Source of the DNA: Geothrix edaphica
GTDB lineage: Bacteria > Acidobacteriota > Holophagae > Holophagales > Holophagaceae
Direction: 5' to 3'
NCBI RefSeq assembly: GCF_030268045.1
Contig: NZ_BSDC01000005.1
Coordinates: forward strand, 1 to 53,728
DNA length: 53,728 bases
Of this stretch, positions 1 through 53,728 are shown one piece after another. The notes under the pieces were generated by a model that was not told the origin of the DNA, did not search any database, and worked only from the letters and a program-made list of their open reading frames with translations. The translations under genes were made by a program, and so were the position numbers. Every line of letters starts with the position of its first letter. Position 1 is the stretch's first letter.

Positions 1-232
1 CCCCCTCGGGCCAATGTTCTGGTCGAAAAATTGTTCTGAATCCCATGCACCGTCCTTAGACGACACACGGAACCCTCAAAGGCTTCCTATCTTCTATCCG
101 GTTTTCAAAGACGCCCACCACGCTTCCGCATGGTCCGAAGCTGCCTTCCGGCACCCTCCAGCACCTCGCAGCCTCAACTGCGCAGGACGTTTAGATTACC
201 AGGGGAGTGTCGCAGCGCAAGCGGAAATTTTT
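1..232 (-). promoter_or_regulatory. Probable rRNA operon promoter and leader with boxA, reading left off the window
   Basis: Read on the minus strand, bases 111-101 give TCTTTGAAAAC followed by CGGATAG. This closely matches the boxA antitermination element of rRNA leaders (compare the Bacillus TTCTTTGAAAACT type). Upstream there is a candidate promoter: -35 TTGCGC at 220-215, a 16-base spacer, -10 TAATCT at 198-193, and an A/T-rich tract at 232-222 that could act as an UP element. No 16S start is visible in the first 100 bases, so a mature rRNA would begin beyond the left edge. I see no convincing protein gene in 1-282. The boxA match is seen directly; the rRNA operon is inferred. Confidence 0.5.
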
Positions 233-282
233 CAGGAGGCGCGCGCCAACGTTACGTCTCTGGAGAAATCCCCTGGCAATTC

Positions 283-1419
283 CTAGGAAATCCCCAGTTT
301 CAGGAGGGTCCGGCGCTTGCCCGATTCCACGGCAGGCTGATCGAAGGGGTCCACCTCCAGCGCCATCCCGGACAGGCCGACCACCAGCTGCCAGGCCATG
401 AGGAAGGCTCCCAGCGATGCTTCATCCAGCGCATCCAGATGCCAATGCACCACCGAGATGCCAGCGCTCTCCAGCGCCTCGCGCGTGCCCTCCGCCTGCG
501 CCCGCAGGATGTCCTCGCCCCCCCATCGCCCCAGCCCCGTGAACGGGCACTGCGGCGGCGGATCCGAAGGTTCAGTCGCGTGGTCGTGGCCCACGGTCAC
601 CAGCACCACACCCACGTTGCGCGGGCCGTCCAGCCACCGCTGCAGCTGGGCGTGCTGATCCTGCGGGCCGATGGCCCGGACGGGCGTGAGGCCCCGGCGG
701 CTGCCGTCTGCCGCCTGCTTGCCCAGGCTCTCCGCCACCAGCTGCACCCACCAGGCGCCCACGGTCTCCAGCCGGGTGGCGTAAGGCAGGAGCACCCACT
801 GATCCGTGCCGCGCACGAAGCCGCCGGAGAACGCGCGCACCATCTCCCACACGCGGGCGCCCCAGACGCCGCGCCCCTGCTCCGTCTGCGCGACCACCTC
901 GCGGGCGCCCGTGAGGAAGCGGCAGGGGTCGAGGCCCGCCCAGCGCAGCGGCAGCGCGCCGATGGCCGTGAACGCCGAGTAGCGCCCCCCCACCTGCTCC
1001 GGAATCGGCAGCAGCGTCCAGCCCTCGGCCCGCGCCAGCTGCGCCAGCGGGTTCTGGTCATCCTGCGTGATGGCCACGGGCGCCTGGCGCCAGCGACCCC
1101 AACCGGCCTGGGCCCGCAGCCGCCCGATCCAGGTCCAGAGCTCCAGGGTGCGCCCGCTCTTGGAGGCGAACACCAGCTGGTCCTCCGGCTCCAGGCGCAG
1201 GCCATTGCACTCCGGAGAGGCCAGCGGCTGCCAGCGGTGGCGTAGCGAGGCTCCAGCGAGAGCGTGGATGAGCGCGTCCGCGGGCAGCAGCGAGCCGCCG
1301 ATCCCGCACCAGAGCAGCCGGCCGGGCGCCAGGGCCGGGGGTAGCGCCACGTCCTCGGCGCCGAGCCACCCCGACATCGGATGTCCAACCATCCGCTGCC
1401 ACAATTCCCTTGAATCCAT
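283..1419 (-). CDS. pgi: Glucose-6-phosphate isomerase
   Basis: Cytoplasmic enzyme interconverting glucose 6-phosphate and fructose 6-phosphate in glycolysis and gluconeogenesis. The 378-residue protein shows the isomerase landmarks in order: GIGGS (39-43), SKSGRT (86-91), the sugar-phosphate loop GGRYS (144-148), VAESLGKQ with the catalytic Glu at 230, a His at 256 in QDQHAQ, and a C-terminal ESGK with Lys368. It is shorter than the E. coli (about 549) and Bacillus (about 450) enzymes but has all catalytic positions. I chose the ATG at 1419 rather than 1443 because AGGAG lies 8 bases before it. It is divergent from galU, which supplies UDP-glucose from the same sugar-phosphate pool. Confidence 0.9.
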   Translation of the reverse strand: MDSRELWQRMVGHPMSGWLGAEDVALPPALAPGRLLWCGIGGSLLPADALIHALAGASLRHRWQPLASPECNGLRLEPEDQLVFASKSGRTLELWTWIGRLRAQAGWGRWRQAPVAITQDDQNPLAQLARAEGWTLLPIPEQVGGRYSAFTAIGALPLRWAGLDPCRFLTGAREVVAQTEQGRGVWGARVWEMVRAFSGGFVRGTDQWVLLPYATRLETVGAWWVQLVAESLGKQAADGSRRGLTPVRAIGPQDQHAQLQRWLDGPRNVGVVLVTVGHDHATEPSDPPPQCPFTGLGRWGGEDILRAQAEGTREALESAGISVVHWHLDALDEASLGAFLMAWQLVVGLSGMALEVDPFDQPAVESGKRRTLLKLGIS

Positions 1420-1472
1420 TCGCGCTTCTCCTGTTTCAGCCATCTTAGGCCATCATGACCGCTGGAGCCGCT

Positions 1473-2345
1473 ATGAAGACCCTTCGCAAAGCTGTCATCC
1501 CCGTCGCCGGCCTGGGCACCCGCTTCCTGCCCGCCACCAAGGCCCAGCCCAAGGAGATGCTGCCCTTGGTGGACACGCCGGTGATCCAGTACGTGGTCGA
1601 GGAGGCCATCCGCGCCGGGGTCGAGAGCATCGTCCTCGTGACCGGCCGCGGCAAGGGCGCCATCGAGAACCACTTCGACGTCGCCTACGAGCTGGAGGAC
1701 ACCCTCCGCCGCCGCGGCAAGCAGGAGGATCTGGACCTGGTGCGGGACATCACCCACCTCGCCCAGTTCGCCTACGTGCGCCAGGGCGAGCCCCTGGGCC
1801 TCGGCCACGCGGTGCTGTGCGCCCGCCACGCGGTCGGCGATGAGCCCTTCGCCCTGCTCCTGGGCGACGATGTCTTCGATGAGCGCGACTCGGCCCTGGA
1901 TGCGCTCATCAAGGCCTACCAGGCCACCGGGAAGTCTGTCGTGGGTGTCCAGGAGGTCCCGGTGGAACATGTCTCCCGGTACGGCATCGTCAGCGCACCC
2001 GGGAAGGACGAGCCTATCTGGGATGTGACAGCGATTGTCGAAAAGCCGGAACCGGCCCAGGCCCCCAGTCGCTGGGCCGTCGTGGGGCGCTACGTCCTGG
2101 AGCCCCGGGTGTTCGAGCACCTCGCCGCCCTGAAGCCCGGCGTCGGCGGCGAGTACCAGCTCACGGACGCCCTGGCGAGCCTGGCCCGCGAGGGACGCCT
2201 GGTCGCGGCCCCCATCCCGGCCAAGCGCTTCGACACCGGCAACAAGCTCGACTACCTGAAGGCCAATGTGGAGTTCGCCCTCAAGCGGGAGGACCTGCGC
2301 CGCGATTTCACCGCCTACCTGAAGGATCTGGTGAAGGGCCTCTAG
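1473..2345 (+). CDS. galU: UTP--glucose-1-phosphate uridylyltransferase
   Basis: Makes UDP-glucose from UTP and glucose 1-phosphate for polysaccharide and envelope synthesis. The 290-residue protein begins with the family signature MKTLRKAVIPVAGLGTRF and continues LPATKA..KEMLPL (nucleotide-binding loop, residues 13-32), followed by VEEAI, LLGDDV and the C-terminal FDTGNKLDYLKA region. Length matches bacterial GalU. I chose the ATG at 1473 over that at 1455 because GGAG sits 5 bases upstream and the protein then starts like other GalU proteins. The gene is divergent from pgi and its stop codon overlaps that of the convergent copA in a shared CTAG. Confidence 0.95.
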   Translation: MKTLRKAVIPVAGLGTRFLPATKAQPKEMLPLVDTPVIQYVVEEAIRAGVESIVLVTGRGKGAIENHFDVAYELEDTLRRRGKQEDLDLVRDITHLAQFAYVRQGEPLGLGHAVLCARHAVGDEPFALLLGDDVFDERDSALDALIKAYQATGKSVVGVQEVPVEHVSRYGIVSAPGKDEPIWDVTAIVEKPEPAQAPSRWAVVGRYVLEPRVFEHLAALKPGVGGEYQLTDALASLAREGRLVAAPIPAKRFDTGNKLDYLKANVEFALKREDLRRDFTAYLKDLVKGL

Positions 2346-4456
2346 CGGCGCAGCCGCAGGGCGTTCAGCACCACGGTCAGGGAACTCAGCCCCATGGCCA
2401 GCCCGGCGAGCATGGGCCCGCCGAACCGCTCCAGCTGGCCCGAGGCCGCCAGGGGCACCAGCACCAGGTTGTAGCCGAAGGCCCAACCCAGGTTCTGGCG
2501 GATCACGCGGTGCGTCCGCAAGGCGAGACGGCGTGCGGCAAGGATGGGCTCCAATCCCGGCCGCAGCAGCACCAGGGGAGCCGCCGCCATGGCCGCGCCG
2601 GTGCCCTGCTCGCCGGCCCCGGAGCCCATGGCGATGCCACAGTCCGCCTGGGCCAGGGCCGGCGCATCGTTCACGCCATCACCCACGAAGCCGACCACGG
2701 CGCCCTGGGCCTGGAGCTCCCGGATGCGGGCGAGCTTGCCCTCGGGGCGCAAGCCTGCGGCCACCGATTCGATGCCCACGGCCTCGGCCATCTTCGCCGC
2801 AGGCTCCGCGCGATCGCCCGTGAACAGGTGGAGGCGGAGACCCTGCTGACGCAGCTGTCCCGCCACCGCCGGGCTCTCGGCCCGGAGCCGGTCGCCCAGC
2901 ACGAACACGCCCTTCAGCCCGGAAGCGTCCGCCAGCCCCACGGCGATCCCGTCCTCATCCACCTCCGGGAAGGCCACCCCGAGGAAAGCGGCGCTGCCCA
3001 GGCGCCAGGCGTGGCCGTCGATCTCACCGCTGACGCCGCCGCCGGGATGGGCGCGGAAGGCCGACACCGGCTTCAGGGCCCCGGCATGGGCCGTCACGAG
3101 GCCGCGGGCGATGGGATGCTCCGAGTCCCGTTCCAGGCTGGCCGCGAGCCGCAGCAGGTCCGCATCGGCCAGGCCCGAGGTCGCCAGGACCCGGCGCAGC
3201 CGCGGTCGCCCCTCGGTGATGGTCCCGGTCTTGTCGAAGGCGAGGTCCGTGGCCTGGCCGAGGGCCTCCAGGGCCGCGGCATCGCGCACCAGTACGCCCT
3301 TCCGGGCGGCGGAGCCCAGGCCCACCATCACCGCCACCGGCGTGGCGAGCCCGAGGGCGCAGGGGCAGGCGATCACCAGCAGGGTCACGGCCGGCCGCCA
3401 GGCGGAGGCGAGGGCGCCGGTGGCCAGCCACCAGCCCGCCAGGGTCAGCAGGGCCAGAACGAGGATGGCCGGCACGAACACGGCGCTGATGCGATCCGCC
3501 AGATCCTGGGCGGGGGCCTTGGAGCCCTGGGCCTGGGCCACCAGCTGGGCCATGCGGGCCAGCTGGGTCTGGGCCCCCACAGCCTGGATCTCCATCTCCA
3601 GCGCAGAACCATGGACCACGGTGCCGGCCACCAGACCTTCACCCGGCCCCTTGGGGACAGGCAGGGGTTCGCCCGTGAGCATGGATTCGTCTACCTCCGC
3701 CTGGCCCGCGGTCACGCGGCCATCCGCCGGCACCGAGTGGCCGGGCAGCACCCGGACGCGATCGCCGGGGCGCAGGTCCGCCACCGGGATTTCCGTCACC
3801 GTGCCGTCCGGCCCGAGGCGCAGGGCCGTGGGTGGTGCCAGCGCCAGCAGCTCCTTCAAGGCATCCGTGGCCCTGGACTTGGCCCGGCTCTCCAGGTACT
3901 TGCCCGTGAGCAGGAAGGCCACCAGGGCCGCAGCCGTCTCGAAGCTGAGGTGGTGGACGCCGTTCAGCCACTCCGCCACGGCAAAGATCCAGGCCACGCC
4001 CGAACCCAGGGCGATGAGGGTGTCCATGGAGGCCTGGCCGTGCCGTGCCTGGCGCCCCGCCCGGACAAAGAACCCCCAGCCGGCCCAGAAGACCACGGGG
4101 GCTGACAGCAAGGCCTGGACCCACCCGGGCAGGTGCAGCCCCAGGCCGGGGATCATGGCCAGCAGCAGGGGCGCCGTGAGGACCAGGGCGACAATCATCC
4201 GGTTCCGGGCCGGGCCGGGATCGTCTTCGGCCTGCACCACCGCCTGATCCGCCTGAGGGCGGCCCAGGCCATAGCCCGCCTCCTCGACCTGTGCCGCCAG
4301 CGTCTCGAAGCTGGCCTCGCCTTCCACTGTGGCCGTGGAGGTGGCGAGGTTGACGGAGGCCGCCCGGACACCGGGGGTTTCCACCAAGGCCTTCTCCACG
4401 TGCCGCACGCAGGAGGCGCAGGTCATGCCAGTGACGGTATAGGTCTCGCTGCTCAT
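2342..4456 (-). CDS. copA: Copper-exporting P-type ATPase
   Basis: P1B-type ATPase that exports Cu(I) from the cytoplasm. The 704-residue protein has one N-terminal heavy-metal domain (GMTCASC, 10-16), the actuator TGE loop (261-263), the membrane CPC metal site (364-366), the phosphorylated DKTGT (Asp408), an SEHP nucleotide motif (445-448) and GDGVND (592-597). GYN near 661-663 and MGLSS near 688-692 are the P1B-1 signatures for copper or silver rather than zinc or cadmium. It is the last gene of a merR-copZ-copA operon, 18 bases after copZ. Its stop codon overlaps that of galU on the other strand. Confidence 0.95.
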   Translation of the reverse strand: MSSETYTVTGMTCASCVRHVEKALVETPGVRAASVNLATSTATVEGEASFETLAAQVEEAGYGLGRPQADQAVVQAEDDPGPARNRMIVALVLTAPLLLAMIPGLGLHLPGWVQALLSAPVVFWAGWGFFVRAGRQARHGQASMDTLIALGSGVAWIFAVAEWLNGVHHLSFETAAALVAFLLTGKYLESRAKSRATDALKELLALAPPTALRLGPDGTVTEIPVADLRPGDRVRVLPGHSVPADGRVTAGQAEVDESMLTGEPLPVPKGPGEGLVAGTVVHGSALEMEIQAVGAQTQLARMAQLVAQAQGSKAPAQDLADRISAVFVPAILVLALLTLAGWWLATGALASAWRPAVTLLVIACPCALGLATPVAVMVGLGSAARKGVLVRDAAALEALGQATDLAFDKTGTITEGRPRLRRVLATSGLADADLLRLAASLERDSEHPIARGLVTAHAGALKPVSAFRAHPGGGVSGEIDGHAWRLGSAAFLGVAFPEVDEDGIAVGLADASGLKGVFVLGDRLRAESPAVAGQLRQQGLRLHLFTGDRAEPAAKMAEAVGIESVAAGLRPEGKLARIRELQAQGAVVGFVGDGVNDAPALAQADCGIAMGSGAGEQGTGAAMAAAPLVLLRPGLEPILAARRLALRTHRVIRQNLGWAFGYNLVLVPLAASGQLERFGGPMLAGLAMGLSSLTVVLNALRLRR

Positions 4457-4474
4457 GTCGGTTCCGGGTTCGGC

Positions 4475-4681
4475 CTAGGCCGGCTCCGTCATCTGGTAGC
4501 CCGCTTCGGCCACGGCGGCGGACAGGGCCCCGAAGCTCGCGGTGCCGGTCACCTTGGCCGTGCCGCTGGTCAGGTCCACGGCCACCTCCGTGACGCCGGG
4601 GGTATTGCGGAGCGCCTTGTCGACGTGGCGGACACAGCCGCCGCAGGTCATGCCGGTCACGCGATAGGTATGGGTGTTCAT
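4475..4681 (-). CDS. copZ: CopZ-like copper chaperone (heavy-metal-associated domain)
   Basis: A 68-residue stand-alone heavy-metal-associated domain with the metal-binding motif GMTCGGC at residues 10-16 and the usual beta-alpha-beta-beta-alpha-beta pattern ending in AEAGYQM. In this family the two cysteines bind Cu(I) and pass it to the CopA N-terminal domain. It sits between the merR regulator (16 bases upstream) and copA (18 bases downstream), so all three are probably on one transcript. The domain is clearly related to the CopA N-terminus here (both have a TGMTC..C..HV..AL pattern), consistent with duplication. Copper specificity is inferred from CopA. Confidence 0.9.
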   Translation of the reverse strand: MNTHTYRVTGMTCGGCVRHVDKALRNTPGVTEVAVDLTSGTAKVTGTASFGALSAAVAEAGYQMTEPA

Positions 4682-4697
4682 GGATTCTCCGAAGAGT

Positions 4698-5186
4698 TCA
4701 GGCCCGCAGCTCCGTGAGCGCAGGCAGGCGTTCAGCCTCGTTGAGCAGGGTCTCCATCAGGTTGCAGCCGAGATCGCTGCTCTGACCGTCCGGCGTCCCC
4801 AGGGTGATGCGGAGGATCTCCACCAGCAGCTGGATCTCCGCGAGCCGGCCCTCCAGGACGCGGAGCTTGCCGCCCAGGGCGTCGCGCACATGGGCGCAGG
4901 GGGCGCTGTCCTGGCGCAGGGCCCGCAGCAGCTCCTGGATCTCGTCCAGCGTGAAGCCCGCGGCCTGGGAGGCCTTCAGGATCCGCACCCACTGGATGGC
5001 CTGGGGCGGGAAGAGGCGGTAGCCCTTGGGCGACCGGGGCAGGTCGCCAAAGACGCCGGCATCCGCATAGAAGCGCAGGTTCCGGGCGGTCAGGCCCGAG
5101 CGGGCCGCAAGCTGGCCGATCTTCAGCAGACGCTGGGCGGGGGGCGCGGAGGCCGGGGTGGGACGGAAGTCGGCGACGGTCGACAT
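4698..5186 (-). CDS. MerR-family metal-responsive regulator
   Basis: A 162-residue transcription regulator. The MerR helix-turn-helix and wing occupy about residues 21-90 (LKIGQLAARSGLTARNLRFY, then SPKGYRLF), followed by a dimerisation helix and a C-terminal metal site with Cys97, His99 and Cys141. MerR proteins twist promoters with over-long spacers to activate them when metal binds. Exactly such a promoter lies in front of this gene, so it is probably autoregulated and controls copZ and copA. The N-terminal extension of about 20 residues is longer than usual. The start is supported by GGAGG five bases upstream. The Cys spacing is not the classic CueR pair, so the inducing metal is inferred from the neighbours. 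Confidence 0.88.
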   Translation of the reverse strand: MSTVADFRPTPASAPPAQRLLKIGQLAARSGLTARNLRFYADAGVFGDLPRSPKGYRLFPPQAIQWVRILKASQAAGFTLDEIQELLRALRQDSAPCAHVRDALGGKLRVLEGRLAEIQLLVEILRITLGTPDGQSSDLGCNLMETLLNEAERLPALTELRA

Positions 5187-5213
5187 GGGAACCTCCCAAA
5201 GGCGAACACCCCC

Positions 5214-5244
5214 AGCTTAAGCCTCCAGTTACATGGAAGCTCAA
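5214..5244 (-). promoter_or_regulatory. MerR-type promoter with 19-base spacer and dyad operator
   Basis: On the minus strand the sequence reads TTGAGC (5244-5239), a 19-base spacer, then TAAGCT (5219-5214). The spacer contains an imperfect inverted repeat, AGCTTCCA then six bases then TGGAGGCT, matching at 7 of 8 positions. A 19-base spacer with a central dyad is the hallmark of MerR-activated promoters. It lies between the mnmG stop and the merR start and would drive merR-copZ-copA. Confidence 0.8.
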
Positions 5245-5262
5245 GGATAAAATCACAAAAAA

Positions 5263-7146
5263 CTATATGCGCTGAGAGCGATGGATATGCAGGTGCAGCA
5301 GCGTCACGGCCGCCGGGGTGACCCCGGGGATCCGGCTGGCCTGCCCAAGGGTCTCGGGGCGATGCAATGCAAGCTTTTCCAATACTTCCTTGGAAAGTCC
5401 GTGCAGATGCTCGATGCGGAAGTCCGCCGGGATCCGCACATGGTCCCAGGCCCGGTGGCCCTCCAGGAGGCGGGCCTCCCGCTCCCGGTAGGGGGCGTAG
5501 CGCAGGTCGAAGAGCAGCAGGTCCCGCTCCCAGGCAGGGTTCCAACCCGCCTGCGGCTCGGCCCACCCCGCCAGAAGGGTCAGGCACGCATCGGCTTCGG
5601 CGGGGCCCATGTGCTGGCGACGCAGCAGGTCCGACAGGGCCAGGCCCGCGTCCAGCCGCAGGCCCGCCGCGGCGGCGATGGACCCGAAGGGGCTGGTCTG
5701 GGTCACCCAGGCCGCATCGCACTGGGCGCGCAGGCGCTCCCGCCGGTCGATCCTGGCCTCCACCAGGGCCAGTTCCCCGACGGTCAGGGCTCCCACCTCC
5801 CGGGCCACGCCCAGGAGCCGGGCGTCCGCCACATCGCAGGCCAGGCCCAGCCGGTGCTCCGCCCGGGCCGTGAGCATGCGGTAGGGCTCGTCCGTGCCCT
5901 TGGTGACGAGGTCGTCGACCATCACGCCCAGGTAGGCCTGGTCCCGGCCCAGCACGACGGGCTCCTGGCCCCGCAACCAGCGCACGGCGTTGAGGCCCGC
6001 CAGCAGGCCCTGGCCCGCGGCCTCCTCATAGCCGGTGGTGCCGTTGATCTGGCCCGCGAACCAGACCCCCTCCAGGCTCTCCACCGAGAGATCCCGGCGC
6101 AGCTGCAGGGGGTCGAAGCTGTCGTACTCGATGGCATAGCCGGGGCGCAGGATCTCGGCCCCTTTGAAGCCGGGCAGGCTTCGCACCATGCGGAGCTGCA
6201 CGTCCGGCGGCATGGAGGTGGACAGGCCCGCCAGGTAGATCTCCTCAGTCTCGAGGCTCTCGGGTTCCACGAAGATCTGGTGCCGCCCCTTGTCGGGGAA
6301 CTTCACGAACTTGTCCTCGATGGACGGACAGTAGCGGGGCCCGACGCCCTCGATGTGGCCCCCGTAGAGGCTCGATTTCGGCAGGTTCTCCCGCACGATG
6401 GCCTCGGTCTCCGCCGTGGTGTGGACGATGTGGCAGGGCACCTGGGGCTGGGGGATCTCCCGGCTGAAGAAGCTGAAGGGCCGGGGCGGGTCGTCTCCCG
6501 GCTGGACCTCGAGCCGGCTGAAGTCGATGGAGGCCCGCGCCAGCCGGGGGCTCGTGCCGGTCTTCAGGCGGCGGTTCCGGAGGCCCAGGGCCTTGAGCTG
6601 GTCCGCCAGGTGGGTGCTGGCGGGCTCCCCGGCCCGACCCGCCTCCAGGCGGCGCTCGCCGATGAGGATGCGCCCGTTGAGGAAGGTGCCGCTGGTGACC
6701 ACCACCGCGTCGCAGGGCAGGACGGAACCATCCAGCAGCTCCACGCCCCGCAGGCCCCGGGTGCCCCCCGCCCAGAGGATCGCCGTGGCCATGCCCTGCC
6801 GCAGCTTGAGGTTCGGCAGGTGCTCCAGGAGCCGGCGGGCGGCACTGCGGTACTTCACCTTGTCCGCCTGGGCCCGGGGGCCGCGTACGGCCACGCCGCG
6901 GCTTTCATTGAGGATGCGGAAATGGATGCCCGTGGCGTCGATGAGTCGGCCCATGGCCCCGCCCAGCGCATCCAGCTCGCGCACCATGTGGCCCTTGCCC
7001 ACACCGCCGATGCTGGGGTTGCAGCTCATCTGGCCGATCTGGTCGAGGTTCATGGTGAGCAGCGTCGTGGCCATGCCCATGCGGGCAGCGATGTGCGCCG
7101 CCTCGATTCCCGCATGTCCGCCGCCAATGACCACCACCTGCTTCAT
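5263..7146 (-). CDS. mnmG: tRNA uridine-5-carboxymethylaminomethyl(34) synthesis enzyme MnmG
   Basis: FAD protein that, with MnmE, modifies the wobble uridine of certain tRNAs. The 627-residue protein opens with the Rossmann FAD motif VVVIGGGHAGIEAA, followed by SCNPSIGG, a TSGTFLNG segment, PSIEDKFVKF and the C-terminal helical domain. Length is normal for the family. The ATG at 7146 is preceded by GGAGG at seven bases. Just upstream, the first 42 bases of the gene are repeated, separated by 113 bases holding two palindromes. An open frame from the upstream copy runs to a TGA overlapping this ATG. The coding region itself looks intact. Confidence 0.96.
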   Translation of the reverse strand: MKQVVVIGGGHAGIEAAHIAARMGMATTLLTMNLDQIGQMSCNPSIGGVGKGHMVRELDALGGAMGRLIDATGIHFRILNESRGVAVRGPRAQADKVKYRSAARRLLEHLPNLKLRQGMATAILWAGGTRGLRGVELLDGSVLPCDAVVVTSGTFLNGRILIGERRLEAGRAGEPASTHLADQLKALGLRNRRLKTGTSPRLARASIDFSRLEVQPGDDPPRPFSFFSREIPQPQVPCHIVHTTAETEAIVRENLPKSSLYGGHIEGVGPRYCPSIEDKFVKFPDKGRHQIFVEPESLETEEIYLAGLSTSMPPDVQLRMVRSLPGFKGAEILRPGYAIEYDSFDPLQLRRDLSVESLEGVWFAGQINGTTGYEEAAGQGLLAGLNAVRWLRGQEPVVLGRDQAYLGVMVDDLVTKGTDEPYRMLTARAEHRLGLACDVADARLLGVAREVGALTVGELALVEARIDRRERLRAQCDAAWVTQTSPFGSIAAAAGLRLDAGLALSDLLRRQHMGPAEADACLTLLAGWAEPQAGWNPAWERDLLLFDLRYAPYREREARLLEGHRAWDHVRIPADFRIEHLHGLSKEVLEKLALHRPETLGQASRIPGVTPAAVTLLHLHIHRSQRI

Positions 7147-7300
7147 CGCAGGACCTCCAGCCCGCCTTTGATGAGGGGAATCGAGGCCTCCCTCCTATCG
7201 CAGGCGACATCCAGTCGCCTGCTCCCGCGCTCCGCTTCGCGGAACCGCGGAGTCGGGACGATTCCCGCATGTCCGCCGCCAATGACCACCACCTGCTTCA
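7104..7300. repeat. 42-bp direct repeat of the mnmG 5' end flanking a 113-bp insert
   Basis: Bases 7104-7145 (inside mnmG) and 7259-7300 (upstream) are identical over 42 bases. They are separated by 113 bases. The upstream copy has GGAGG, five bases, then TTG in place of ATG, so it could be the original start region. A 12-base inverted repeat, GCCTCGATTCCC (7100-7111) and GGGAATCGAGGC (7176-7187), also links mnmG to the insert. The arrangement looks like insertion of a palindromic element with target duplication, or a template-switch event. Confidence 0.85.
7200..7258. repeat. REP-like pair of palindromes upstream of mnmG
   Basis: Two hairpins lie side by side. The first (7200-7222) has a perfect nine-base stem, GCAGGCGAC, with loop ATCCA. 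The second (7223-7258) has stem segments TCCCG and CTCCGC pairing with GCGGAG and CGGGA around a central loop. The second palindrome ends exactly where the upstream 42-base repeat begins. Paired GC-rich hairpins in an intergenic region resemble REP/REPIN elements; no second copy was noticed in this window. Confidence 0.6.
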
Positions 7301-7367
7301 AGCCATCCTCCGAGGGCTGTCAGGATACCCTCCCCAATCCGCGGCCACGGGACCCGCCTGGATGTGA

Positions 7368-7373
7368 GAAAAT
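7368..7373 (+). promoter_or_regulatory. Candidate -10 element six bases before the pssA start
   Basis: GAAAAT is followed by exactly six bases (GGGGCC) and then the ATG of pssA. No convincing ribosome binding site is seen. The geometry suggests a leaderless transcript. No clear -35 is visible. Confidence 0.3.
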
Positions 7374-7379
7374 GGGGCC

Positions 7380-8219
7380 ATGCGACCCCGTTTGAGCCCC
7401 GAGGAACGCCGTGACAGGCGAAAGCGCGCCATGCGGCGGTCCATGTTCGTGCTGCCCTCCAGCATCACCATGGCTTCGATTTTCTGCGGCTTCTCCAGCG
7501 TCGTCATGTCCATCAACGCCGCCGGGGCCACTCCGGAGCGCTTCTTCCTGTGGGCCGCCGGCCTGCTGGTGCTGGCGGGGGTCTTCGACGGCCTGGATGG
7601 CCGCGTGGCCCGGGCCACCAACACCGCCACGGAGTTCGGCGTGCAGCTGGACAGCCTGGCGGACGTGGTCAGCTTCGGCATGGCCCCGGCCATCCTGGCC
7701 TACCGCTACGGGTTCTTCCAGCTGGGCATCCACGATTCCCACTTGCGGGCCGCGGGCTGGGCCGCCTGCTTCGTCTTCACGGCCTGCGGCGCCCTGCGCC
7801 TGGCCCGGTTCAACGTGCAGGTGGGGGCCGTGGACCCCCGCTACTTCGTGGGCCTGCCCATCCCCGCCGGGGCCGCCTGTGTGGCCTCCGTCATCATCTG
7901 GCGGCCCACGCCGCCGGCTTCCACCCTCCACGCCTACGCCTTCGCTGCGGAGCTCTTCCTCGTGGGTCTCCTGATGGTGTCCACCCTCCGCTTCCCCAGC
8001 TTCAAGAAGCGCGCGGGGAGCCCCCGGGCCGCCATGCTGACCAGCCTCACCATCGTGCTGATGTTCGCGATGCTGATCCTCTTCCAGCAGCGGTTCTTCG
8101 TGGGCTTCTTCGCGGCCTACATCACCCTGGGCCTCCTCCTGAACCTGGCCTGGAAGGCCGGCTGGCGGGGCATCGAGCCCCCCCGGGACGGGGCGGAGAA
8201 CCTCGAGACCGTCCACTGA
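7380..8219 (+). CDS. pssA: CDP-diacylglycerol--serine O-phosphatidyltransferase
   Basis: Integral membrane enzyme joining CDP-diacylglycerol and serine to phosphatidylserine, the precursor of phosphatidylethanolamine. The 279-residue protein carries the CDP-alcohol phosphotransferase motif around residues 73-95: D73-G-x2-A-R78, eight residues, G87, three residues, D91, three residues, D95. Several hydrophobic segments flank it, and the N-terminus is strongly basic, typical of the Gram-positive-type PssA family. It is convergent with the nucleoside transporter gene, 28 bases apart. The short hydrophilic C-terminus is unremarkable. The ATG lacks a good Shine-Dalgarno sequence and has a -10-like hexamer six bases upstream. 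Confidence 0.92.
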   Translation: MRPRLSPEERRDRRKRAMRRSMFVLPSSITMASIFCGFSSVVMSINAAGATPERFFLWAAGLLVLAGVFDGLDGRVARATNTATEFGVQLDSLADVVSFGMAPAILAYRYGFFQLGIHDSHLRAAGWAACFVFTACGALRLARFNVQVGAVDPRYFVGLPIPAGAACVASVIIWRPTPPASTLHAYAFAAELFLVGLLMVSTLRFPSFKKRAGSPRAAMLTSLTIVLMFAMLILFQQRFFVGFFAAYITLGLLLNLAWKAGWRGIEPPRDGAENLETVH

Positions 8220-8247
8220 CGGAAGGCCGCACCGGACCAGGAAGACG

Positions 8248-9621
8248 CTAGCTCAGGATCCCGGCGATGCAGGCGCTGAGGAAGTTGGCCAGGGTGCCCG
8301 CCAGCATGGCCCGCAGACCCAGGCGGGCCAAGTCGCCCCGGCGCTCGGGCACCAGGGCGCCGATGCCGCCCACCTGGATGGCGATGCTGCTGAAGTTGGC
8401 GAAGCCGCAGAGGGCGAAGGTGGAGATCAGCCGCGCCTTGGTGGACAGGTTGGTCATGGCGCCCAGGTCGAGGAAGGCCACGAATTCGTTCACCACCATG
8501 CGCTTGCCCAGCAGGGAACCCACCTGGCCCGCCTCGAGCCAGGGCACGCCCATGAGGTACGCGAAGGGCTTGAACGCCCCCCCCAGCACCAGCTCCAGAC
8601 TGAAGCCCGGGTGGATGGCCTGCATCAGGCCGTTGATCAGGTAGATGAGGGCGATGAAGGCGATGAGCATCACCGCCACGTTGAAGGCCAGCTGGCCGCC
8701 CTCGAAGGCGCCCCGGGCGGCCGCGTCCAGCACGTTGGCGTCGTGGGTGGGGATGTCCACCTTCACCTCGCCCGCGGTCTCGGGGGCCTCGGTCTCGGGC
8801 TCCAGCAGCTTGGCCATCATCACCGCGCCGGGGGCAGTCATGATCACGGCCGTGAGGAGGTGCACGATGTCCACGTGAGCCACCTGCACGTAGGCCACCA
8901 TGATGCTGCCGGACACGTGGGCCATGCCCGCCGTCATGATCAGCATCAGCTCACTGCGGGTCATGCGCGCCAGGAAGGGCCGGATGGTCAGCGGCGCCTC
9001 CGTCTGGCCCATGAGGATGCTGGCGGCCACGCTCACACTCTCGGCGCCGGACACCTTGAGGAAGCGGCCCATGGCCCGGGCCGCGGCGCTCACCACCCAC
9101 TGCATGACGCCGATGTAGTAGAGCACCGCGAAGATCGAGGCCACGAAGATGATGGTGGGCAGGACCGCGAACGCGAACACCATGCCCACCTTGCTGCCGG
9201 GCCCGTCGGACAGGGAGCCGAACACGAAGCTGGCGCCCGCGTGGGCGTAGGTCATGAGGTGTTCCACCACGATGCGCATCTGGTCGAAGGAGGAGCCCAC
9301 CAGGTTCCCCCGCAGCAGGCCGAGGACGATGACGGCGAAGAGGCCCCAGTTGAGGGGCTTGTTCTCGTACGACGCGAAGCGGCGCAGCAGCATGGGCGTG
9401 AACATCAGGAGCAGCACCACCCAGCCGGTGCCCCTCGGGAACGGCAGGAAGGCAAGCAGGCTGGAGATGGTGGCGCCCTTCAGGACGACCAGCGCGAAGA
9501 TCCACTGGAGCCCCAGGCCCCAGGCGATGGTGCGCCAGTGGATGGCGCTCCGCTTGTGCGACAGGACGTACGCAATGGCCATGAAGGCCACGATTCCGGC
9601 CAACCCGATGAAGCGTCCCAT
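8248..9621 (-). CDS. NupC-type concentrative nucleoside transporter
   Basis: Inner-membrane ion-coupled importer of nucleosides (CNT family). The 457-residue protein has an N-terminal block of membrane helices, the nucleoside-recognition (gate) domain in the middle, and the family motifs GQTEAPLTIRP, MTAGMAHVSGSIM, NEFVAFLDL and the C-terminal STFALCGFANFSSIAIQ. Length is slightly above the usual 400-430. The ATG has GGGAG upstream. It is the last gene of a minus-strand run and lies 9 bases after the roadblock gene, a pairing with no obvious functional explanation. The CNT family assignment is firm; nucleoside specificity and coupling ion are not shown. Confidence 0.92.
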   Translation of the reverse strand: MGRFIGLAGIVAFMAIAYVLSHKRSAIHWRTIAWGLGLQWIFALVVLKGATISSLLAFLPFPRGTGWVVLLLMFTPMLLRRFASYENKPLNWGLFAVIVLGLLRGNLVGSSFDQMRIVVEHLMTYAHAGASFVFGSLSDGPGSKVGMVFAFAVLPTIIFVASIFAVLYYIGVMQWVVSAAARAMGRFLKVSGAESVSVAASILMGQTEAPLTIRPFLARMTRSELMLIMTAGMAHVSGSIMVAYVQVAHVDIVHLLTAVIMTAPGAVMMAKLLEPETEAPETAGEVKVDIPTHDANVLDAAARGAFEGGQLAFNVAVMLIAFIALIYLINGLMQAIHPGFSLELVLGGAFKPFAYLMGVPWLEAGQVGSLLGKRMVVNEFVAFLDLGAMTNLSTKARLISTFALCGFANFSSIAIQVGGIGALVPERRGDLARLGLRAMLAGTLANFLSACIAGILS

Positions 9622-9630
9622 CTTGGCTCC

Positions 9631-9987
9631 CTACAGTTCGTTGTTCAGGGCCTGGACGGCCTGCTCCATGTAGAAGCGGGCGCGGCCCAGCAGGCCCTCC
9701 CGCTGCATCACCAGGACCAGCGTGCACTGCTCCTTGGCGCCCATCATGAGGATCCAGTGCTGGTCCGTGGCGAAGACCACCTGCTTGACCTCGCCGCGGT
9801 CGAACTCCTCCACCGCCTGCTGGAGGTGCCGCTTCACCACGTGCTGATAGGCCCCCAGGAGCTGCAGCCCCTCGTTCGAGACCTGGATCGTGCGAGAGCA
9901 GATGGGATCCCCGTCGCGATCGTTGAAGGTCGCGGCCAAGGCCTCGGGCACCTGTTCGATGAGCCGATCCAGGAGTTTCTGGAACAT
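9631..9987 (-). CDS. Roadblock/LC7 domain protein
   Basis: A 118-residue cytosolic protein with the roadblock/LC7 fold: an N-terminal helix (KLLDRLIEQVPEALAATF), a strand-rich core (DPICSRTIQVSNEGLQLLGAY) and the C-terminal pattern VVFATDQHWILMMGAKEQ followed by LVLVMQREG and a helix. Family members bind or regulate small GTPases (MglB partners MglA in polarity and motility) or act as assembly factors. No MglA-like GTPase gene is present in this window, so its partner is unknown. I used the ATG at 9987, which has GGAG seven bases upstream; longer open frame upstream looks non-coding. Confidence 0.75.
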   Translation of the reverse strand: MFQKLLDRLIEQVPEALAATFNDRDGDPICSRTIQVSNEGLQLLGAYQHVVKRHLQQAVEEFDRGEVKQVVFATDQHWILMMGAKEQCTLVLVMQREGLLGRARFYMEQAVQALNNEL

Positions 9988-10061
9988 GGTGGGACTCCGG
10001 TCATACGCGTGCTGACAGCATGACCGCACTGGGAGCCCATGGCAAAACCCGGGCTCGTGGT

Positions 10062-10436
10062 CTAGATTCCCCGAAGCACCTGGAGCGCCCAGATCCCCGC
10101 GAGCAGGAGCCAGGCCCCCAGGCGGAGGGCCCGGGAGGCTGGAAGGGCGGGATAGGGCGCTCCGCGCCAGGCGCGGCGCAGATCCCAGAGGGCCGCGACC
10201 GGGAGCGCCACGGCCAGGAGTCCCAGGGCCGGGTACCAGTGGAGGGCCTCGCGCCACCGACCCTGGCCCAGGGCCAGGAGGCTCCGGGTCAACCCGCAGG
10301 TGGCGCAGGCGAACCCCGTGACCCGCTTGAACGCGCAGCCCGGCAGCCAGCCCGAGAAGGGGGCCAGGAGGCCCGCCAGCCCCGCCGCGCCAGCCAGGGC
10401 CAGGCCCCCCAGGGCGATCCAGGGCACCCGCCTCAC
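10062..10436 (-). CDS. DUF2752 family membrane protein
   Basis: A 124-residue protein with three or so hydrophobic segments. The DUF2752 signature is clear: a Cys-x-x-Lys (CAFK), then TGFACATCGLTRSLLALGQG, followed by a helix with ALHWYPALG. The paired cysteines in this family have no firmly established role. The start is a GTG at 10436 that overlaps the stop of the Yip1-like gene in GTGA, which argues for translational coupling. No other start fits the family start. Membership is clear; function is not known. Confidence 0.75.
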   Translation of the reverse strand: MRRVPWIALGGLALAGAAGLAGLLAPFSGWLPGCAFKRVTGFACATCGLTRSLLALGQGRWREALHWYPALGLLAVALPVAALWDLRRAWRGAPYPALPASRALRLGAWLLLAGIWALQVLRGI

Positions 10437-11143
10437 GGGGCCGTCCCCAGCAACACGAGCATCATCGCGACCAGGCCCAGGCCGCAGGCGCCCAGGAGCA
10501 CCGCGTGGACCACCGTGGCGCCCACCCCCCGCCAAAGTTCGCACCCGTGCCGGGCCGCCAGGGCGAAGCCGCGGAAGAGCCACAGGTAGCCGTCCAGGAG
10601 CAGCAGCGGCACCGCCAGGACGACACCCAGGACCGGCAGGAAGCCCAGCAGCCCGATCAGGGTTCCCAGGGCCGCCATGCGCAGGGCCTCCGCCTCGGCC
10701 CCCAGGCTGGTCCGGAAGCCGCGCCGTTCCTTCAGGCCGCCCAGCAGCCACAGCCCCGTGTGGTCCCACACCGCGTGATGGAACCAGGTCCCCAGCACGC
10801 CGATGGGGACGACCAGCAGGAGCCAGGGCCAGATCCGGCCGAACGCCGGCGGGGCCGGCAGGGTGCGGAACACCTCCCACAGCACCTCGGGATCCGCGCC
10901 CGGGAGCCGCTCCAGCCAGTCTGGTGGGCCGCTCCGGCGGAGCTCCCCGTAGGCCTGGAGGGCCCGCCAGACCGTCAGCGCGGCGTTGGCCAGGGCCAGG
11001 GGAACCCAGACCGCCAGCATGCGGAGCAGGGCGCGGCCCAGGGGGGGTGGCGCGTCCGCGAAGGCCCCCCCAGGCCGAAGCAGGGGTCGGACCAGGGTCA
11101 GGAACAGGGCCCGGACCGGAGCCGCGAAGGGGACCTCCATCAC
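10433..11143 (-). CDS. Yip1-like multi-spanning membrane protein
   Basis: A 236-residue membrane protein with about five hydrophobic segments. The middle region, GVLGTWFHHAVWDHTGLW.., followed by a polar stretch, ALRMAALGTLIGLLG and PVLGVVLAVPLLL, resembles bacterial Yip1-domain proteins. It begins four bases inside the upstream exported-protein gene (ATGA overlap) and ends four bases inside the DUF2752 gene (GTGA overlap). These three genes are therefore probably translated together. No catalytic residues are visible. The Yip1 relationship is a family-level impression and needs a profile search. Confidence 0.6.
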   Translation of the reverse strand: MMEVPFAAPVRALFLTLVRPLLRPGGAFADAPPPLGRALLRMLAVWVPLALANAALTVWRALQAYGELRRSGPPDWLERLPGADPEVLWEVFRTLPAPPAFGRIWPWLLLVVPIGVLGTWFHHAVWDHTGLWLLGGLKERRGFRTSLGAEAEALRMAALGTLIGLLGFLPVLGVVLAVPLLLLDGYLWLFRGFALAARHGCELWRGVGATVVHAVLLGACGLGLVAMMLVLLGTAP

Positions 11144-11820
11144 TTCCTCAGGAACAGGGTCTCGTAGTCGCGGAGGGCGATGGCATCGCCATCCCGCTTG
11201 AGGGGAGCGTGGAAGTCCCGGGGGCTCAGGTCCGCGAACTCCCCGAAGGTGGCCACGTTCCCGTTGATGTAGGCGATGAACTCATCCTGGCGGCCCTTGA
11301 TGTAGCCCCGGAAGGGGCGCGCCATCACGCCCAGGAGGGCGGAATCCAGGGCCGTCCAGGTCTGGAGGTGGGTCTCGAAGCCGTTCTTCCCCTCCCAGTA
11401 GCGGTACGAGGTGAGCATCTTCGCGCCCACCGCGAAGGGCGTCTTGAGGCGGCCCTTCTCGGCGACGCCCTCTACCAGGTACACCCGGTGGCCCGGGCGC
11501 TGGTAGACGAGGCGCAGCGTGCCCCGGAGGCCCCGGGCGTCATCGATGCTCCAGGCCCCGTCCGGGTGGATGAAGGCGTAAAAGGCGGGCACGAACTGGC
11601 AGTGCCGCCACATGGCCGCGCTCAGCCGCGGGTGGTCGAACAGCTTCTCCATGGTGGCCAGCCGGACATGCTTCGGCTGAGTGCGGGTCTCGAAAACGAA
11701 ATCCGCCCGGTGCAGGATGTCCAGGGCCTCCGCCCGGGCCGCCGGGGGGAGCTGGTCCACGAAGGCGGGGGGCTGGGCCTGGAGGCAGACGGCCAGGAGG
11801 GTGGGGATCACGGCGCGCAT
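11140..11820 (-). CDS. Exported protein of unknown function
   Basis: A 226-residue protein I do not recognise. The chosen ATG at 11820 gives a plausible sec signal peptide (MRAVIPTLLAVCLQA, cleavage near QA-QPP); the longer open frame upstream would bury it. The mature part is soluble, with aromatic-rich segments (AMWRHCQFVPAFYAFIHP, LTSYRYWEG) and a FRGYIKGRQDEF stretch. It heads the minus-strand run with the Yip1-like and DUF2752 genes through an ATGA overlap. A TAGCGT hexamer lies seven bases before the ATG and there is no good ribosome binding site. Probably periplasmic or outer-membrane-associated. Confidence 0.65.
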   Translation of the reverse strand: MRAVIPTLLAVCLQAQPPAFVDQLPPAARAEALDILHRADFVFETRTQPKHVRLATMEKLFDHPRLSAAMWRHCQFVPAFYAFIHPDGAWSIDDARGLRGTLRLVYQRPGHRVYLVEGVAEKGRLKTPFAVGAKMLTSYRYWEGKNGFETHLQTWTALDSALLGVMARPFRGYIKGRQDEFIAYINGNVATFGEFADLSPRDFHAPLKRDGDAIALRDYETLFLRK

Positions 11821-11902
11821 ACCCAAAACGCTAGCACTTCCCGGGAACACCGGACCCGGCATCGGGCTCGCGGCTATGCTTTTCCTCTGCCCCGAGGCTT
11901 CC

Positions 11903-13384
11903 ATGTCGCCCGCATCCTCCTGGTCACGCACCCCGGTCGCCCTGCTCTGCCTTCTGCCGGCCCTGGTCCAGATCCCGGCCCGGGCCCAGGAAGGCGACCT
12001 GGCGGAGCGGTTGTACCAGAGCGGCGAGCGGGCCTACGCGGCCAAGGCCTACAAGGAAGCCACCGACACCTGGGGCCAGCTGCTCCAGTCCGCCCCCAAG
12101 AGCGAGTTCGCCCCCCGGGCGCTCCTGGCCCTGGCCCGCCACCAGGCGGAGGTGGAGCACCGGCCCGAGGCGGCCATGCCGTACCTGGATCGGCTGAAGA
12201 CCGACTACATCCGCACGCCCGAAGCCGCCGAGGGGCTGCTGCTGCGGGGAACCCTGCTCGCGCGGCAGGCCCGGCGGTCCACGGACCTGAAGGACGCCAT
12301 GGCGGAGTTCAACCGGGTGCTCGATCTGTTCCCGGAATCCCCCGCGGTGCCCGAGGCCCGCTTCCGGCTGGGCCGCGCCTGGCGGGACCAGGGGCAGTGG
12401 GGCCGCGCCCTCCACCAGTTCGTGGAGGCCTTCCGGCTCCACCCCGATGCCGCCGTGGCGCCCCGGGCCATGCTGGAGGCCGCCGAGACCATGGACCTCC
12501 TGGACGACCTGCCGGGTTGCCTCCGGATGCTCGAGCGGCTCCGCACCCTGGCACCCCAGAGTCCCGAGGCCCAGGAAGCGGCCTGGCGCATGGCGGTGCG
12601 CGTGAGACACCGGCTCCAGAAGCCTCCCCTCGCCAACGAGGGGGTCTGGCCCGCGGGCCGCGTCAAGTGGCTCAAGACGCCCACCCTGCTGGCCATCGCG
12701 CCCGACGGGGACCTGCTCATCTACCAGAACGACCTGGATCATGCCTTCCGCCTCCATCAGGGCGAGCTGGCCCCAGCCGGCCCCGCCGCCCCCGGCGCCA
12801 AGGCCCTGGTGGCCACGCCCGCCGGCGAGGTCTGGCTCCTGGCCAAGACCGGCCTCGTCCGCGAGCAGGCCCCGGCACCCCTGCCCGTCAATGGCCTGGG
12901 CGCGGTCACCGGCGCGGCCCTGGACCGCTGGGGCGCCCTCTGGGTCGCGGACGCGAAGACGCCCGCCCTGACCGTCCTCGGTCCGGACGGGGCCTCCCGC
13001 ACCGTGGCCTCCCCCACGGCCAACGCCCTGGCGCCCCTGCCCACGGGCGGGATGGTCATCGCCGCGGACGCGGATCGCAAGATCCTCTTCCTGGACGCCG
13101 ATGGCCAGCCCCGCGCCGTGGTTCCCTACGGGAAGGACCTGCCGGCCCCCTTCCGCTACGTGATCGCCCTGGCCTCGGACGGGGCCGGGCAGGTGGCCGC
13201 CCTCGTGGAAGGGGGCGACTTCGGCGAAGGCGTGGTGATCCTCGGCCCCCAGGGTACGGTGCTCCGCCAGGCCACCTTCAAGAGCCTGGGCATCAGCGGC
13301 CGCATCACCTCCCTCGCCCTGGACCGCTCCGGCGGCCTCATCCTCTGCGACCGCCGCAACGACCTCCTGTTCCGGTTGAACTGA
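11903..13384 (+). CDS. Exported TPR and NHL/propeller-repeat protein
   Basis: A 493-residue exported protein. Residues 1-28 form a signal peptide ending ARA-Q. Residues about 31-240 are tetratricopeptide-like helices (ERLYQSGERAYAAKAYKEAT, later PEARFRLGRAW). From about 255 to the end, repeated beta segments such as LLAIAPDGDLLIYQ, GAALDRWGALWVAD and SLALDRSGGLILCDR look like a six-bladed NHL-type propeller. It resembles CpoB/YbgF-type TPR proteins only in its first half. GAGG lies five bases before the ATG. It is separated by a single base from the PEGA gene, so the two are surely co-transcribed. A scaffold or sensor role in the envelope is likely but inferred. Confidence 0.75.
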   Translation: MSPASSWSRTPVALLCLLPALVQIPARAQEGDLAERLYQSGERAYAAKAYKEATDTWGQLLQSAPKSEFAPRALLALARHQAEVEHRPEAAMPYLDRLKTDYIRTPEAAEGLLLRGTLLARQARRSTDLKDAMAEFNRVLDLFPESPAVPEARFRLGRAWRDQGQWGRALHQFVEAFRLHPDAAVAPRAMLEAAETMDLLDDLPGCLRMLERLRTLAPQSPEAQEAAWRMAVRVRHRLQKPPLANEGVWPAGRVKWLKTPTLLAIAPDGDLLIYQNDLDHAFRLHQGELAPAGPAAPGAKALVATPAGEVWLLAKTGLVREQAPAPLPVNGLGAVTGAALDRWGALWVADAKTPALTVLGPDGASRTVASPTANALAPLPTGGMVIAADADRKILFLDADGQPRAVVPYGKDLPAPFRYVIALASDGAGQVAALVEGGDFGEGVVILGPQGTVLRQATFKSLGISGRITSLALDRSGGLILCDRRNDLLFRLN

Positions 13385-13385
13385 C

Positions 13386-15419
13386 ATGCGCCTCCGCCGC
13401 TTCCTCCCCTTCGCCTTCCTCCTCGCCCTGGGCCTGGGGGCCCAGGATCCCGCCCTCAAGGACACCTTCCTCCAGGCCAAGGCCCTCTGGGCCACCCAGG
13501 GGGACCGCGACGGCGCCACCGCCCGCTTCGAGAAGGTGGTCGAGACCCTCGCCCCCAGGGCCGCCACCCTGGAGCCCGCCTGGATCCAGGTGCTCTGCGA
13601 AAGCTACAACTGGCTGGCGGTGCTCGATGACCGCGGCGCCCAGACCAAGCCCCGGGCTCAGACCCGGCTCCAGGCCCTCATCGACCTCGACCCGGATTTC
13701 GAGGTGGACCGCGCCCTCACCTCCCAGCGCCTGGCCACGCTCTTCGACCGCCTGAAGGCGGAGAAGGTCGCCCCGGTGAGGCTCGGCTACGATCCTGAAG
13801 GTGGAACCCTGACCGTGGATGACCGGCCGGGTCCGCCCGTGGCCCGGCGCTTCCTGCCCTTCGGCACGCACCGGCTGGTCTACACCCGCCCCGGCTACGC
13901 CCCCGTCGAGTCCACCGTGGAGCTCGCCCCCCGGGACGCCAAGGCCGTCGACTTCAAGCTCACTCGCGTGTCCTCCACCGTCACCCTCTACGTGCAGCCC
14001 AGCGGCGCGGAGGTGCTGCTGGACGGCCGCAGCCTGGGCCGCACCCGGGGGCATGCCGGCCCCGAGGCGGCGCCCCTGACCGGGCCCCTGGGCCTGCGCC
14101 CGGAGGACTTCTCCGGGGCCTTCGTCATCGCCGAGCTGACCGCGGGCAAGCACCAGCTCGAGCTGCGCGCCCCCTGCCACCGCACCAGGGTGCTCGAGAT
14201 GGGCGCGGACCTGGCCACGCCCTGGGCCGATCACACACTGGAACCCATCCGCCTGGAGGCCTCCAAGGGCCAGCTGTCCGTCCACTCGGCCTGGCCGGGT
14301 GGCGAGCTCTTCCTGTCCGGGCAGAGCCAGGGGCCCCTTCCCGTGGACCAGCTGCCGGTCTGTTCGGGCCCGTACGATCTGCTGGTCCGCTTCCCCGCCG
14401 GCGGCTTCTCCCGGCGCATCACGCTGGAAGATGGCAAGGCCCTGACCGTGGACGCCCGGCCCAAGCCGCGCCTGGCCTTCCTGGGCCTGGAGGGGGAAAC
14501 GGAATTCCCGGGGCGGGCCCGGCTGCTGGCCCAGCTGGCGGGTCTCGGCGATCGCCTCCAGCAGGTGGCCTACCTGCCCGCCCGTCCGGGTGAAACCCCC
14601 AAGGAGGCCCTGGCCCGGGTGAGGGCCTCCCGGGAGGCGGAGCTCATCCTCCTGGCCACCCCGGTGCCGGACAAGGTGATCCACCGGATCGAGCTGCGGG
14701 TGGCCACCCTCGAGGGCGAGGAGGAGCGCCTGCTGGTGAAGCCCCTGGAGGAGGACCCACTGGGCCCCCTGGCCGCACGCCTCAATGCCGTGCCCGCGCT
14801 GCATGAGCCCGGCCTGGGGCTCTCCCTCCTCGAGGTCCCCGGCGAGCCGGGGCCCTGGGTGCTGTCCGCCTCCGAAGCCGCCAAGAAGGCCGGCCTGCAG
14901 GTCGGCCGGCCCCTCCTCCAGGCCAACGGCAAGCCCATCCCCTCCCTCAAGGCGCTCCGGCAGGTGCTCCAGGATGCCAAGGGGACGGTGACCCTCAGCC
15001 AGGGTGGAGCGGCCGTGCCGCTGCCGGTCCAGGCCGAGGCCCTGGAGATCCCCCTGGGCGCGTCGAGCCTCTGCTATCCCGCGGTCCTGGCCCAGCTGCG
15101 CCTGCAGTACGCCGGCGCCAAGGGCGACGAGGCCAACCTCATCCGGCTGAACCTGGGCCTGGGACTCATGCACTTCCGCAAGTACGACAAGGCCATCGAG
15201 CAGCTGCGGGACGCCCGGCTCAGCACCGTGAGCGGAGTGAGCCAGGGCACCCTGGACTACCACACGGGCCTCTGCTTCCTCCGGTTGGGGAGCGCCTACC
15301 AGGCCGAAGCAACCCAGGCATTCCGGCAGGCACTGAAGTATCCTCAGGCAACCCTGCTCGGTCCCGATGGCCCCCTTGTCGCCCCCCTGGCCCGGCAGGC
15401 CCTCGAAGACCTGAAGTAG
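13386..15419 (+). CDS. Exported PEGA / PDZ-like / TPR protein
   Basis: A 677-residue protein with a signal peptide (MRLRRFLPFAFLLALGLGA). The central part has PEGA-type beta units (VYTRPGYAPVESTVEL near 165-180; VQPSGAEVLLDGRSLG near 202-217). A PDZ-like segment follows near 490-545 (AKKAGLQVGRPLLQANGKPI). The C-terminus (about 560-677) is TPR-like (LNLGLGLMHFRKYDKAIEQL). PEGA and PDZ domains are typical of envelope proteins binding cell wall or other proteins. It lies one base after the TPR/NHL gene and 12 bases before the DUF4845 gene, suggesting a three-protein envelope complex. A 700-residue open frame on the opposite strand is a GC-driven shadow. Confidence 0.75.
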   Translation: MRLRRFLPFAFLLALGLGAQDPALKDTFLQAKALWATQGDRDGATARFEKVVETLAPRAATLEPAWIQVLCESYNWLAVLDDRGAQTKPRAQTRLQALIDLDPDFEVDRALTSQRLATLFDRLKAEKVAPVRLGYDPEGGTLTVDDRPGPPVARRFLPFGTHRLVYTRPGYAPVESTVELAPRDAKAVDFKLTRVSSTVTLYVQPSGAEVLLDGRSLGRTRGHAGPEAAPLTGPLGLRPEDFSGAFVIAELTAGKHQLELRAPCHRTRVLEMGADLATPWADHTLEPIRLEASKGQLSVHSAWPGGELFLSGQSQGPLPVDQLPVCSGPYDLLVRFPAGGFSRRITLEDGKALTVDARPKPRLAFLGLEGETEFPGRARLLAQLAGLGDRLQQVAYLPARPGETPKEALARVRASREAELILLATPVPDKVIHRIELRVATLEGEEERLLVKPLEEDPLGPLAARLNAVPALHEPGLGLSLLEVPGEPGPWVLSASEAAKKAGLQVGRPLLQANGKPIPSLKALRQVLQDAKGTVTLSQGGAAVPLPVQAEALEIPLGASSLCYPAVLAQLRLQYAGAKGDEANLIRLNLGLGLMHFRKYDKAIEQLRDARLSTVSGVSQGTLDYHTGLCFLRLGSAYQAEATQAFRQALKYPQATLLGPDGPLVAPLARQALEDLK

Positions 15420-15431
15420 TTGGAGGAACCC

Positions 15432-15821
15432 ATGAGGCACCAGCGCGGCGAAGGCAAGATCGGCTGCATCCTCTCCCTGCTCGTGTTCGGCGCCCTGGCC
15501 GCCGCGGGCTACAAGGCCATCCCCGTCTACTACGCGGACAGCGAGTTGGTGGATGCCTGCGACTTCATCGCCAGCGCCGCCGCCAAGAAGCCCATCGAGA
15601 CCATCGAGCGGGAGGTCAAGGACAAGGCCCGGGAGCTGCAGATCCCAGAGGTGCTCGCGGACAAGAATGCCATCCGCGTCACCAAGACCGGCAGCGGCGA
15701 GGCCAGCACCTGCACCATCACCCTCCGCTTCAAGCGCACCATCGACTTCTACGGCGCCTACAAGTGGACCAAGGAGACGAACAAGCGCGTCTCCAAACCG
15801 ATCTTCGAGAACATCGGCTGA
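15432..15821 (+). CDS. DUF4845-like membrane-anchored protein
   Basis: A 129-residue protein with a short basic N-terminus, one membrane segment (IGCILSLLVFGALAAAGYKA) and an extracytoplasmic domain containing paired helices (PIETIEREVKDKARELQ) and a TCTITLRFKRTIDFYG strand region. This matches the layout of DUF4845 proteins, often found beside signal peptidase or envelope genes. The ATG at 15432 has GGAGG five bases upstream, clearly better than the TTG at 15420. It closes the TPR/NHL-PEGA transcript. Function unknown. Confidence 0.7.
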   Translation: MRHQRGEGKIGCILSLLVFGALAAAGYKAIPVYYADSELVDACDFIASAAAKKPIETIEREVKDKARELQIPEVLADKNAIRVTKTGSGEASTCTITLRFKRTIDFYGAYKWTKETNKRVSKPIFENIG

Positions 15822-15872
15822 TCCGGCCCTCGATGGGCTTGCGGCGGGCGGGCGGCCACGGCACCCTGCCTT

Positions 15873-17144
15873 ATGCTCCTGTCACTTCCTGAAGACAGTT
15901 CCCTCCCCCGGGGGGCGGCGCTGCACCCGGTCCGGGTGCCCGGCTCGAAGTCCGTCACCAACCGGGCCCTGCTGCTGGCGGCCCTGGCGCCCGGGACCAG
16001 CCGGTTCCGGGGCGGGCTGGAGGCCGAGGACACCCGCTGGATGCGCCGGGCCCTGGCGGACCTGGGGCAGGGCTTCAGGGAGGCGGAAGGGACCTGGGTC
16101 ATCGACGGCGGCCGGCGGCCCGGAGCCAGCGGCCCCCTCTGGCTGGGCGCCTCGGGCACCACCCTGCGCTTCCTCCTGCCCTGGCTGGCCCTGAAAGCCG
16201 AGGGTCCGGTGCGGCTGGAGGGTGATCCCCGGCTCTTCGAGCGGCCCCTGGGCCCGCTGCTGGCGCCCCTGGAGGCCCTGGGGGCGGCCTGGGAGCCCGA
16301 TGCCGGGGGCGCCTGGCTGCGTCCCGCCCCCGCGCCACCCGCGACCCTGGACCTGGCGGTGGACGCCCGCCTCAGCAGCCAGTTCCTCACGGGCCTGGCC
16401 CTGACCGCAGCGGCCCTGCCCGGCGGGGGCATCCTGCGCTGGACCGCCGTGGCCAGCCCCAGCTACCTGACCCTCACCACCCAGTGGCTCCAGCGCTTCG
16501 GCTGCGAGGCCCGCCTGGAACCGGGCCTGTGGTCCATCCCCGGCGGCGCTCTGGCCCCGCGGGACCTGGATCTCCCCGGTGACTGGAGCGGCGCCGCGGC
16601 CTTCCTCGCCGCCGCGGCCATGACCGGTCGCAGCCTGCGGCTGGGCCCCCTGGATCCGGCGGATGCCCAGGGCGACCGGGCCATGGTGGCCATCCTGGAG
16701 GCCGCGGGCTGTGGCGCCCGCTGGGTCGGGCCCGACAGCCTGGAGCTATCGGGCCCTCTCCAGCGGGGTCTGGACGCGGATCTCACCGACTGCCCCGACC
16801 TGGGCCCCGTGCTGGCGGCCCTGGCGGCCCTGGCCCCGGGCCCTTCCGAGCTGCGCGGCCTGCACACGCTCCCCCTGAAGGAATGCGACCGGCTGGACGC
16901 TTCCGCGGAGCTGGTTCGGTGGCTGGGGGGCGCGGCTGAGGTGATCGGGGATCACACCCTGCGCGTGGTCCCGGGACCGCGCCCCGGGCCCCGTCCCCCC
17001 TTCCACCCGCGCAATGACCACCGCATGGCCTTCGCCGCGGCGGTGGGCGGTCTGCTCTGCGGCGGCGAACTGCGCGATCCCCACTGCGTGGCCAAGACCT
17101 TCCCGGACTTCTGGGACGTCTGGCGCGGAATGCTGGGGTGCTGA
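15873..17144 (+). CDS. aroA: 3-phosphoshikimate 1-carboxyvinyltransferase (EPSP synthase)
   Basis: Shikimate-pathway enzyme joining shikimate 3-phosphate and phosphoenolpyruvate. The 423-residue protein has PGSKSVTNR (Lys26), a FERPLGPL segment with the conserved Arg, SSQFLTGLAL (Gln), DLTDCPDLGPVLAALAAL (Asp), KECDRL (Glu, Arg), NDHRMAFAAA (His, Arg) and a late HCVAKTFPDFW (Lys). The loop that normally reads GNxGT is GASGTT at 92-97, so the usual asparagine contacting the substrate is alanine. All other catalytic residues are present. The stop overlaps the next gene by seven bases. There is no good ribosome binding site before the ATG at 15873. Confidence 0.92.
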   Translation: MLLSLPEDSSLPRGAALHPVRVPGSKSVTNRALLLAALAPGTSRFRGGLEAEDTRWMRRALADLGQGFREAEGTWVIDGGRRPGASGPLWLGASGTTLRFLLPWLALKAEGPVRLEGDPRLFERPLGPLLAPLEALGAAWEPDAGGAWLRPAPAPPATLDLAVDARLSSQFLTGLALTAAALPGGGILRWTAVASPSYLTLTTQWLQRFGCEARLEPGLWSIPGGALAPRDLDLPGDWSGAAAFLAAAAMTGRSLRLGPLDPADAQGDRAMVAILEAAGCGARWVGPDSLELSGPLQRGLDADLTDCPDLGPVLAALAALAPGPSELRGLHTLPLKECDRLDASAELVRWLGGAAEVIGDHTLRVVPGPRPGPRPPFHPRNDHRMAFAAAVGGLLCGGELRDPHCVAKTFPDFWDVWRGMLGC

Positions 17145-20100
17145 GCGCCGCCTGGCTCGGCCATTGGAAGGCCCCCTGGGGCCTGGACCGGGGCCGCCGT
17201 TGGGGGGATGTCCCCTGGGCCCTGGCGGCCATCAGCCAGGCCTGGCTGCTCGGCGGCCGGGACGGGAGCTGGCCCCGCCTGGCGCAGGAGGCCCGGCGCC
17301 CTGGGGGTCCGCAAGTCACCCAAGGGCCCACGACCTTCGGCCCCCGTCCGGACCCGACCTGGGTGGCCCTGCTCCGCCATGGCAGCCCCGGCATACCGGC
17401 CGCCCAGCGGGGCGCCCGGGAAACCGAGCTGCTGGCCTGGGCCTGGGAGGCCCTGCTGGAGGGGGATGGCGAGCCCTGGATGGCGGCGGGATCGGTCCTC
17501 CTGGATCATCCCCAGCGGCTGCGTTGGATCGCGCTCCTGGGGGCCGTCGATGACACCGGGACCCTGCACCTGCCACCCTTCCTGGAACTGCTGGTTCCGC
17601 CCGTCCTGCGCCGCCTTCCCCCGGGCTGGTGGGAAGGCCTGCTGCGAAGCCAGGATGCGGAGGGCCGCCTCCTCCCGGAAGGGGCTCTCGATCCGACCCT
17701 ACCCTGGCCGGTTCTCCAGGCCCACGCCGGTCCCCTGGCGCTGGAGGTACTGCCCCCGGACCTGGCTCCGTACACCAGCGCGCCCTGGCTGGTGGCTCTG
17801 CCGGACGGGCGCTGGGTGCTGGATCCCCGCCTGCGGGCCTGGGCCAGGGGACTTGGCGCGTCACCCCTCGGGCTGGCGCCCCTGGCCCCGGGGGGCCTGG
17901 CGCTCGGCACGGCCCCGGACCCGCCCCTGGCGGCCCTGCTGCGCCTCCAGCTGGCCGGGGATCAGCCCCGGGACTGGCGGGAGGCCCTGGAAGCCGACCT
18001 GCACGAGGCCCTCCAGCGGCCCGCCCCGCCACCGCCTTCGGGCCACCCCACCTGGGACCGTCTCCGCATGCGCTGGGGCGGCGAGCCTGCGCTTCCGGCC
18101 CCGGGCTACCCGCCCTGGGCCGGCGGCGTACATCCCTGCGCCGACCCCTTCCACTGGATGGCCGAGGGCCTCCGCGCCGACCGGGCCTGCGACCCGGAGG
18201 CCTCCCTGCGGGCCTTCACCCTGGCCCACGCCCACTTCGTCCGGCTGGGGACCTCGGGTTGGGCGGAGCGCGCCGCGTCCAATGCGGCCCACCTCGCCCT
18301 CAAGTGGGCCGACCTGCCCGCCCACGCCCGGTGGGCCGCCCTGCGCGGGCCTCTCCCACAGCCCTGGCAGGATCTGGAGACGGCCCAGCTGGCGGAGGTG
18401 AACCTGGAACCGGACGCCGCCCTGGTCCGGATCCGCCGCCTGGTGGAGGCCCATCCGGGCTTCACCGCAGGCTGGGGCATGCTCGCCCTGCACGGGGCCG
18501 ACCGGGAGCAGTGGGACCTGGTGCGGGAAGCGCTGACCCATGTCCAGGACCACCCCTACGCCCGCTTTCTGCAAGCGGCCCTCGGACCCCTGACGGAGGA
18601 TCCCCCCGCAGATGCGGACCCCGAGACCCGGCTTAGCTGGGAGGCCCATCGGCTCTTCCGCGGTACCGGCGAGCCGCGGGCCTTCTGGGCAGCCTGGGCG
18701 GATTGTCCGACGCAGATCATGCGCCTGGAGCTGGGTCTGCAGGTGCTGGAGCGGCGGCCGGACCTGCGGCGGGCCGAAGCGCTCCTGGCCCTCCAGGCCA
18801 TCGCCGACCGCGCCCGGTCGGCGCGCCACCAGGGGCGCCTCGCGGCCCTCTGGCCCACGCCGGAGGCATCGCCCTCCCTTCCGGCCCGCACCCTGCTGGA
18901 GCAGTGGCTGGCCCAGCGGTCCACCCCGACCTGGTTGGTCTGGGAGGAGGGTGCGCGCCTCCACACCCTGGGCACCGGGGCGCCGCCGCCGGAAGGCGCC
19001 CTCAGCCGCCTGGCCCGGGACGGGGCCCTGGCCCCCTTCCAGCACGACACCTGGATCTGGCGGGGTCACCCCCTCACGTGGGAGGGCTGTCCCGTGGGCG
19101 CCGTCCTGGTGGCCCAAGCGCCTGAGGCGGTGCCGGGCCCCCCGCTGGAGCCCCTGCTGCTGGCCTCCTGGCTGGCCCGGCTCCAGGAGACCCGGCCCGC
19201 GGAGCCCATCGGGGACGCCGGCCTGCTGCTGACGGATGGCAGCGAGCCCATGGCCTCGGTCCTACGGGAGCTGGAGCGCGTGGCCGGCTCGGACCTGCCG
19301 GTGCTGATCCTCGGCGCCACCGGCACCGGCAAAGAGCTCGCCGCCCGGGAGCTCCACCAGCGGTCGGGCCGCAGCGGCGCCCTGGTGGCGGTGAACTGCT
19401 CGGCCTTCGCGGAGGGGCTTCTGGAATCCGAGCTCTTCGGCCACGTGAAGGGCGCCTTCACGGGCGCCGACCGCGACCGGCGCGGCGCCATCGAGGCCGC
19501 CCGGGGCGGGACCCTGTTCTTGGACGAAGTCGCCGACCTCTCCCCGCGCCTCCAGTCCCTGCTGCTGCGGGTGCTCCAGGAGCGTGAGATCCGGCGGGTG
19601 GGCTCGGACCAGTCGATCCGCGTGGATGTGCGCTTCGCGGCGGCCACGCACCGGCCGCTGGAGGAGCTGGCCGAGTCCGGCGCCTTCCGGCGGGACCTGC
19701 TCTTCCGCCTCCAGGGCGCCGTATTGCGGCTGCCGCCCCTGTCTGCCCGCCGCCACGAGTTCCCCTTCCTGCTGCCCCGGCTGGTGGTGAAAGCCGCTTC
19801 CGCAGCCCGGCGGCCCGTGCCCGCCCTGGCCCCCGGCCTCCCCCAGGCCCTCGCCCGCCTGGCCTGGCCCGGGAACGTGCGCGAGCTGCTGCACGCGCTG
19901 GAGCGCGCCATCCTGCGCTGCGAAGGCGGCACCTTGAGAGCCGCTCACGTGCCGGAGCTGGAGGCTCCGGTCTTCCAGGCGCGAGGCTGGGATGACGCCA
20001 CCCGGGCCTTCCAGCGGCGGCTGCTGCTGGACACCCTCCAGGCCTGTGGTTTCCGCATGGCCGAAGCCGCCGAGACCCTGGGCCTTGCGCGACCGGCCCT

Positions 20101-20164
20101 CTACGCCACCGCGCGGCGGCTGGGCGTGGACCTGGTGGCCGAGCGGAGCCGGTCCGGAGTGTGA
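17138..20164 (+). CDS. Large sigma-54 activator with TPR-like N-terminal region
   Basis: A 1008-residue regulator. The C-terminal third is a standard sigma-54 AAA+ domain: Walker A GATGTGKE near 726, GAFTGA near 771, FLDEVADLS near 790, an RRDLLFRL segment and WPGNVRELLHALERA near 910, then a Fis-type helix-turn-helix at about 965-1000. The first 700 residues contain no receiver or known sensor. They are rich in Trp, Pro and Leu, with helical repeats near 340-510 (WMAEGLRADRACDPEASLRA) that look TPR-like. The likely start is a GTG overlapping aroA by seven bases. The N-terminal region probably senses a protein or ligand; its input is unknown. Confidence 0.82.
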   Translation: MLSAAWLGHWKAPWGLDRGRRWGDVPWALAAISQAWLLGGRDGSWPRLAQEARRPGGPQVTQGPTTFGPRPDPTWVALLRHGSPGIPAAQRGARETELLAWAWEALLEGDGEPWMAAGSVLLDHPQRLRWIALLGAVDDTGTLHLPPFLELLVPPVLRRLPPGWWEGLLRSQDAEGRLLPEGALDPTLPWPVLQAHAGPLALEVLPPDLAPYTSAPWLVALPDGRWVLDPRLRAWARGLGASPLGLAPLAPGGLALGTAPDPPLAALLRLQLAGDQPRDWREALEADLHEALQRPAPPPPSGHPTWDRLRMRWGGEPALPAPGYPPWAGGVHPCADPFHWMAEGLRADRACDPEASLRAFTLAHAHFVRLGTSGWAERAASNAAHLALKWADLPAHARWAALRGPLPQPWQDLETAQLAEVNLEPDAALVRIRRLVEAHPGFTAGWGMLALHGADREQWDLVREALTHVQDHPYARFLQAALGPLTEDPPADADPETRLSWEAHRLFRGTGEPRAFWAAWADCPTQIMRLELGLQVLERRPDLRRAEALLALQAIADRARSARHQGRLAALWPTPEASPSLPARTLLEQWLAQRSTPTWLVWEEGARLHTLGTGAPPPEGALSRLARDGALAPFQHDTWIWRGHPLTWEGCPVGAVLVAQAPEAVPGPPLEPLLLASWLARLQETRPAEPIGDAGLLLTDGSEPMASVLRELERVAGSDLPVLILGATGTGKELAARELHQRSGRSGALVAVNCSAFAEGLLESELFGHVKGAFTGADRDRRGAIEAARGGTLFLDEVADLSPRLQSLLLRVLQEREIRRVGSDQSIRVDVRFAAATHRPLEELAESGAFRRDLLFRLQGAVLRLPPLSARRHEFPFLLPRLVVKAASAARRPVPALAPGLPQALARLAWPGNVRELLHALERAILRCEGGTLRAAHVPELEAPVFQARGWDDATRAFQRRLLLDTLQACGFRMAEAAETLGLARPALYATARRLGVDLVAERSRSGV

Positions 20165-20170
20165 AGGCGC

Positions 20171-21967
20171 CTACAGGCGCCGGCCGAAGCTCCGCTCCAG
20201 GTCCTCGAGGGTGAGCTTCTTCAGGATGGGCCTCCCATGCGGACACGTGTTGGGCACCTCGCAGGCCAGGAGGTCGCGGATGAGGCCCTGGGCCAGATCC
20301 GGGGGCAGGGCGTGGTGCTTCTTGATGGCGGCGCGACAGGCCAGCTCGGCGTTGAGGTCCCGGCGGAAGGCGTCCAGGTCCACGCGACCCTCCCGTTCCA
20401 GCCGGGCCAGCAGGTCCTCCAGCAGGGCCTGGGGATCGCGGTCCGCCAGGAAGTCCGGCAGGCCGCGCACCACCAGGGCGCCATCTCCAAAGGGCTCCGC
20501 GTCCACGCCGGCCACCTCCAGCTCCGAGAGAAAGGGCGTGAGCCGCGCCAGGGCTTCGGGTCCGAGCTGCACCACCTGCGGCGGCATCAGGGGCTGGATG
20601 GCGGGGGCGTGGCGGCGCAGGAAGAGCCGCTCGAAGAGCACCCGCTCGTGGGCCACGTGCTGGTCCACGATCCAGAGCTCAGGGCCCCGCTCCCCGTCGA
20701 TCTCCGCCAGCAGGTAGGTCTGCTGGAAGCTGCCCAGGTAGCGGATGGCGCCGCCGGAATTCAGGTTCTCGGCGGCCCCGGAGGACAGGGGCTCATAGGC
20801 GTAGATCGTTTCCATGGGCCGCGTCGTGAAGGTCTCCTCCAGAGCCCGATAGGCTCCCAGCGCCCCTCCGGAATGATCGGACCAGAGCCGCGGATGCTGC
20901 GGCGCAGCCCGGCGGGAAGGATCCAGCTCGAACTCCGCCTCCAGCGGCTTCGGCGGCAGCTCCAGCACGGAAGCGAGGCCGCCTCGCAGCTTCGACCACG
21001 CCTCCTCGGCCCCGCCCCGCACCCAGGCGAAGATGCGCTGGGGCTCGCGGAAGCGCACCTCGGCTTTCGTCGGGTGCACGTTCACGTCCACGGCCTCGGG
21101 GGGCAGCTCCAGGAAGAGCACGGCCGCCGGGTACGAGCCCTTGGCGAAGGTGCCCGACCAGGCCTCCGACAACGCCGCCAGCAGCAGGCGATCCCTCACC
21201 GCCCGCCCGTTCACGAAGAGGTAGAGGTGGTTGCGGTCGCGGAAGCTGAGGTCCGGCGGTGACACGAAGCCCCGCAGCCGCCAGGGCAGCTCGCCGTTCA
21301 CGAAGGGCACCAGGCGGGTGAGCTTCTCGCCGAGCAGGGGGCCCAGGCGCTGGCCCGCGTCCGCCACCGGCGGCAGCACCAGGGGCGCGCCGCGGTCGGG
21401 ACGGATGGTCCAGTGGACGCCAGCGGAACTCAGGGCCAGCCGGGCCACGGCTCCCCAGAGCTGGGCGTGTTCCGTGTCCGTGGACTTCAGGAAGCGCCGC
21501 CGCGCGGGCAGCTGGGCGAAGAGGTCCCGCACGGTCACCGTGGTGCCCCGGCTGCGGGGCGTGGGCGTGACCTCCTTGATGATGCCGAACTCGCAGCGCA
21601 GGCGATGGCCCGCGCCGTCGGCTTCGGCGCTCGTCAGGTCGAAGCGGCTCACGCTGGCGATGCTGGGCAGGGCCTCGCCGCGGAAGCCGAAGGAGGCCAG
21701 ATGGCCCAGGTCCTCCGCCGTGCGCACCTTGCTGGTGGCGTGGCGCTCCAGGGCGAGATACAGGTCATCCCGGGCCATGCCGGAGCCGTCGTCGGCCACC
21801 TCCAGGAGGCGCTTGCCGCCCTCCTCCCAGGCCACTTCGATGCGCCGGGCCCCGGCGTCCAGGGCGTTCTCCACCAGCTCCTTGAGCACCGAGCTGGGCC
21901 GTTCGACGACTTCCCCCGCCGCGATCTGGTTCGCGACGTGATCGGCGAGGACTCGGATCTTGGCCAT
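20171..21967 (-). CDS. mutL: DNA mismatch repair protein MutL
   Basis: Mismatch-repair mediator that couples MutS recognition to downstream strand processing. The 598-residue protein has the GHKL ATPase motifs: QIAAGEVVERP, KELVENALDAGA, DDGSGM, TSKV, FGFRGEAL and SRGTTVTVRDLF. A transducer domain follows, then a variable linker near 335-410 and a C-terminal dimerisation domain (LWIVDQHVAHERVLFERL). The C-terminal CEVPNTCPHGRP region is the usual family end. It is convergent with the sigma-54 activator (six bases apart). The ATG at 21967 lacks a strong ribosome binding site. Confidence 0.95.
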   Translation of the reverse strand: MAKIRVLADHVANQIAAGEVVERPSSVLKELVENALDAGARRIEVAWEEGGKRLLEVADDGSGMARDDLYLALERHATSKVRTAEDLGHLASFGFRGEALPSIASVSRFDLTSAEADGAGHRLRCEFGIIKEVTPTPRSRGTTVTVRDLFAQLPARRRFLKSTDTEHAQLWGAVARLALSSAGVHWTIRPDRGAPLVLPPVADAGQRLGPLLGEKLTRLVPFVNGELPWRLRGFVSPPDLSFRDRNHLYLFVNGRAVRDRLLLAALSEAWSGTFAKGSYPAAVLFLELPPEAVDVNVHPTKAEVRFREPQRIFAWVRGGAEEAWSKLRGGLASVLELPPKPLEAEFELDPSRRAAPQHPRLWSDHSGGALGAYRALEETFTTRPMETIYAYEPLSSGAAENLNSGGAIRYLGSFQQTYLLAEIDGERGPELWIVDQHVAHERVLFERLFLRRHAPAIQPLMPPQVVQLGPEALARLTPFLSELEVAGVDAEPFGDGALVVRGLPDFLADRDPQALLEDLLARLEREGRVDLDAFRRDLNAELACRAAIKKHHALPPDLAQGLIRDLLACEVPNTCPHGRPILKKLTLEDLERSFGRRL

Positions 21968-21995
21968 GGCCTAGAACGCTACCAGCTATCCGCTG

Positions 21996-22448
21996 TCAGC
22001 TGGCCCGGCGGTCAGCTGTCGTACGCAGCTCGACCTGGGCGTGGGGGATGAAGAGATGGCCCAGGTAGGCCAGCAGGAACAGCCCGGCGCTGAGGCCGTG
22101 GGCCCAGCTGAAGACCGTGCGCCAGGCGGGGCTGGTGACCACCTGCACGGCGTAGCCCGACAGCACCATGGGGGCGATGAGGAAGGCCGCGCCCAGGCCG
22201 GTCCGGCGGCCTTCGGGGCCCTTCTTCAGCTTGATCTGGAGGTGGCCGCGCACGGCCATGCCCAGGGCGAAGAGGAGGAGGGGCGCCGTCAGCACATGCA
22301 GGTGCTGGGCCGCGGGCAGCCAGGGGTGGGGCTCGGGGCCGAACTCCCCGGCGCGCACGCCGAACCAGCGCAGGAGGCCGTCCATGAGGCCCGTGCCCGC
22401 CGCGGCGAGGGCGGCCAGGTGCAGGCTCCAGCGCTCCAGGGGGCTCAC
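21996..22448 (-). CDS. Membrane protein with paired histidines (b-type cytochrome-like, DUF4405-like)
   Basis: A 150-residue integral membrane protein with four hydrophobic helices. Histidines are placed as expected for heme axial ligands: His51 and His69 around helix 2 (HVLTAPLLLFALGMAVRGH), His117 and His131 around helix 4 (HGLSAGLFLLAYLGH), plus His10 near the first helix. This resembles small cytochrome b or DUF4405 proteins that carry electrons across the inner membrane. It overlaps the FMN-binding gene by four bases, placing it last in the apbE-porin-FMN-binding set. Heme binding is inferred from the histidines and the context only. Confidence 0.6.
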   Translation of the reverse strand: MSPLERWSLHLAALAAAGTGLMDGLLRWFGVRAGEFGPEPHPWLPAAQHLHVLTAPLLLFALGMAVRGHLQIKLKKGPEGRRTGLGAAFLIAPMVLSGYAVQVVTSPAWRTVFSWAHGLSAGLFLLAYLGHLFIPHAQVELRTTADRRAS

Positions 22449-22963
22449 TTGGCCTCCCGGTAGAGCACCCGGTGCAGGGCCAGGCAGCGGCGGGCCGCGT
22501 CCGTCATGGCGTGGGCCGTGAGGGTGGCGCCGGAGAGCGGGTGGATGCTCCCCTTGAGGCTGAGCTGGGGGTCGAGGGCCTTCCCCTCGAACTGCTTCAC
22601 CCAGGCCTCCTTCGCCATGTACTCCGCGGGCTCGTGGAAGGCCACGGCCTCCACGCGCAGGACGCGGCCCTCGGGCGCAAGGGCCACCAGCAGCGTCTCG
22701 TTCAGGGTCCGGACCCGGTGGGTGTCGAAGAAGCCGACACCCACCAGGGTTCCGTTCTTCCGCGCCTCGTAGACCACGAGCCAGCGTCCCGGCACCTCCA
22801 CCTGCGCCAACGCCTTCACCTGCCCGGCCTGGGCCTCGCTGAGCACGAACTCCCGGCGGGTGAACTGCGCCCCCGGGAAGGCCAGGGCCAGGGCCTCCTG
22901 CGTGGAGGGCAGGGTGGCAAAGAGCGGCAGGGAGAAGGCGAGGGGGGCGAGGACGCGGATCAT
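22445..22963 (-). CDS. Exported FMN-binding domain protein, likely ApbE substrate
   Basis: A 172-residue protein with an N-terminal signal segment (MIRVLAPLAFSLPLFATLPS) and an FMN-binding domain. The covalent flavinylation motif is S144-G-A-T147 within HPLSGATLTAHAM; in this family ApbE attaches FMN to the threonine by a phosphoester bond. The segment WLVVYEARKNGTLVGVGFFD is the usual beta core. The ApbE gene is two genes upstream on the same transcript. AGGA lies near the ATG, and the gene overlaps the membrane cytochrome-like gene by four bases. Probably periplasmic, passing electrons between the membrane protein and an outer acceptor. Confidence 0.8.
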   Translation of the reverse strand: MIRVLAPLAFSLPLFATLPSTQEALALAFPGAQFTRREFVLSEAQAGQVKALAQVEVPGRWLVVYEARKNGTLVGVGFFDTHRVRTLNETLLVALAPEGRVLRVEAVAFHEPAEYMAKEAWVKQFEGKALDPQLSLKGSIHPLSGATLTAHAMTDAARRCLALHRVLYREAK

Positions 22964-22970
22964 GGCGGTC

Positions 22971-24263
22971 CTAGAAGTAGAAGCCGAGACCGACGTTGAA
23001 CTGGTCGCGACCGGTCTCGGCGCGGTTCTCGATCTTGTTCCAGTCAGCCTTCACGGCGACATTCGGGATGGGCTTGTAGCTCACGCCCACGGTCTTCACG
23101 GTGACGTCGTTGGCCAGGTCGGGGGTCACGCCCGCCACCACCCGCTGCTGGGAGTTCAGGCGCTCGTAGCGGACGAAGGGAATGAGGGCCTGCTTGCCGG
23201 ATCCGCGGAGCACATCGTAGCCCGCCTCCAGGTAGCCGCCGAACTGGCGGGTGCCGGTCTGGAATCCGTCGCCGGTGACGGGGAGGGCCGCGACGCCGGC
23301 CTCGGAGTTGGTGATGCGGGAGAAGAGGCCGCGCAGCTGGAGGCCCTGGGCCCGGTACTCGGCATGGACATCCCACAGGGTCGTGACAAGGGACTCGGCG
23401 CCGTCCACGGGATTCGAGTTGCCGCGGTAGAAGCTGAAGCCGAGCGTGGTGCCCGGGATGGGCGCCCAGTCCAGGCGGCCGGTCCAGGCCAGGCTGTTGG
23501 CCTGGGCCTCCTTGCCGAACTGGCGACCGCCCTTGATGCTCTCGGCCGTGAAACCCTCGTGGCCGTTTCCGGAATCGGGGTTGGCATCCATGCCGTTCAC
23601 GAGGTAGAGGCGGTAGCTCAGGTTGCCCGGCAGCTCGCCGTGGATGCCGACACCGTTCTCATGCCAGGTGCTGGGGATGATCCGGCGCTCCACCAGGGGA
23701 CGCTTGGCGCCGAGGAAGGCGGGGGGCTCGTGCATCTCGTTGATGAAGCCCACGGGCAGCAGCATCATGCCGGCCCGCACGTTGAAGGCCTTGTCGATCA
23801 GGAAGTCCAGGTAGGCGAACTCGACCTTGACCTCGCCGCCGGTGGACTCATCGGAGTAGCCGCCGTGCTCGAACTCCAGCTCGGAGTTGAAGACGATGTG
23901 CTCGTTGAACTTGTAGCCCGTGTAGAGCACGAGACGCAGCGCGTCGAGGTTGTTCTCCCGGGGCGCCTTCGTCCCATCCTGCAATTTCGAATCGAAGTTC
24001 TGGTACAGGAACTCGCCGTAACCGCCGATGCTGAGGCCCGTGGGGGCCGCGTAGACCTTGCTGGCCGCCGCGCCCAGGCCGAAACGGCCTTCCTCGCCGG
24101 CGGGAGGCATCACGCTGCCGGTCTTCTGGCTCTCGAGCTCCCGGGACATGGCGTCCAGGCGACGCTCCAGCTCGGCGACTCGCTTATCGGTATCCGGCTT
24201 CTCCTGGGCGAAGGCGGGCGCCGCCAGCAGGGCGCACATGAGGGGGGTGAGCAGGGACTTCAT
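22971..24263 (-). CDS. Outer-membrane porin (OprO/P-like)
   Basis: A 430-residue beta-barrel protein. It has a signal peptide ending AFA-Q, a short coiled coil (KRVAELERRLDAMSRELESQ, residues about 27-46), and then a barrel with alternating strands (LSIGGYGEFLYQNF, LRLVLYTGYKFNEH, VKVEFAYLDFLI) finishing in FNVGLGFYF with the terminal aromatic typical of outer-membrane proteins. The coiled coil plus barrel layout fits trimeric porins with a periplasmic coil. It overlaps apbE by four bases and is followed within 8 bases by the FMN-binding gene. Substrate unknown; context suggests iron or electron transfer. Confidence 0.8.
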   Translation of the reverse strand: MKSLLTPLMCALLAAPAFAQEKPDTDKRVAELERRLDAMSRELESQKTGSVMPPAGEEGRFGLGAAASKVYAAPTGLSIGGYGEFLYQNFDSKLQDGTKAPRENNLDALRLVLYTGYKFNEHIVFNSELEFEHGGYSDESTGGEVKVEFAYLDFLIDKAFNVRAGMMLLPVGFINEMHEPPAFLGAKRPLVERRIIPSTWHENGVGIHGELPGNLSYRLYLVNGMDANPDSGNGHEGFTAESIKGGRQFGKEAQANSLAWTGRLDWAPIPGTTLGFSFYRGNSNPVDGAESLVTTLWDVHAEYRAQGLQLRGLFSRITNSEAGVAALPVTGDGFQTGTRQFGGYLEAGYDVLRGSGKQALIPFVRYERLNSQQRVVAGVTPDLANDVTVKTVGVSYKPIPNVAVKADWNKIENRAETGRDQFNVGLGFYF

Positions 24264-25243
24264 CGGGACTCCCGGGACATCAGGGTGGGGTGGAGGGCGC
24301 GGAAAGCCGGAGTCATCCGGACCGTTCCGTCGTTGAGGAGGAAGGCGGCGGCCACGCCCTGGCGCTCGGCCCAGGCGGGACCCGCGTCGGGGCCCAGGAC
24401 ATAGAGGGCCGTGGACAGCACGTCCGCCGTGAGGGCGTCCGCGGACACCACCGCCGTGCTGCCCCAGGCCGGGCAGGGCTCGCCGGTGCGGGGATCGAGA
24501 ATGTGGCGGCCGCGCTCGGAGGTGCCGCTGCCCGCGAGGGAGGCCTCGTCCAGGCGGAAGGAGAGGCGGGGGTGCCGGCGGTCCAGGGGATCGGCGATGG
24601 CGACCGGCACGGGCCGACCCCAAGCCAGCAGCTGGCCCCCGAAATCGAGCAGCCCGGCGGGGCTGGCCGCCACCCGACGCAGGCGGTCCAGCGCGTAGCC
24701 CTTGAGGAAACCCCCCTCCTCCACACCCGCGGCGGCATGGGTCAGACGGGCGACGCCGGCGGCCGGGTCGAGCAGCAGCAGCCCGGCGCCCGAGGCCCGG
24801 CGGGCCTCCGCCAGGACCTCGGGCGTCGGCGTCCGCCCACCGTGCCGAAGGTCCCAGGCCCGCACCAGGGCCATGAGCACCGGATCGAAAGCGCCCTCCG
24901 TCCGGACCTGCCAGGCCTTCATCCGACCCAGCAGGTCGATCCACTCGGCATCCAGGGACACCGGCTCGCCCTGCGCGGCGTTCAGGCGGCTCCAGGCGGA
25001 GGCGGCCTCCCAGGTGGAGCAGGCCGCCTCCAGGCGGGCCGCCTCCGCCAGCGCCGCCTGTGAGACCCGGTCGAGATCCCCCGGCCCTTCGAGATGCAGC
25101 CTCAGCTCCGTCCCCATGGCCAGCACCGCGCGGTCCCGGGTGGGCACCGAAGTGAGCATCGGGGCCGGCGCCGGAGCGGGCATGGGCGCCTGGGCCGCCA
25201 GCACGGCGGGGACCAGGAGGAGACCAAGGCGGTTCACGTGCAT
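24260..25243 (-). CDS. apbE: FAD:protein FMN transferase
   Basis: Transfers FMN from FAD to a Thr or Ser of extracytoplasmic flavoproteins. With the ATG at 25243 the protein has 327 residues, a signal peptide without a lipobox Cys (LLLVPAVLAAQA), and the ApbE landmarks: MGTELRLHLEG, VDRLLDFGG-type region (GLLDFGGQLLAWG), GTSERGRHILDPRTGEP and STAVVSADALTADVLSTAL with the metal-binding Asp/Thr. Its evident client is the FMN-binding protein on the same transcript. The start is uncertain: no ribosome binding site precedes this ATG, and a palindrome overlaps it. A TTG at 25285 or GTG at 25252 are alternatives. Confidence 0.88.
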   Translation of the reverse strand: MHVNRLGLLLVPAVLAAQAPMPAPAPAPMLTSVPTRDRAVLAMGTELRLHLEGPGDLDRVSQAALAEAARLEAACSTWEAASAWSRLNAAQGEPVSLDAEWIDLLGRMKAWQVRTEGAFDPVLMALVRAWDLRHGGRTPTPEVLAEARRASGAGLLLLDPAAGVARLTHAAAGVEEGGFLKGYALDRLRRVAASPAGLLDFGGQLLAWGRPVPVAIADPLDRRHPRLSFRLDEASLAGSGTSERGRHILDPRTGEPCPAWGSTAVVSADALTADVLSTALYVLGPDAGPAWAERQGVAAAFLLNDGTVRMTPAFRALHPTLMSRESR

Positions 25244-25257
25244 GAGAATGAGTCTCA
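25243..25257. promoter_or_regulatory. Fur-like palindrome (site 1)
   Basis: TGAGAATGAGTCTCA is a 7-1-7 palindrome matching 6 of 7 positions between halves and about 11 of 14 informative positions of the Fur consensus TGATAATnATTATCA. It shares the pattern TGAGA-N5-TCTCA with a second site 46 bases away. It overlaps the presumed apbE start. Fur itself is inferred; another dyad-binding regulator is possible. Confidence 0.5.
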
Positions 25258-25286
25258 CAAACTTGATCTTCGATTTCAAACCCAAA

Positions 25287-25305
25287 TTTGAGATGAGTTC
25301 TCAAA
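25287..25305. promoter_or_regulatory. Fur-like palindrome (site 2)
   Basis: Perfect seven-base arms TTTGAGA and TCTCAAA flank the spacer TGAGT. The core TGAGA-N5-TCTCA is the same as in site 1. It lies between the divergent apbE and metallopeptidase-like genes, so it could control either direction. Confidence 0.5.
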
Positions 25306-25342
25306 AAGTGATCCCCGTCACGCCCCGGTTCACACTGGGGAG

Positions 25343-27901
25343 ATGCGCCCCCGGATCCTGACCCCCGCCCTGGCCCTCCTTCCCGCCCTGGTCCAGGCGG
25401 CCCCTGCGCGGGTCCAGGCCCCGGACGCCCCCTGGCTCACCTTCGCCACGGCCCACTACCGCATCCACTGCCCCGCCGCCTTCGAGGCCTTCGGGCGCGA
25501 CGTGGCCGGGCGCGTCGAGGGCGTCCATGCCCAGTACCTCGGCCTCGTGGGGTTCGCCTACGAGAAGCCCGGAAAGCCCATCGACATCGTCATCCTCGAT
25601 CCCGTCCTGGAGGCCAACGGGCTGGCCTTCCCAATCCTCCAGCGCCCCCAGGTGGTGCTCTGGAAGACGGAGCCCGCCCCCGATTCGCCCATCGGCCACC
25701 ATCGCGGCTGGGCTGAGCTGCTGGTGGCGCACGAGCTCGGCCACATGCACCATCTGCTGCGCCCGGCCCGGCGGCCGAACCTCTGGCAGCGCTGGACCGC
25801 GGTGCTGGGACCCCTCGCGGAGAAATCGCCCCGCTGGGTCACGGAAGGCTACGCCACGCTCATCGAGGGGAAGCTCACCGGCAGCGGCCGCCCGCACAGC
25901 GCCATTCGCGCCGCGGTCCTGCGCCAGTGGGCCCTCGAAGGCAAGCTGCCCACCTACGAGGCCCTGAGCGGCACCCGCGGCTTCCTCGGCGGCAGCCTGG
26001 CCTACCTGGGAGGCAGCGGCTACCTGGAATGGCTGGAGGCCAAAGCCGGGGACCCGAAGGTGCTCCAGACCCTCTGGCTCCGCCTGGCCGGGAAGCGCGA
26101 CTTCGAGGCGGCCTTCCGGGCCACCTTCGGCTTCGGCCCGAAGGACGGCTACCAGCGCTACTGCGCGGAGCTGACCCACACGGCCCTGGAGCTGGAGCGC
26201 TTCGCCAGGGCCCAGGGGCTGCGTGAAGGCGAGCTCGTCACCCAGCTGCAGGGCTGGGCCTCGGACCTGGCCCTGAGCCCCGACGGCACGAAGCTCCTGG
26301 CCCGCGTCACGGCCCCCAAACACCCGGGCCTCTATGTGTGGGACCTGAAGGCCATGCCGAAGGCCGCCCAGCCGGAGCCCGGGGAGCCCGTGGACCACGC
26401 CCCGGCCGCCCCGGTCCTCCCCCCCGCCCGGCGCCTGGGCCCGGTGAACGGGGCCCTGCCCTGGAAGCCCCTGTGGACCGGCCCGGACCGCATCGCCTTC
26501 CAGCTGCGGCTGCCGGACGCGGAGGGCGTGCTGAAACCCCAGCCCTGGCAGTGGACGCTCGGCCGGGGCCTGACCCGGGGCTCGGCCCCGGCCCCGGAAG
26601 TGGCCCGACCGGCTACGCCGGGCGGCCCCACGTGGCGGGAAGTGGAGGGCATCTGGAACCTGGTGGACGGCCAGGGCCGCCCCCTCACCCGCACCCTGGC
26701 CGCCGCCTGGAATCCCGTGGCGACGCCCGACGGCCGCTGGATCTACTACACCCAGCTCAGCGCCTCGGGCCTCCAGATCCGCCGCCTCGACGCCACCCGG
26801 CCCCCCTTGGATGCGAAGCCCCTGCCGCAGGACCCGGCGCCCCTGGTGCCGGGCCAGGTGCTGCCGAAGGCCGACGAGTCCAGCCCCCTGCCGCCGCCGG
26901 TCCCCGTGGAACCCCATCCCTACCGGGTGGGCGAAAGCCATGACACCTTCACCCTGGCGGGGTACAGCGCCACGCCCTCGGGCCTCAGCGCCCAGCTCGG
27001 CGCCGGCGGCAACGACCTCCTGAACCGCCTGAACTGGCAGGTCCTCGCGGGCCTCGGCGACGGCGCGGGCCCCCGCGGCGGCATGGCCGGCGTGGCCTGG
27101 CGGGGCTGGCGGTGGGCGCCCTCCCTCCAGGCCTTCTCCCTCCTCGAGCGCCCCTCGAGCCAGCGCTTCGCGCCCCTCGCGGGCTTCGACCGAGAGCGCC
27201 GGGGCGCAGAGCTGGCCTTCGAGCGGGCGGACCTGGGCCGGCCCCGCGCGCACTTCCGGCCCGTGGCGGCCTTCGAGCGCGTCGCACCCGCGGACGCGAG
27301 CCCGATCCACCGCGCCCTCTGGGGCGTGGACGCAGGCCTGGGCAGCTTCTGGAGCCGGGACGGGCAGGGCCTCCGCGCCGCCCTCGCCTCCCGGGAACAG
27401 CAGGGCCGGACGGACGGTCACGCCTGGACGCTGACCCGGACCACCCTCACCCTGGGCTGGATCAACCCCTGGTCCCCCCTCACCGTGCACCTGGAGGAGG
27501 GCCGCATCGGCGGCGACCCCACGACCCTGGACCGCTTCCGCCTGGGCGGCGTGGGCACCTCCCTGCTGCCCACCGCCCTTGATGCCAACCGGGTGGTCCA
27601 GGCGGCCCTGCCCGCCTACACCGCCACGGGCAACCGGCTCCGGCGCCTGCGCGGCGACCTGGGGCTGGGCCTCCTCCGCGCCTATGTGGAGCACGCGACC
27701 GTCTGGCAGGACGCCGCGCCCCGGCCCTCCGCCCAGCGGGTGGCGGGCCTCGAGCTGGACAGCCGCGACATCGACCTGCCCCTGGATGTGCTGCGGCGTC
27801 TGGCCGGCAACCTCTCCTTCACGGTGGGGCTGCACCGCCCCTTGGATGGCACCATGAAGGGCCGTACTGTGGGAACCCTCAGCGTGATCGTGCGGCCGTG
27901 A
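25343..27901 (+). CDS. Exported HExxH metallopeptidase-like protein with propeller and barrel-like regions
   Basis: An 852-residue exported protein. After a signal peptide (LALLPALVQAA), residues 28-300 form a peptidase-MA-like domain with zinc motif HELGH (130-134) and a downstream glutamate in WVTEGYATLIEG (Glu168), the gluzincin layout. A propeller-like middle part has DLALSPDGTKLLARV near 310 and WNPVATPDGRWIYYT near 455. The last 300 residues alternate aromatic and polar residues (GVAWRGWRWAPSLQAFSLLE) and may form an outer-membrane barrel. It is divergent from apbE and shares the palindromic region. Peptidase activity is inferred from motif only. Confidence 0.7.
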   Translation: MRPRILTPALALLPALVQAAPARVQAPDAPWLTFATAHYRIHCPAAFEAFGRDVAGRVEGVHAQYLGLVGFAYEKPGKPIDIVILDPVLEANGLAFPILQRPQVVLWKTEPAPDSPIGHHRGWAELLVAHELGHMHHLLRPARRPNLWQRWTAVLGPLAEKSPRWVTEGYATLIEGKLTGSGRPHSAIRAAVLRQWALEGKLPTYEALSGTRGFLGGSLAYLGGSGYLEWLEAKAGDPKVLQTLWLRLAGKRDFEAAFRATFGFGPKDGYQRYCAELTHTALELERFARAQGLREGELVTQLQGWASDLALSPDGTKLLARVTAPKHPGLYVWDLKAMPKAAQPEPGEPVDHAPAAPVLPPARRLGPVNGALPWKPLWTGPDRIAFQLRLPDAEGVLKPQPWQWTLGRGLTRGSAPAPEVARPATPGGPTWREVEGIWNLVDGQGRPLTRTLAAAWNPVATPDGRWIYYTQLSASGLQIRRLDATRPPLDAKPLPQDPAPLVPGQVLPKADESSPLPPPVPVEPHPYRVGESHDTFTLAGYSATPSGLSAQLGAGGNDLLNRLNWQVLAGLGDGAGPRGGMAGVAWRGWRWAPSLQAFSLLERPSSQRFAPLAGFDRERRGAELAFERADLGRPRAHFRPVAAFERVAPADASPIHRALWGVDAGLGSFWSRDGQGLRAALASREQQGRTDGHAWTLTRTTLTLGWINPWSPLTVHLEEGRIGGDPTTLDRFRLGGVGTSLLPTALDANRVVQAALPAYTATGNRLRRLRGDLGLGLLRAYVEHATVWQDAAPRPSAQRVAGLELDSRDIDLPLDVLRRLAGNLSFTVGLHRPLDGTMKGRTVGTLSVIVRP

Positions 27902-27920
27902 TGTCTTCCCCGGGATCCTG

Positions 27921-29099
27921 ATGCTCTTCCTCATCGGCCTTGTCCTCATCTTCCTGGTCCAGTGGCTGCACCTGCGCCTGCTGCGCCTGGAGCTGCCGGG
28001 GCGCTTCCACCGAGTGGTGCCCTGGGTGCTGGGCCTCGTCCATGTGCCCCTGATCCTCTTCGCGGGGCTGCGCCTCCTGGGCCAGGGCGGCCACGAGGCC
28101 TTGCCGCTCCTCCGGGGCCTGGCCCGGGGCGGCTTCTACTTCCAGGCCTTCACGGTGCTGCACCTGCTGATGGGCATGACCGCCGAGGGCCTCTGGCACC
28201 TCTGGAGCCGGAATCGGCCGGAACCGGCGGGCGAGGCCGTGGATCCCGGACGCCGGGCCTTCCTGCGGACCGCTGCCCTCGCCAGCACCGGCGCGGCCGT
28301 CGCCTTCGGCGCCGTCGGGTCCCGGGAGGCCTACGGAGACCCCTCCATCACCCGGCGGGCCCTCACCTTCAGCGACCTGCCCCCGGGGCTGGAGGGCCTC
28401 CGCCTCGCCCACCTCAGCGACCTCCATTCCGGCCCCCTGGTGGGCCCGGACCTGGTGCGCCGCTGGCGGGACCTCGCGGCCCGGGAACGCCCGGACCTGC
28501 TGCTCCTCACCGGCGACCTGGTGGACAGCCGGCCCGAGGAGCTGGCGCCGATCATTGAGGCCTTCCAAGGCTTTCCCGCACCCTACGGCTCCTTCGCCAT
28601 CCTGGGCAACCACGACTACTTCGACGACCCCCGCCCCATCTGGAGGGACCTGGAGGCCGCCGGAATCCGCTGCCTGGAGAACGCCTCGGCCCTCATCCAG
28701 CGGGGAGGCAGCACCCTGGCCCTCATTGGCCTCCAGGACCCGATGGCGCGGAACGGCCGCTTCCGGCACATGGTCTTCGGCCCGGGCCCCCGGCCCGCCG
28801 AGGCCGCCCGGGACCTGCCGGCCGACGCCTTCCGCCTCTGCCTGAATCACCGGCCCAGCGAGTGGGAACAGGCCCTGGAAGCCGGGGCGCGGCTCACGCT
28901 CTCGGGCCACACCCACGGCGGACAGATCAACCCCATTCCCGGCTTCAGCAGCGCCCACCTCATCGGCCCCCGCACGGACGGCCTGTACCGCGAGGGGGAC
29001 GATCTGCTCTACGTGAGCCGCGGGCTGGGCGTGGTGGGCCTGCCCCTCCGCATCGCCGCCCCGCCTGAGATCGCCATCCTCACGCTCAGGCGGGGATGA
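27921..29099 (+). CDS. Membrane-bound calcineurin-like metallophosphoesterase
   Basis: A 392-residue protein. Three hydrophobic helices at the N-terminus are followed by a twin-arginine-like segment (RRAFLRTAALASTG near 110) and a phosphoesterase domain: LSDLHSG near 165, GDLVD near 197, GNHDY near 228, LNHRP and SGHTHGGQ, the complete two-metal site. The arrangement resembles YkuE/YaeI-type enzymes acting outside the cytoplasmic membrane. Substrate not evident; some relatives act on lipid A precursors or other phospholipids. It starts 19 bases after the metallopeptidase-like gene and abuts the convergent GDT1 gene without a spare base. Confidence 0.88.
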   Translation: MLFLIGLVLIFLVQWLHLRLLRLELPGRFHRVVPWVLGLVHVPLILFAGLRLLGQGGHEALPLLRGLARGGFYFQAFTVLHLLMGMTAEGLWHLWSRNRPEPAGEAVDPGRRAFLRTAALASTGAAVAFGAVGSREAYGDPSITRRALTFSDLPPGLEGLRLAHLSDLHSGPLVGPDLVRRWRDLAARERPDLLLLTGDLVDSRPEELAPIIEAFQGFPAPYGSFAILGNHDYFDDPRPIWRDLEAAGIRCLENASALIQRGGSTLALIGLQDPMARNGRFRHMVFGPGPRPAEAARDLPADAFRLCLNHRPSEWEQALEAGARLTLSGHTHGGQINPIPGFSSAHLIGPRTDGLYREGDDLLYVSRGLGVVGLPLRIAAPPEIAILTLRRG

Positions 29100-29369
29100 T
29101 CATCCCTTGATCAGCACCCACAGCCCCACCGCGATGAACGCCGTCCCCGCGGCCCACTTGATGGCGGCCTCGGGGATGTAGCGGAACAGCACGCCGCCCA
29201 GGGCCACGCCGATGGCCGTGGCGCAGACCAGGGCCGCGGAGGCGGCCAGGAACACGGTCCAGATCTGGCCGCTGCGCACCGTGGCCGTCATGGCCGCGAG
29301 CTGCGTCTTGTCGCCCACCTCCGCGAGGAAGACGGTGGCGAAGGTGGTCCAGAAGAGGGAGCGGTTCAT
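29100..29369 (-). CDS. Half-size GDT1/TMEM165 family transporter
   Basis: An 89-residue membrane protein of the UPF0016 family, which exports Mn2+ or Ca2+ with protons. The single signature E17-x-G-D20-K-T22 (FLAEVGDKTQLAAM) sits in the first helix, followed by two more helices. Full-size members have two such repeats in about 190 residues, so this would need to dimerise or pair with another half. I chose the ATG at 29369, where the protein starts like other members. The 55 bases to the divergent exonuclease gene are too short for a manganese riboswitch. Confidence 0.8.
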   Translation of the reverse strand: MNRSLFWTTFATVFLAEVGDKTQLAAMTATVRSGQIWTVFLAASAALVCATAIGVALGGVLFRYIPEAAIKWAAGTAFIAVGLWVLIKG

Positions 29370-29412
29370 GAGGCCTCGCAGATCGTGACGAAGGATCATG
29401 GTACCGGACTGG

Positions 29413-29418
29413 CATACT
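29413..29418 (+). promoter_or_regulatory. Candidate -10 element six bases before the RNase D-like start
   Basis: CATACT is followed by exactly six bases and then the ATG at 29425. There is no Shine-Dalgarno sequence before that ATG. The geometry matches the candidates before the CHAD and pssA genes and suggests a leaderless mRNA. Confidence 0.35.
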
Positions 29419-29424
29419 GGCCGG

Positions 29425-30372
29425 ATGGTGCTCGACCACTTCGACCTTCCCACGACCTACGTGGACACGCCCGAGAAGCTCCAGGAGGCGCTGCCCCTGT
29501 GGCATGCGGCGGGCGTGCTGTCCGTGGACATCGAGTGCAGCCTCACGGGCATGCACCACTGCCTGCTCGCCCTGCTGCAGGTGGCCACCCACGACCAGGC
29601 CTGGCTGGTGGATCCGCTGGCGCTCGGGGGCCTCATGCGTCCCGCCCTGCAGGCCATGGCCCAGGTGCCCTGGATCGTCCACGACTTCTCAGGCGATGGC
29701 ATCGTCTTCAAGCGCCTCTACGACGTGGTGCCCGACAGCATCTTCGACACCATGCTGCTCTCCCGCGCCCTGGGCTATCCGCAGCCCGGCCTCAAGACCA
29801 TGGCCAAGCTCAAGCTCGGCCTCGACATCCCCAAGGAGGAACAGGATTCCAACTGGATGCTCCGGCCCCTGCGCGACACCCAGATCAGCTACGCCAGCCG
29901 GGACGCGGCCCTGCTGCTGCCCCTGCTGCGCATCCTGGCCGACGAGGCCGATGCGAAGCGGGACCACCCGGAGATCGGCCCCCGCCTGGCCGCCCTGCCG
30001 AAGGACATGCGCCACCTCCTGAAGCGCGTGCGGGCCTATACCCCGCCCAAGCACGATCCGGTGGTGGACAAGGTCCGGCACCTGGGGGACCTGGCCGTGG
30101 ACCGGGCCAAGAAGCTCACGGCGCTGCGGTGGGCCTGGGGTAACGAAGGCGACGTGGGCGCCGTCATGGAGCTGGGCAACCGCTGGCTCATGGCCCGCCT
30201 GGAGCACCCCCCCGCCACCCGGGAAGCCCTGGAGCGCACCATCCCCAACCCCCGCTTCCGGCGCAAGCGCGCGGAGGCCCTCTGGGCGGTGTTCCAGGAA
30301 GGTGCCCACGAGACCCTCGACAACGGGGACGTCGCCGATGGCCTGATTTGGGACAACACCGGGCGACGCTGA
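29425..30372 (+). CDS. RNase D-like 3'-5' exonuclease
   Basis: A 315-residue DEDDy-family exonuclease. Motifs: D-x-E in LSVDIECSLTG near residue 36-46, HDFSGDGIVFKRLYD near 90-104, a TMLLSRALGYP segment, and Y-x-x-x-D in ISYASRDAALLLPLL near 155-170. A helical C-terminal part (residues about 220-290) may be a degenerate HRDC domain. RNase D trims tRNA and other RNA 3' ends. The start is uncertain: ATG at 29425 gives the usual family start; ATG at 29398 would add nine residues. Convergent with uvrA, nine bases apart. Confidence 0.85.
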   Translation: MVLDHFDLPTTYVDTPEKLQEALPLWHAAGVLSVDIECSLTGMHHCLLALLQVATHDQAWLVDPLALGGLMRPALQAMAQVPWIVHDFSGDGIVFKRLYDVVPDSIFDTMLLSRALGYPQPGLKTMAKLKLGLDIPKEEQDSNWMLRPLRDTQISYASRDAALLLPLLRILADEADAKRDHPEIGPRLAALPKDMRHLLKRVRAYTPPKHDPVVDKVRHLGDLAVDRAKKLTALRWAWGNEGDVGAVMELGNRWLMARLEHPPATREALERTIPNPRFRRKRAEALWAVFQEGAHETLDNGDVADGLIWDNTGRR

Positions 30373-30381
30373 GCCCGGTGG

Positions 30382-33213
<2,832 letters not shown>

Positions 33214-33258
33214 AGGCCTCTCAGTTTACGCCATTTTTTCGCTTTCGCGGTTTGTGTC

Positions 33259-33264
33259 TAAAAT
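33259..33264 (+). promoter_or_regulatory. Candidate -10 element six bases before the CHAD gene
   Basis: TAAAAT is followed by exactly six bases and the ATG at 33271, with no Shine-Dalgarno sequence. This would place the transcription start at or next to the A of ATG. The -35 region is weak (TTTTCG at 17 bases). Confidence 0.4.
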
Positions 33265-33270
33265 CATCAG

Positions 33271-34182
33271 ATGCATCCGGCCGAACTGGCGATCCTGCTC
33301 CACCGCGCCTTGGAGGTGCGGCTGGCGGCGCTTCAGGCGCTGCTGGCCACGGAGGGCTGGGCCGAGGCTGAGGAGCCGCTGCACCAGGTGCGCGTCTCGG
33401 CCCGGCGCCTTGGCGCCGTGCTGGATCTCGTGGACGCCGAGGCCTATCCCGGCCACAAGGGGCAGCGGCGGGCCCTGAAGCGGCTCGTGGACGTCCTCGG
33501 CCTGCCGCGGGAGCTCGATGTCCATGCCACCCGCCTGGACCAGCACCGCCGGGCGGCCCCCAACCCCGGCCAGGGTGCCGTACTGGAACACCTGCTGGAG
33601 CGCGTGGACCGGGCCCGGGCCAAGGCCCGGCGCGCCATGCACAATGAGCTGGGCGAGTTGCGCCTGCCCGACCTGGCCAAGCTCCTGGAGGTGCCCAGCC
33701 TGCCGGCGCCCTTCCAGCACGCCTCGCTCCAGGAGGCTGCCTGGGCCTGCCTCGAGCCCCGCGCCGCGGCCGCCCTGGGGGACCTGGCGACCCTCGCCGC
33801 CCAGGAGGATGCACCGGCCCTCCACAAGGCCCGGGTCCGCATCAAGAAGCTGCGCTACGCCGTGGAGGCCCTGGAGGGAGCCTTCGCGGCGGCGCCGGAG
33901 GCGGTCCTCAGGGACCTGAAGATCCTCCAGACCGCTCTGGGGGAGCACCACGACCTGGCGAGCCTGGAGGCCCTGCTATGGGAGGAGGAGGGCCAGCTCC
34001 GCGCCCGGGGGCGCGACCTCCTGGCCGGCGGCGTGCTGGAGCTGCTGGGCGGCGTGGCCGAGGCCCGGCGGACGGCCTTCGAGCGCTTCACGGCCGCCGC
34101 GGCGGGCCAGGACTCGGCCAGCTTCGCCCGGGCGGTGCGCCCCGCCCTGGGGCTCCCCCCGCCGGAGGCCTCCCCGCGATGA
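33271..34182 (+). CDS. CHAD domain protein
   Basis: A 303-residue all-helical protein with a CHAD domain. The conserved basic and histidine-bearing helices are seen twice: LHQVRVSARRLGAVLDL near residue 34 and LHKARVRIKKLRYAVEAL near 187, plus LGEHHDLASLE near 230. CHAD domains bind inorganic polyphosphate and target proteins to polyphosphate granules in some bacteria. There is no attached CYTH domain and no ppk gene in the window. The stop overlaps the histidine kinase start in ATGA, suggesting coupled translation. The gene may be transcribed as a leaderless mRNA. Confidence 0.88.
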   Translation: MHPAELAILLHRALEVRLAALQALLATEGWAEAEEPLHQVRVSARRLGAVLDLVDAEAYPGHKGQRRALKRLVDVLGLPRELDVHATRLDQHRRAAPNPGQGAVLEHLLERVDRARAKARRAMHNELGELRLPDLAKLLEVPSLPAPFQHASLQEAAWACLEPRAAAALGDLATLAAQEDAPALHKARVRIKKLRYAVEALEGAFAAAPEAVLRDLKILQTALGEHHDLASLEALLWEEEGQLRARGRDLLAGGVLELLGGVAEARRTAFERFTAAAAGQDSASFARAVRPALGLPPPEASPR

Positions 34183-35804
34183 GCTTCTGGCGTGTGCGGA
34201 TCCGCCCCCTGGCCTGGCTGCGCAGCGTGCACGCCAAGCTGTTCCTGCTGCTGGGCCTCGTCACCAGCGTGCTCACCGTGGCCGTGGCCTACTCCATCAC
34301 CCGCAACAGCCGCCGGGAGCTGGAGAACTACTCCCGCCAGCTCACCATCGACACCGCCGGGACGGTGGAGACCGACGTGGTGGAGCGGGATCCCGCCTTC
34401 AAGGACGCCGACAAGCTCGACCAGCTGCTGGAGAGCATCGCCGGCCCCGACCGCAGCATCTTCCAGATCGACGTCTTCAAGCGCGTGGGGAAGAGCAACG
34501 AGGTGGAGCTGGTGCGCTCCTCCGGGGACGAAGCGGCCGTGGAGTGGGGTCCCGAGATCGGCTCGTACCTGACCCTGACGAAACCCCAGGCCGAGCTGGT
34601 GGACCTGAACACCGGGGGGCGGGCCTGGAAGGTCTACCAGCCCATCCGCACCCACCGGCCGGGCCAGGCACCCCTGGGCCTCATCCGGGTCTACTGCGAC
34701 CTGGAGCGGTGGGAGGTGGTCTGGGACAACAACCTGAAGCGCACCCTGCGCACCCTGCCCGGCGTCCTCCTCGGCGAGTTCATCCTGCTCTGGCTCATCC
34801 TGCGCGTGCTCATCAGCGATCCCATCGAGGCCACGGTGCTGGCCATGGAACAGCTGGAGCGGGGCGAGGCCGGGGCCCGGGTCCCCATCAAGCGCAGCGA
34901 CGAGCTGGGCCTCATCGCCGCGCAGTTCAACGGCATGGCCGTGCAGCTCCAGCGGGCCGGCGAGGAGCGCGAGGCCCTCATCCACGAGATCCGCGGCCTC
35001 AACGCCAACCTCCAGGACCGCATCGATGCCGCCCTGGCGGAACTGCAGGCCAAGAACGCGGAGCTGGCGGCCATGGCCGAGCGCAACGCCCTGCTCCGCG
35101 AGGAACTGGGCGCCCAGGAACGGCTGGCGGTGGCGGGGCAGCTTGCAGCCACCTTCGCCCACGAGGTGGGCACGCCCCTCAACCTGGTGAACGGCCACCT
35201 CCAGCTCATGGAGGGTCAGAAGGACCTGCCCGAGCGCGTGCGCGAGCGCCTGGGCGTCATCCAGGCCCAGATCCAGCGGGTGGGGGGCATCGTGCGCCGC
35301 ATGCTCGACCTCACCCGCCGACCTCAGCTGCATCAGGAGGCCCAGTCCTTTGCGGATCTGCTCGAGGACCTCCGCCAGCTGTGGGCCCCCACCCTGACCT
35401 CGCATGGCGTCACCGTGGAGGCGGAGGTGCCCGCCGGGTGCCGGCTCTACGTGGACCGCAAGCAGATGGAGCAGCTCTTCCTGAACCTCATGAAGAACGC
35501 CGTGGACGCCATGCCCGGCGGCGGCACCGTGCGGCTCTCCGCAAAACCGGCCGAGGAGAGCTCGCCCAGCGGCCCCTGGTGGGAGGTCCGCTTCCAGGAT
35601 TCGGGCCAGGGCATCCCCGCCGATCTCATCGGCCAGGTCTTCCGCCCCATGTTCACCACCAAGCCCGAGGGCATGGGCACGGGCCTGGGCCTCAGCATCT
35701 GCCGCGAGATCGTCCGCAGCCACGGCGGCGAGATCCGCATCGACAGCACCGAAGGACGGGGCACCTGCGTGGCGTTCACGCTGCCGGGCGCCGTTCCCGC
35801 CTAG
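34179..35804 (+). CDS. Membrane sensor histidine kinase
   Basis: A 541-residue kinase. Membrane helices at about 20-40 and 194-213 enclose a periplasmic sensor of about 150 residues. A HAMP segment follows (212-265), then a coiled coil (255-315), the phosphoacceptor helix with His328 in FAHEVGTPLN, N440 in NLMKNAVDAM, DSGQG (474-478) and GTGLGLS (500-506). There is no receiver domain and no response regulator gene next to it, so its partner is elsewhere. GGAGG lies upstream of the ATG inside the CHAD gene, and the four-base overlap couples the two. Its stop codon overlaps that of murI in CTAG. Confidence 0.92.
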   Translation: MSFWRVRIRPLAWLRSVHAKLFLLLGLVTSVLTVAVAYSITRNSRRELENYSRQLTIDTAGTVETDVVERDPAFKDADKLDQLLESIAGPDRSIFQIDVFKRVGKSNEVELVRSSGDEAAVEWGPEIGSYLTLTKPQAELVDLNTGGRAWKVYQPIRTHRPGQAPLGLIRVYCDLERWEVVWDNNLKRTLRTLPGVLLGEFILLWLILRVLISDPIEATVLAMEQLERGEAGARVPIKRSDELGLIAAQFNGMAVQLQRAGEEREALIHEIRGLNANLQDRIDAALAELQAKNAELAAMAERNALLREELGAQERLAVAGQLAATFAHEVGTPLNLVNGHLQLMEGQKDLPERVRERLGVIQAQIQRVGGIVRRMLDLTRRPQLHQEAQSFADLLEDLRQLWAPTLTSHGVTVEAEVPAGCRLYVDRKQMEQLFLNLMKNAVDAMPGGGTVRLSAKPAEESSPSGPWWEVRFQDSGQGIPADLIGQVFRPMFTTKPEGMGTGLGLSICREIVRSHGGEIRIDSTEGRGTCVAFTLPGAVPA

Positions 35805-36592
35805 ATCTCCACCACTTCCACGTCCCCCAGCTCCTCCTCCAGGAAGCGGCTGCCCACTTCCTTCAGGCGGCTGCTGGCATCCGTGAGCTGGACGCGGAGC
35901 GTGCCACGGGCGCTGAGGGTGCGGTAGCCGAGGGTCCCCTGCAGCATGCGGTCCACGGCCCTGGCGGTGACCCGGCCGCTGTCGATCCAGTGGGTGCCGG
36001 GGCGGCAGCGCTCCAGGCTGGGCAGCAGGGTGGGATAGTGGGTGCAGCCCAGCACCACGGTCTTCACGTCGGCGGGCAGCAGGTCCAGGTAGCGGCGGCA
36101 GATGGTGTCGGTGACGGCATCGTCGAACCAGCCCTCCTCCGCCAGGGGCACCAGCAGGGGGCAGGCCGCGCTGTGGATGACCTTGGTCGGGTCCCGGCGG
36201 AGGATGGCCGCCTCGTAGGCCCCGCTGCCCACGGTGGCCAGGGTGCCGATGACGCCCACGGGACCGGGCACCGCCGCGGCGGCCTCGGCGCCGGGCTCGA
36301 TGACGCCGATCACCGGGCAGGGGCTCACGGCCTGGAGCGCCGGCAGCCCGTGGGCGCTGGCGGTGTTGCAGGCGATGACGATGAGCTTGGGGTCGTGGCG
36401 CTGGAGCAGCTCGCCCATCTGGAGCGTGTAGCGCTCGATGGTGTGGTGGCTCTTGCTGCCATAGGGCAGCCGCGCCGTGTCGCCCAGGTAGATGAGCTCC
36501 TCCTGGGGCAGCATCTGGCGCAGGGCGTGGATGACCGTGAGGCCGCCGATGCCCGAGTCGAAGACGCCGATGGGGCGGTCCGCGCGGCTCAT
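35801..36592 (-). CDS. murI: Glutamate racemase
   Basis: Makes D-glutamate for peptidoglycan. The 263-residue protein starts after MSRADRP with IGVFDSGIGGLTV, then YLGDTARLPYG, the first catalytic cysteine in VIACNTASA, and the second in VLGCTHYPTL. All substrate-binding motifs are present and the length is typical. Its ATG overlaps the prmA stop by four bases, so prmA and murI are translationally coupled. Stop codons of murI and the convergent kinase share one CTAG. Confidence 0.96.
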   Translation of the reverse strand: MSRADRPIGVFDSGIGGLTVIHALRQMLPQEELIYLGDTARLPYGSKSHHTIERYTLQMGELLQRHDPKLIVIACNTASAHGLPALQAVSPCPVIGVIEPGAEAAAAVPGPVGVIGTLATVGSGAYEAAILRRDPTKVIHSAACPLLVPLAEEGWFDDAVTDTICRRYLDLLPADVKTVVLGCTHYPTLLPSLERCRPGTHWIDSGRVTARAVDRMLQGTLGYRTLSARGTLRVQLTDASSRLKEVGSRFLEEELGDVEVVEI

Positions 36593-37455
36593 GGTTCCCG
36601 CACCGCCAGCACGGCGATCCACTCGCCTTCCTTCAGCACCTTCTCCGGCTTGAATCCGTGCGAGACGAGGCTCACCAGGGCCTCGTCCGTGCGCTCCGCC
36701 AGGATGCCGCTGGCCACGAGCCAGCCGCCCGGGGCGGCCACCTCGGCCATGCGGGGCAGCAGCTCCTGGATGGTCTCCAGCAGGATGTTGGCCAGCAGGC
36801 CGGGGTAGGGCCCCCGCACCTGCGGGTGGTCCAGGGTGCCCACGAAGCTGTCGTAGGGACGGGCGCCCTTGAGCAGGTGGGCGTTCAGCGCCATGAGCTC
36901 GGTCATGGCCGGCCCGCAGTCGGGGTCGATGTCGAAGGCCAGGAGGTCCCGGCCGCCCAGCAGGAAGGCGGCCAGGGAGAGGATGCCCGTGCCCGCGCCG
37001 ATGTCGAGGATGGGGCCCTTCAGGCGGCCCGCGGCGGCCAGCTCCTCCAGGAGCTCCATGCAGAGGCGCGTAGTCTCGTGCCCGCCGGTGCCGAAGGCCA
37101 GGCCGGGGTTCACCACCAGGTCCAGGCGATCCGCGGGACCGGGGGTGTCCTCCCAGAGGGGGCGCACATGGAAGCGCGTGCCCACATCGAAGGCGCCGAA
37201 GCCCTCCCGGCTCTTGGCCAGCCAGTCCTCGTCGCCGAAGGTCTCGGCCTCGAGCAGGCGCACGCCGGGGAAGGCGGCCAGGCCCGTGGGCTCCGGGGGC
37301 GCCTGGTCCGGCGGGAAGTAGGCGTAGCAGGCCCGCGGCGGATCGGCCTCGCGGTAGAAGGCCGACGAGCCCCCTTCCTCCAGCCAGGCGCACAGCGCCT
37401 CCTCCTGGGGGTCGGGAACCTCCAGCTTCCACCTCAGATGCGTCACATTCGCCAT
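36589..37455 (-). CDS. prmA: Ribosomal protein L11 methyltransferase
   Basis: SAM-dependent enzyme that trimethylates ribosomal protein L11. The 288-residue protein has an N-terminal substrate-recognition domain, a linker, and the methyltransferase domain with ILDIGAGTGILSLAA near 155, an acidic LLAFDIDPDC strand end and LLANILLETI near 224, the PrmA form of motif IV. Length matches E. coli PrmA. It lies 23 bases after the sigma-54 activator gene and overlaps murI. TAACCT followed by six bases precedes the ATG, so a separate start of transcription is possible. Confidence 0.9.
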   Translation of the reverse strand: MANVTHLRWKLEVPDPQEEALCAWLEEGGSSAFYREADPPRACYAYFPPDQAPPEPTGLAAFPGVRLLEAETFGDEDWLAKSREGFGAFDVGTRFHVRPLWEDTPGPADRLDLVVNPGLAFGTGGHETTRLCMELLEELAAAGRLKGPILDIGAGTGILSLAAFLLGGRDLLAFDIDPDCGPAMTELMALNAHLLKGARPYDSFVGTLDHPQVRGPYPGLLANILLETIQELLPRMAEVAAPGGWLVASGILAERTDEALVSLVSHGFKPEKVLKEGEWIAVLAVREP

Positions 37456-37478
37456 GGCCCCAGGTTAACAGGGGCGAA

Positions 37479-38930
37479 TCAGGCCTCGGCTTCGGCGCTG
37501 TCCGCGTCCTCGAGGTCCAGCCGCTTCATTTTTTCCAGGAAGGTCGTGCGCTTGAGGCCCAGCAGGTCGGCGGCGCGCTTCTTGTTGCCGCGGGTGATGG
37601 CGAGGCTCTGGAGCATGAGCGTCTTCTCCATGTCCGACACCACCTGGTTCAGGTCCATGCCCTCGGGCGGCAGGTCCACCCCGAAGGCCGCCGCCGGGGG
37701 CGGGAACGAGGCGGCGGGGGGGGGCGCGAAGGCCGCGGGCACCACGTTCGGGGCCGGGGCCGGCGCTTCCGGCCCGCTCGCAGCCAGCCCCATCCGGTCC
37801 GCGAGGAAGGCGAAGTCCTCCCGGGTGAGCACGGGCCGCGTGCCGGACAGCACGATGGCCCGCTCGATGGCGTTCTCCAGCTGGCGCACGTTGCCGGGCC
37901 AGGGCAGGGACATCAGGAGCGGGTCCACGCTGGGATGCAGAGCCTTGGGGTAGAGGCGGTGCTCCCGGGCCTTGCGGTTGAGGAAGTGCTGGGCCAGGAA
38001 GGGCACCTCCTCCCGCCGCGCCCGCAGGGGCGGCATGGTGATGGGCACGACCTCCAGGCGGTAGAAGAGGTCCTCGCGGAAGCTGCCGTCCTGCACCTTC
38101 TTCCACAGATCCACATTGGAGGCGGTCACCACCCGCAGGTCCACCTTCACGGGCGCGCCGCCGCCCAGGGGCTGCACCTCGCGCTCCTGGAGGACACGCA
38201 GGAGGCGCACCTGGGCACCCAGGGGCATGGTGCCCACCTCGTCCAGGAAGATGGTCCCGCCCTGGGCCTCGCGGAACTTGCCGGGCGTGTCCTTGCGGGC
38301 ATCGGTGAAGGCGCCCTTGTTGTAGCCGAAGAGCTCGGACTCCAGCAGGTTCTCGGGGATGGCGCCGCAGTGCACGGCCACGAAGGGCTCCGCGGCGTCC
38401 GCGCTCATGCGGTGGATGGCCCGGGCGATGACCTCCTTGCCCGTGCCGCTCTCACCCAGCAGCAGCACCGTGGCCCGCGTGGCGGCGGCGCTGCGGGCCC
38501 GGGCCAGCACCTCCTGCATGGCGGGGCTGGTGCCGATGAGACCGAAGGCCAGGGCCTGGGAGGCGCTGAGCTGCGTGGTGGTGCCCGAGCGCGGGCGCAG
38601 GCCCGGCATGGGCGGCTCGGGCCCCAGCACGCCCCAGCGCACGCTGCCCAGGGCGCCCCACTCCGAGAGCGCCTTCGCGTCCATGGGCGTGGCGTCGGGC
38701 TGGAGCCCCAGCAGGATGGGCAGGGCCGCGACCTCCGCCATCATGCGGTTCATTTCCGGCGGCGGCCAGGCGCCCCGGGCGTTGATCACCCACAGGTCCA
38801 CGTCCCGGGGCGGCAGGGCCGGCGAGGCGCCGCGATCCACGGTCACCTCCCACAGACCCGCCCACCGATGCTCCAGCCCCCCGGTGTCATCCCCGAGGGT
38901 GGACCAGTGAAGGCGCGGCAGCTGGGTCAT
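37479..38930 (-). CDS. Orphan sigma-54 activator (GAFTDA variant)
   Basis: A 483-residue NtrC-family regulator. Residues 1-120 are an unrecognised N-terminal domain without phosphoacceptor-type receiver motifs. The AAA+ domain has GESGTGKE (159-166), GAFTDA (206-211), FLDEVG (228-233), REDLFYRL and [16 protein letters not shown] Pro/Ala-rich linker near 390-425 leads to a Fis-type helix-turn-helix ([20 protein letters not shown]). The sigma-54-contact loop has Asp in place of the second Gly, a variant known among these regulators. AAGGAG lies before the ATG. Targets are unknown; no kinase is adjacent on its transcript. Confidence 0.9.
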
Positions 38931-38949
38931 GGGCTCCTTGGTTGAGTTC

Positions 38950-38993
38950 AGCCTAGAGGCAGGCAGGAAGGGGTCAAGTCAAAAAAATGACTT
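38950..38993. promoter_or_regulatory. Divergent promoter region with AAGTCA dyad
   Basis: On the minus strand TTGACC (38977-38972), 16 bases, TAGGCT (38955-38950) fits a promoter for the sigma-54 activator. Overlapping its -35 is a dyad, AAGTCA (38976-38981), six adenines, TGACTT (38988-38993), with another GTCAAG nearby at 38996-39001. The dyad could be an operator for one or both divergent genes. Confidence 0.4.
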
Positions 38994-39053
38994 CGGTCAA
39001 GCTGGCTTGCCCCCAGGCGTACGATGTAGGGAAGAGGCCACCCGGAGGTACCC

Positions 39054-39605
39054 ATGGCGCTGACGGAATCCACCATGGTCCCGCTCGGCACGGCCTGTCC
39101 GGACTTCACCCTGCCTGGTGTCGACGGCCGGCTCTGGTCGCTGCACGACTTCCACTGCCCGGCGCTGCTGGTGGTGGTCATGTGCAACCACTGCCCCTAC
39201 GTGCAGGCCGTGGACGACCGCATCAACGCGCTGGCCAGGACCTACCAGGACCGCTGCGCCGTCGTGGGACTCAGCGCCAACGATGCGGAGACCTATCCGG
39301 AGGACAGCTTCGAGGCCATGCGGATCCGGGCCCGGGCCAAGGGCTACGTGTTCCCCTACCTCTGGGACGAGGAGCAGTCCGTGGCCCGCGCCCTGGGCGC
39401 CGTCTGCACGCCGGACTTCTTCCTCTACGACGGCCACCGCCACCTCACCTACCGCGGTCGCCTGGACGACAACTGGAAGGATGCCGCCCACGTCACCCGG
39501 CAGGAGCTGAGGGTCGCCATCGAGCGCGTGCTGGCGGGCGAGGGACCCCTGAAAGTCCAGCACCCGAGCATGGGCTGCAGCATCAAGTGGAAGGCGGGGG
39601 CCTGA
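39054..39605 (+). CDS. Thioredoxin-family redox protein
   Basis: A 183-residue cytosolic protein with the AhpC/TlpA-type thioredoxin fold. It starts with the PDFTLPGVDG segment, has active-site C44-N-H-C47 in VMCNHCPYVQA, then VGLSANDAETYPEDSFEAM and the cis-Pro region CTPDFFLYDG, and ends in HPSMGCSIKWK. This subfamily of CNHCPYV proteins is widespread, with an uncharacterised thiol reductase or peroxidase role. GGAGG lies five bases before the ATG. It heads a plus-strand run ending with the sirtuin gene. Confidence 0.88.
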   Translation: MALTESTMVPLGTACPDFTLPGVDGRLWSLHDFHCPALLVVVMCNHCPYVQAVDDRINALARTYQDRCAVVGLSANDAETYPEDSFEAMRIRARAKGYVFPYLWDEEQSVARALGAVCTPDFFLYDGHRHLTYRGRLDDNWKDAAHVTRQELRVAIERVLAGEGPLKVQHPSMGCSIKWKAGA

Positions 39606-40120
39606 GGCTCTTCTTCGCCCTGCCGCTGCCCGCGCCTCTCCGGGAGGCCCTGGGGCACTGGCAGCAGACCGGCCCGCCGGTGCGCTGGTCGAGAACGGAG
39701 GGGTTGCATGTGACGCTGGCCTTCCTGGGCGACCGGCCGGCGGAGGCCCTGCCCGCCCTCGACGCGCTCGCCTCCGCCGTCGCCACCCGGCACGCCCCCT
39801 TCGCCCTGTGCACGGCGGGTCTGGGCGGGTTCCCCGGGAACAGGCGGGCCCGGATCCTGTGGCTGGGCCTGGTGCCCTCCCCGGCCCTCGAGAGCCTGGC
39901 CCGGAATCTTCGCGGCGCCCTGGCCGCCGCGGGCGAACCCTTCGATGCCAAGCCCTTCCGCGCCCACATCACGCTGGCCCGGCTGCGCCAGCCCGGGCCC
40001 TTGGCCGCCTTTCCCGAACCCCTGCCCACGCCCTTCGCCGCAGGGGACCTGGTGCTGTTCGAAAGCCTGGCGCAGGGCGGCTACGCGCCCCTGAGGACCT
40101 GGCCCTTGCGACGGGTATGA
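39587..40120 (+). CDS. thpR: RNA 2',3'-cyclic phosphodiesterase (2H family)
   Basis: A 2H-phosphoesterase that opens 2',3'-cyclic phosphates on RNA ends and can join 2'-5' ends. Counting from the CTG at 39602, the two catalytic motifs are H36-V-T38 in GLHVTLAFLGD and H122-I-T124 in RAHITLARL, the normal spacing. The start is unusual. No ATG exists in frame; the listed start is a GTG inside the thioredoxin gene. The CTG at 39602, overlapping the thioredoxin TGA, would give MRLFFALPLP, which is exactly how family members begin, with a G-rich stretch upstream. Confidence 0.85.
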   Translation: MEGGGLRLFFALPLPAPLREALGHWQQTGPPVRWSRTEGLHVTLAFLGDRPAEALPALDALASAVATRHAPFALCTAGLGGFPGNRRARILWLGLVPSPALESLARNLRGALAAAGEPFDAKPFRAHITLARLRQPGPLAAFPEPLPTPFAAGDLVLFESLAQGGYAPLRTWPLRRV

Positions 40121-40143
40121 TCGAAGTTTTGCCGGAGCCCTCG

Positions 40144-40788
40144 ATGCGTCTCGCCCTCCTGCCCCTCTGCCTCGCGACCGCGGTCCCCCTCTGCGCCCAG
40201 TGGGACCTGCGCCTGGAGCTGCCGCGACCCTCGGGCCAGAACCTGCCCCAGACCATCCTCTCGGGCACGAGCCAGCTGGTGGCCGGGGACTTCGACACGG
40301 GCAAGGGCTTCATCGCCACCGTGAACCGGCAGCTCCTCCAGGTGGGGCCCCTGCTGAAGCTGGAGGGCGGTCTCGAATACTCCCAGTTCTCCGCCGACGG
40401 CAGCCTGGCCACGGGCACCACCACCCAGGGCACGAAGCTGAAGCAGCAGGGCCTGGGCCTGGGGCTCAACGCCCAGGTGTGGGTCCCCTTCGTGGGAATT
40501 GCCGGCGAGATCGGCCTCATCCAGCGCCTCCAGCACTACACGGTGGACACCGCCGGCGCCTCCAGCGCCAAGGACCTGAGCCGCACCTGGCTCCGGGTGG
40601 GCGCCCGCTGGCGCATCCCCATGGTGGTGGTGCATCCCTACGTGGCGGCCAGCTACCAGCAGCCCACCAGCAAGGATCGCCCCGTGCGGCTGAACAGCGC
40701 GTCGGACCTGTCCGCCTACTTCAGGGCCCAGGGCAGCGGCCAGGAGTTCGAGCGGCTGTGGACCTTCGGCGTGGGGGTGACGTTCTGA
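40144..40788 (+). CDS. Predicted outer-membrane beta-barrel protein
   Basis: A 214-residue exported protein with a signal peptide (LLPLCLATAVPLCA-Q) and amphipathic strands such as LKLEGGLEYSQFS, LGLGLNAQVWVPFVG, WLRVGARWRIP and a C-terminal LWTFGVGVTF with the terminal aromatic of barrel proteins. Size would suit an eight-stranded barrel. GGAG lies before the ATG, and a good -10-like TATGAT lies just upstream (40116-40121). Its stop overlaps the PafA start in TGATG, so the barrel and the phosphatase are coupled. Function unknown. Confidence 0.7.
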   Translation: MRLALLPLCLATAVPLCAQWDLRLELPRPSGQNLPQTILSGTSQLVAGDFDTGKGFIATVNRQLLQVGPLLKLEGGLEYSQFSADGSLATGTTTQGTKLKQQGLGLGLNAQVWVPFVGIAGEIGLIQRLQHYTVDTAGASSAKDLSRTWLRVGARWRIPMVVVHPYVAASYQQPTSKDRPVRLNSASDLSAYFRAQGSGQEFERLWTFGVGVTF

Positions 40789-42422
40789 TGCGCCCCCTCC
40801 CGATCCACGCCGCGACCCTGGCCGCGACCCTGGCCCTGAGCCTCGCCGCCGCCGAGCGGCCCCGCCTGGTGGTGGTGATCTCCGTGGACCAGCTCTCCGC
40901 GGAGCTGATGCAGACCTACGGCCCCGAGCTGACGGGCGGGCTGGCGCGGCTCCGCAGGGAGGGTGTCTCTTTCACCGAGGCCTACCACGACCACGGCTTC
41001 ACCGAGACCGGTCCCGGCCACTCCGTGCTGCTCTCGGGCCGCTTCCCCACGCATACCGGCATCGTCGAGAACCGCTGGTACGAGCGCGCCACGCACCGCC
41101 TGGTGTACTGCGTGGAGGATGCGGGTGCCCGGGCCCTGCATGCCCCCGGCCAGGCCAGCTCCTCCAACGCCCGCTTCCTGGGGGACGGCCTCGGCGACTG
41201 GCTCCAGGCCCAGGTGCCCGGCGGCCGCGCCTTCGCCGTATCGGGCAAGGACCGGGCGGCCATCCTCATGGCCGGCCGCAGGCCCACCGGCGCCTTCTGG
41301 TTCACGGGCGCCGCGGGCTTCACCAGCTCCTCCACCTATGCCGCGCGCCTGCCCGAATGGCTGGTCCGCTTCGACGGCGGCCTCCGGGACCGCTTCGCCA
41401 CCCAGAGCTGGCTGTGGGCGAAGGCGCCGGCGACGCCCGAGGGCCGCGTGGCCACCTGGACCTTCCCCGGCCAGGTCATCCGCAACGGCGCCCTGCCCCG
41501 CCTCATCCAGGGCGCGGGCATGCCCCTGGACAAGACCTTCGAGACCCGCTTCCGCAAGTCCCCCTTCCTCGACGAGGTCACCCTGGAGGCCGCCGAGGCC
41601 CTGCTGGAGGGCGAGCAGCTGGGCCGGGGGCCCGCCACGGACCTGCTGGCCGTGAGCTTCTCCGCCACGGACTACATCGGCCACAGCTACGGCACCCTCG
41701 GCACCGAGATGCGGGACCAGATCCACCGCCTGGACCGCACCGTGGGCCGCCTCCTGGACGACATCCGCCGCCGCGATCCCCGGGCCTGGGTGGTGCTCAG
41801 CGCCGACCATGGCGGCATGGACCTCCCCGAGGCCCTGGCCGACAGCGGCTTCCCCGCGAGTCGCATCCACCCGCCTCAGTTCCTGAACGAGCTGCGGGCC
41901 GACCTGAAGGCCACCTTCAAGGTGGAGGCCGATCTCCTGTTCGAGTCCCCGGAACCGAACAGCCTCTACCTCCAGGAGGCCGCCCTCAAGGCCGCCGCCC
42001 TGGACCGGAAGGCCGTGCTGGCGCGGATCCAGACCTGGCTGCGCGCCCGCCCCGAGGTGGCCGACGCCTTCACCGCCGAGGAGCTCCTCGCCACGGACCC
42101 CGCCGCCGCGGGCAGCCCCCGGGACAGCAGCCTGCGCGTGCTGCTGCGCCGCAGCTTCCGCCCCGAGCGCAGCGGCGACATCCTCGTGGCCTTCAAGCCC
42201 TGGACGGTCTTCGGCGTCCCCCCCACGGACTGGCCCACGGGCCACGGCACCCCCTACGCCTACGACCGCCGCGTGCCCCTGATCTTCTGGGGGCCCTGGA
42301 AGGGCGGCGAACGCCCCGAGCCCGTCCGCACCGTGGATCTGGCTCCCACCCTGGCCCGGGAGCTGGGCCTCAAGGCCGGCCCGGTGGATGGGCTGGTCCT
42401 GGACCTCGGACCCCAGAGGTAG
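40788..42422 (+). CDS. PafA-type alkaline phosphatase
   Basis: A 544-residue exported phosphomonoesterase of the alkaline phosphatase superfamily, PafA group. It has a signal peptide, the metal Asp34 in ISVDQLS, the Thr nucleophile T74 in FTETGPGHS, a [12 protein letters not shown] metal segment near 290 and SADHGGMD near 330, and a late [12 protein letters not shown] with the final His. PafA enzymes use Thr instead of Ser and release phosphate from many organic esters, often without strong phosphate repression. Coupled to the barrel gene upstream. No Pho box was recognised. Confidence 0.88.
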
Positions 42423-42429
42423 GCGGACG

Positions 42430-43134
42430 ATGGCCCTCCCCCGCGATGCCTCGATCGTGCTCCTCACCGGCGCGGGCATCTCCGCCGAGAGCGGCCTGCG
42501 CACCTTCCGGGACGCGGACGGGCTCTGGGAGAACCACCGGGTCGAGGACGTGGCCACGCCCGAGGCCTTCCACCGGAACCCGGCCCTGGTGTACCGCTTC
42601 TACAACGAGCGGCGGCGCAGCCTGCCGGGCGTGCAGCCCAACGCCGCCCACCGGGCCCTGGCGCGGCTGGAGCGCGAGTGGCCCGGTGACTTGCTGCTGG
42701 TGACCCAGAACGTGGACGACCTCCACGACCGGGCCGGCTCGCGGAACCTGGTCCACATGCACGGCGAGCTGCTCAAGGGCCGCTGCCTGGCCTGCCGCAG
42801 GGTGCTCGACTGGCCCGGCGACCTGGATGCCGACAGCCGCTGCCCGGCCTGCCGGCGCGGGCAGGTGCGGCCCCACATCGTCTGGTTCGGCGAGGTGCCC
42901 CTGGAGATGGAGCGCATCTACCGCGCCCTGGAGCGCTGCGCCCTCTTCGCGGCCGTCGGCACCAGCGGCCACGTCTACCCCGCCGCCGGCTTCGTCGAGG
43001 CCGCCGCCCCCGGAGCCCGCACCGTGGAGCTCAACCTCGAGCCCAGCCGCGTGGCCGACGCCTTCCAGGAGCACCGCGCCGGCCGGGCCACGGACCTGGT
43101 GCCCGCCTTCGTCGACGAGCTGCTCGGAGCCTGA
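42430..43134 (+). CDS. cobB: Sir2-family NAD-dependent protein deacylase (CobB-like)
   Basis: A 234-residue class III sirtuin that removes acyl groups from lysines using NAD. Motifs: GAGISAESG (14-22), [11 protein letters not shown] (23-33), TQNVDDLH (92-99), catalytic His111 in HMHGE, zinc cysteines C119, C122, C138, C141, WFGEVP and [10 protein letters not shown]. Tyr58 and Arg61 (FYNER) match the pair that favours succinyl or malonyl lysine in CobB and Sirt5. I used the ATG at 42430 rather than the longer frame. It follows the PafA gene by seven bases and converges on the hydrolase gene. Confidence 0.93.
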
Positions 43135-43135
43135 C

Positions 43136-45073
43136 CTACTTCACCACCGGCAGCTCCACACAGCTGGCCTGTCCGGGCGTGTGGTAGATGCGCTGGGTGG
43201 CGGGGCGGTAGTCGCCGGGCTGGGCGAAGAAGATGTTGGGCACGAAGGTCTGGGGGTTGCGGTCGTAGAGGGGGAACCAGGTGGACTGCACCTGCACCAT
43301 GACCCGGTGGCCCGGCAGGAAGACATGATGGGCCGCGGGCAGGGCGAAGCGGTAGACCAGGGGCTCGTTGGGTTTCAGGGCCCTGGGCGCCTCCGCGCTT
43401 TCTCGATACCGGCCCCGGAAGATGTCCGCCGACACCATGAGCTGGTAGCCGCCCAGCTGCGGCTGGCCGGCCACCTCGTCAGGGTAGACGTCGATGACCT
43501 TCACCACCCAGTCCGAATCCGTGCCGCTGGTGGACGCCACCAGGTTCGCCACGGGCTCGCCCGCGATGCGCAGGGGCGCTGTCAGGGGTTCCGACACGAA
43601 GGCCAGCACGTCCGTGCGGCCCGAGGCCTCGCGCTGGTCATCCGTGAGCCACTGGGACCAGGTGTGGGCCGCGTCGTAGCCCACGGCCTGGATGGGCCGG
43701 GCGCGGAAGGGCACGGGCTTGGCCGGGTTCGAGACATACTCCTCGAAGGGTGCGTCTCCGGCCCTGGGCGCGGTGGTGGCCACCTTCAGCCCCGCCTCCA
43801 GGTAGAAGGGCGTGGCGCGGGTTGTGGTGCCTTCGCCCGCCACGGGCCAGGCCGGGAGCTTCCTCCAGGTGTTCGTCCCCGTCTCGAAGGCGCTCACCGG
43901 GGGCAGGTCCGCCTGGCCGGCGCCCTTCAGGTGCTGGTCCAGGAAGGGCTTCAGGATCTCACGGCGGAAGTGCAGGCCCGTGTCCTGACCGAACTTCAGG
44001 GGCCCGAGGCCGCTGCCGTCGCCGATCTCGCCGCCGTGGTTCCAGGGGCCCATGGCCAGGTGGAGGCCGCCGGCCGCGTCCTTCGGCTTCAGGGCCTTCC
44101 ACACGGCCAGGGCGCCGTAGATGTCCTCGGCGTCGTAGAGGCTGTGCACCAGCAGGGTGGGCACCTTCAGGGGGCCCCTCCGGGCGAGGACCTGGTCCAT
44201 GGCCTGCTGCTGCCAGAAGGCATCGTAGGCCGGATGCTCGGTGAGCTTGCGCCAGAAGCCCAGCTGGTCCATGCCGCGGCTCGCGGCCAGGGCCCCCGTG
44301 GAACCCGCCTGCAGGAACAGGTCGTAGTCGTCGTGGTAGCCCGTCCACCACCTGGCCTCGTTGGCCCGGGTGGCCTGCTGCTCGTAGATGTAGCTCAGGT
44401 TCTGGGCGCGGAAGGCCCCGTGGTGGAACCAGTCGTCGCCCCGCCAGCCGTCCACCATGGGGTTCATGGGCACGACCGCCTTCAGGGCCGGGTGCGGGTC
44501 CACCAGGGCCATGAGGGGGAGGAAGCCGTCGTACGAGATGCCCAGGATGCCCACCCGGCCATTGCTCTCGGGCAGGTGCTTCACCAGCCAGTCGATGGTG
44601 TCCCAGGTGTCCGTGCTGTGATCGACGCTCGAGGCATTCAGGGGCCCGCGCAGGGGCCGGTTCATCACGTAGTCGCCCTCGGAACCGTACTTGCCGCGGA
44701 TGTCCTGGACCACGCGGATGTAGCCGCCCTCGACGATGAGGTCCGCCACGTTGTCGTAGCCCTGCAGCACGGCCCCCAGATGGGGGCTGGCCGCATGGCC
44801 CGTCTGCTCCGCCGCGTTGTAGGGCGTGCGCGTCAGCAGGATCGGGGCGTCCTTGGCGCCCTTCGGCACCAGGATGATCGTCCGCAGCTTCACGCCGTCC
44901 CGCATGGGGATCATCACCTCCCGGCGCGCGTGGTCCCAGCTTCCGGATGCCACCTTGAACTCGGCCGGCATCTCGCTGGGCAGGCCCGCAGGCGGGACCA
45001 GCGCCTGGGCCCCCAGGCCGCACCCCGCCGCCAGCAGCAGTGCCACCACGCCCCGTGTCCGTCGGAATGCCAT
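43136..45073 (-). CDS. CocE/NonD-type hydrolase, alpha-amino-acid ester hydrolase-like
   Basis: A 645-residue exported serine hydrolase. After a signal peptide (LLLAAGCGLGAQA) it has the alpha/beta domain with LTRTPYNA (Tyr85, oxyanion), DIRGKYGSEGDY, the nucleophile S180 in GISYDG, an Asp in SLYDAEDIYG near 315 and His in GPWNHGG near 348, then the C-terminal jelly-roll (WSQWLTDD, PLRIAGEPVANL). This is the layout of alpha-amino-acid ester hydrolases and glutaryl acylases, which act on amino-acid esters or beta-lactam side chains. AGGAGG is well placed before the ATG. Natural substrate unknown. Confidence 0.9.
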   Translation of the reverse strand: MAFRRTRGVVALLLAAGCGLGAQALVPPAGLPSEMPAEFKVASGSWDHARREVMIPMRDGVKLRTIILVPKGAKDAPILLTRTPYNAAEQTGHAASPHLGAVLQGYDNVADLIVEGGYIRVVQDIRGKYGSEGDYVMNRPLRGPLNASSVDHSTDTWDTIDWLVKHLPESNGRVGILGISYDGFLPLMALVDPHPALKAVVPMNPMVDGWRGDDWFHHGAFRAQNLSYIYEQQATRANEARWWTGYHDDYDLFLQAGSTGALAASRGMDQLGFWRKLTEHPAYDAFWQQQAMDQVLARRGPLKVPTLLVHSLYDAEDIYGALAVWKALKPKDAAGGLHLAMGPWNHGGEIGDGSGLGPLKFGQDTGLHFRREILKPFLDQHLKGAGQADLPPVSAFETGTNTWRKLPAWPVAGEGTTTRATPFYLEAGLKVATTAPRAGDAPFEEYVSNPAKPVPFRARPIQAVGYDAAHTWSQWLTDDQREASGRTDVLAFVSEPLTAPLRIAGEPVANLVASTSGTDSDWVVKVIDVYPDEVAGQPQLGGYQLMVSADIFRGRYRESAEAPRALKPNEPLVYRFALPAAHHVFLPGHRVMVQVQSTWFPLYDRNPQTFVPNIFFAQPGDYRPATQRIYHTPGQASCVELPVVK

Positions 45074-45180
45074 GACCGCCTCCTGCCGCCCCGGAGGTGG
45101 ACGGGCCCTGGCGCGGGGCGCGGGGCCGGACCGGCTGCGGAGTGGATGGGGGCCAGTCTAGCGGGTCCGTCCCTGCCGCC

Positions 45181-46482
45181 CTAGGCCTGCCCCACGGCGC
45201 TGACGATGACGGCGTCCCCGGCATCGCCCTGGCGCCAGATGGCCGCCACGTGGCCGCTGGGGGAGAGCACCGCGCCGGGATCCCGGATCTCCTTCCGGCC
45301 CGGGGTCCCCAGCAGGAGGGGGTGGGCGCTCCAGGCCACCCCGTCGAAGCGGCGCAGGCACACCGAGGACCGGTCCTCCTGGATCTGCGACCAGACCACC
45401 AGCGCCTGCCCCTGGGCGTTCACGGACAGGGCGTGGGCCTGGCTCTGGCCCAGGTCCTCCACCAGGGGGGTGCGCTGCTCGTCCCACTGGCCCTCGGCGA
45501 AGCGCTTGGTGAAGAGCTTCATGGTGCCCGCGGACTCCTGGCGCCACACGGCGTGGGCCCGGCCCCGGCCGTCGAGGCCCACCTGGGGCCAGAGGATGGC
45601 CCGGCCCGTGGTGAGCCGGGGCGTCGGCGTCCACTCGATGGTGCGGCCATCCAGGTGGCTGGCGTGCAGGGTCCTGAGCCCGGCTTCGCCTTCCTCCACC
45701 CAGACGACGACGGCGTTCCCCCGGCCGTCCAGGGCCATGCGGAGGTAGGTGGCGCGGCCCTGGGCCACAAGGGTGGGCCGGTCGCTCCAGCAGCGGCCGC
45801 CCCCATCGTAGTGGCAGGCCACGATGCGGTGGTCGCCGCTGCCGTCCCGCTCCTCGCTCCACACCACCAGCCCCTGGCCCCCGCGATCCACGGCCAGCTG
45901 GGGGAAGAGCGGGGCCGGGGAGGGATCGCCCAGCGCCGTGGGTTCGGGGTTCCAGCCGCCGTCCTCCGCCTGGTAGCCGCAGGTGTAGACGCGGTACTCC
46001 CCGGGCTGGCCCTGGCACCAGGCCGCGTGGATGTTGCCGGCTAGGTCCATGCCGGTGTGCAGGCTGTGGACCTCGCCCGGCAGGGCCTGGAGCGTCAGGG
46101 GGTAGGGCACCCAGGTGTCCGCCGAGCCCAGCATGTGCCGGGCGCAGACCCGGGCCTGCGGCCCCTCCTGCTCCTGCCACACCACGGCCATCTCGCCCCG
46201 GACGTTCATGGCGATCTCGGGGGCGTGGGCCTGGGTGCGGGCGCTGTCCAGGCGGCGGGGGACCACGTCCCAGGAACGCTGGTCCGCGTAGTAGCGGCAG
46301 ATGTAGACGCCTTCGTGGTCCGCGCCCCGGTGGTGCCAGGCCGCCATGGCGTTCCCATGGTCGTCCACGGCGATCTGGGGCCGGCCCACCTGGCCCCGGT
46401 CCAGCACCCGCGGCGCCCCCCAGGCCCCTGCCGCCGGAGGGCGCGGAGAGGTCAGCCGGTTCAGGAGCGTGCGGAGCGACAT
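45181..46482 (-). CDS. Eight-repeat beta-propeller-like protein
   Basis: A 433-residue protein built almost wholly of about eight repeats of 45-55 residues with the core pattern P-x-I/L-A-V/M-D-x-x-G-x-A-x-V-V-W: for example PQIAVDDHGNAMAAWH, PEIAMNVRGEMAVVWQ, PQLAVDRGGQGLVVWS, LRMALDGRGNAVVVWV, PQVGLDGRGRAHAVWR. Such units form propeller blades. I chose the ATG at 46482 (GAGG six bases upstream). With this start there is no signal peptide, so it may be cytosolic, unlike most such proteins. Function unrecognised. It follows no obvious partner. Confidence 0.72.
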   Translation of the reverse strand: MSLRTLLNRLTSPRPPAAGAWGAPRVLDRGQVGRPQIAVDDHGNAMAAWHHRGADHEGVYICRYYADQRSWDVVPRRLDSARTQAHAPEIAMNVRGEMAVVWQEQEGPQARVCARHMLGSADTWVPYPLTLQALPGEVHSLHTGMDLAGNIHAAWCQGQPGEYRVYTCGYQAEDGGWNPEPTALGDPSPAPLFPQLAVDRGGQGLVVWSEERDGSGDHRIVACHYDGGGRCWSDRPTLVAQGRATYLRMALDGRGNAVVVWVEEGEAGLRTLHASHLDGRTIEWTPTPRLTTGRAILWPQVGLDGRGRAHAVWRQESAGTMKLFTKRFAEGQWDEQRTPLVEDLGQSQAHALSVNAQGQALVVWSQIQEDRSSVCLRRFDGVAWSAHPLLLGTPGRKEIRDPGAVLSPSGHVAAIWRQGDAGDAVIVSAVGQA

Positions 46483-46557
46483 GGATGTCCTCGGGGCCGG
46501 GCTCAGTGGGTCAAGTGTGCCCCATGCTACCGCGCCGTCCACCCTCATGCCTCGTCC

Positions 46558-46577
46558 GGATCGGCCGGCGCCGATCC
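46558..46577. terminator. GC-rich hairpin downstream of the 115-residue gene
   Basis: GGATCGGC, four-base loop, GCCGATCC: a perfect eight-base stem 20 bases after the stop of the minus-strand small gene. There is no T tract, so it may be a weak terminator or RNA-stabilising hairpin. Confidence 0.35.
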
Positions 46578-46596
46578 AAGCCCGGGTGATGGGAGC

Positions 46597-46944
46597 TCAA
46601 CCCAGATCGCGGACGGCATCCACGGCCGGGAGCGGTTTGCTGGTGGCGCCCACGCTGGGCGCCTTGCCGGCGAAGTGCGCCAGCAGCATTTCCATGAACC
46701 GCCCGTGATATGCGCAATAGGTCGCCCGGGACAGGACGGTGTCCTTGTGCCCGATGATTCCAAATTTAAGCGAATGGACATCGACCATGGGATGAAGGCG
46801 GGCCAGGTTCCTCCACCGGCCCGGAGTATGGGTGAAATCACCGTTCTCGTCGTACGACCAGGTGTCGATCTCGCGGTCGTCGATGGCCTGCCTGATGGCC
46901 GCCAGCAGCCCCGAAGCGTCCTTGGTGCTGATGACGAGGGCCAT
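46597..46944 (-). CDS. Small conserved-looking protein of unknown function
   Basis: A 115-residue soluble protein with AGGAG five bases before the ATG. It begins MALVISTKDASGLLAAIRQA, has WSYDENGDFTHTP, then HSLKFGIIGHKDTVLSRATY, a HGRFMEMLLAHFAG helix and a short tail. No signal peptide or membrane helix. The good ribosome binding site, the codon use and the flanking hairpins argue that it is real. I do not recognise the family, although the amphipathic layout recalls small accessory proteins of mobile regions. Confidence 0.6.
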   Translation of the reverse strand: MALVISTKDASGLLAAIRQAIDDREIDTWSYDENGDFTHTPGRWRNLARLHPMVDVHSLKFGIIGHKDTVLSRATYCAYHGRFMEMLLAHFAGKAPSVGATSKPLPAVDAVRDLG

Positions 46945-47000
46945 GGCTACTCCTGTGAGATGGAATCACCCATCAGACACCGGTTTGGACCGGGCGCCGG

Positions 47001-47026
47001 CGGAAACCACCGAACGGTGGTTTCCG
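47001..47026. terminator. Perfect 11-bp hairpin between small minus-strand genes
   Basis: CGGAAACCACC, loop GAAC, GGTGGTTTCCG forms a perfect stem of eleven pairs about 65 bases beyond the stop of the SRPBCC gene. No T tract follows on either strand. It could be a terminator, a processing site or an operator for the small gene downstream. Confidence 0.4.
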
Positions 47027-47089
47027 GGCTCCCAATGGTCGAATCCGTCCGGACCCGAGCCCGGAAAGGCCGCCGTGAACCCCCGTCCC

Positions 47090-47539
47090 CTAGGGCTCCG
47101 GGATCTCCGCCTCCACCAGCTGCGCCAGGAGGGTGAGCGATTCCTGCCAGCCGAGGTAGCAGGCCTCCGGGGGGATGACTTCCGGGATCCCCTCCTGCAC
47201 GATGTCCATCTCGGTGCCGCAGGACACCACCTTCAGGGACACCGTCGTCTGCATCTCCCCGGGCAGGTTGGGGTCGTCGAACGTGTCCGTGTGCCGGATG
47301 CAGGCGCCGGGCACCAGCTCCAGGTACCGCCCGCCGAAGGTGTGGCTGTGGCCCGTGGTGAAGTTCGTGAACGACATCCGGTAGGTGCCGCCCACCTTGG
47401 CCTCCAGGTGGTGGACCCGGCCGGTGAAGCCGTGGGGCGGAAGCCACTTGGCCAGGGCCTCCGCATCGAGGAAGGCCCGGTAGATCCGCTCGGGCGTGGC
47501 CCGGAGCACCCGGTGGAGCCGGACGGTGTGGGTGGGCAT
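47090..47539 (-). CDS. SRPBCC / AHSA1-type protein
   Basis: A 149-residue START-like domain protein. It begins PTHTVRLHRVLRATPERIYRAF, then ALAKWLPPHGFTG, a GTYRMSFTNF strand pair, GRYLELVPGACIRHTDTFDD, and a C-terminal helix (GWQESLTLLAQLVEAE). This matches the AHSA1/CalC branch of SRPBCC proteins, which bind hydrophobic ligands or assist Hsp90-like folding; many are of unknown role. The ATG at 47539 has AAGGAG eight bases upstream, better than the GTG six codons earlier. Cytosolic. Confidence 0.85.
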   Translation of the reverse strand: MPTHTVRLHRVLRATPERIYRAFLDAEALAKWLPPHGFTGRVHHLEAKVGGTYRMSFTNFTTGHSHTFGGRYLELVPGACIRHTDTFDDPNLPGEMQTTVSLKVVSCGTEMDIVQEGIPEVIPPEACYLGWQESLTLLAQLVEAEIPEP

Positions 47540-47646
47540 GACCCCTTCTCCTTTCACGCGTGGGGACTGGCGGATGGATACGGGCTGGGATGCCGCCGCG
47601 GGGTGGGGCGTGACGCTGGCTCCGCGCCCCTGGGAGGCGTCCGCCC

Positions 47647-48069
47647 TCAGGCCGTGGATCCGACTCGAAAGAGCCGCCGCGTTCCCGGCATGACGAGGTA
47701 GATCCCTTGCAGCGACAGGACCAAGATCATGGCCCCCAGGATGAACGCCAGGGTGCTCGGGCCCGGATCAAAGAGGATGTAGCTGAACATGCGGCTGTCG
47801 CCGGTCAGGCCCGGGTCGCCCAGGAGATCGCGCAACACCCATGCACACATCAGAAGCTGCAAGGTCAGCGAGATGACGGTGAGCCAACGGATGAGGTTGT
47901 TCAATCGCAACAATCCAAACCCGAGCAGGATGGAGCCGACCGTCAGATCCACGCTGGGCCGATGCTGGACGACCGAGAGGATAGTTCCGGCCAGACTCGA
48001 TATCCCTTGAACAAGGAGGAACCAGGCCGTGAGCTTCAAGGGCCATGGGAGCTCGGGGTTCAGCAGCAT
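47647..48069 (-). CDS. Small four-helix membrane protein of unknown function
   Basis: A 140-residue membrane protein with four hydrophobic segments (LKLTAWFLLVQGISSLAG, VDLTVGSILLGFGLL, LTVISLTLQLLMCAWVL and STLAFILGAMILVLSLQGIY) and a basic C-terminus. It may belong to the DUF-type membrane proteins frequent in stress regions, but no signature motif is seen. The start is an ATG at 48069; ribosome-binding bases are weak. It lies 56 bases from the oxidoreductase gene upstream on the same strand. Confidence 0.6.
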   Translation of the reverse strand: MLLNPELPWPLKLTAWFLLVQGISSLAGTILSVVQHRPSVDLTVGSILLGFGLLRLNNLIRWLTVISLTLQLLMCAWVLRDLLGDPGLTGDSRMFSYILFDPGPSTLAFILGAMILVLSLQGIYLVMPGTRRLFRVGSTA

Positions 48070-48125
48070 GGGAGGTCTCACGAGGGAAGCTGGGCCTGGC
48101 GGGGCCGGACCGCCGGAGGGACGCC

Positions 48126-49187
48126 TCAGGCATCCTTCCCGGGGGAAGCCTCGCGCACAAGCACGATCTTGCCGATCACGCCCCCCTTCTCCAGCAGCTC
48201 CTGGGCCTGTCTCGCCTCCACGAGCGGGAGCCGGCGCGCGATGATCGGCCTGATCTGCTGGCGTCGGAGGAGGTCGAGCAGGGTGGCCAGATCCTGTCGG
48301 AACAGGGCCGGCTTCAGCCGCTTGAGGGTCTGGATGCTGTAGGGGACCAGCCGCTTCCGGCCCGGGAGGAGCCAGCTGCCGAGGATGTACAGCCCGAAGA
48401 CGGCCGTGCCGCGGAACCGCTGACGGCGGCCCGGGGAGCTGGACGTCAGCCCTTCCCCACGCAGGGAGGTGGAGAGGCCGTAGCCCACCACCCGCCCGCC
48501 CGGAGCCAGCGCCTCGCGGGACTGCCAGAGGTGGGCCCCTCCGATGGGATCGAAGACGGCGTCCGCACCTCCGGTCGCCAGGCGCCGGAGTTCCGCCACG
48601 AAGTCCTGGTGCCGGTAGTCGATCGGGATGCCGCCCAGGTCGGACACCGTCTGCGCCCCTCGCGCGGAGCAGGTCCCGTACATCTCCAGCCCGGCGAGGC
48701 GCCCCAGCTGCAGGAGGGCCGTGCCGACACCGCCGGCCGCACCGTGGATCAGCACCCGCTGGCCCGGCTGGACCTTCGCGGCGTGGTGCAGCATCTGATA
48801 GGCCGTGATGTAGTTGAGCACGAGGCTCACGGCCTCGGCGGCGTCCAGCCCCGGCGGCACGGGGACGAGCTCCTGCTGTGGCAGGCAGATGAGCTCCGCG
48901 TAGGCCCCGCTGATCGGCATCGCGGCGACCATCTGGCCGGGTTCGAGGCCCGAGACGCCGGCCCCGAGCCGCTCCACCTCGCCCACCAGATCCCACCCCG
49001 GCGTGAACGGCGGGCGGGGGGTCTCGGGGTGGACGCCCTCGCGCGCCAGCACATCAGGCAGTGAGATGCCCGCGGCATGCACCCTCACCCGCACCTCCCC
49101 GGGCCCGGGCTCGGGACCTTCCTCCTCGAGCACCTGGAGGACCTCGGATCCCCCGTACCGAGCGACGACGATGCGCCTGTGTCTCAT
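48126..49187 (-). CDS. Medium-chain dehydrogenase/reductase, quinone oxidoreductase-like
   Basis: A 353-residue NAD(P)H-dependent oxidoreductase. An N-terminal GroES-like domain (GPGEVRVRVHAAGISLPDVL, FTPGWDLVGEVERLG) is followed by the Rossmann domain with VLIHGAAGGVGTALLQLGRLAG near 145-165 and DAVFDPIGGAHL near 210. It lacks the zinc-ligand cysteines of alcohol dehydrogenases, which fits the quinone reductase/crotonyl-like branch. A long C-terminal insertion is present near 255-290. GGAGGAG lies directly upstream of the ATG. Substrate unknown. Confidence 0.9.
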   Translation of the reverse strand: MRHRRIVVARYGGSEVLQVLEEEGPEPGPGEVRVRVHAAGISLPDVLAREGVHPETPRPPFTPGWDLVGEVERLGAGVSGLEPGQMVAAMPISGAYAELICLPQQELVPVPPGLDAAEAVSLVLNYITAYQMLHHAAKVQPGQRVLIHGAAGGVGTALLQLGRLAGLEMYGTCSARGAQTVSDLGGIPIDYRHQDFVAELRRLATGGADAVFDPIGGAHLWQSREALAPGGRVVGYGLSTSLRGEGLTSSSPGRRQRFRGTAVFGLYILGSWLLPGRKRLVPYSIQTLKRLKPALFRQDLATLLDLLRRQQIRPIIARRLPLVEARQAQELLEKGGVIGKIVLVREASPGKDA

Positions 49188-49246
49188 GGCTCCTCCCCCC
49201 TTGGCGGATCGGAGTTCAGGCGGCCTGCCCCCGGGGGGCCCGTCGG

Positions 49247-49624
49247 CTATCTCAGGGAATGCAGGCCGAACATGTTGCCTTCGGTGTCATGGGCCAGGGC
49301 GATGAAGCCGAACTCGCCGATGGCCAGCTTGGACCGGTGGATCTGCCCGCCCGCCGCCACCACCCGGCCCTCTTCGATGGCGCAATCCTCCGAATGGAAA
49401 TACACCAGGGTTCCCGACCCGCCGGAGGGGCAGCCATCCAGTTTGACGAGTGCGCCGCCGGCGCCAGGGCCCTCCATGTGGGAGGGGAACAGCCACATCT
49501 GAAGCTCGGAAAGCGGCGCCTCCAGCCGGGTCAGCTGGACCCCGAGAACGGACTCGTAGAAGCGCAAGGCCCGGTCCATGTCCTGAACATAGATCTCGAA
49601 CCAGGCGACAGGATTGGCAGCCAT
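49247..49624 (-). CDS. VOC (glyoxalase/bleomycin resistance-like) protein
   Basis: A 125-residue VOC-superfamily protein. The paired beta-alpha-beta units are clear: NPVAWFEIYVQDMDRALRFYESVLG at the N-terminus (given here as the recognisable region), a QMWLFPSHM strand, and GTLVYFHSEDCAIEEGRVVAAGG followed by FIALAHDTEGNMFGLHS at the C-terminus. I used the ATG at 49624, where GGAGG lies six bases upstream, rather than the longer frame. Many relatives are called PhnB-like or lactoylglutathione lyase-like; substrate unknown. Read the N-terminal motif in pieces: WFEIYVQDMD, then ALRFYESVLG. Confidence 0.88.
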   Translation of the reverse strand: MAANPVAWFEIYVQDMDRALRFYESVLGVQLTRLEAPLSELQMWLFPSHMEGPGAGGALVKLDGCPSGGSGTLVYFHSEDCAIEEGRVVAAGGQIHRSKLAIGEFGFIALAHDTEGNMFGLHSLR

Positions 49625-49918
49625 TCGGGGCCTCCGGGGCTGGCGGTTGGGGTTTCTCCAGGGTGAATCGACCTGACGCAAGCACAAAGGTTAGGTGCGG
49701 CCGAGCGCCCGCGCCAGGACTTCGGCGAGTTTCCGGGACGTACGGCGGTTCCAGGATTCGTTGACCACCACCCCGAGCTCCTTCGAGCCTCCCGGGGGCA
49801 TCCCCACCCGCCCATGGGGGGCGGCCGACGTGCTCTGAACACCAGCCGGATCCCGGGATCCCAGCGGGAGGCAGGCGACGTTGGTCGTTCCCGGCACCCG
49901 CCGAACATCCGGCGGGCC
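49625..49918. other. Intergenic stretch with a possible gene remnant
   Basis: About 290 bases lie between the VOC gene and the lipoprotein gene. A minus-strand frame from a GTG at 49897 to 49691 would encode 68 residues, ending GVVVNESWNRRTSRKLAEVL then ARALGRT, which looks protein-like in its second half. There is no ribosome binding site, and the frame continues upstream without an ATG. It could be the tail of a decayed gene or chance. No RNA gene was seen. Confidence 0.25.
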
Positions 49919-50230
49919 TCAGAGGGCCTGCCCGGTGATGCGGAAGCGGATGACCCGGCCCGCGCGGATGACACAGATGCCGGAGGGGCCCCCCATCCCC
50001 GGGGTGGGCGGTGCGAACCGGTGAACCGAATCGCCTGGCGCTGGATCCAGCCCGAGCGCCTTCGCCTCTCCCACCGTGGCGGCCTGCAGGATCATGACCA
50101 TCCGCCCGGGTTCCAGCTCGAGGGAAGCGCCTGGCTGGACAGCCTGTGTCGCTTTCGGGGCGGCGCATGCCATCAGGGCGGCCAACGGGAGGAGCGCTGT
50201 AATTCGGCTGTTCCGGCTCGAAGTGGACAT
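49919..50230 (-). CDS. Small predicted lipoprotein
   Basis: A 103-residue protein with a lipoprotein signal: TALLPLAALMAC with the modified Cys at 22 and a soluble mature part. The mature segment has short beta stretches (GRMVMILQAATVGEAKALG, GICVIRAGRVIRFRITGQ). No family recognised. It starts eight bases after the DUF1801 gene on the same strand and is likely co-transcribed with it. Location would be the inner or outer membrane facing the periplasm. Confidence 0.6.
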   Translation of the reverse strand: MSTSSRNSRITALLPLAALMACAAPKATQAVQPGASLELEPGRMVMILQAATVGEAKALGLDPAPGDSVHRFAPPTPGMGGPSGICVIRAGRVIRFRITGQAL

Positions 50231-50238
50231 GCCGCAGC

Positions 50239-50655
50239 CTACTCTGCCCGCCTGGGTTTTGCTTTCCGGCTGGACACGTTGAGGGCGACCGCGGCGCGGA
50301 TGAGGGCCCTGAACGCGTCCGCATCGACCGCCTCTCCCTCATGGAGGTCCAGCGCCCGCCTTGTGTTCCCCTCGAGGCTCGCGTTGAAGACCCCGGCCGG
50401 GTCGTCCACCGAGGCCCCCCGGGCGAAGGTCAGCTTCACGGTCGACTTGTAAGTCTCGCCGGTGCAGATGATCCCATCATGCGACCACACGGGGGTGCCC
50501 CCCCACTTCCACTCCTCGACCACGTCCGGGTCCGCCTCCCGGATGAGCCCGCGCATCCGGCTCAGGGTCTCTCCACGCCAGTCCCCGAGCTCTGCGATAC
50601 GTTGCTCGATCAGCTCCGAGGCCGACCGGCCCTCGCTCGAACCAGGCTTGTTCAT
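50239..50655 (-). CDS. DUF1801 family protein
   Basis: A 138-residue cytosolic protein of the DUF1801/YdhG-like fold. Typical signatures: IAELGDWRGETLSRMRGLI, then VVEEWKWGGTPVWSHDGIIC, KSTVKLTFARGASVDDP and a C-terminal NTRRALDLHEGE with RAAVALN. Members are frequent in soil bacteria and of unknown role. The ATG at 50655 has GGAGG upstream. A promoter candidate lies 43-71 bases upstream. It leads a short transcript with the lipoprotein gene. Confidence 0.85.
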   Translation of the reverse strand: MNKPGSSEGRSASELIEQRIAELGDWRGETLSRMRGLIREADPDVVEEWKWGGTPVWSHDGIICTGETYKSTVKLTFARGASVDDPAGVFNASLEGNTRRALDLHEGEAVDADAFRALIRAAVALNVSSRKAKPRRAE

Positions 50656-50697
50656 GCGCTCCTCCCCCACAGACAGGATCCGACGACTGGACGGGTG

Positions 50698-50726
50698 ATG
50701 GAAGCAAGCGCCCCGACCACGGTCAA
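50698..50726 (-). promoter_or_regulatory. Candidate promoter for the DUF1801 gene
   Basis: TTGACC (50726-50721), a 17-base spacer, and TTCCAT (50703-50698) on the minus strand. The -35 matches five of six consensus bases; the -10 matches three. It lies at a normal distance before the start at 50655. Confidence 0.35.
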
Positions 50727-50791
50727 CCCCTTCGGCTCAGGAAATAGTGAATGGCGAGCCTGATCAAGCCGATGGCGATGCCCGGTGAAGG

Positions 50792-51289
50792 TCAGGTGAG
50801 GAGGTGGGGATTGTGCTTCCAGACGGCCCAGGTGAGGACGGCGGCGAAGGACACCCAGGCCAGATAGGGGAGGAGCAGGACGGCGGCCAGGCGATGATGG
50901 CGCCAGAACAGGGAGACCGTGGCGACAATCAACAGCCAGAGGACCAGTATCTCAGCCAGTGCCGCCGCCCCCAGATGCCAGACAAAAAACAGCCAGGTCC
51001 ACAGGGCATTCACGGCGAGCTGGAACAGGAACATGGAGAGCGCGAAGCCTGCGTTCCGGAAACCGCCGACCCGCCACACAAGCCAAGCCGAAACAGCCAT
51101 GAGAAAGTACAGGACCGTCCATACCGGGCCGAAGAGCCATCCCGGAGGCGCCCAGTCGGGGCGAAGGAGGGCCTGATAGAAAACACCTGCCTGGGCTGAA
51201 GCCAGACCACCCAGTGCCGCCGCGGCCAAGCAGACCAGCAGCCACCCGAGGAATCCGAGAACCTGCTTGGACAACGGAAGGTGGGCCAT
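50792..51289 (-). CDS. tspO: TspO/MBR family protein
   Basis: A 165-residue membrane protein with five helices of the TspO/peripheral benzodiazepine receptor family. Signatures: LLRPDWAPPGWLFGPVWTVLYFLM, given in pieces as RPDWAPP, GWLFGPVWT, and later LFQLAVNALWTWLFFVWH and LLLPYLAWVSFAAVLTWAVW. The family binds porphyrins and other tetrapyrroles and affects stress and pigment responses. I used the ATG at 51289 (GGGAG upstream); the longer frame upstream is not TspO-like. No heme or pigment genes are adjacent, so the bound ligand is unknown. Confidence 0.93.
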   Translation of the reverse strand: MAHLPLSKQVLGFLGWLLVCLAAAALGGLASAQAGVFYQALLRPDWAPPGWLFGPVWTVLYFLMAVSAWLVWRVGGFRNAGFALSMFLFQLAVNALWTWLFFVWHLGAAALAEILVLWLLIVATVSLFWRHHRLAAVLLLPYLAWVSFAAVLTWAVWKHNPHLLT

Positions 51290-51408
51290 GGGACTCCCGG
51301 GAAAGGGCCGAACGAGGGAAGCCGGAGAAGCGGAACGATGGGAGGGGGCGAAAGGCGAGGCGGGCGAGATCGGCGTTGAGCCAGGAGTCCGGTCGTGATC
51401 TGACTGGC

Positions 51409-51858
51409 TCAAGGCTTGTCACAGACTGGACTGCCCTTGTCGAAAACGATGCGCCATTTCCCGGGCCCTTCCAGGCGCCAGATCGAGGTGTAGGTCCCGA
51501 TCACCTTGCCTTTTGAATCACGGACGGGGCCGGTGCTGAGGGCGAGCTGCCCGGACGCGAGGACTTCCACGGATTCCGGTTCCCAGGAAAAGGGCGCCTC
51601 GGGCTTTTCGAAATGGCGCTTCCACCAGCTCGCGATCTCCTGCCTGCCATGCAGGGGCTTATCGCCGGAGAAGAAGATGGCCTCTTCCGAGACGAAGGCG
51701 GTGAAGGCCGGGTGGTCCCGCCTGGCCATCGTCTGCGCGAAGGCCCGTTCCGTGTCCATCACCTGTTGTCTGAGCGATCCGTTATCGAGGGGCTTTGCCG
51801 AAAGTGGACGGAGAGGGAGCGCGGCCATAAGGGCAAGAACAAGGAGACGCTTCCGCAT
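51409..51858 (-). CDS. Exported DUF4440 / NTF2-like protein
   Basis: A 149-residue protein with a sec signal peptide (LLVLALMAALPLRPLSA) and an NTF2-like domain: a helix with VMDTERAFAQTMARRDHPAF, SEEAIFFSGDKPLHGRQEIASWW given in pieces as EEAIFFSGDKPLHG and EIASWWKRHF, then strands SVEVLASGQLALSTGP and YTSIWRLEGPGKWRIVFDKG. DUF4440 proteins usually have unknown roles; some are enzymes or secreted accessory domains. GGAG lies seven bases before the ATG at 51858. Periplasmic. Confidence 0.85.
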   Translation of the reverse strand: MRKRLLVLALMAALPLRPLSAKPLDNGSLRQQVMDTERAFAQTMARRDHPAFTAFVSEEAIFFSGDKPLHGRQEIASWWKRHFEKPEAPFSWEPESVEVLASGQLALSTGPVRDSKGKVIGTYTSIWRLEGPGKWRIVFDKGSPVCDKP

Positions 51859-51952
51859 CGCAGGACTCCTTTCTCGGTGATGGGCGACAACGACCAGGTG
51901 CGACCTGACAAATGAAGCTGGCCGGATGGAGCTCCGCGCCATCCACCATCCC

Positions 51953-53563
51953 TTAAAAAGGTCGCACCAGGTCGGTTTGGAAGAGGTACATCGTCGAGTC
52001 GTTGCCGTAGCCCGAATCTGGGACCACGGCCAGGCCGTTACGACCCCAGCGGACGAGCCGCTGGGGCGTTGAAATCATGCCATGGAGGATCAAGGCACCA
52101 ACCTGATTCAGGGTGGTGAGGTCGTAGACGAATACATATCCGGTTCCATAGGTACCGGAGGCTCCCACGAAGTAGATGCGGTTGTTCGGCGGATCCACCA
52201 GGAACCGGCTGTCCGAGGGAACCACAATCCGCTTCGACAACGGGGCCAGGGTGGCTGAGTCGATCACCAGCCCACTGCTGGTGTACAGCTTCCCCCCAGA
52301 AATGGCGAGGCCAGTACCAAAGCCGATATCCAGCGTGCCGGATCGACCGATGGAGGCAAGACCGGAGCCATCGACTGTGTAGGCCCGCATATCAAAGGTT
52401 GTGAGGCCATTATTCAGGGCGTAGACCTTGGCTCCCGCCTCATCGATGGCGATGCAGTCCCGGTAGCCGTCAACAGCCCCGTGGAGGCTTCGGGGCGTCC
52501 CGTCGTCATAGATCACGATCTCCTGCGTCGGTGGGAAGCTGGTGGATTTCCCGACCATCACTGAATTGGGCGAACCGGGAACCGCCGCCAGACTCACCGT
52601 TCCACCCGACACAAGGTCGATGGTGGACAACGGGGCGAGGCTGGGCCAGGCGAGCCGCCGGATCAGACTGGATTGGGTCGATCCCGTGTAGATCGATCCC
52701 TTGTCGCTGGCGAGCATGAGAGCACTCGGATTGTCGGCCAGGGGCAGCAGGGGGGTCACTTGCCCCGACCTGGGGTCGATCTGGATAAGGCTCTTGGGAT
52801 GGGCGGAGGTCGTATCGGGAACGATGGCCAGGAGGTTCCCATCCGCAGGCGACTCAACCATGCCCGAGACCGGCTGATTCAGCGTGATGTTCACAATCTG
52901 GGCGGGTGTGATCCACCCTGCGCTTTGGCTGTAGAGGGCCGCCACCGCATAACCCGGCCTGGCGACTTCCTGTTCCGGGATGGTGGTGCTTGCATAACCC
53001 AGCGCCAGATTGACCGTCGTCGGCATGGCCAGGCCATTCCAGATGATGACCGTGTCCTTGTCCACAGGCATGCCCGAGAAGGACAGCGTGAATGCGGGAG
53101 AACCGGCGCCCACCTTCGTGGGCGAGGTCATGGGCACCGGACCGTCATTCAGGCTTCCGCGGATGAAGTAGATCGGTTCGGAAAGTTCTGGTGTGGGCCC
53201 CGGGTTCCGGACCCGACACGTGCCACCGGGAATCAGATCCGCGGTGTTGACGAAAACCGATAGCCGATTCGGCCCCAGATAGGTGGTGGGGCATTCCCTG
53301 CCGTTCAGCAGGACCGCGGAGGTGCTGATGAAGTTGACGCCTGGTATGGACAGCTGGAAGGAGGGCGAGCCTGAGGGATAGATGATGGCGGCCGCCATGA
53401 TCCTTGGCGCGGTAGGAGAAACGGTCTGGCTCGGAGTCCCGCCGCCCCCTCCGCCTCCCCCGCCGCAGGCCATGGCCAGGCAGAGCGCCCAGAGCGATAC
53501 CGCCCTGGAAAACAGGCCACGCCATGAGGTGGCAGGAGAGATGGATCTGTCGCAGAAACGCAT
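51953..53563 (-). CDS. Lipoprotein with TIG-like domain and propeller-like region
   Basis: A 536-residue lipoprotein. Residues 1-32 end in a lipobox (LAMAC, Cys33), followed by nine glycines encoded by mixed Gly codons. A TIG/IPT-like segment follows near 55-110 (SFQLSIPGVNFISTSAVLLNG then TYLGPNRLSVFVNTADL), and a second near 145-200. From about 230 to the end, repeated units (DNPSALMLASDKGSIYTG, DCIAIDEAGAKVYALNNG, FLVDPPNNRIYFVGASG) look like an SMP-30/NHL-type propeller. It appears less GC-rich than the left half of the window. Surface adhesion or sensing is possible but not shown. Confidence 0.75.
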   Translation of the reverse strand: MRFCDRSISPATSWRGLFSRAVSLWALCLAMACGGGGGGGGGTPSQTVSPTAPRIMAAAIIYPSGSPSFQLSIPGVNFISTSAVLLNGRECPTTYLGPNRLSVFVNTADLIPGGTCRVRNPGPTPELSEPIYFIRGSLNDGPVPMTSPTKVGAGSPAFTLSFSGMPVDKDTVIIWNGLAMPTTVNLALGYASTTIPEQEVARPGYAVAALYSQSAGWITPAQIVNITLNQPVSGMVESPADGNLLAIVPDTTSAHPKSLIQIDPRSGQVTPLLPLADNPSALMLASDKGSIYTGSTQSSLIRRLAWPSLAPLSTIDLVSGGTVSLAAVPGSPNSVMVGKSTSFPPTQEIVIYDDGTPRSLHGAVDGYRDCIAIDEAGAKVYALNNGLTTFDMRAYTVDGSGLASIGRSGTLDIGFGTGLAISGGKLYTSSGLVIDSATLAPLSKRIVVPSDSRFLVDPPNNRIYFVGASGTYGTGYVFVYDLTTLNQVGALILHGMISTPQRLVRWGRNGLAVVPDSGYGNDSTMYLFQTDLVRPF

Positions 53564-53622
53564 GGGAACCCCATGAGCAGGATGGGTTTTGACGTCCTCC
53601 CGGAAAACTAGACCAAGGATAA

Positions 53623-53728
53623 TGTGAGTCCTCCCCCTCTGGAGGGCCCCTTGAGAAAGAGCAGATACACCGAGGAGCAGATCATCTTGGCCTTGAAAGA
53701 GCACGAGGCCGGCAGGACGACGGCACAG
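53623..53728 (+). mobile_element. Left end of an IS3-family insertion sequence
   Basis: The last bases hold the start of an IS3-type OrfA, preceded by TGAGTCCTCCCCCT, which could be the left inverted repeat (beginning TG, as IS3 ends do). The element continues past the right edge, so its end, target duplication and orfB are not visible. The exact left boundary (53623 or 53625) is a guess. Confidence 0.65.
53651..53728 (+). CDS. IS3-family transposase OrfA, N-terminal fragment
   Basis: The 26 visible residues read MRKSRYTEEQIILALKEHEA then GRTTAQ (the first codon is TTG), the standard N-terminus of IS3-family OrfA proteins of the kind RFTEEQI..LKEHEAG. GGAGG lies five bases before the TTG. 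The gene is cut by the window edge. OrfA supplies the helix-turn-helix part of the transposase and is usually joined to OrfB by programmed frameshifting. Confidence 0.8.
   Translation, partial: MRKSRYTEEQIILALKEHEAGRTTAQ

Follow-up and report, generated by a model that had tools for sequence, protein, structure and literature searches.

Between positions 21996 and 25243 of the window (the whole 53,728-nucleotide stretch of Geothrix edaphica DNA analyzed here) there are four minus-strand genes: apbE, a porin gene, an FMN_bind gene and a gene for a small four-helix membrane protein (4TM) (Table 1). The original prediction described them as overlapping or near-abutting, and this was borne out: apbE and the porin gene overlap by ATGA, a gap of 7 nt separates the porin gene from the FMN_bind gene, and the FMN_bind and 4TM genes overlap by GTGA. 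Neither a sigma-70 promoter nor a terminator was found by a scan of positions 21800-25500. Pfam profiles agreed with the proposed identities in part, ApbE and FMN_bind exceeding their cut-offs while the porin fell just under and the 4TM protein had no significant family.

Table 1. Features of the four-gene locus and its promoter region (window coordinates).
Feature	Position	Strand	Evidence or conservation
apbE	24260..25243	-	PF02424, 157.9 bits (cut-off 25.6)
Porin gene, Porin_O_P-like	22971..24263	-	PF07396, 20.5 bits (cut-off 20.9)
FMN_bind gene	22445..22963	-	PF04205, 25.5 bits (cut-off 22)
4TM gene, predicted di-heme cytochrome b	21996..22448	-	invariant His, AlphaFold2 model
Proximal Fur-like box, TGAGACTCATTCTCA	25243..25257	-	exact copy; genus 15/15, at most 2 mismatches
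Distal Fur-like box, TGAGAACTCATCTCA	25289..25303	-	exact copy; genus 15/15, at most 1 mismatch
Dyad TGA-N6-TCA, TGACGGGGATCA	25309..25320	-	5 bp upstream of the distal box

The flavin proteins and the porin

The apbE and FMN_bind genes are the sole Pfam matches to their families in the genome, and the N-termini of both products, judged by eye, are hydrophobic. Across the genus, module copies of ApbE score 153-169 bits and other copies 257-269, and the window protein is assigned to a divergent branch of FAD:protein FMN transferases. The proposed SGAT flavinylation motif is located at S144-G145-A146-T147, with the T147 codon at 22525-22523 on the minus strand. T147 is kept in all 15 genus sequences; over 79 homologues this position is threonine in 73 and serine in 6, G145 is present in 79/79 and A146 in 75/79, while position 144 is serine or threonine in just 56/79. 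The FMN_bind profile matched RnfG (9eri_G, 4.5e-11) with the attachment motif aligned. Domain and motif are common to RnfG/NqrC subunits; unlike in the RnfG/NqrC setting, no Rnf/Nqr membrane core was found by Pfam among the four window genes.

The porin gene product is classed from its sequence as a coiled-coil outer-membrane beta-barrel porin. PF07396 (Porin_O_P) was matched by 9 of 51 aligned homologues at E <= 0.01 (best 1.2e-5), and the porin profile had no match among solved-structure sequences. The sequences of this alignment of 51 and of a further one of 61 were chosen by length and diversity. The porin is present in 15/15 genus loci and in 56 of 64 loci outside the genus; in the Sphingopyxis copy a DUF6662 barrel takes the place of the coiled-coil porin. 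It may be likened to psp, which Rodionov et al. (2004, PMC545781) describe as a porin with Fur boxes in Geobacter metallireducens and Desulfuromonas, although the passages on psp give it no flavin or cytochrome partner, unlike the Geothrix porin. According to the same passages, the Fur-boxed porins of metal-reducing bacteria had no proven function in 2004. The Geothrix cassette may supply a partner for them.

The four-helix membrane protein

Four histidines had been singled out in the 4TM protein, and H51, H69, H117 and H131 are at the claimed places, conserved in 79/79 homologues and the only histidines invariant among them. The charge pattern of the protein is positive-inside. H51 and H117 would lie near the periplasmic face and H69 and H131 near the cytoplasmic face of a predicted di-heme cytochrome b, and the invariant histidines fit a two-heme wire spanning the membrane, heme being predicted.

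The AlphaFold2 model (mean pLDDT 95.3, four long helices) was built from 66 of the 79 sequences, with 10 of the 15 genus rows and L175, L178 and L188 left out. It replaced a first model from 15 close sequences (pLDDT 79.6), for which HyaC topped the Foldseek list at E 0.05 and the structural neighbours were mixed, including channels and designed bundles. The pLDDT-95 model aligned well with di-heme 4D2, cytochrome b6, HyaC, FdnI and CybB at Z 10.2-11.9, and even a Z of 12 is below the caution level of about 13 that the tool sets for helical bundles. Among the 20 best VIA rows, 13 are heme-b proteins and seven are unrelated bundles that score as high as Z 11.5. Foldseek gave no match below 0.001 for this model (best HyaC, 0.18), and the 4TM profile found one chance-level match (E 0.82) among solved-structure sequences.

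Among the 66 aligned members, the cytochrome b561 profile (Ni_hydr_CYTB) was matched by 24/66 at E <= 0.1 (best 1e-6) and DUF4405 (PF14358) weakly by 11/66 (best 0.0011), the window protein matching neither; a few members also matched unrelated membrane families (Acyl_transf_3, 9; MFS_1, 6). Membrane components of the PepSY, MsrQ, NapH, DsbD and Nqr/Rnf types were found neither by Pfam in the four window proteins nor among the matches listed for the 66 homologues (25 of 53 families). PepSY, MsrQ and DUF4405-type structures are absent among the structural matches listed, which does not exclude them.

With profile matches from some of its members and good structural neighbours, the 4TM family may resemble the cytochrome b561 family (HyaC, FdnI, CybB). 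Those proteins serve hydrogenase, formate dehydrogenase or superoxide oxidation, whereas the linked partner of 4TM is a flavin protein. The fold is also that of the superoxide oxidase CybB (5oc0; Z 10.2, rmsd 3.3, 134 residues), which delivers electrons into the quinone pool, and sequence does not set the direction of electron flow. Another likeness is to DUF4405, a small membrane protein encoded beside apbE, with four conserved histidines, for which heme b binding has been shown (Huang et al. 2024, PMC10979944). As described there, DUF4405 has six transmembrane helices, against four in the 4TM model, and its apbE-linked cases come from Proteobacteria and Firmicutes. The 4TM proteins would add to the flavinylation-linked systems a membrane cytochrome family without its own Pfam model in the library used, together with a porin.

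Promoter boxes and probable iron regulation

The two 15-bp TGAGA-N5-TCTCA palindromes predicted upstream of the operon were found, the proximal one overlapping the apbE ATG. No further exact copy occurs in the 3.16-Mb assembly, where the reversed-pattern control gave 0. Within the window, at up to one mismatch, two matches were reached by 18 of 100 shuffles, which is not striking; a chance origin is ruled out by the genome-wide exactness, by the count of 93 exact sites in 41 genus genomes, compared with 8 when the pattern is reversed, and by positional conservation. Both boxes are kept in 15/15 genus promoters, spaced 43-47 bp apart, and in all 15 the TGA-N6-TCA dyad lies 4-5 bp from the distal box. 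We take this dyad to resemble CRP/FNR sites.

The same motif stands ahead of tonB, hemS-like and TonB-receptor genes in sister species. The 20 genus windows inspected were chosen from the exact sites with most module sites omitted, so they do not sample the sites at random; where a site fell between two divergently oriented genes, as several did, it was credited to the iron gene. Pfam was run on eight genus-window proteins and two proteins of the own genome, the other sites being assigned by likeness. In G. edaphica, one-mismatch copies precede feoAB and bfd-bfr, these being two of the 15 sites inspected out of 20; the excess of such sites over the control is small (20 to 13). The genome encodes two Fur-family proteins. 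Among the 64 distant modules, 26 have Fur-type boxes upstream (none with the reversed pattern), and the other 38 have no such box within about 700 bp upstream. Because the motif precedes iron uptake and storage genes and such boxes recur at distant modules, there is good, indirect evidence that Fur may control the operon; the cassette is apparently turned on by iron shortage.

Distribution, neighbourhood and proposed function

The gene order apbE–porin–FMN_bind–4TM, expected to be conserved, is the same in 15/15 genus members carrying the genes. A 4TM family member was found in 99 of 396 Acidobacteriota genomes and in 53 of 210 genera, and 8 of the 26 genus members of that survey were unmatched. 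Of 19 genus members, the four in which 4TM is unmatched likewise lack ApbE and FMN_bind matches, a joint absence that fits one working unit, although Pfam absence is an imperfect guide, since the FMN_bind profile misses a copy (G004) found by BLAST. Outside the genus, 64 loci were compared, 60 from survey genomes with 4TM and four others, not drawn at random and some at contig ends. FMN_bind is present in all 64 and ApbE in 54; in L085, L086 and L135, FMN_bind shares the locus and is not directly beside the 4TM gene.

A FeoB gene lies upstream on the same strand in 4 of the 64 loci, three of them in one family, and a Fur-family gene is adjacent in 5; one case of each was checked by Pfam. Ten neighbour clusters, defined with a crude longest-ORF caller and read by eye, recur in at least three loci, and eight have no evident iron link. 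These neighbours bear on another reading, that under iron stress the module serves redox repair or protection and does not act on iron itself; 4TM would then act like the superoxide oxidase CybB or feed a periplasmic repair enzyme. The CybB alignment speaks for such a role, but the FeoB or Fur neighbours (9/64) and the frequent porin point to iron transport and no repair enzyme was recognised among the ten clusters, and we consider it very improbable.

We favour an assimilatory ferric reductase over extracellular electron transfer, both of which the original prediction had raised. At a probability of roughly 0.65, the operon is a Fur-repressed, iron-starvation system for periplasmic ferric reduction that feeds FeoB. 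The sequences show directly which parts are present, that their linkage is conserved, that the ligand-like residues are invariant and that the operator is shared; we infer heme and flavin, the donor and the substrate, the direction of electron flow and the binding of Fur. Under iron scarcity, Fur would leave both boxes and the operon would be transcribed. ApbE would transfer FMN from FAD to Thr147 of the exported FMN_bind protein, and the four-helix cytochrome, with one heme per membrane face, would carry electrons from the quinone or cytoplasmic side to the periplasmic face and on to the flavin. The flavin protein would then reduce small ferric complexes admitted via the porin, and Fe2+ would be imported via FeoB.

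Dissimilatory transfer would instead be respiratory, with electrons leaving the flavin protein by way of the porin and reaching acceptors outside the cell. Fe(III) respiration is known in Geothrix species, and the promoter has the CRP/FNR-like dyad. However, the operator is shared with iron-uptake genes, no cytochrome c was recognised among the ten recurrent clusters, the module cytochrome is spread over 53 genera and 4TM is unmatched in 8 of the 26 surveyed genus members, and this reading appears improbable.

The assimilatory reductase has close functional parallels. PepSY-like flavinylation clusters and FoxB/HiuB are reported to be Fur-repressed in Shewanella and Caulobacter and to act in iron assimilation, and like the Geothrix module they join a flavinylated partner to an inner-membrane electron-transfer protein (PMC8238504, PMC12424826). 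The Geothrix module differs in having no PepSY match and a four-helix cytochrome instead, and the Acidobacteriota loci have a porin where those systems have a TonB receptor. On the best reading, it would work like PepSY/FoxB systems, though through a different membrane cytochrome and with a porin added. The HiuB/FoxB precedent (PMC12424826) also suggests a ferri-siderophore or heme reductase, in which the relay would free iron from an imported chelate and the porin would offer a side route to small chelates or to the ligand once stripped. Next to the Sphingopyxis copy lies a divergent TonB-receptor gene, and in the genus the motif is common to tonB, receptor and hemS-like genes; yet no TonB receptor was recognised by eye among the ten clusters of the 64 loci, as delimited by the crude ORF caller, and we regard such a reductase as rather unlikely.

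The original prediction did not recognise the set as a named type, and no title or abstract among the literature matches listed describes the apbE–porin–FMN_bind–4TM set; the words "porin" and "Acidobacteri" are absent from the main text of the flavinylation surveys PMC8238504, PMC10979944 and PMC11334425. The chances seem about even that the assimilatory reductase represents a separate, undescribed flavinylated class, made of a minimal four-helix di-heme cytochrome, a flavin protein and its own outer-membrane channel, and providing a TonB-independent, reductive iron route from the exterior to FeoB.

Acidobacteriota are abundant in soil, and to our knowledge their iron uptake has been little studied. 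With the cytochrome in a quarter of the sampled genomes, the reductase could be a main iron route in this phylum, and the role of four genes in culturable strains is open to test. If it is a separate class, it would be common in Acidobacteriota, the outliers beyond the phylum being a Myxococcaceae MAG and sphingomonads.

Gene set and distribution of the module

Four overlapping or near-abutting genes on the minus strand were described in the original prediction, and their coordinates confirm this tight packing. The Geothrix edaphica assembly searched (six contigs, 3.16 Mb) has one ApbE match and one FMN_bind match, both at the module, and the two therefore appear to be an enzyme/substrate pair without paralogues. 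The named homologues closest to the four-helix membrane protein (4TM) belong to G. terrae (95%), G. oryzisoli (91%) and G. fermentans (89%).

Features of the module and its flank (window coordinates)
Feature	Coordinates	Strand	Remarks
4TM gene	22448-21996	minus	no Pfam family match
FMN_bind gene	22963-22445	minus	over Pfam cut-off
porin gene	24263-22971	minus	slightly below Porin_O_P Pfam cut-off
apbE	25243-24260	minus	over Pfam cut-off (ApbE)
proximal box	25243-25257		TGAGA-N5-TCTCA
distal box	25289-25303		TGAGA-N5-TCTCA
dyad	25309-25320		TGA-N6-TCA
HELGH gene	25343-27901	plus	divergent from module; zinc-protease-like motif

Relatives of the HELGH gene (HELGH or HELAH) likewise adjoin the module in two other loci (L042 and L048). 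The 4TM gene is present in 15 of the 19 genus members in the set of relatives, and the protein in 18 of 26 in a wider draw. The four-gene order, which was sought in related genomes, is kept in all 15 carriers of the first set. The other four (G002, G005, G011 and G013) have no ApbE or FMN_bind match either; two of these genomes have a completeness of 85% or less, and Pfam FMN_bind overlooks one copy detected by BLAST in another genome (G004).

The 4TM family was found in 99 of 396 Acidobacteriota genomes and 53 of 210 genera. Outside the genus, 64 loci were compared, 60 fetched from Acidobacteriota carriers and four on named contigs (an Acidobacteria MAG, a Myxococcaceae MAG, Sphingopyxis and Tsuneonella). 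The same locus holds an FMN_bind homologue in 64/64, a porin in 56 and ApbE in 54. The layout ApbE-porin-FMN_bind(-4TM) occurs in 29 loci, with the 4TM gene divergent in one, and porin-FMN_bind-4TM-ApbE in 18; the remaining 17 miss one or two parts or have a different order. The 4TM gene at L135:6072-6524 is divergent from the other module genes, and two tandem porin genes are found in locus L171. Among 119 genomes from the family to which Sphingopyxis belongs, 4 have the 4TM protein; they carry five copies in total, all accompanied by FMN_bind and ApbE in the locus. The Sphingopyxis module has a DUF6662 outer-membrane barrel (L085:3690-4589) at the place of the coiled-coil porin, and a TonB-receptor gene is divergent from it. 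A respiratory role is disfavoured, since both this spread and the operator count against it.

The flavin protein and the membrane protein

The FMN_bind profile (61 homologues) matched RnfG (9eri_G) at 4.5e-11, with the attachment motif aligned. Position 147, the putative FMN attachment residue, is T or S in 79/79 homologues and G145 is invariant; only 56 have S or T at position 144, and Ala146 is replaced by Ser in three genus sequences. Proteins of this kind have been connected with iron limitation in Bifidobacterium breve: according to PMC5449479, an iron-uptake cluster includes an FMN-binding protein and an apbE mutant is impaired with ferrous chelators.

The 4TM protein is likely a di-heme cytochrome b, judging from its alignment and structure model. 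His51/His69 and His117/His131, singled out in the original prediction, proved to be the sole invariant histidines in 79/79 homologues; apart from them, invariance is limited to G20, G63 and G84. The model, from 66 sequences, has four long helices (mean pLDDT 95.3). Its structural neighbours include the designed di-heme bundle 4D2 (Z 11.9), cytochrome b6 (11.1), HyaC (10.9), FdnI (10.5) and CybB (10.2), where Z below 13 may reflect a common bundle; the best 20 rows comprise 13 heme-b proteins and 7 unrelated bundles. Foldseek returned nothing with E below 0.001 for this model. In Pfam, 24 of the 66 members match cytochrome b561 and 11 match DUF4405, and unrelated membrane families match up to 9. 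Lysine and arginine are abundant in loop 2 (4.7 per sequence) and the C-terminus (3.7), and not in loop 1 (0.4), loop 3 (1.1) or the N-terminus (1.4); loop 2 and, given four helices, both termini should therefore be cytoplasmic. With this predicted topology helices 2 and 4 would be parallel, and H51/H117 are predicted to lie close to the periplasmic face and H69/H131 close to the cytoplasmic face, an arrangement like that of a two-heme wire.

The putative operator and its regulon

The two predicted TGAGA-N5-TCTCA palindromes are present upstream and are the only exact copies in the genome, which has two Fur-family genes. One-mismatch copies number 20, versus 13 for the control. Among the 15 inspected, one (C3:184848) overlaps the feoA-feoB start (FeoB by Pfam, FeoA by eye), another lies directly before bfd-bfr (Pfam: Fer2_BFD, Ferritin), and the others have no clear iron gene. 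The exact palindrome occurs in 37 of 41 genus genomes, with 93 sites in total versus 8 for the reversed pattern. Twenty windows containing 21 exact sites were read, and 13 come from genomes without a 4TM match. The genes at these sites are tonB (six), hemS-like genes (four), TonB receptors (four), the module (two), a MauG-type peroxidase beside a coiled-coil porin (two), carboxypeptidase-like outer-membrane receptors (two) and a YfiR-like neighbour (one); Pfam on eight representative proteins is consistent with these assignments. The main rival reading is that the module reduces siderophores or heme. At L040:3-2218 and L052:2-2256 (genomes G031 and G040, both without a 4TM match) the motif is followed by the di-heme peroxidase gene and the porin; the porin at L040 is a homologue of the one in the module studied here (35% identity, E 2e-48), and the one at L052 was judged by eye.

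In 15/15 genus promoters the distal box is preceded, at a distance of 4-5 bp, by a dyad TGA-N6-TCA that has the core sequence of CRP/FNR sites, and hemS-like genes in three loci (L036, L038 and L044) have similar dyads before their boxes. These motifs hint that the iron regulon has a second input.

A Fur-type box was found upstream in 26/64 distant loci, versus 0/64 for the reversed control; several read TGAGAATGATTCTCA or TGAAAATGATTTTCA, which fit the classical 7-1-7 form of the Fur box. In five of these 64 loci the module has a Fur-family gene next to it, and FeoB is upstream on the module strand in four, from two families (one FeoB and one Fur neighbour were verified by Pfam, the remainder by BLAST). 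FeoB and Fur are two of ten neighbour clusters found in at least three loci; since no connection with iron is evident for the remaining eight, this adjacency alone is weak evidence. In L168 and L182, one or two genes resembling DtxR-type iron regulators by eye lie between feoB and apbE.

Proposed working and related systems

The module is most likely a Fur-repressed relay that reduces ferric complexes for uptake by FeoB. Loss of iron would lift Fur repression, ApbE would load FMN onto T147, and the 4TM cytochrome would carry electrons outward; the porin would admit ferric complexes, the flavin protein would reduce them, and FeoB would take up the ferrous iron. In its working the module would resemble Fur-repressed PepSY-like clusters and FoxB/HiuB (PMC8238504; PMC12424826). 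However, it is not a member of these groups, because it has no PepSY match, a different membrane cytochrome and a porin in the receptor's stead. The nearest flavinylation-linked kin of the 4TM protein are the DUF4405 cytochromes, which share four central histidines with it but have six helices instead of four (PMC10979944).
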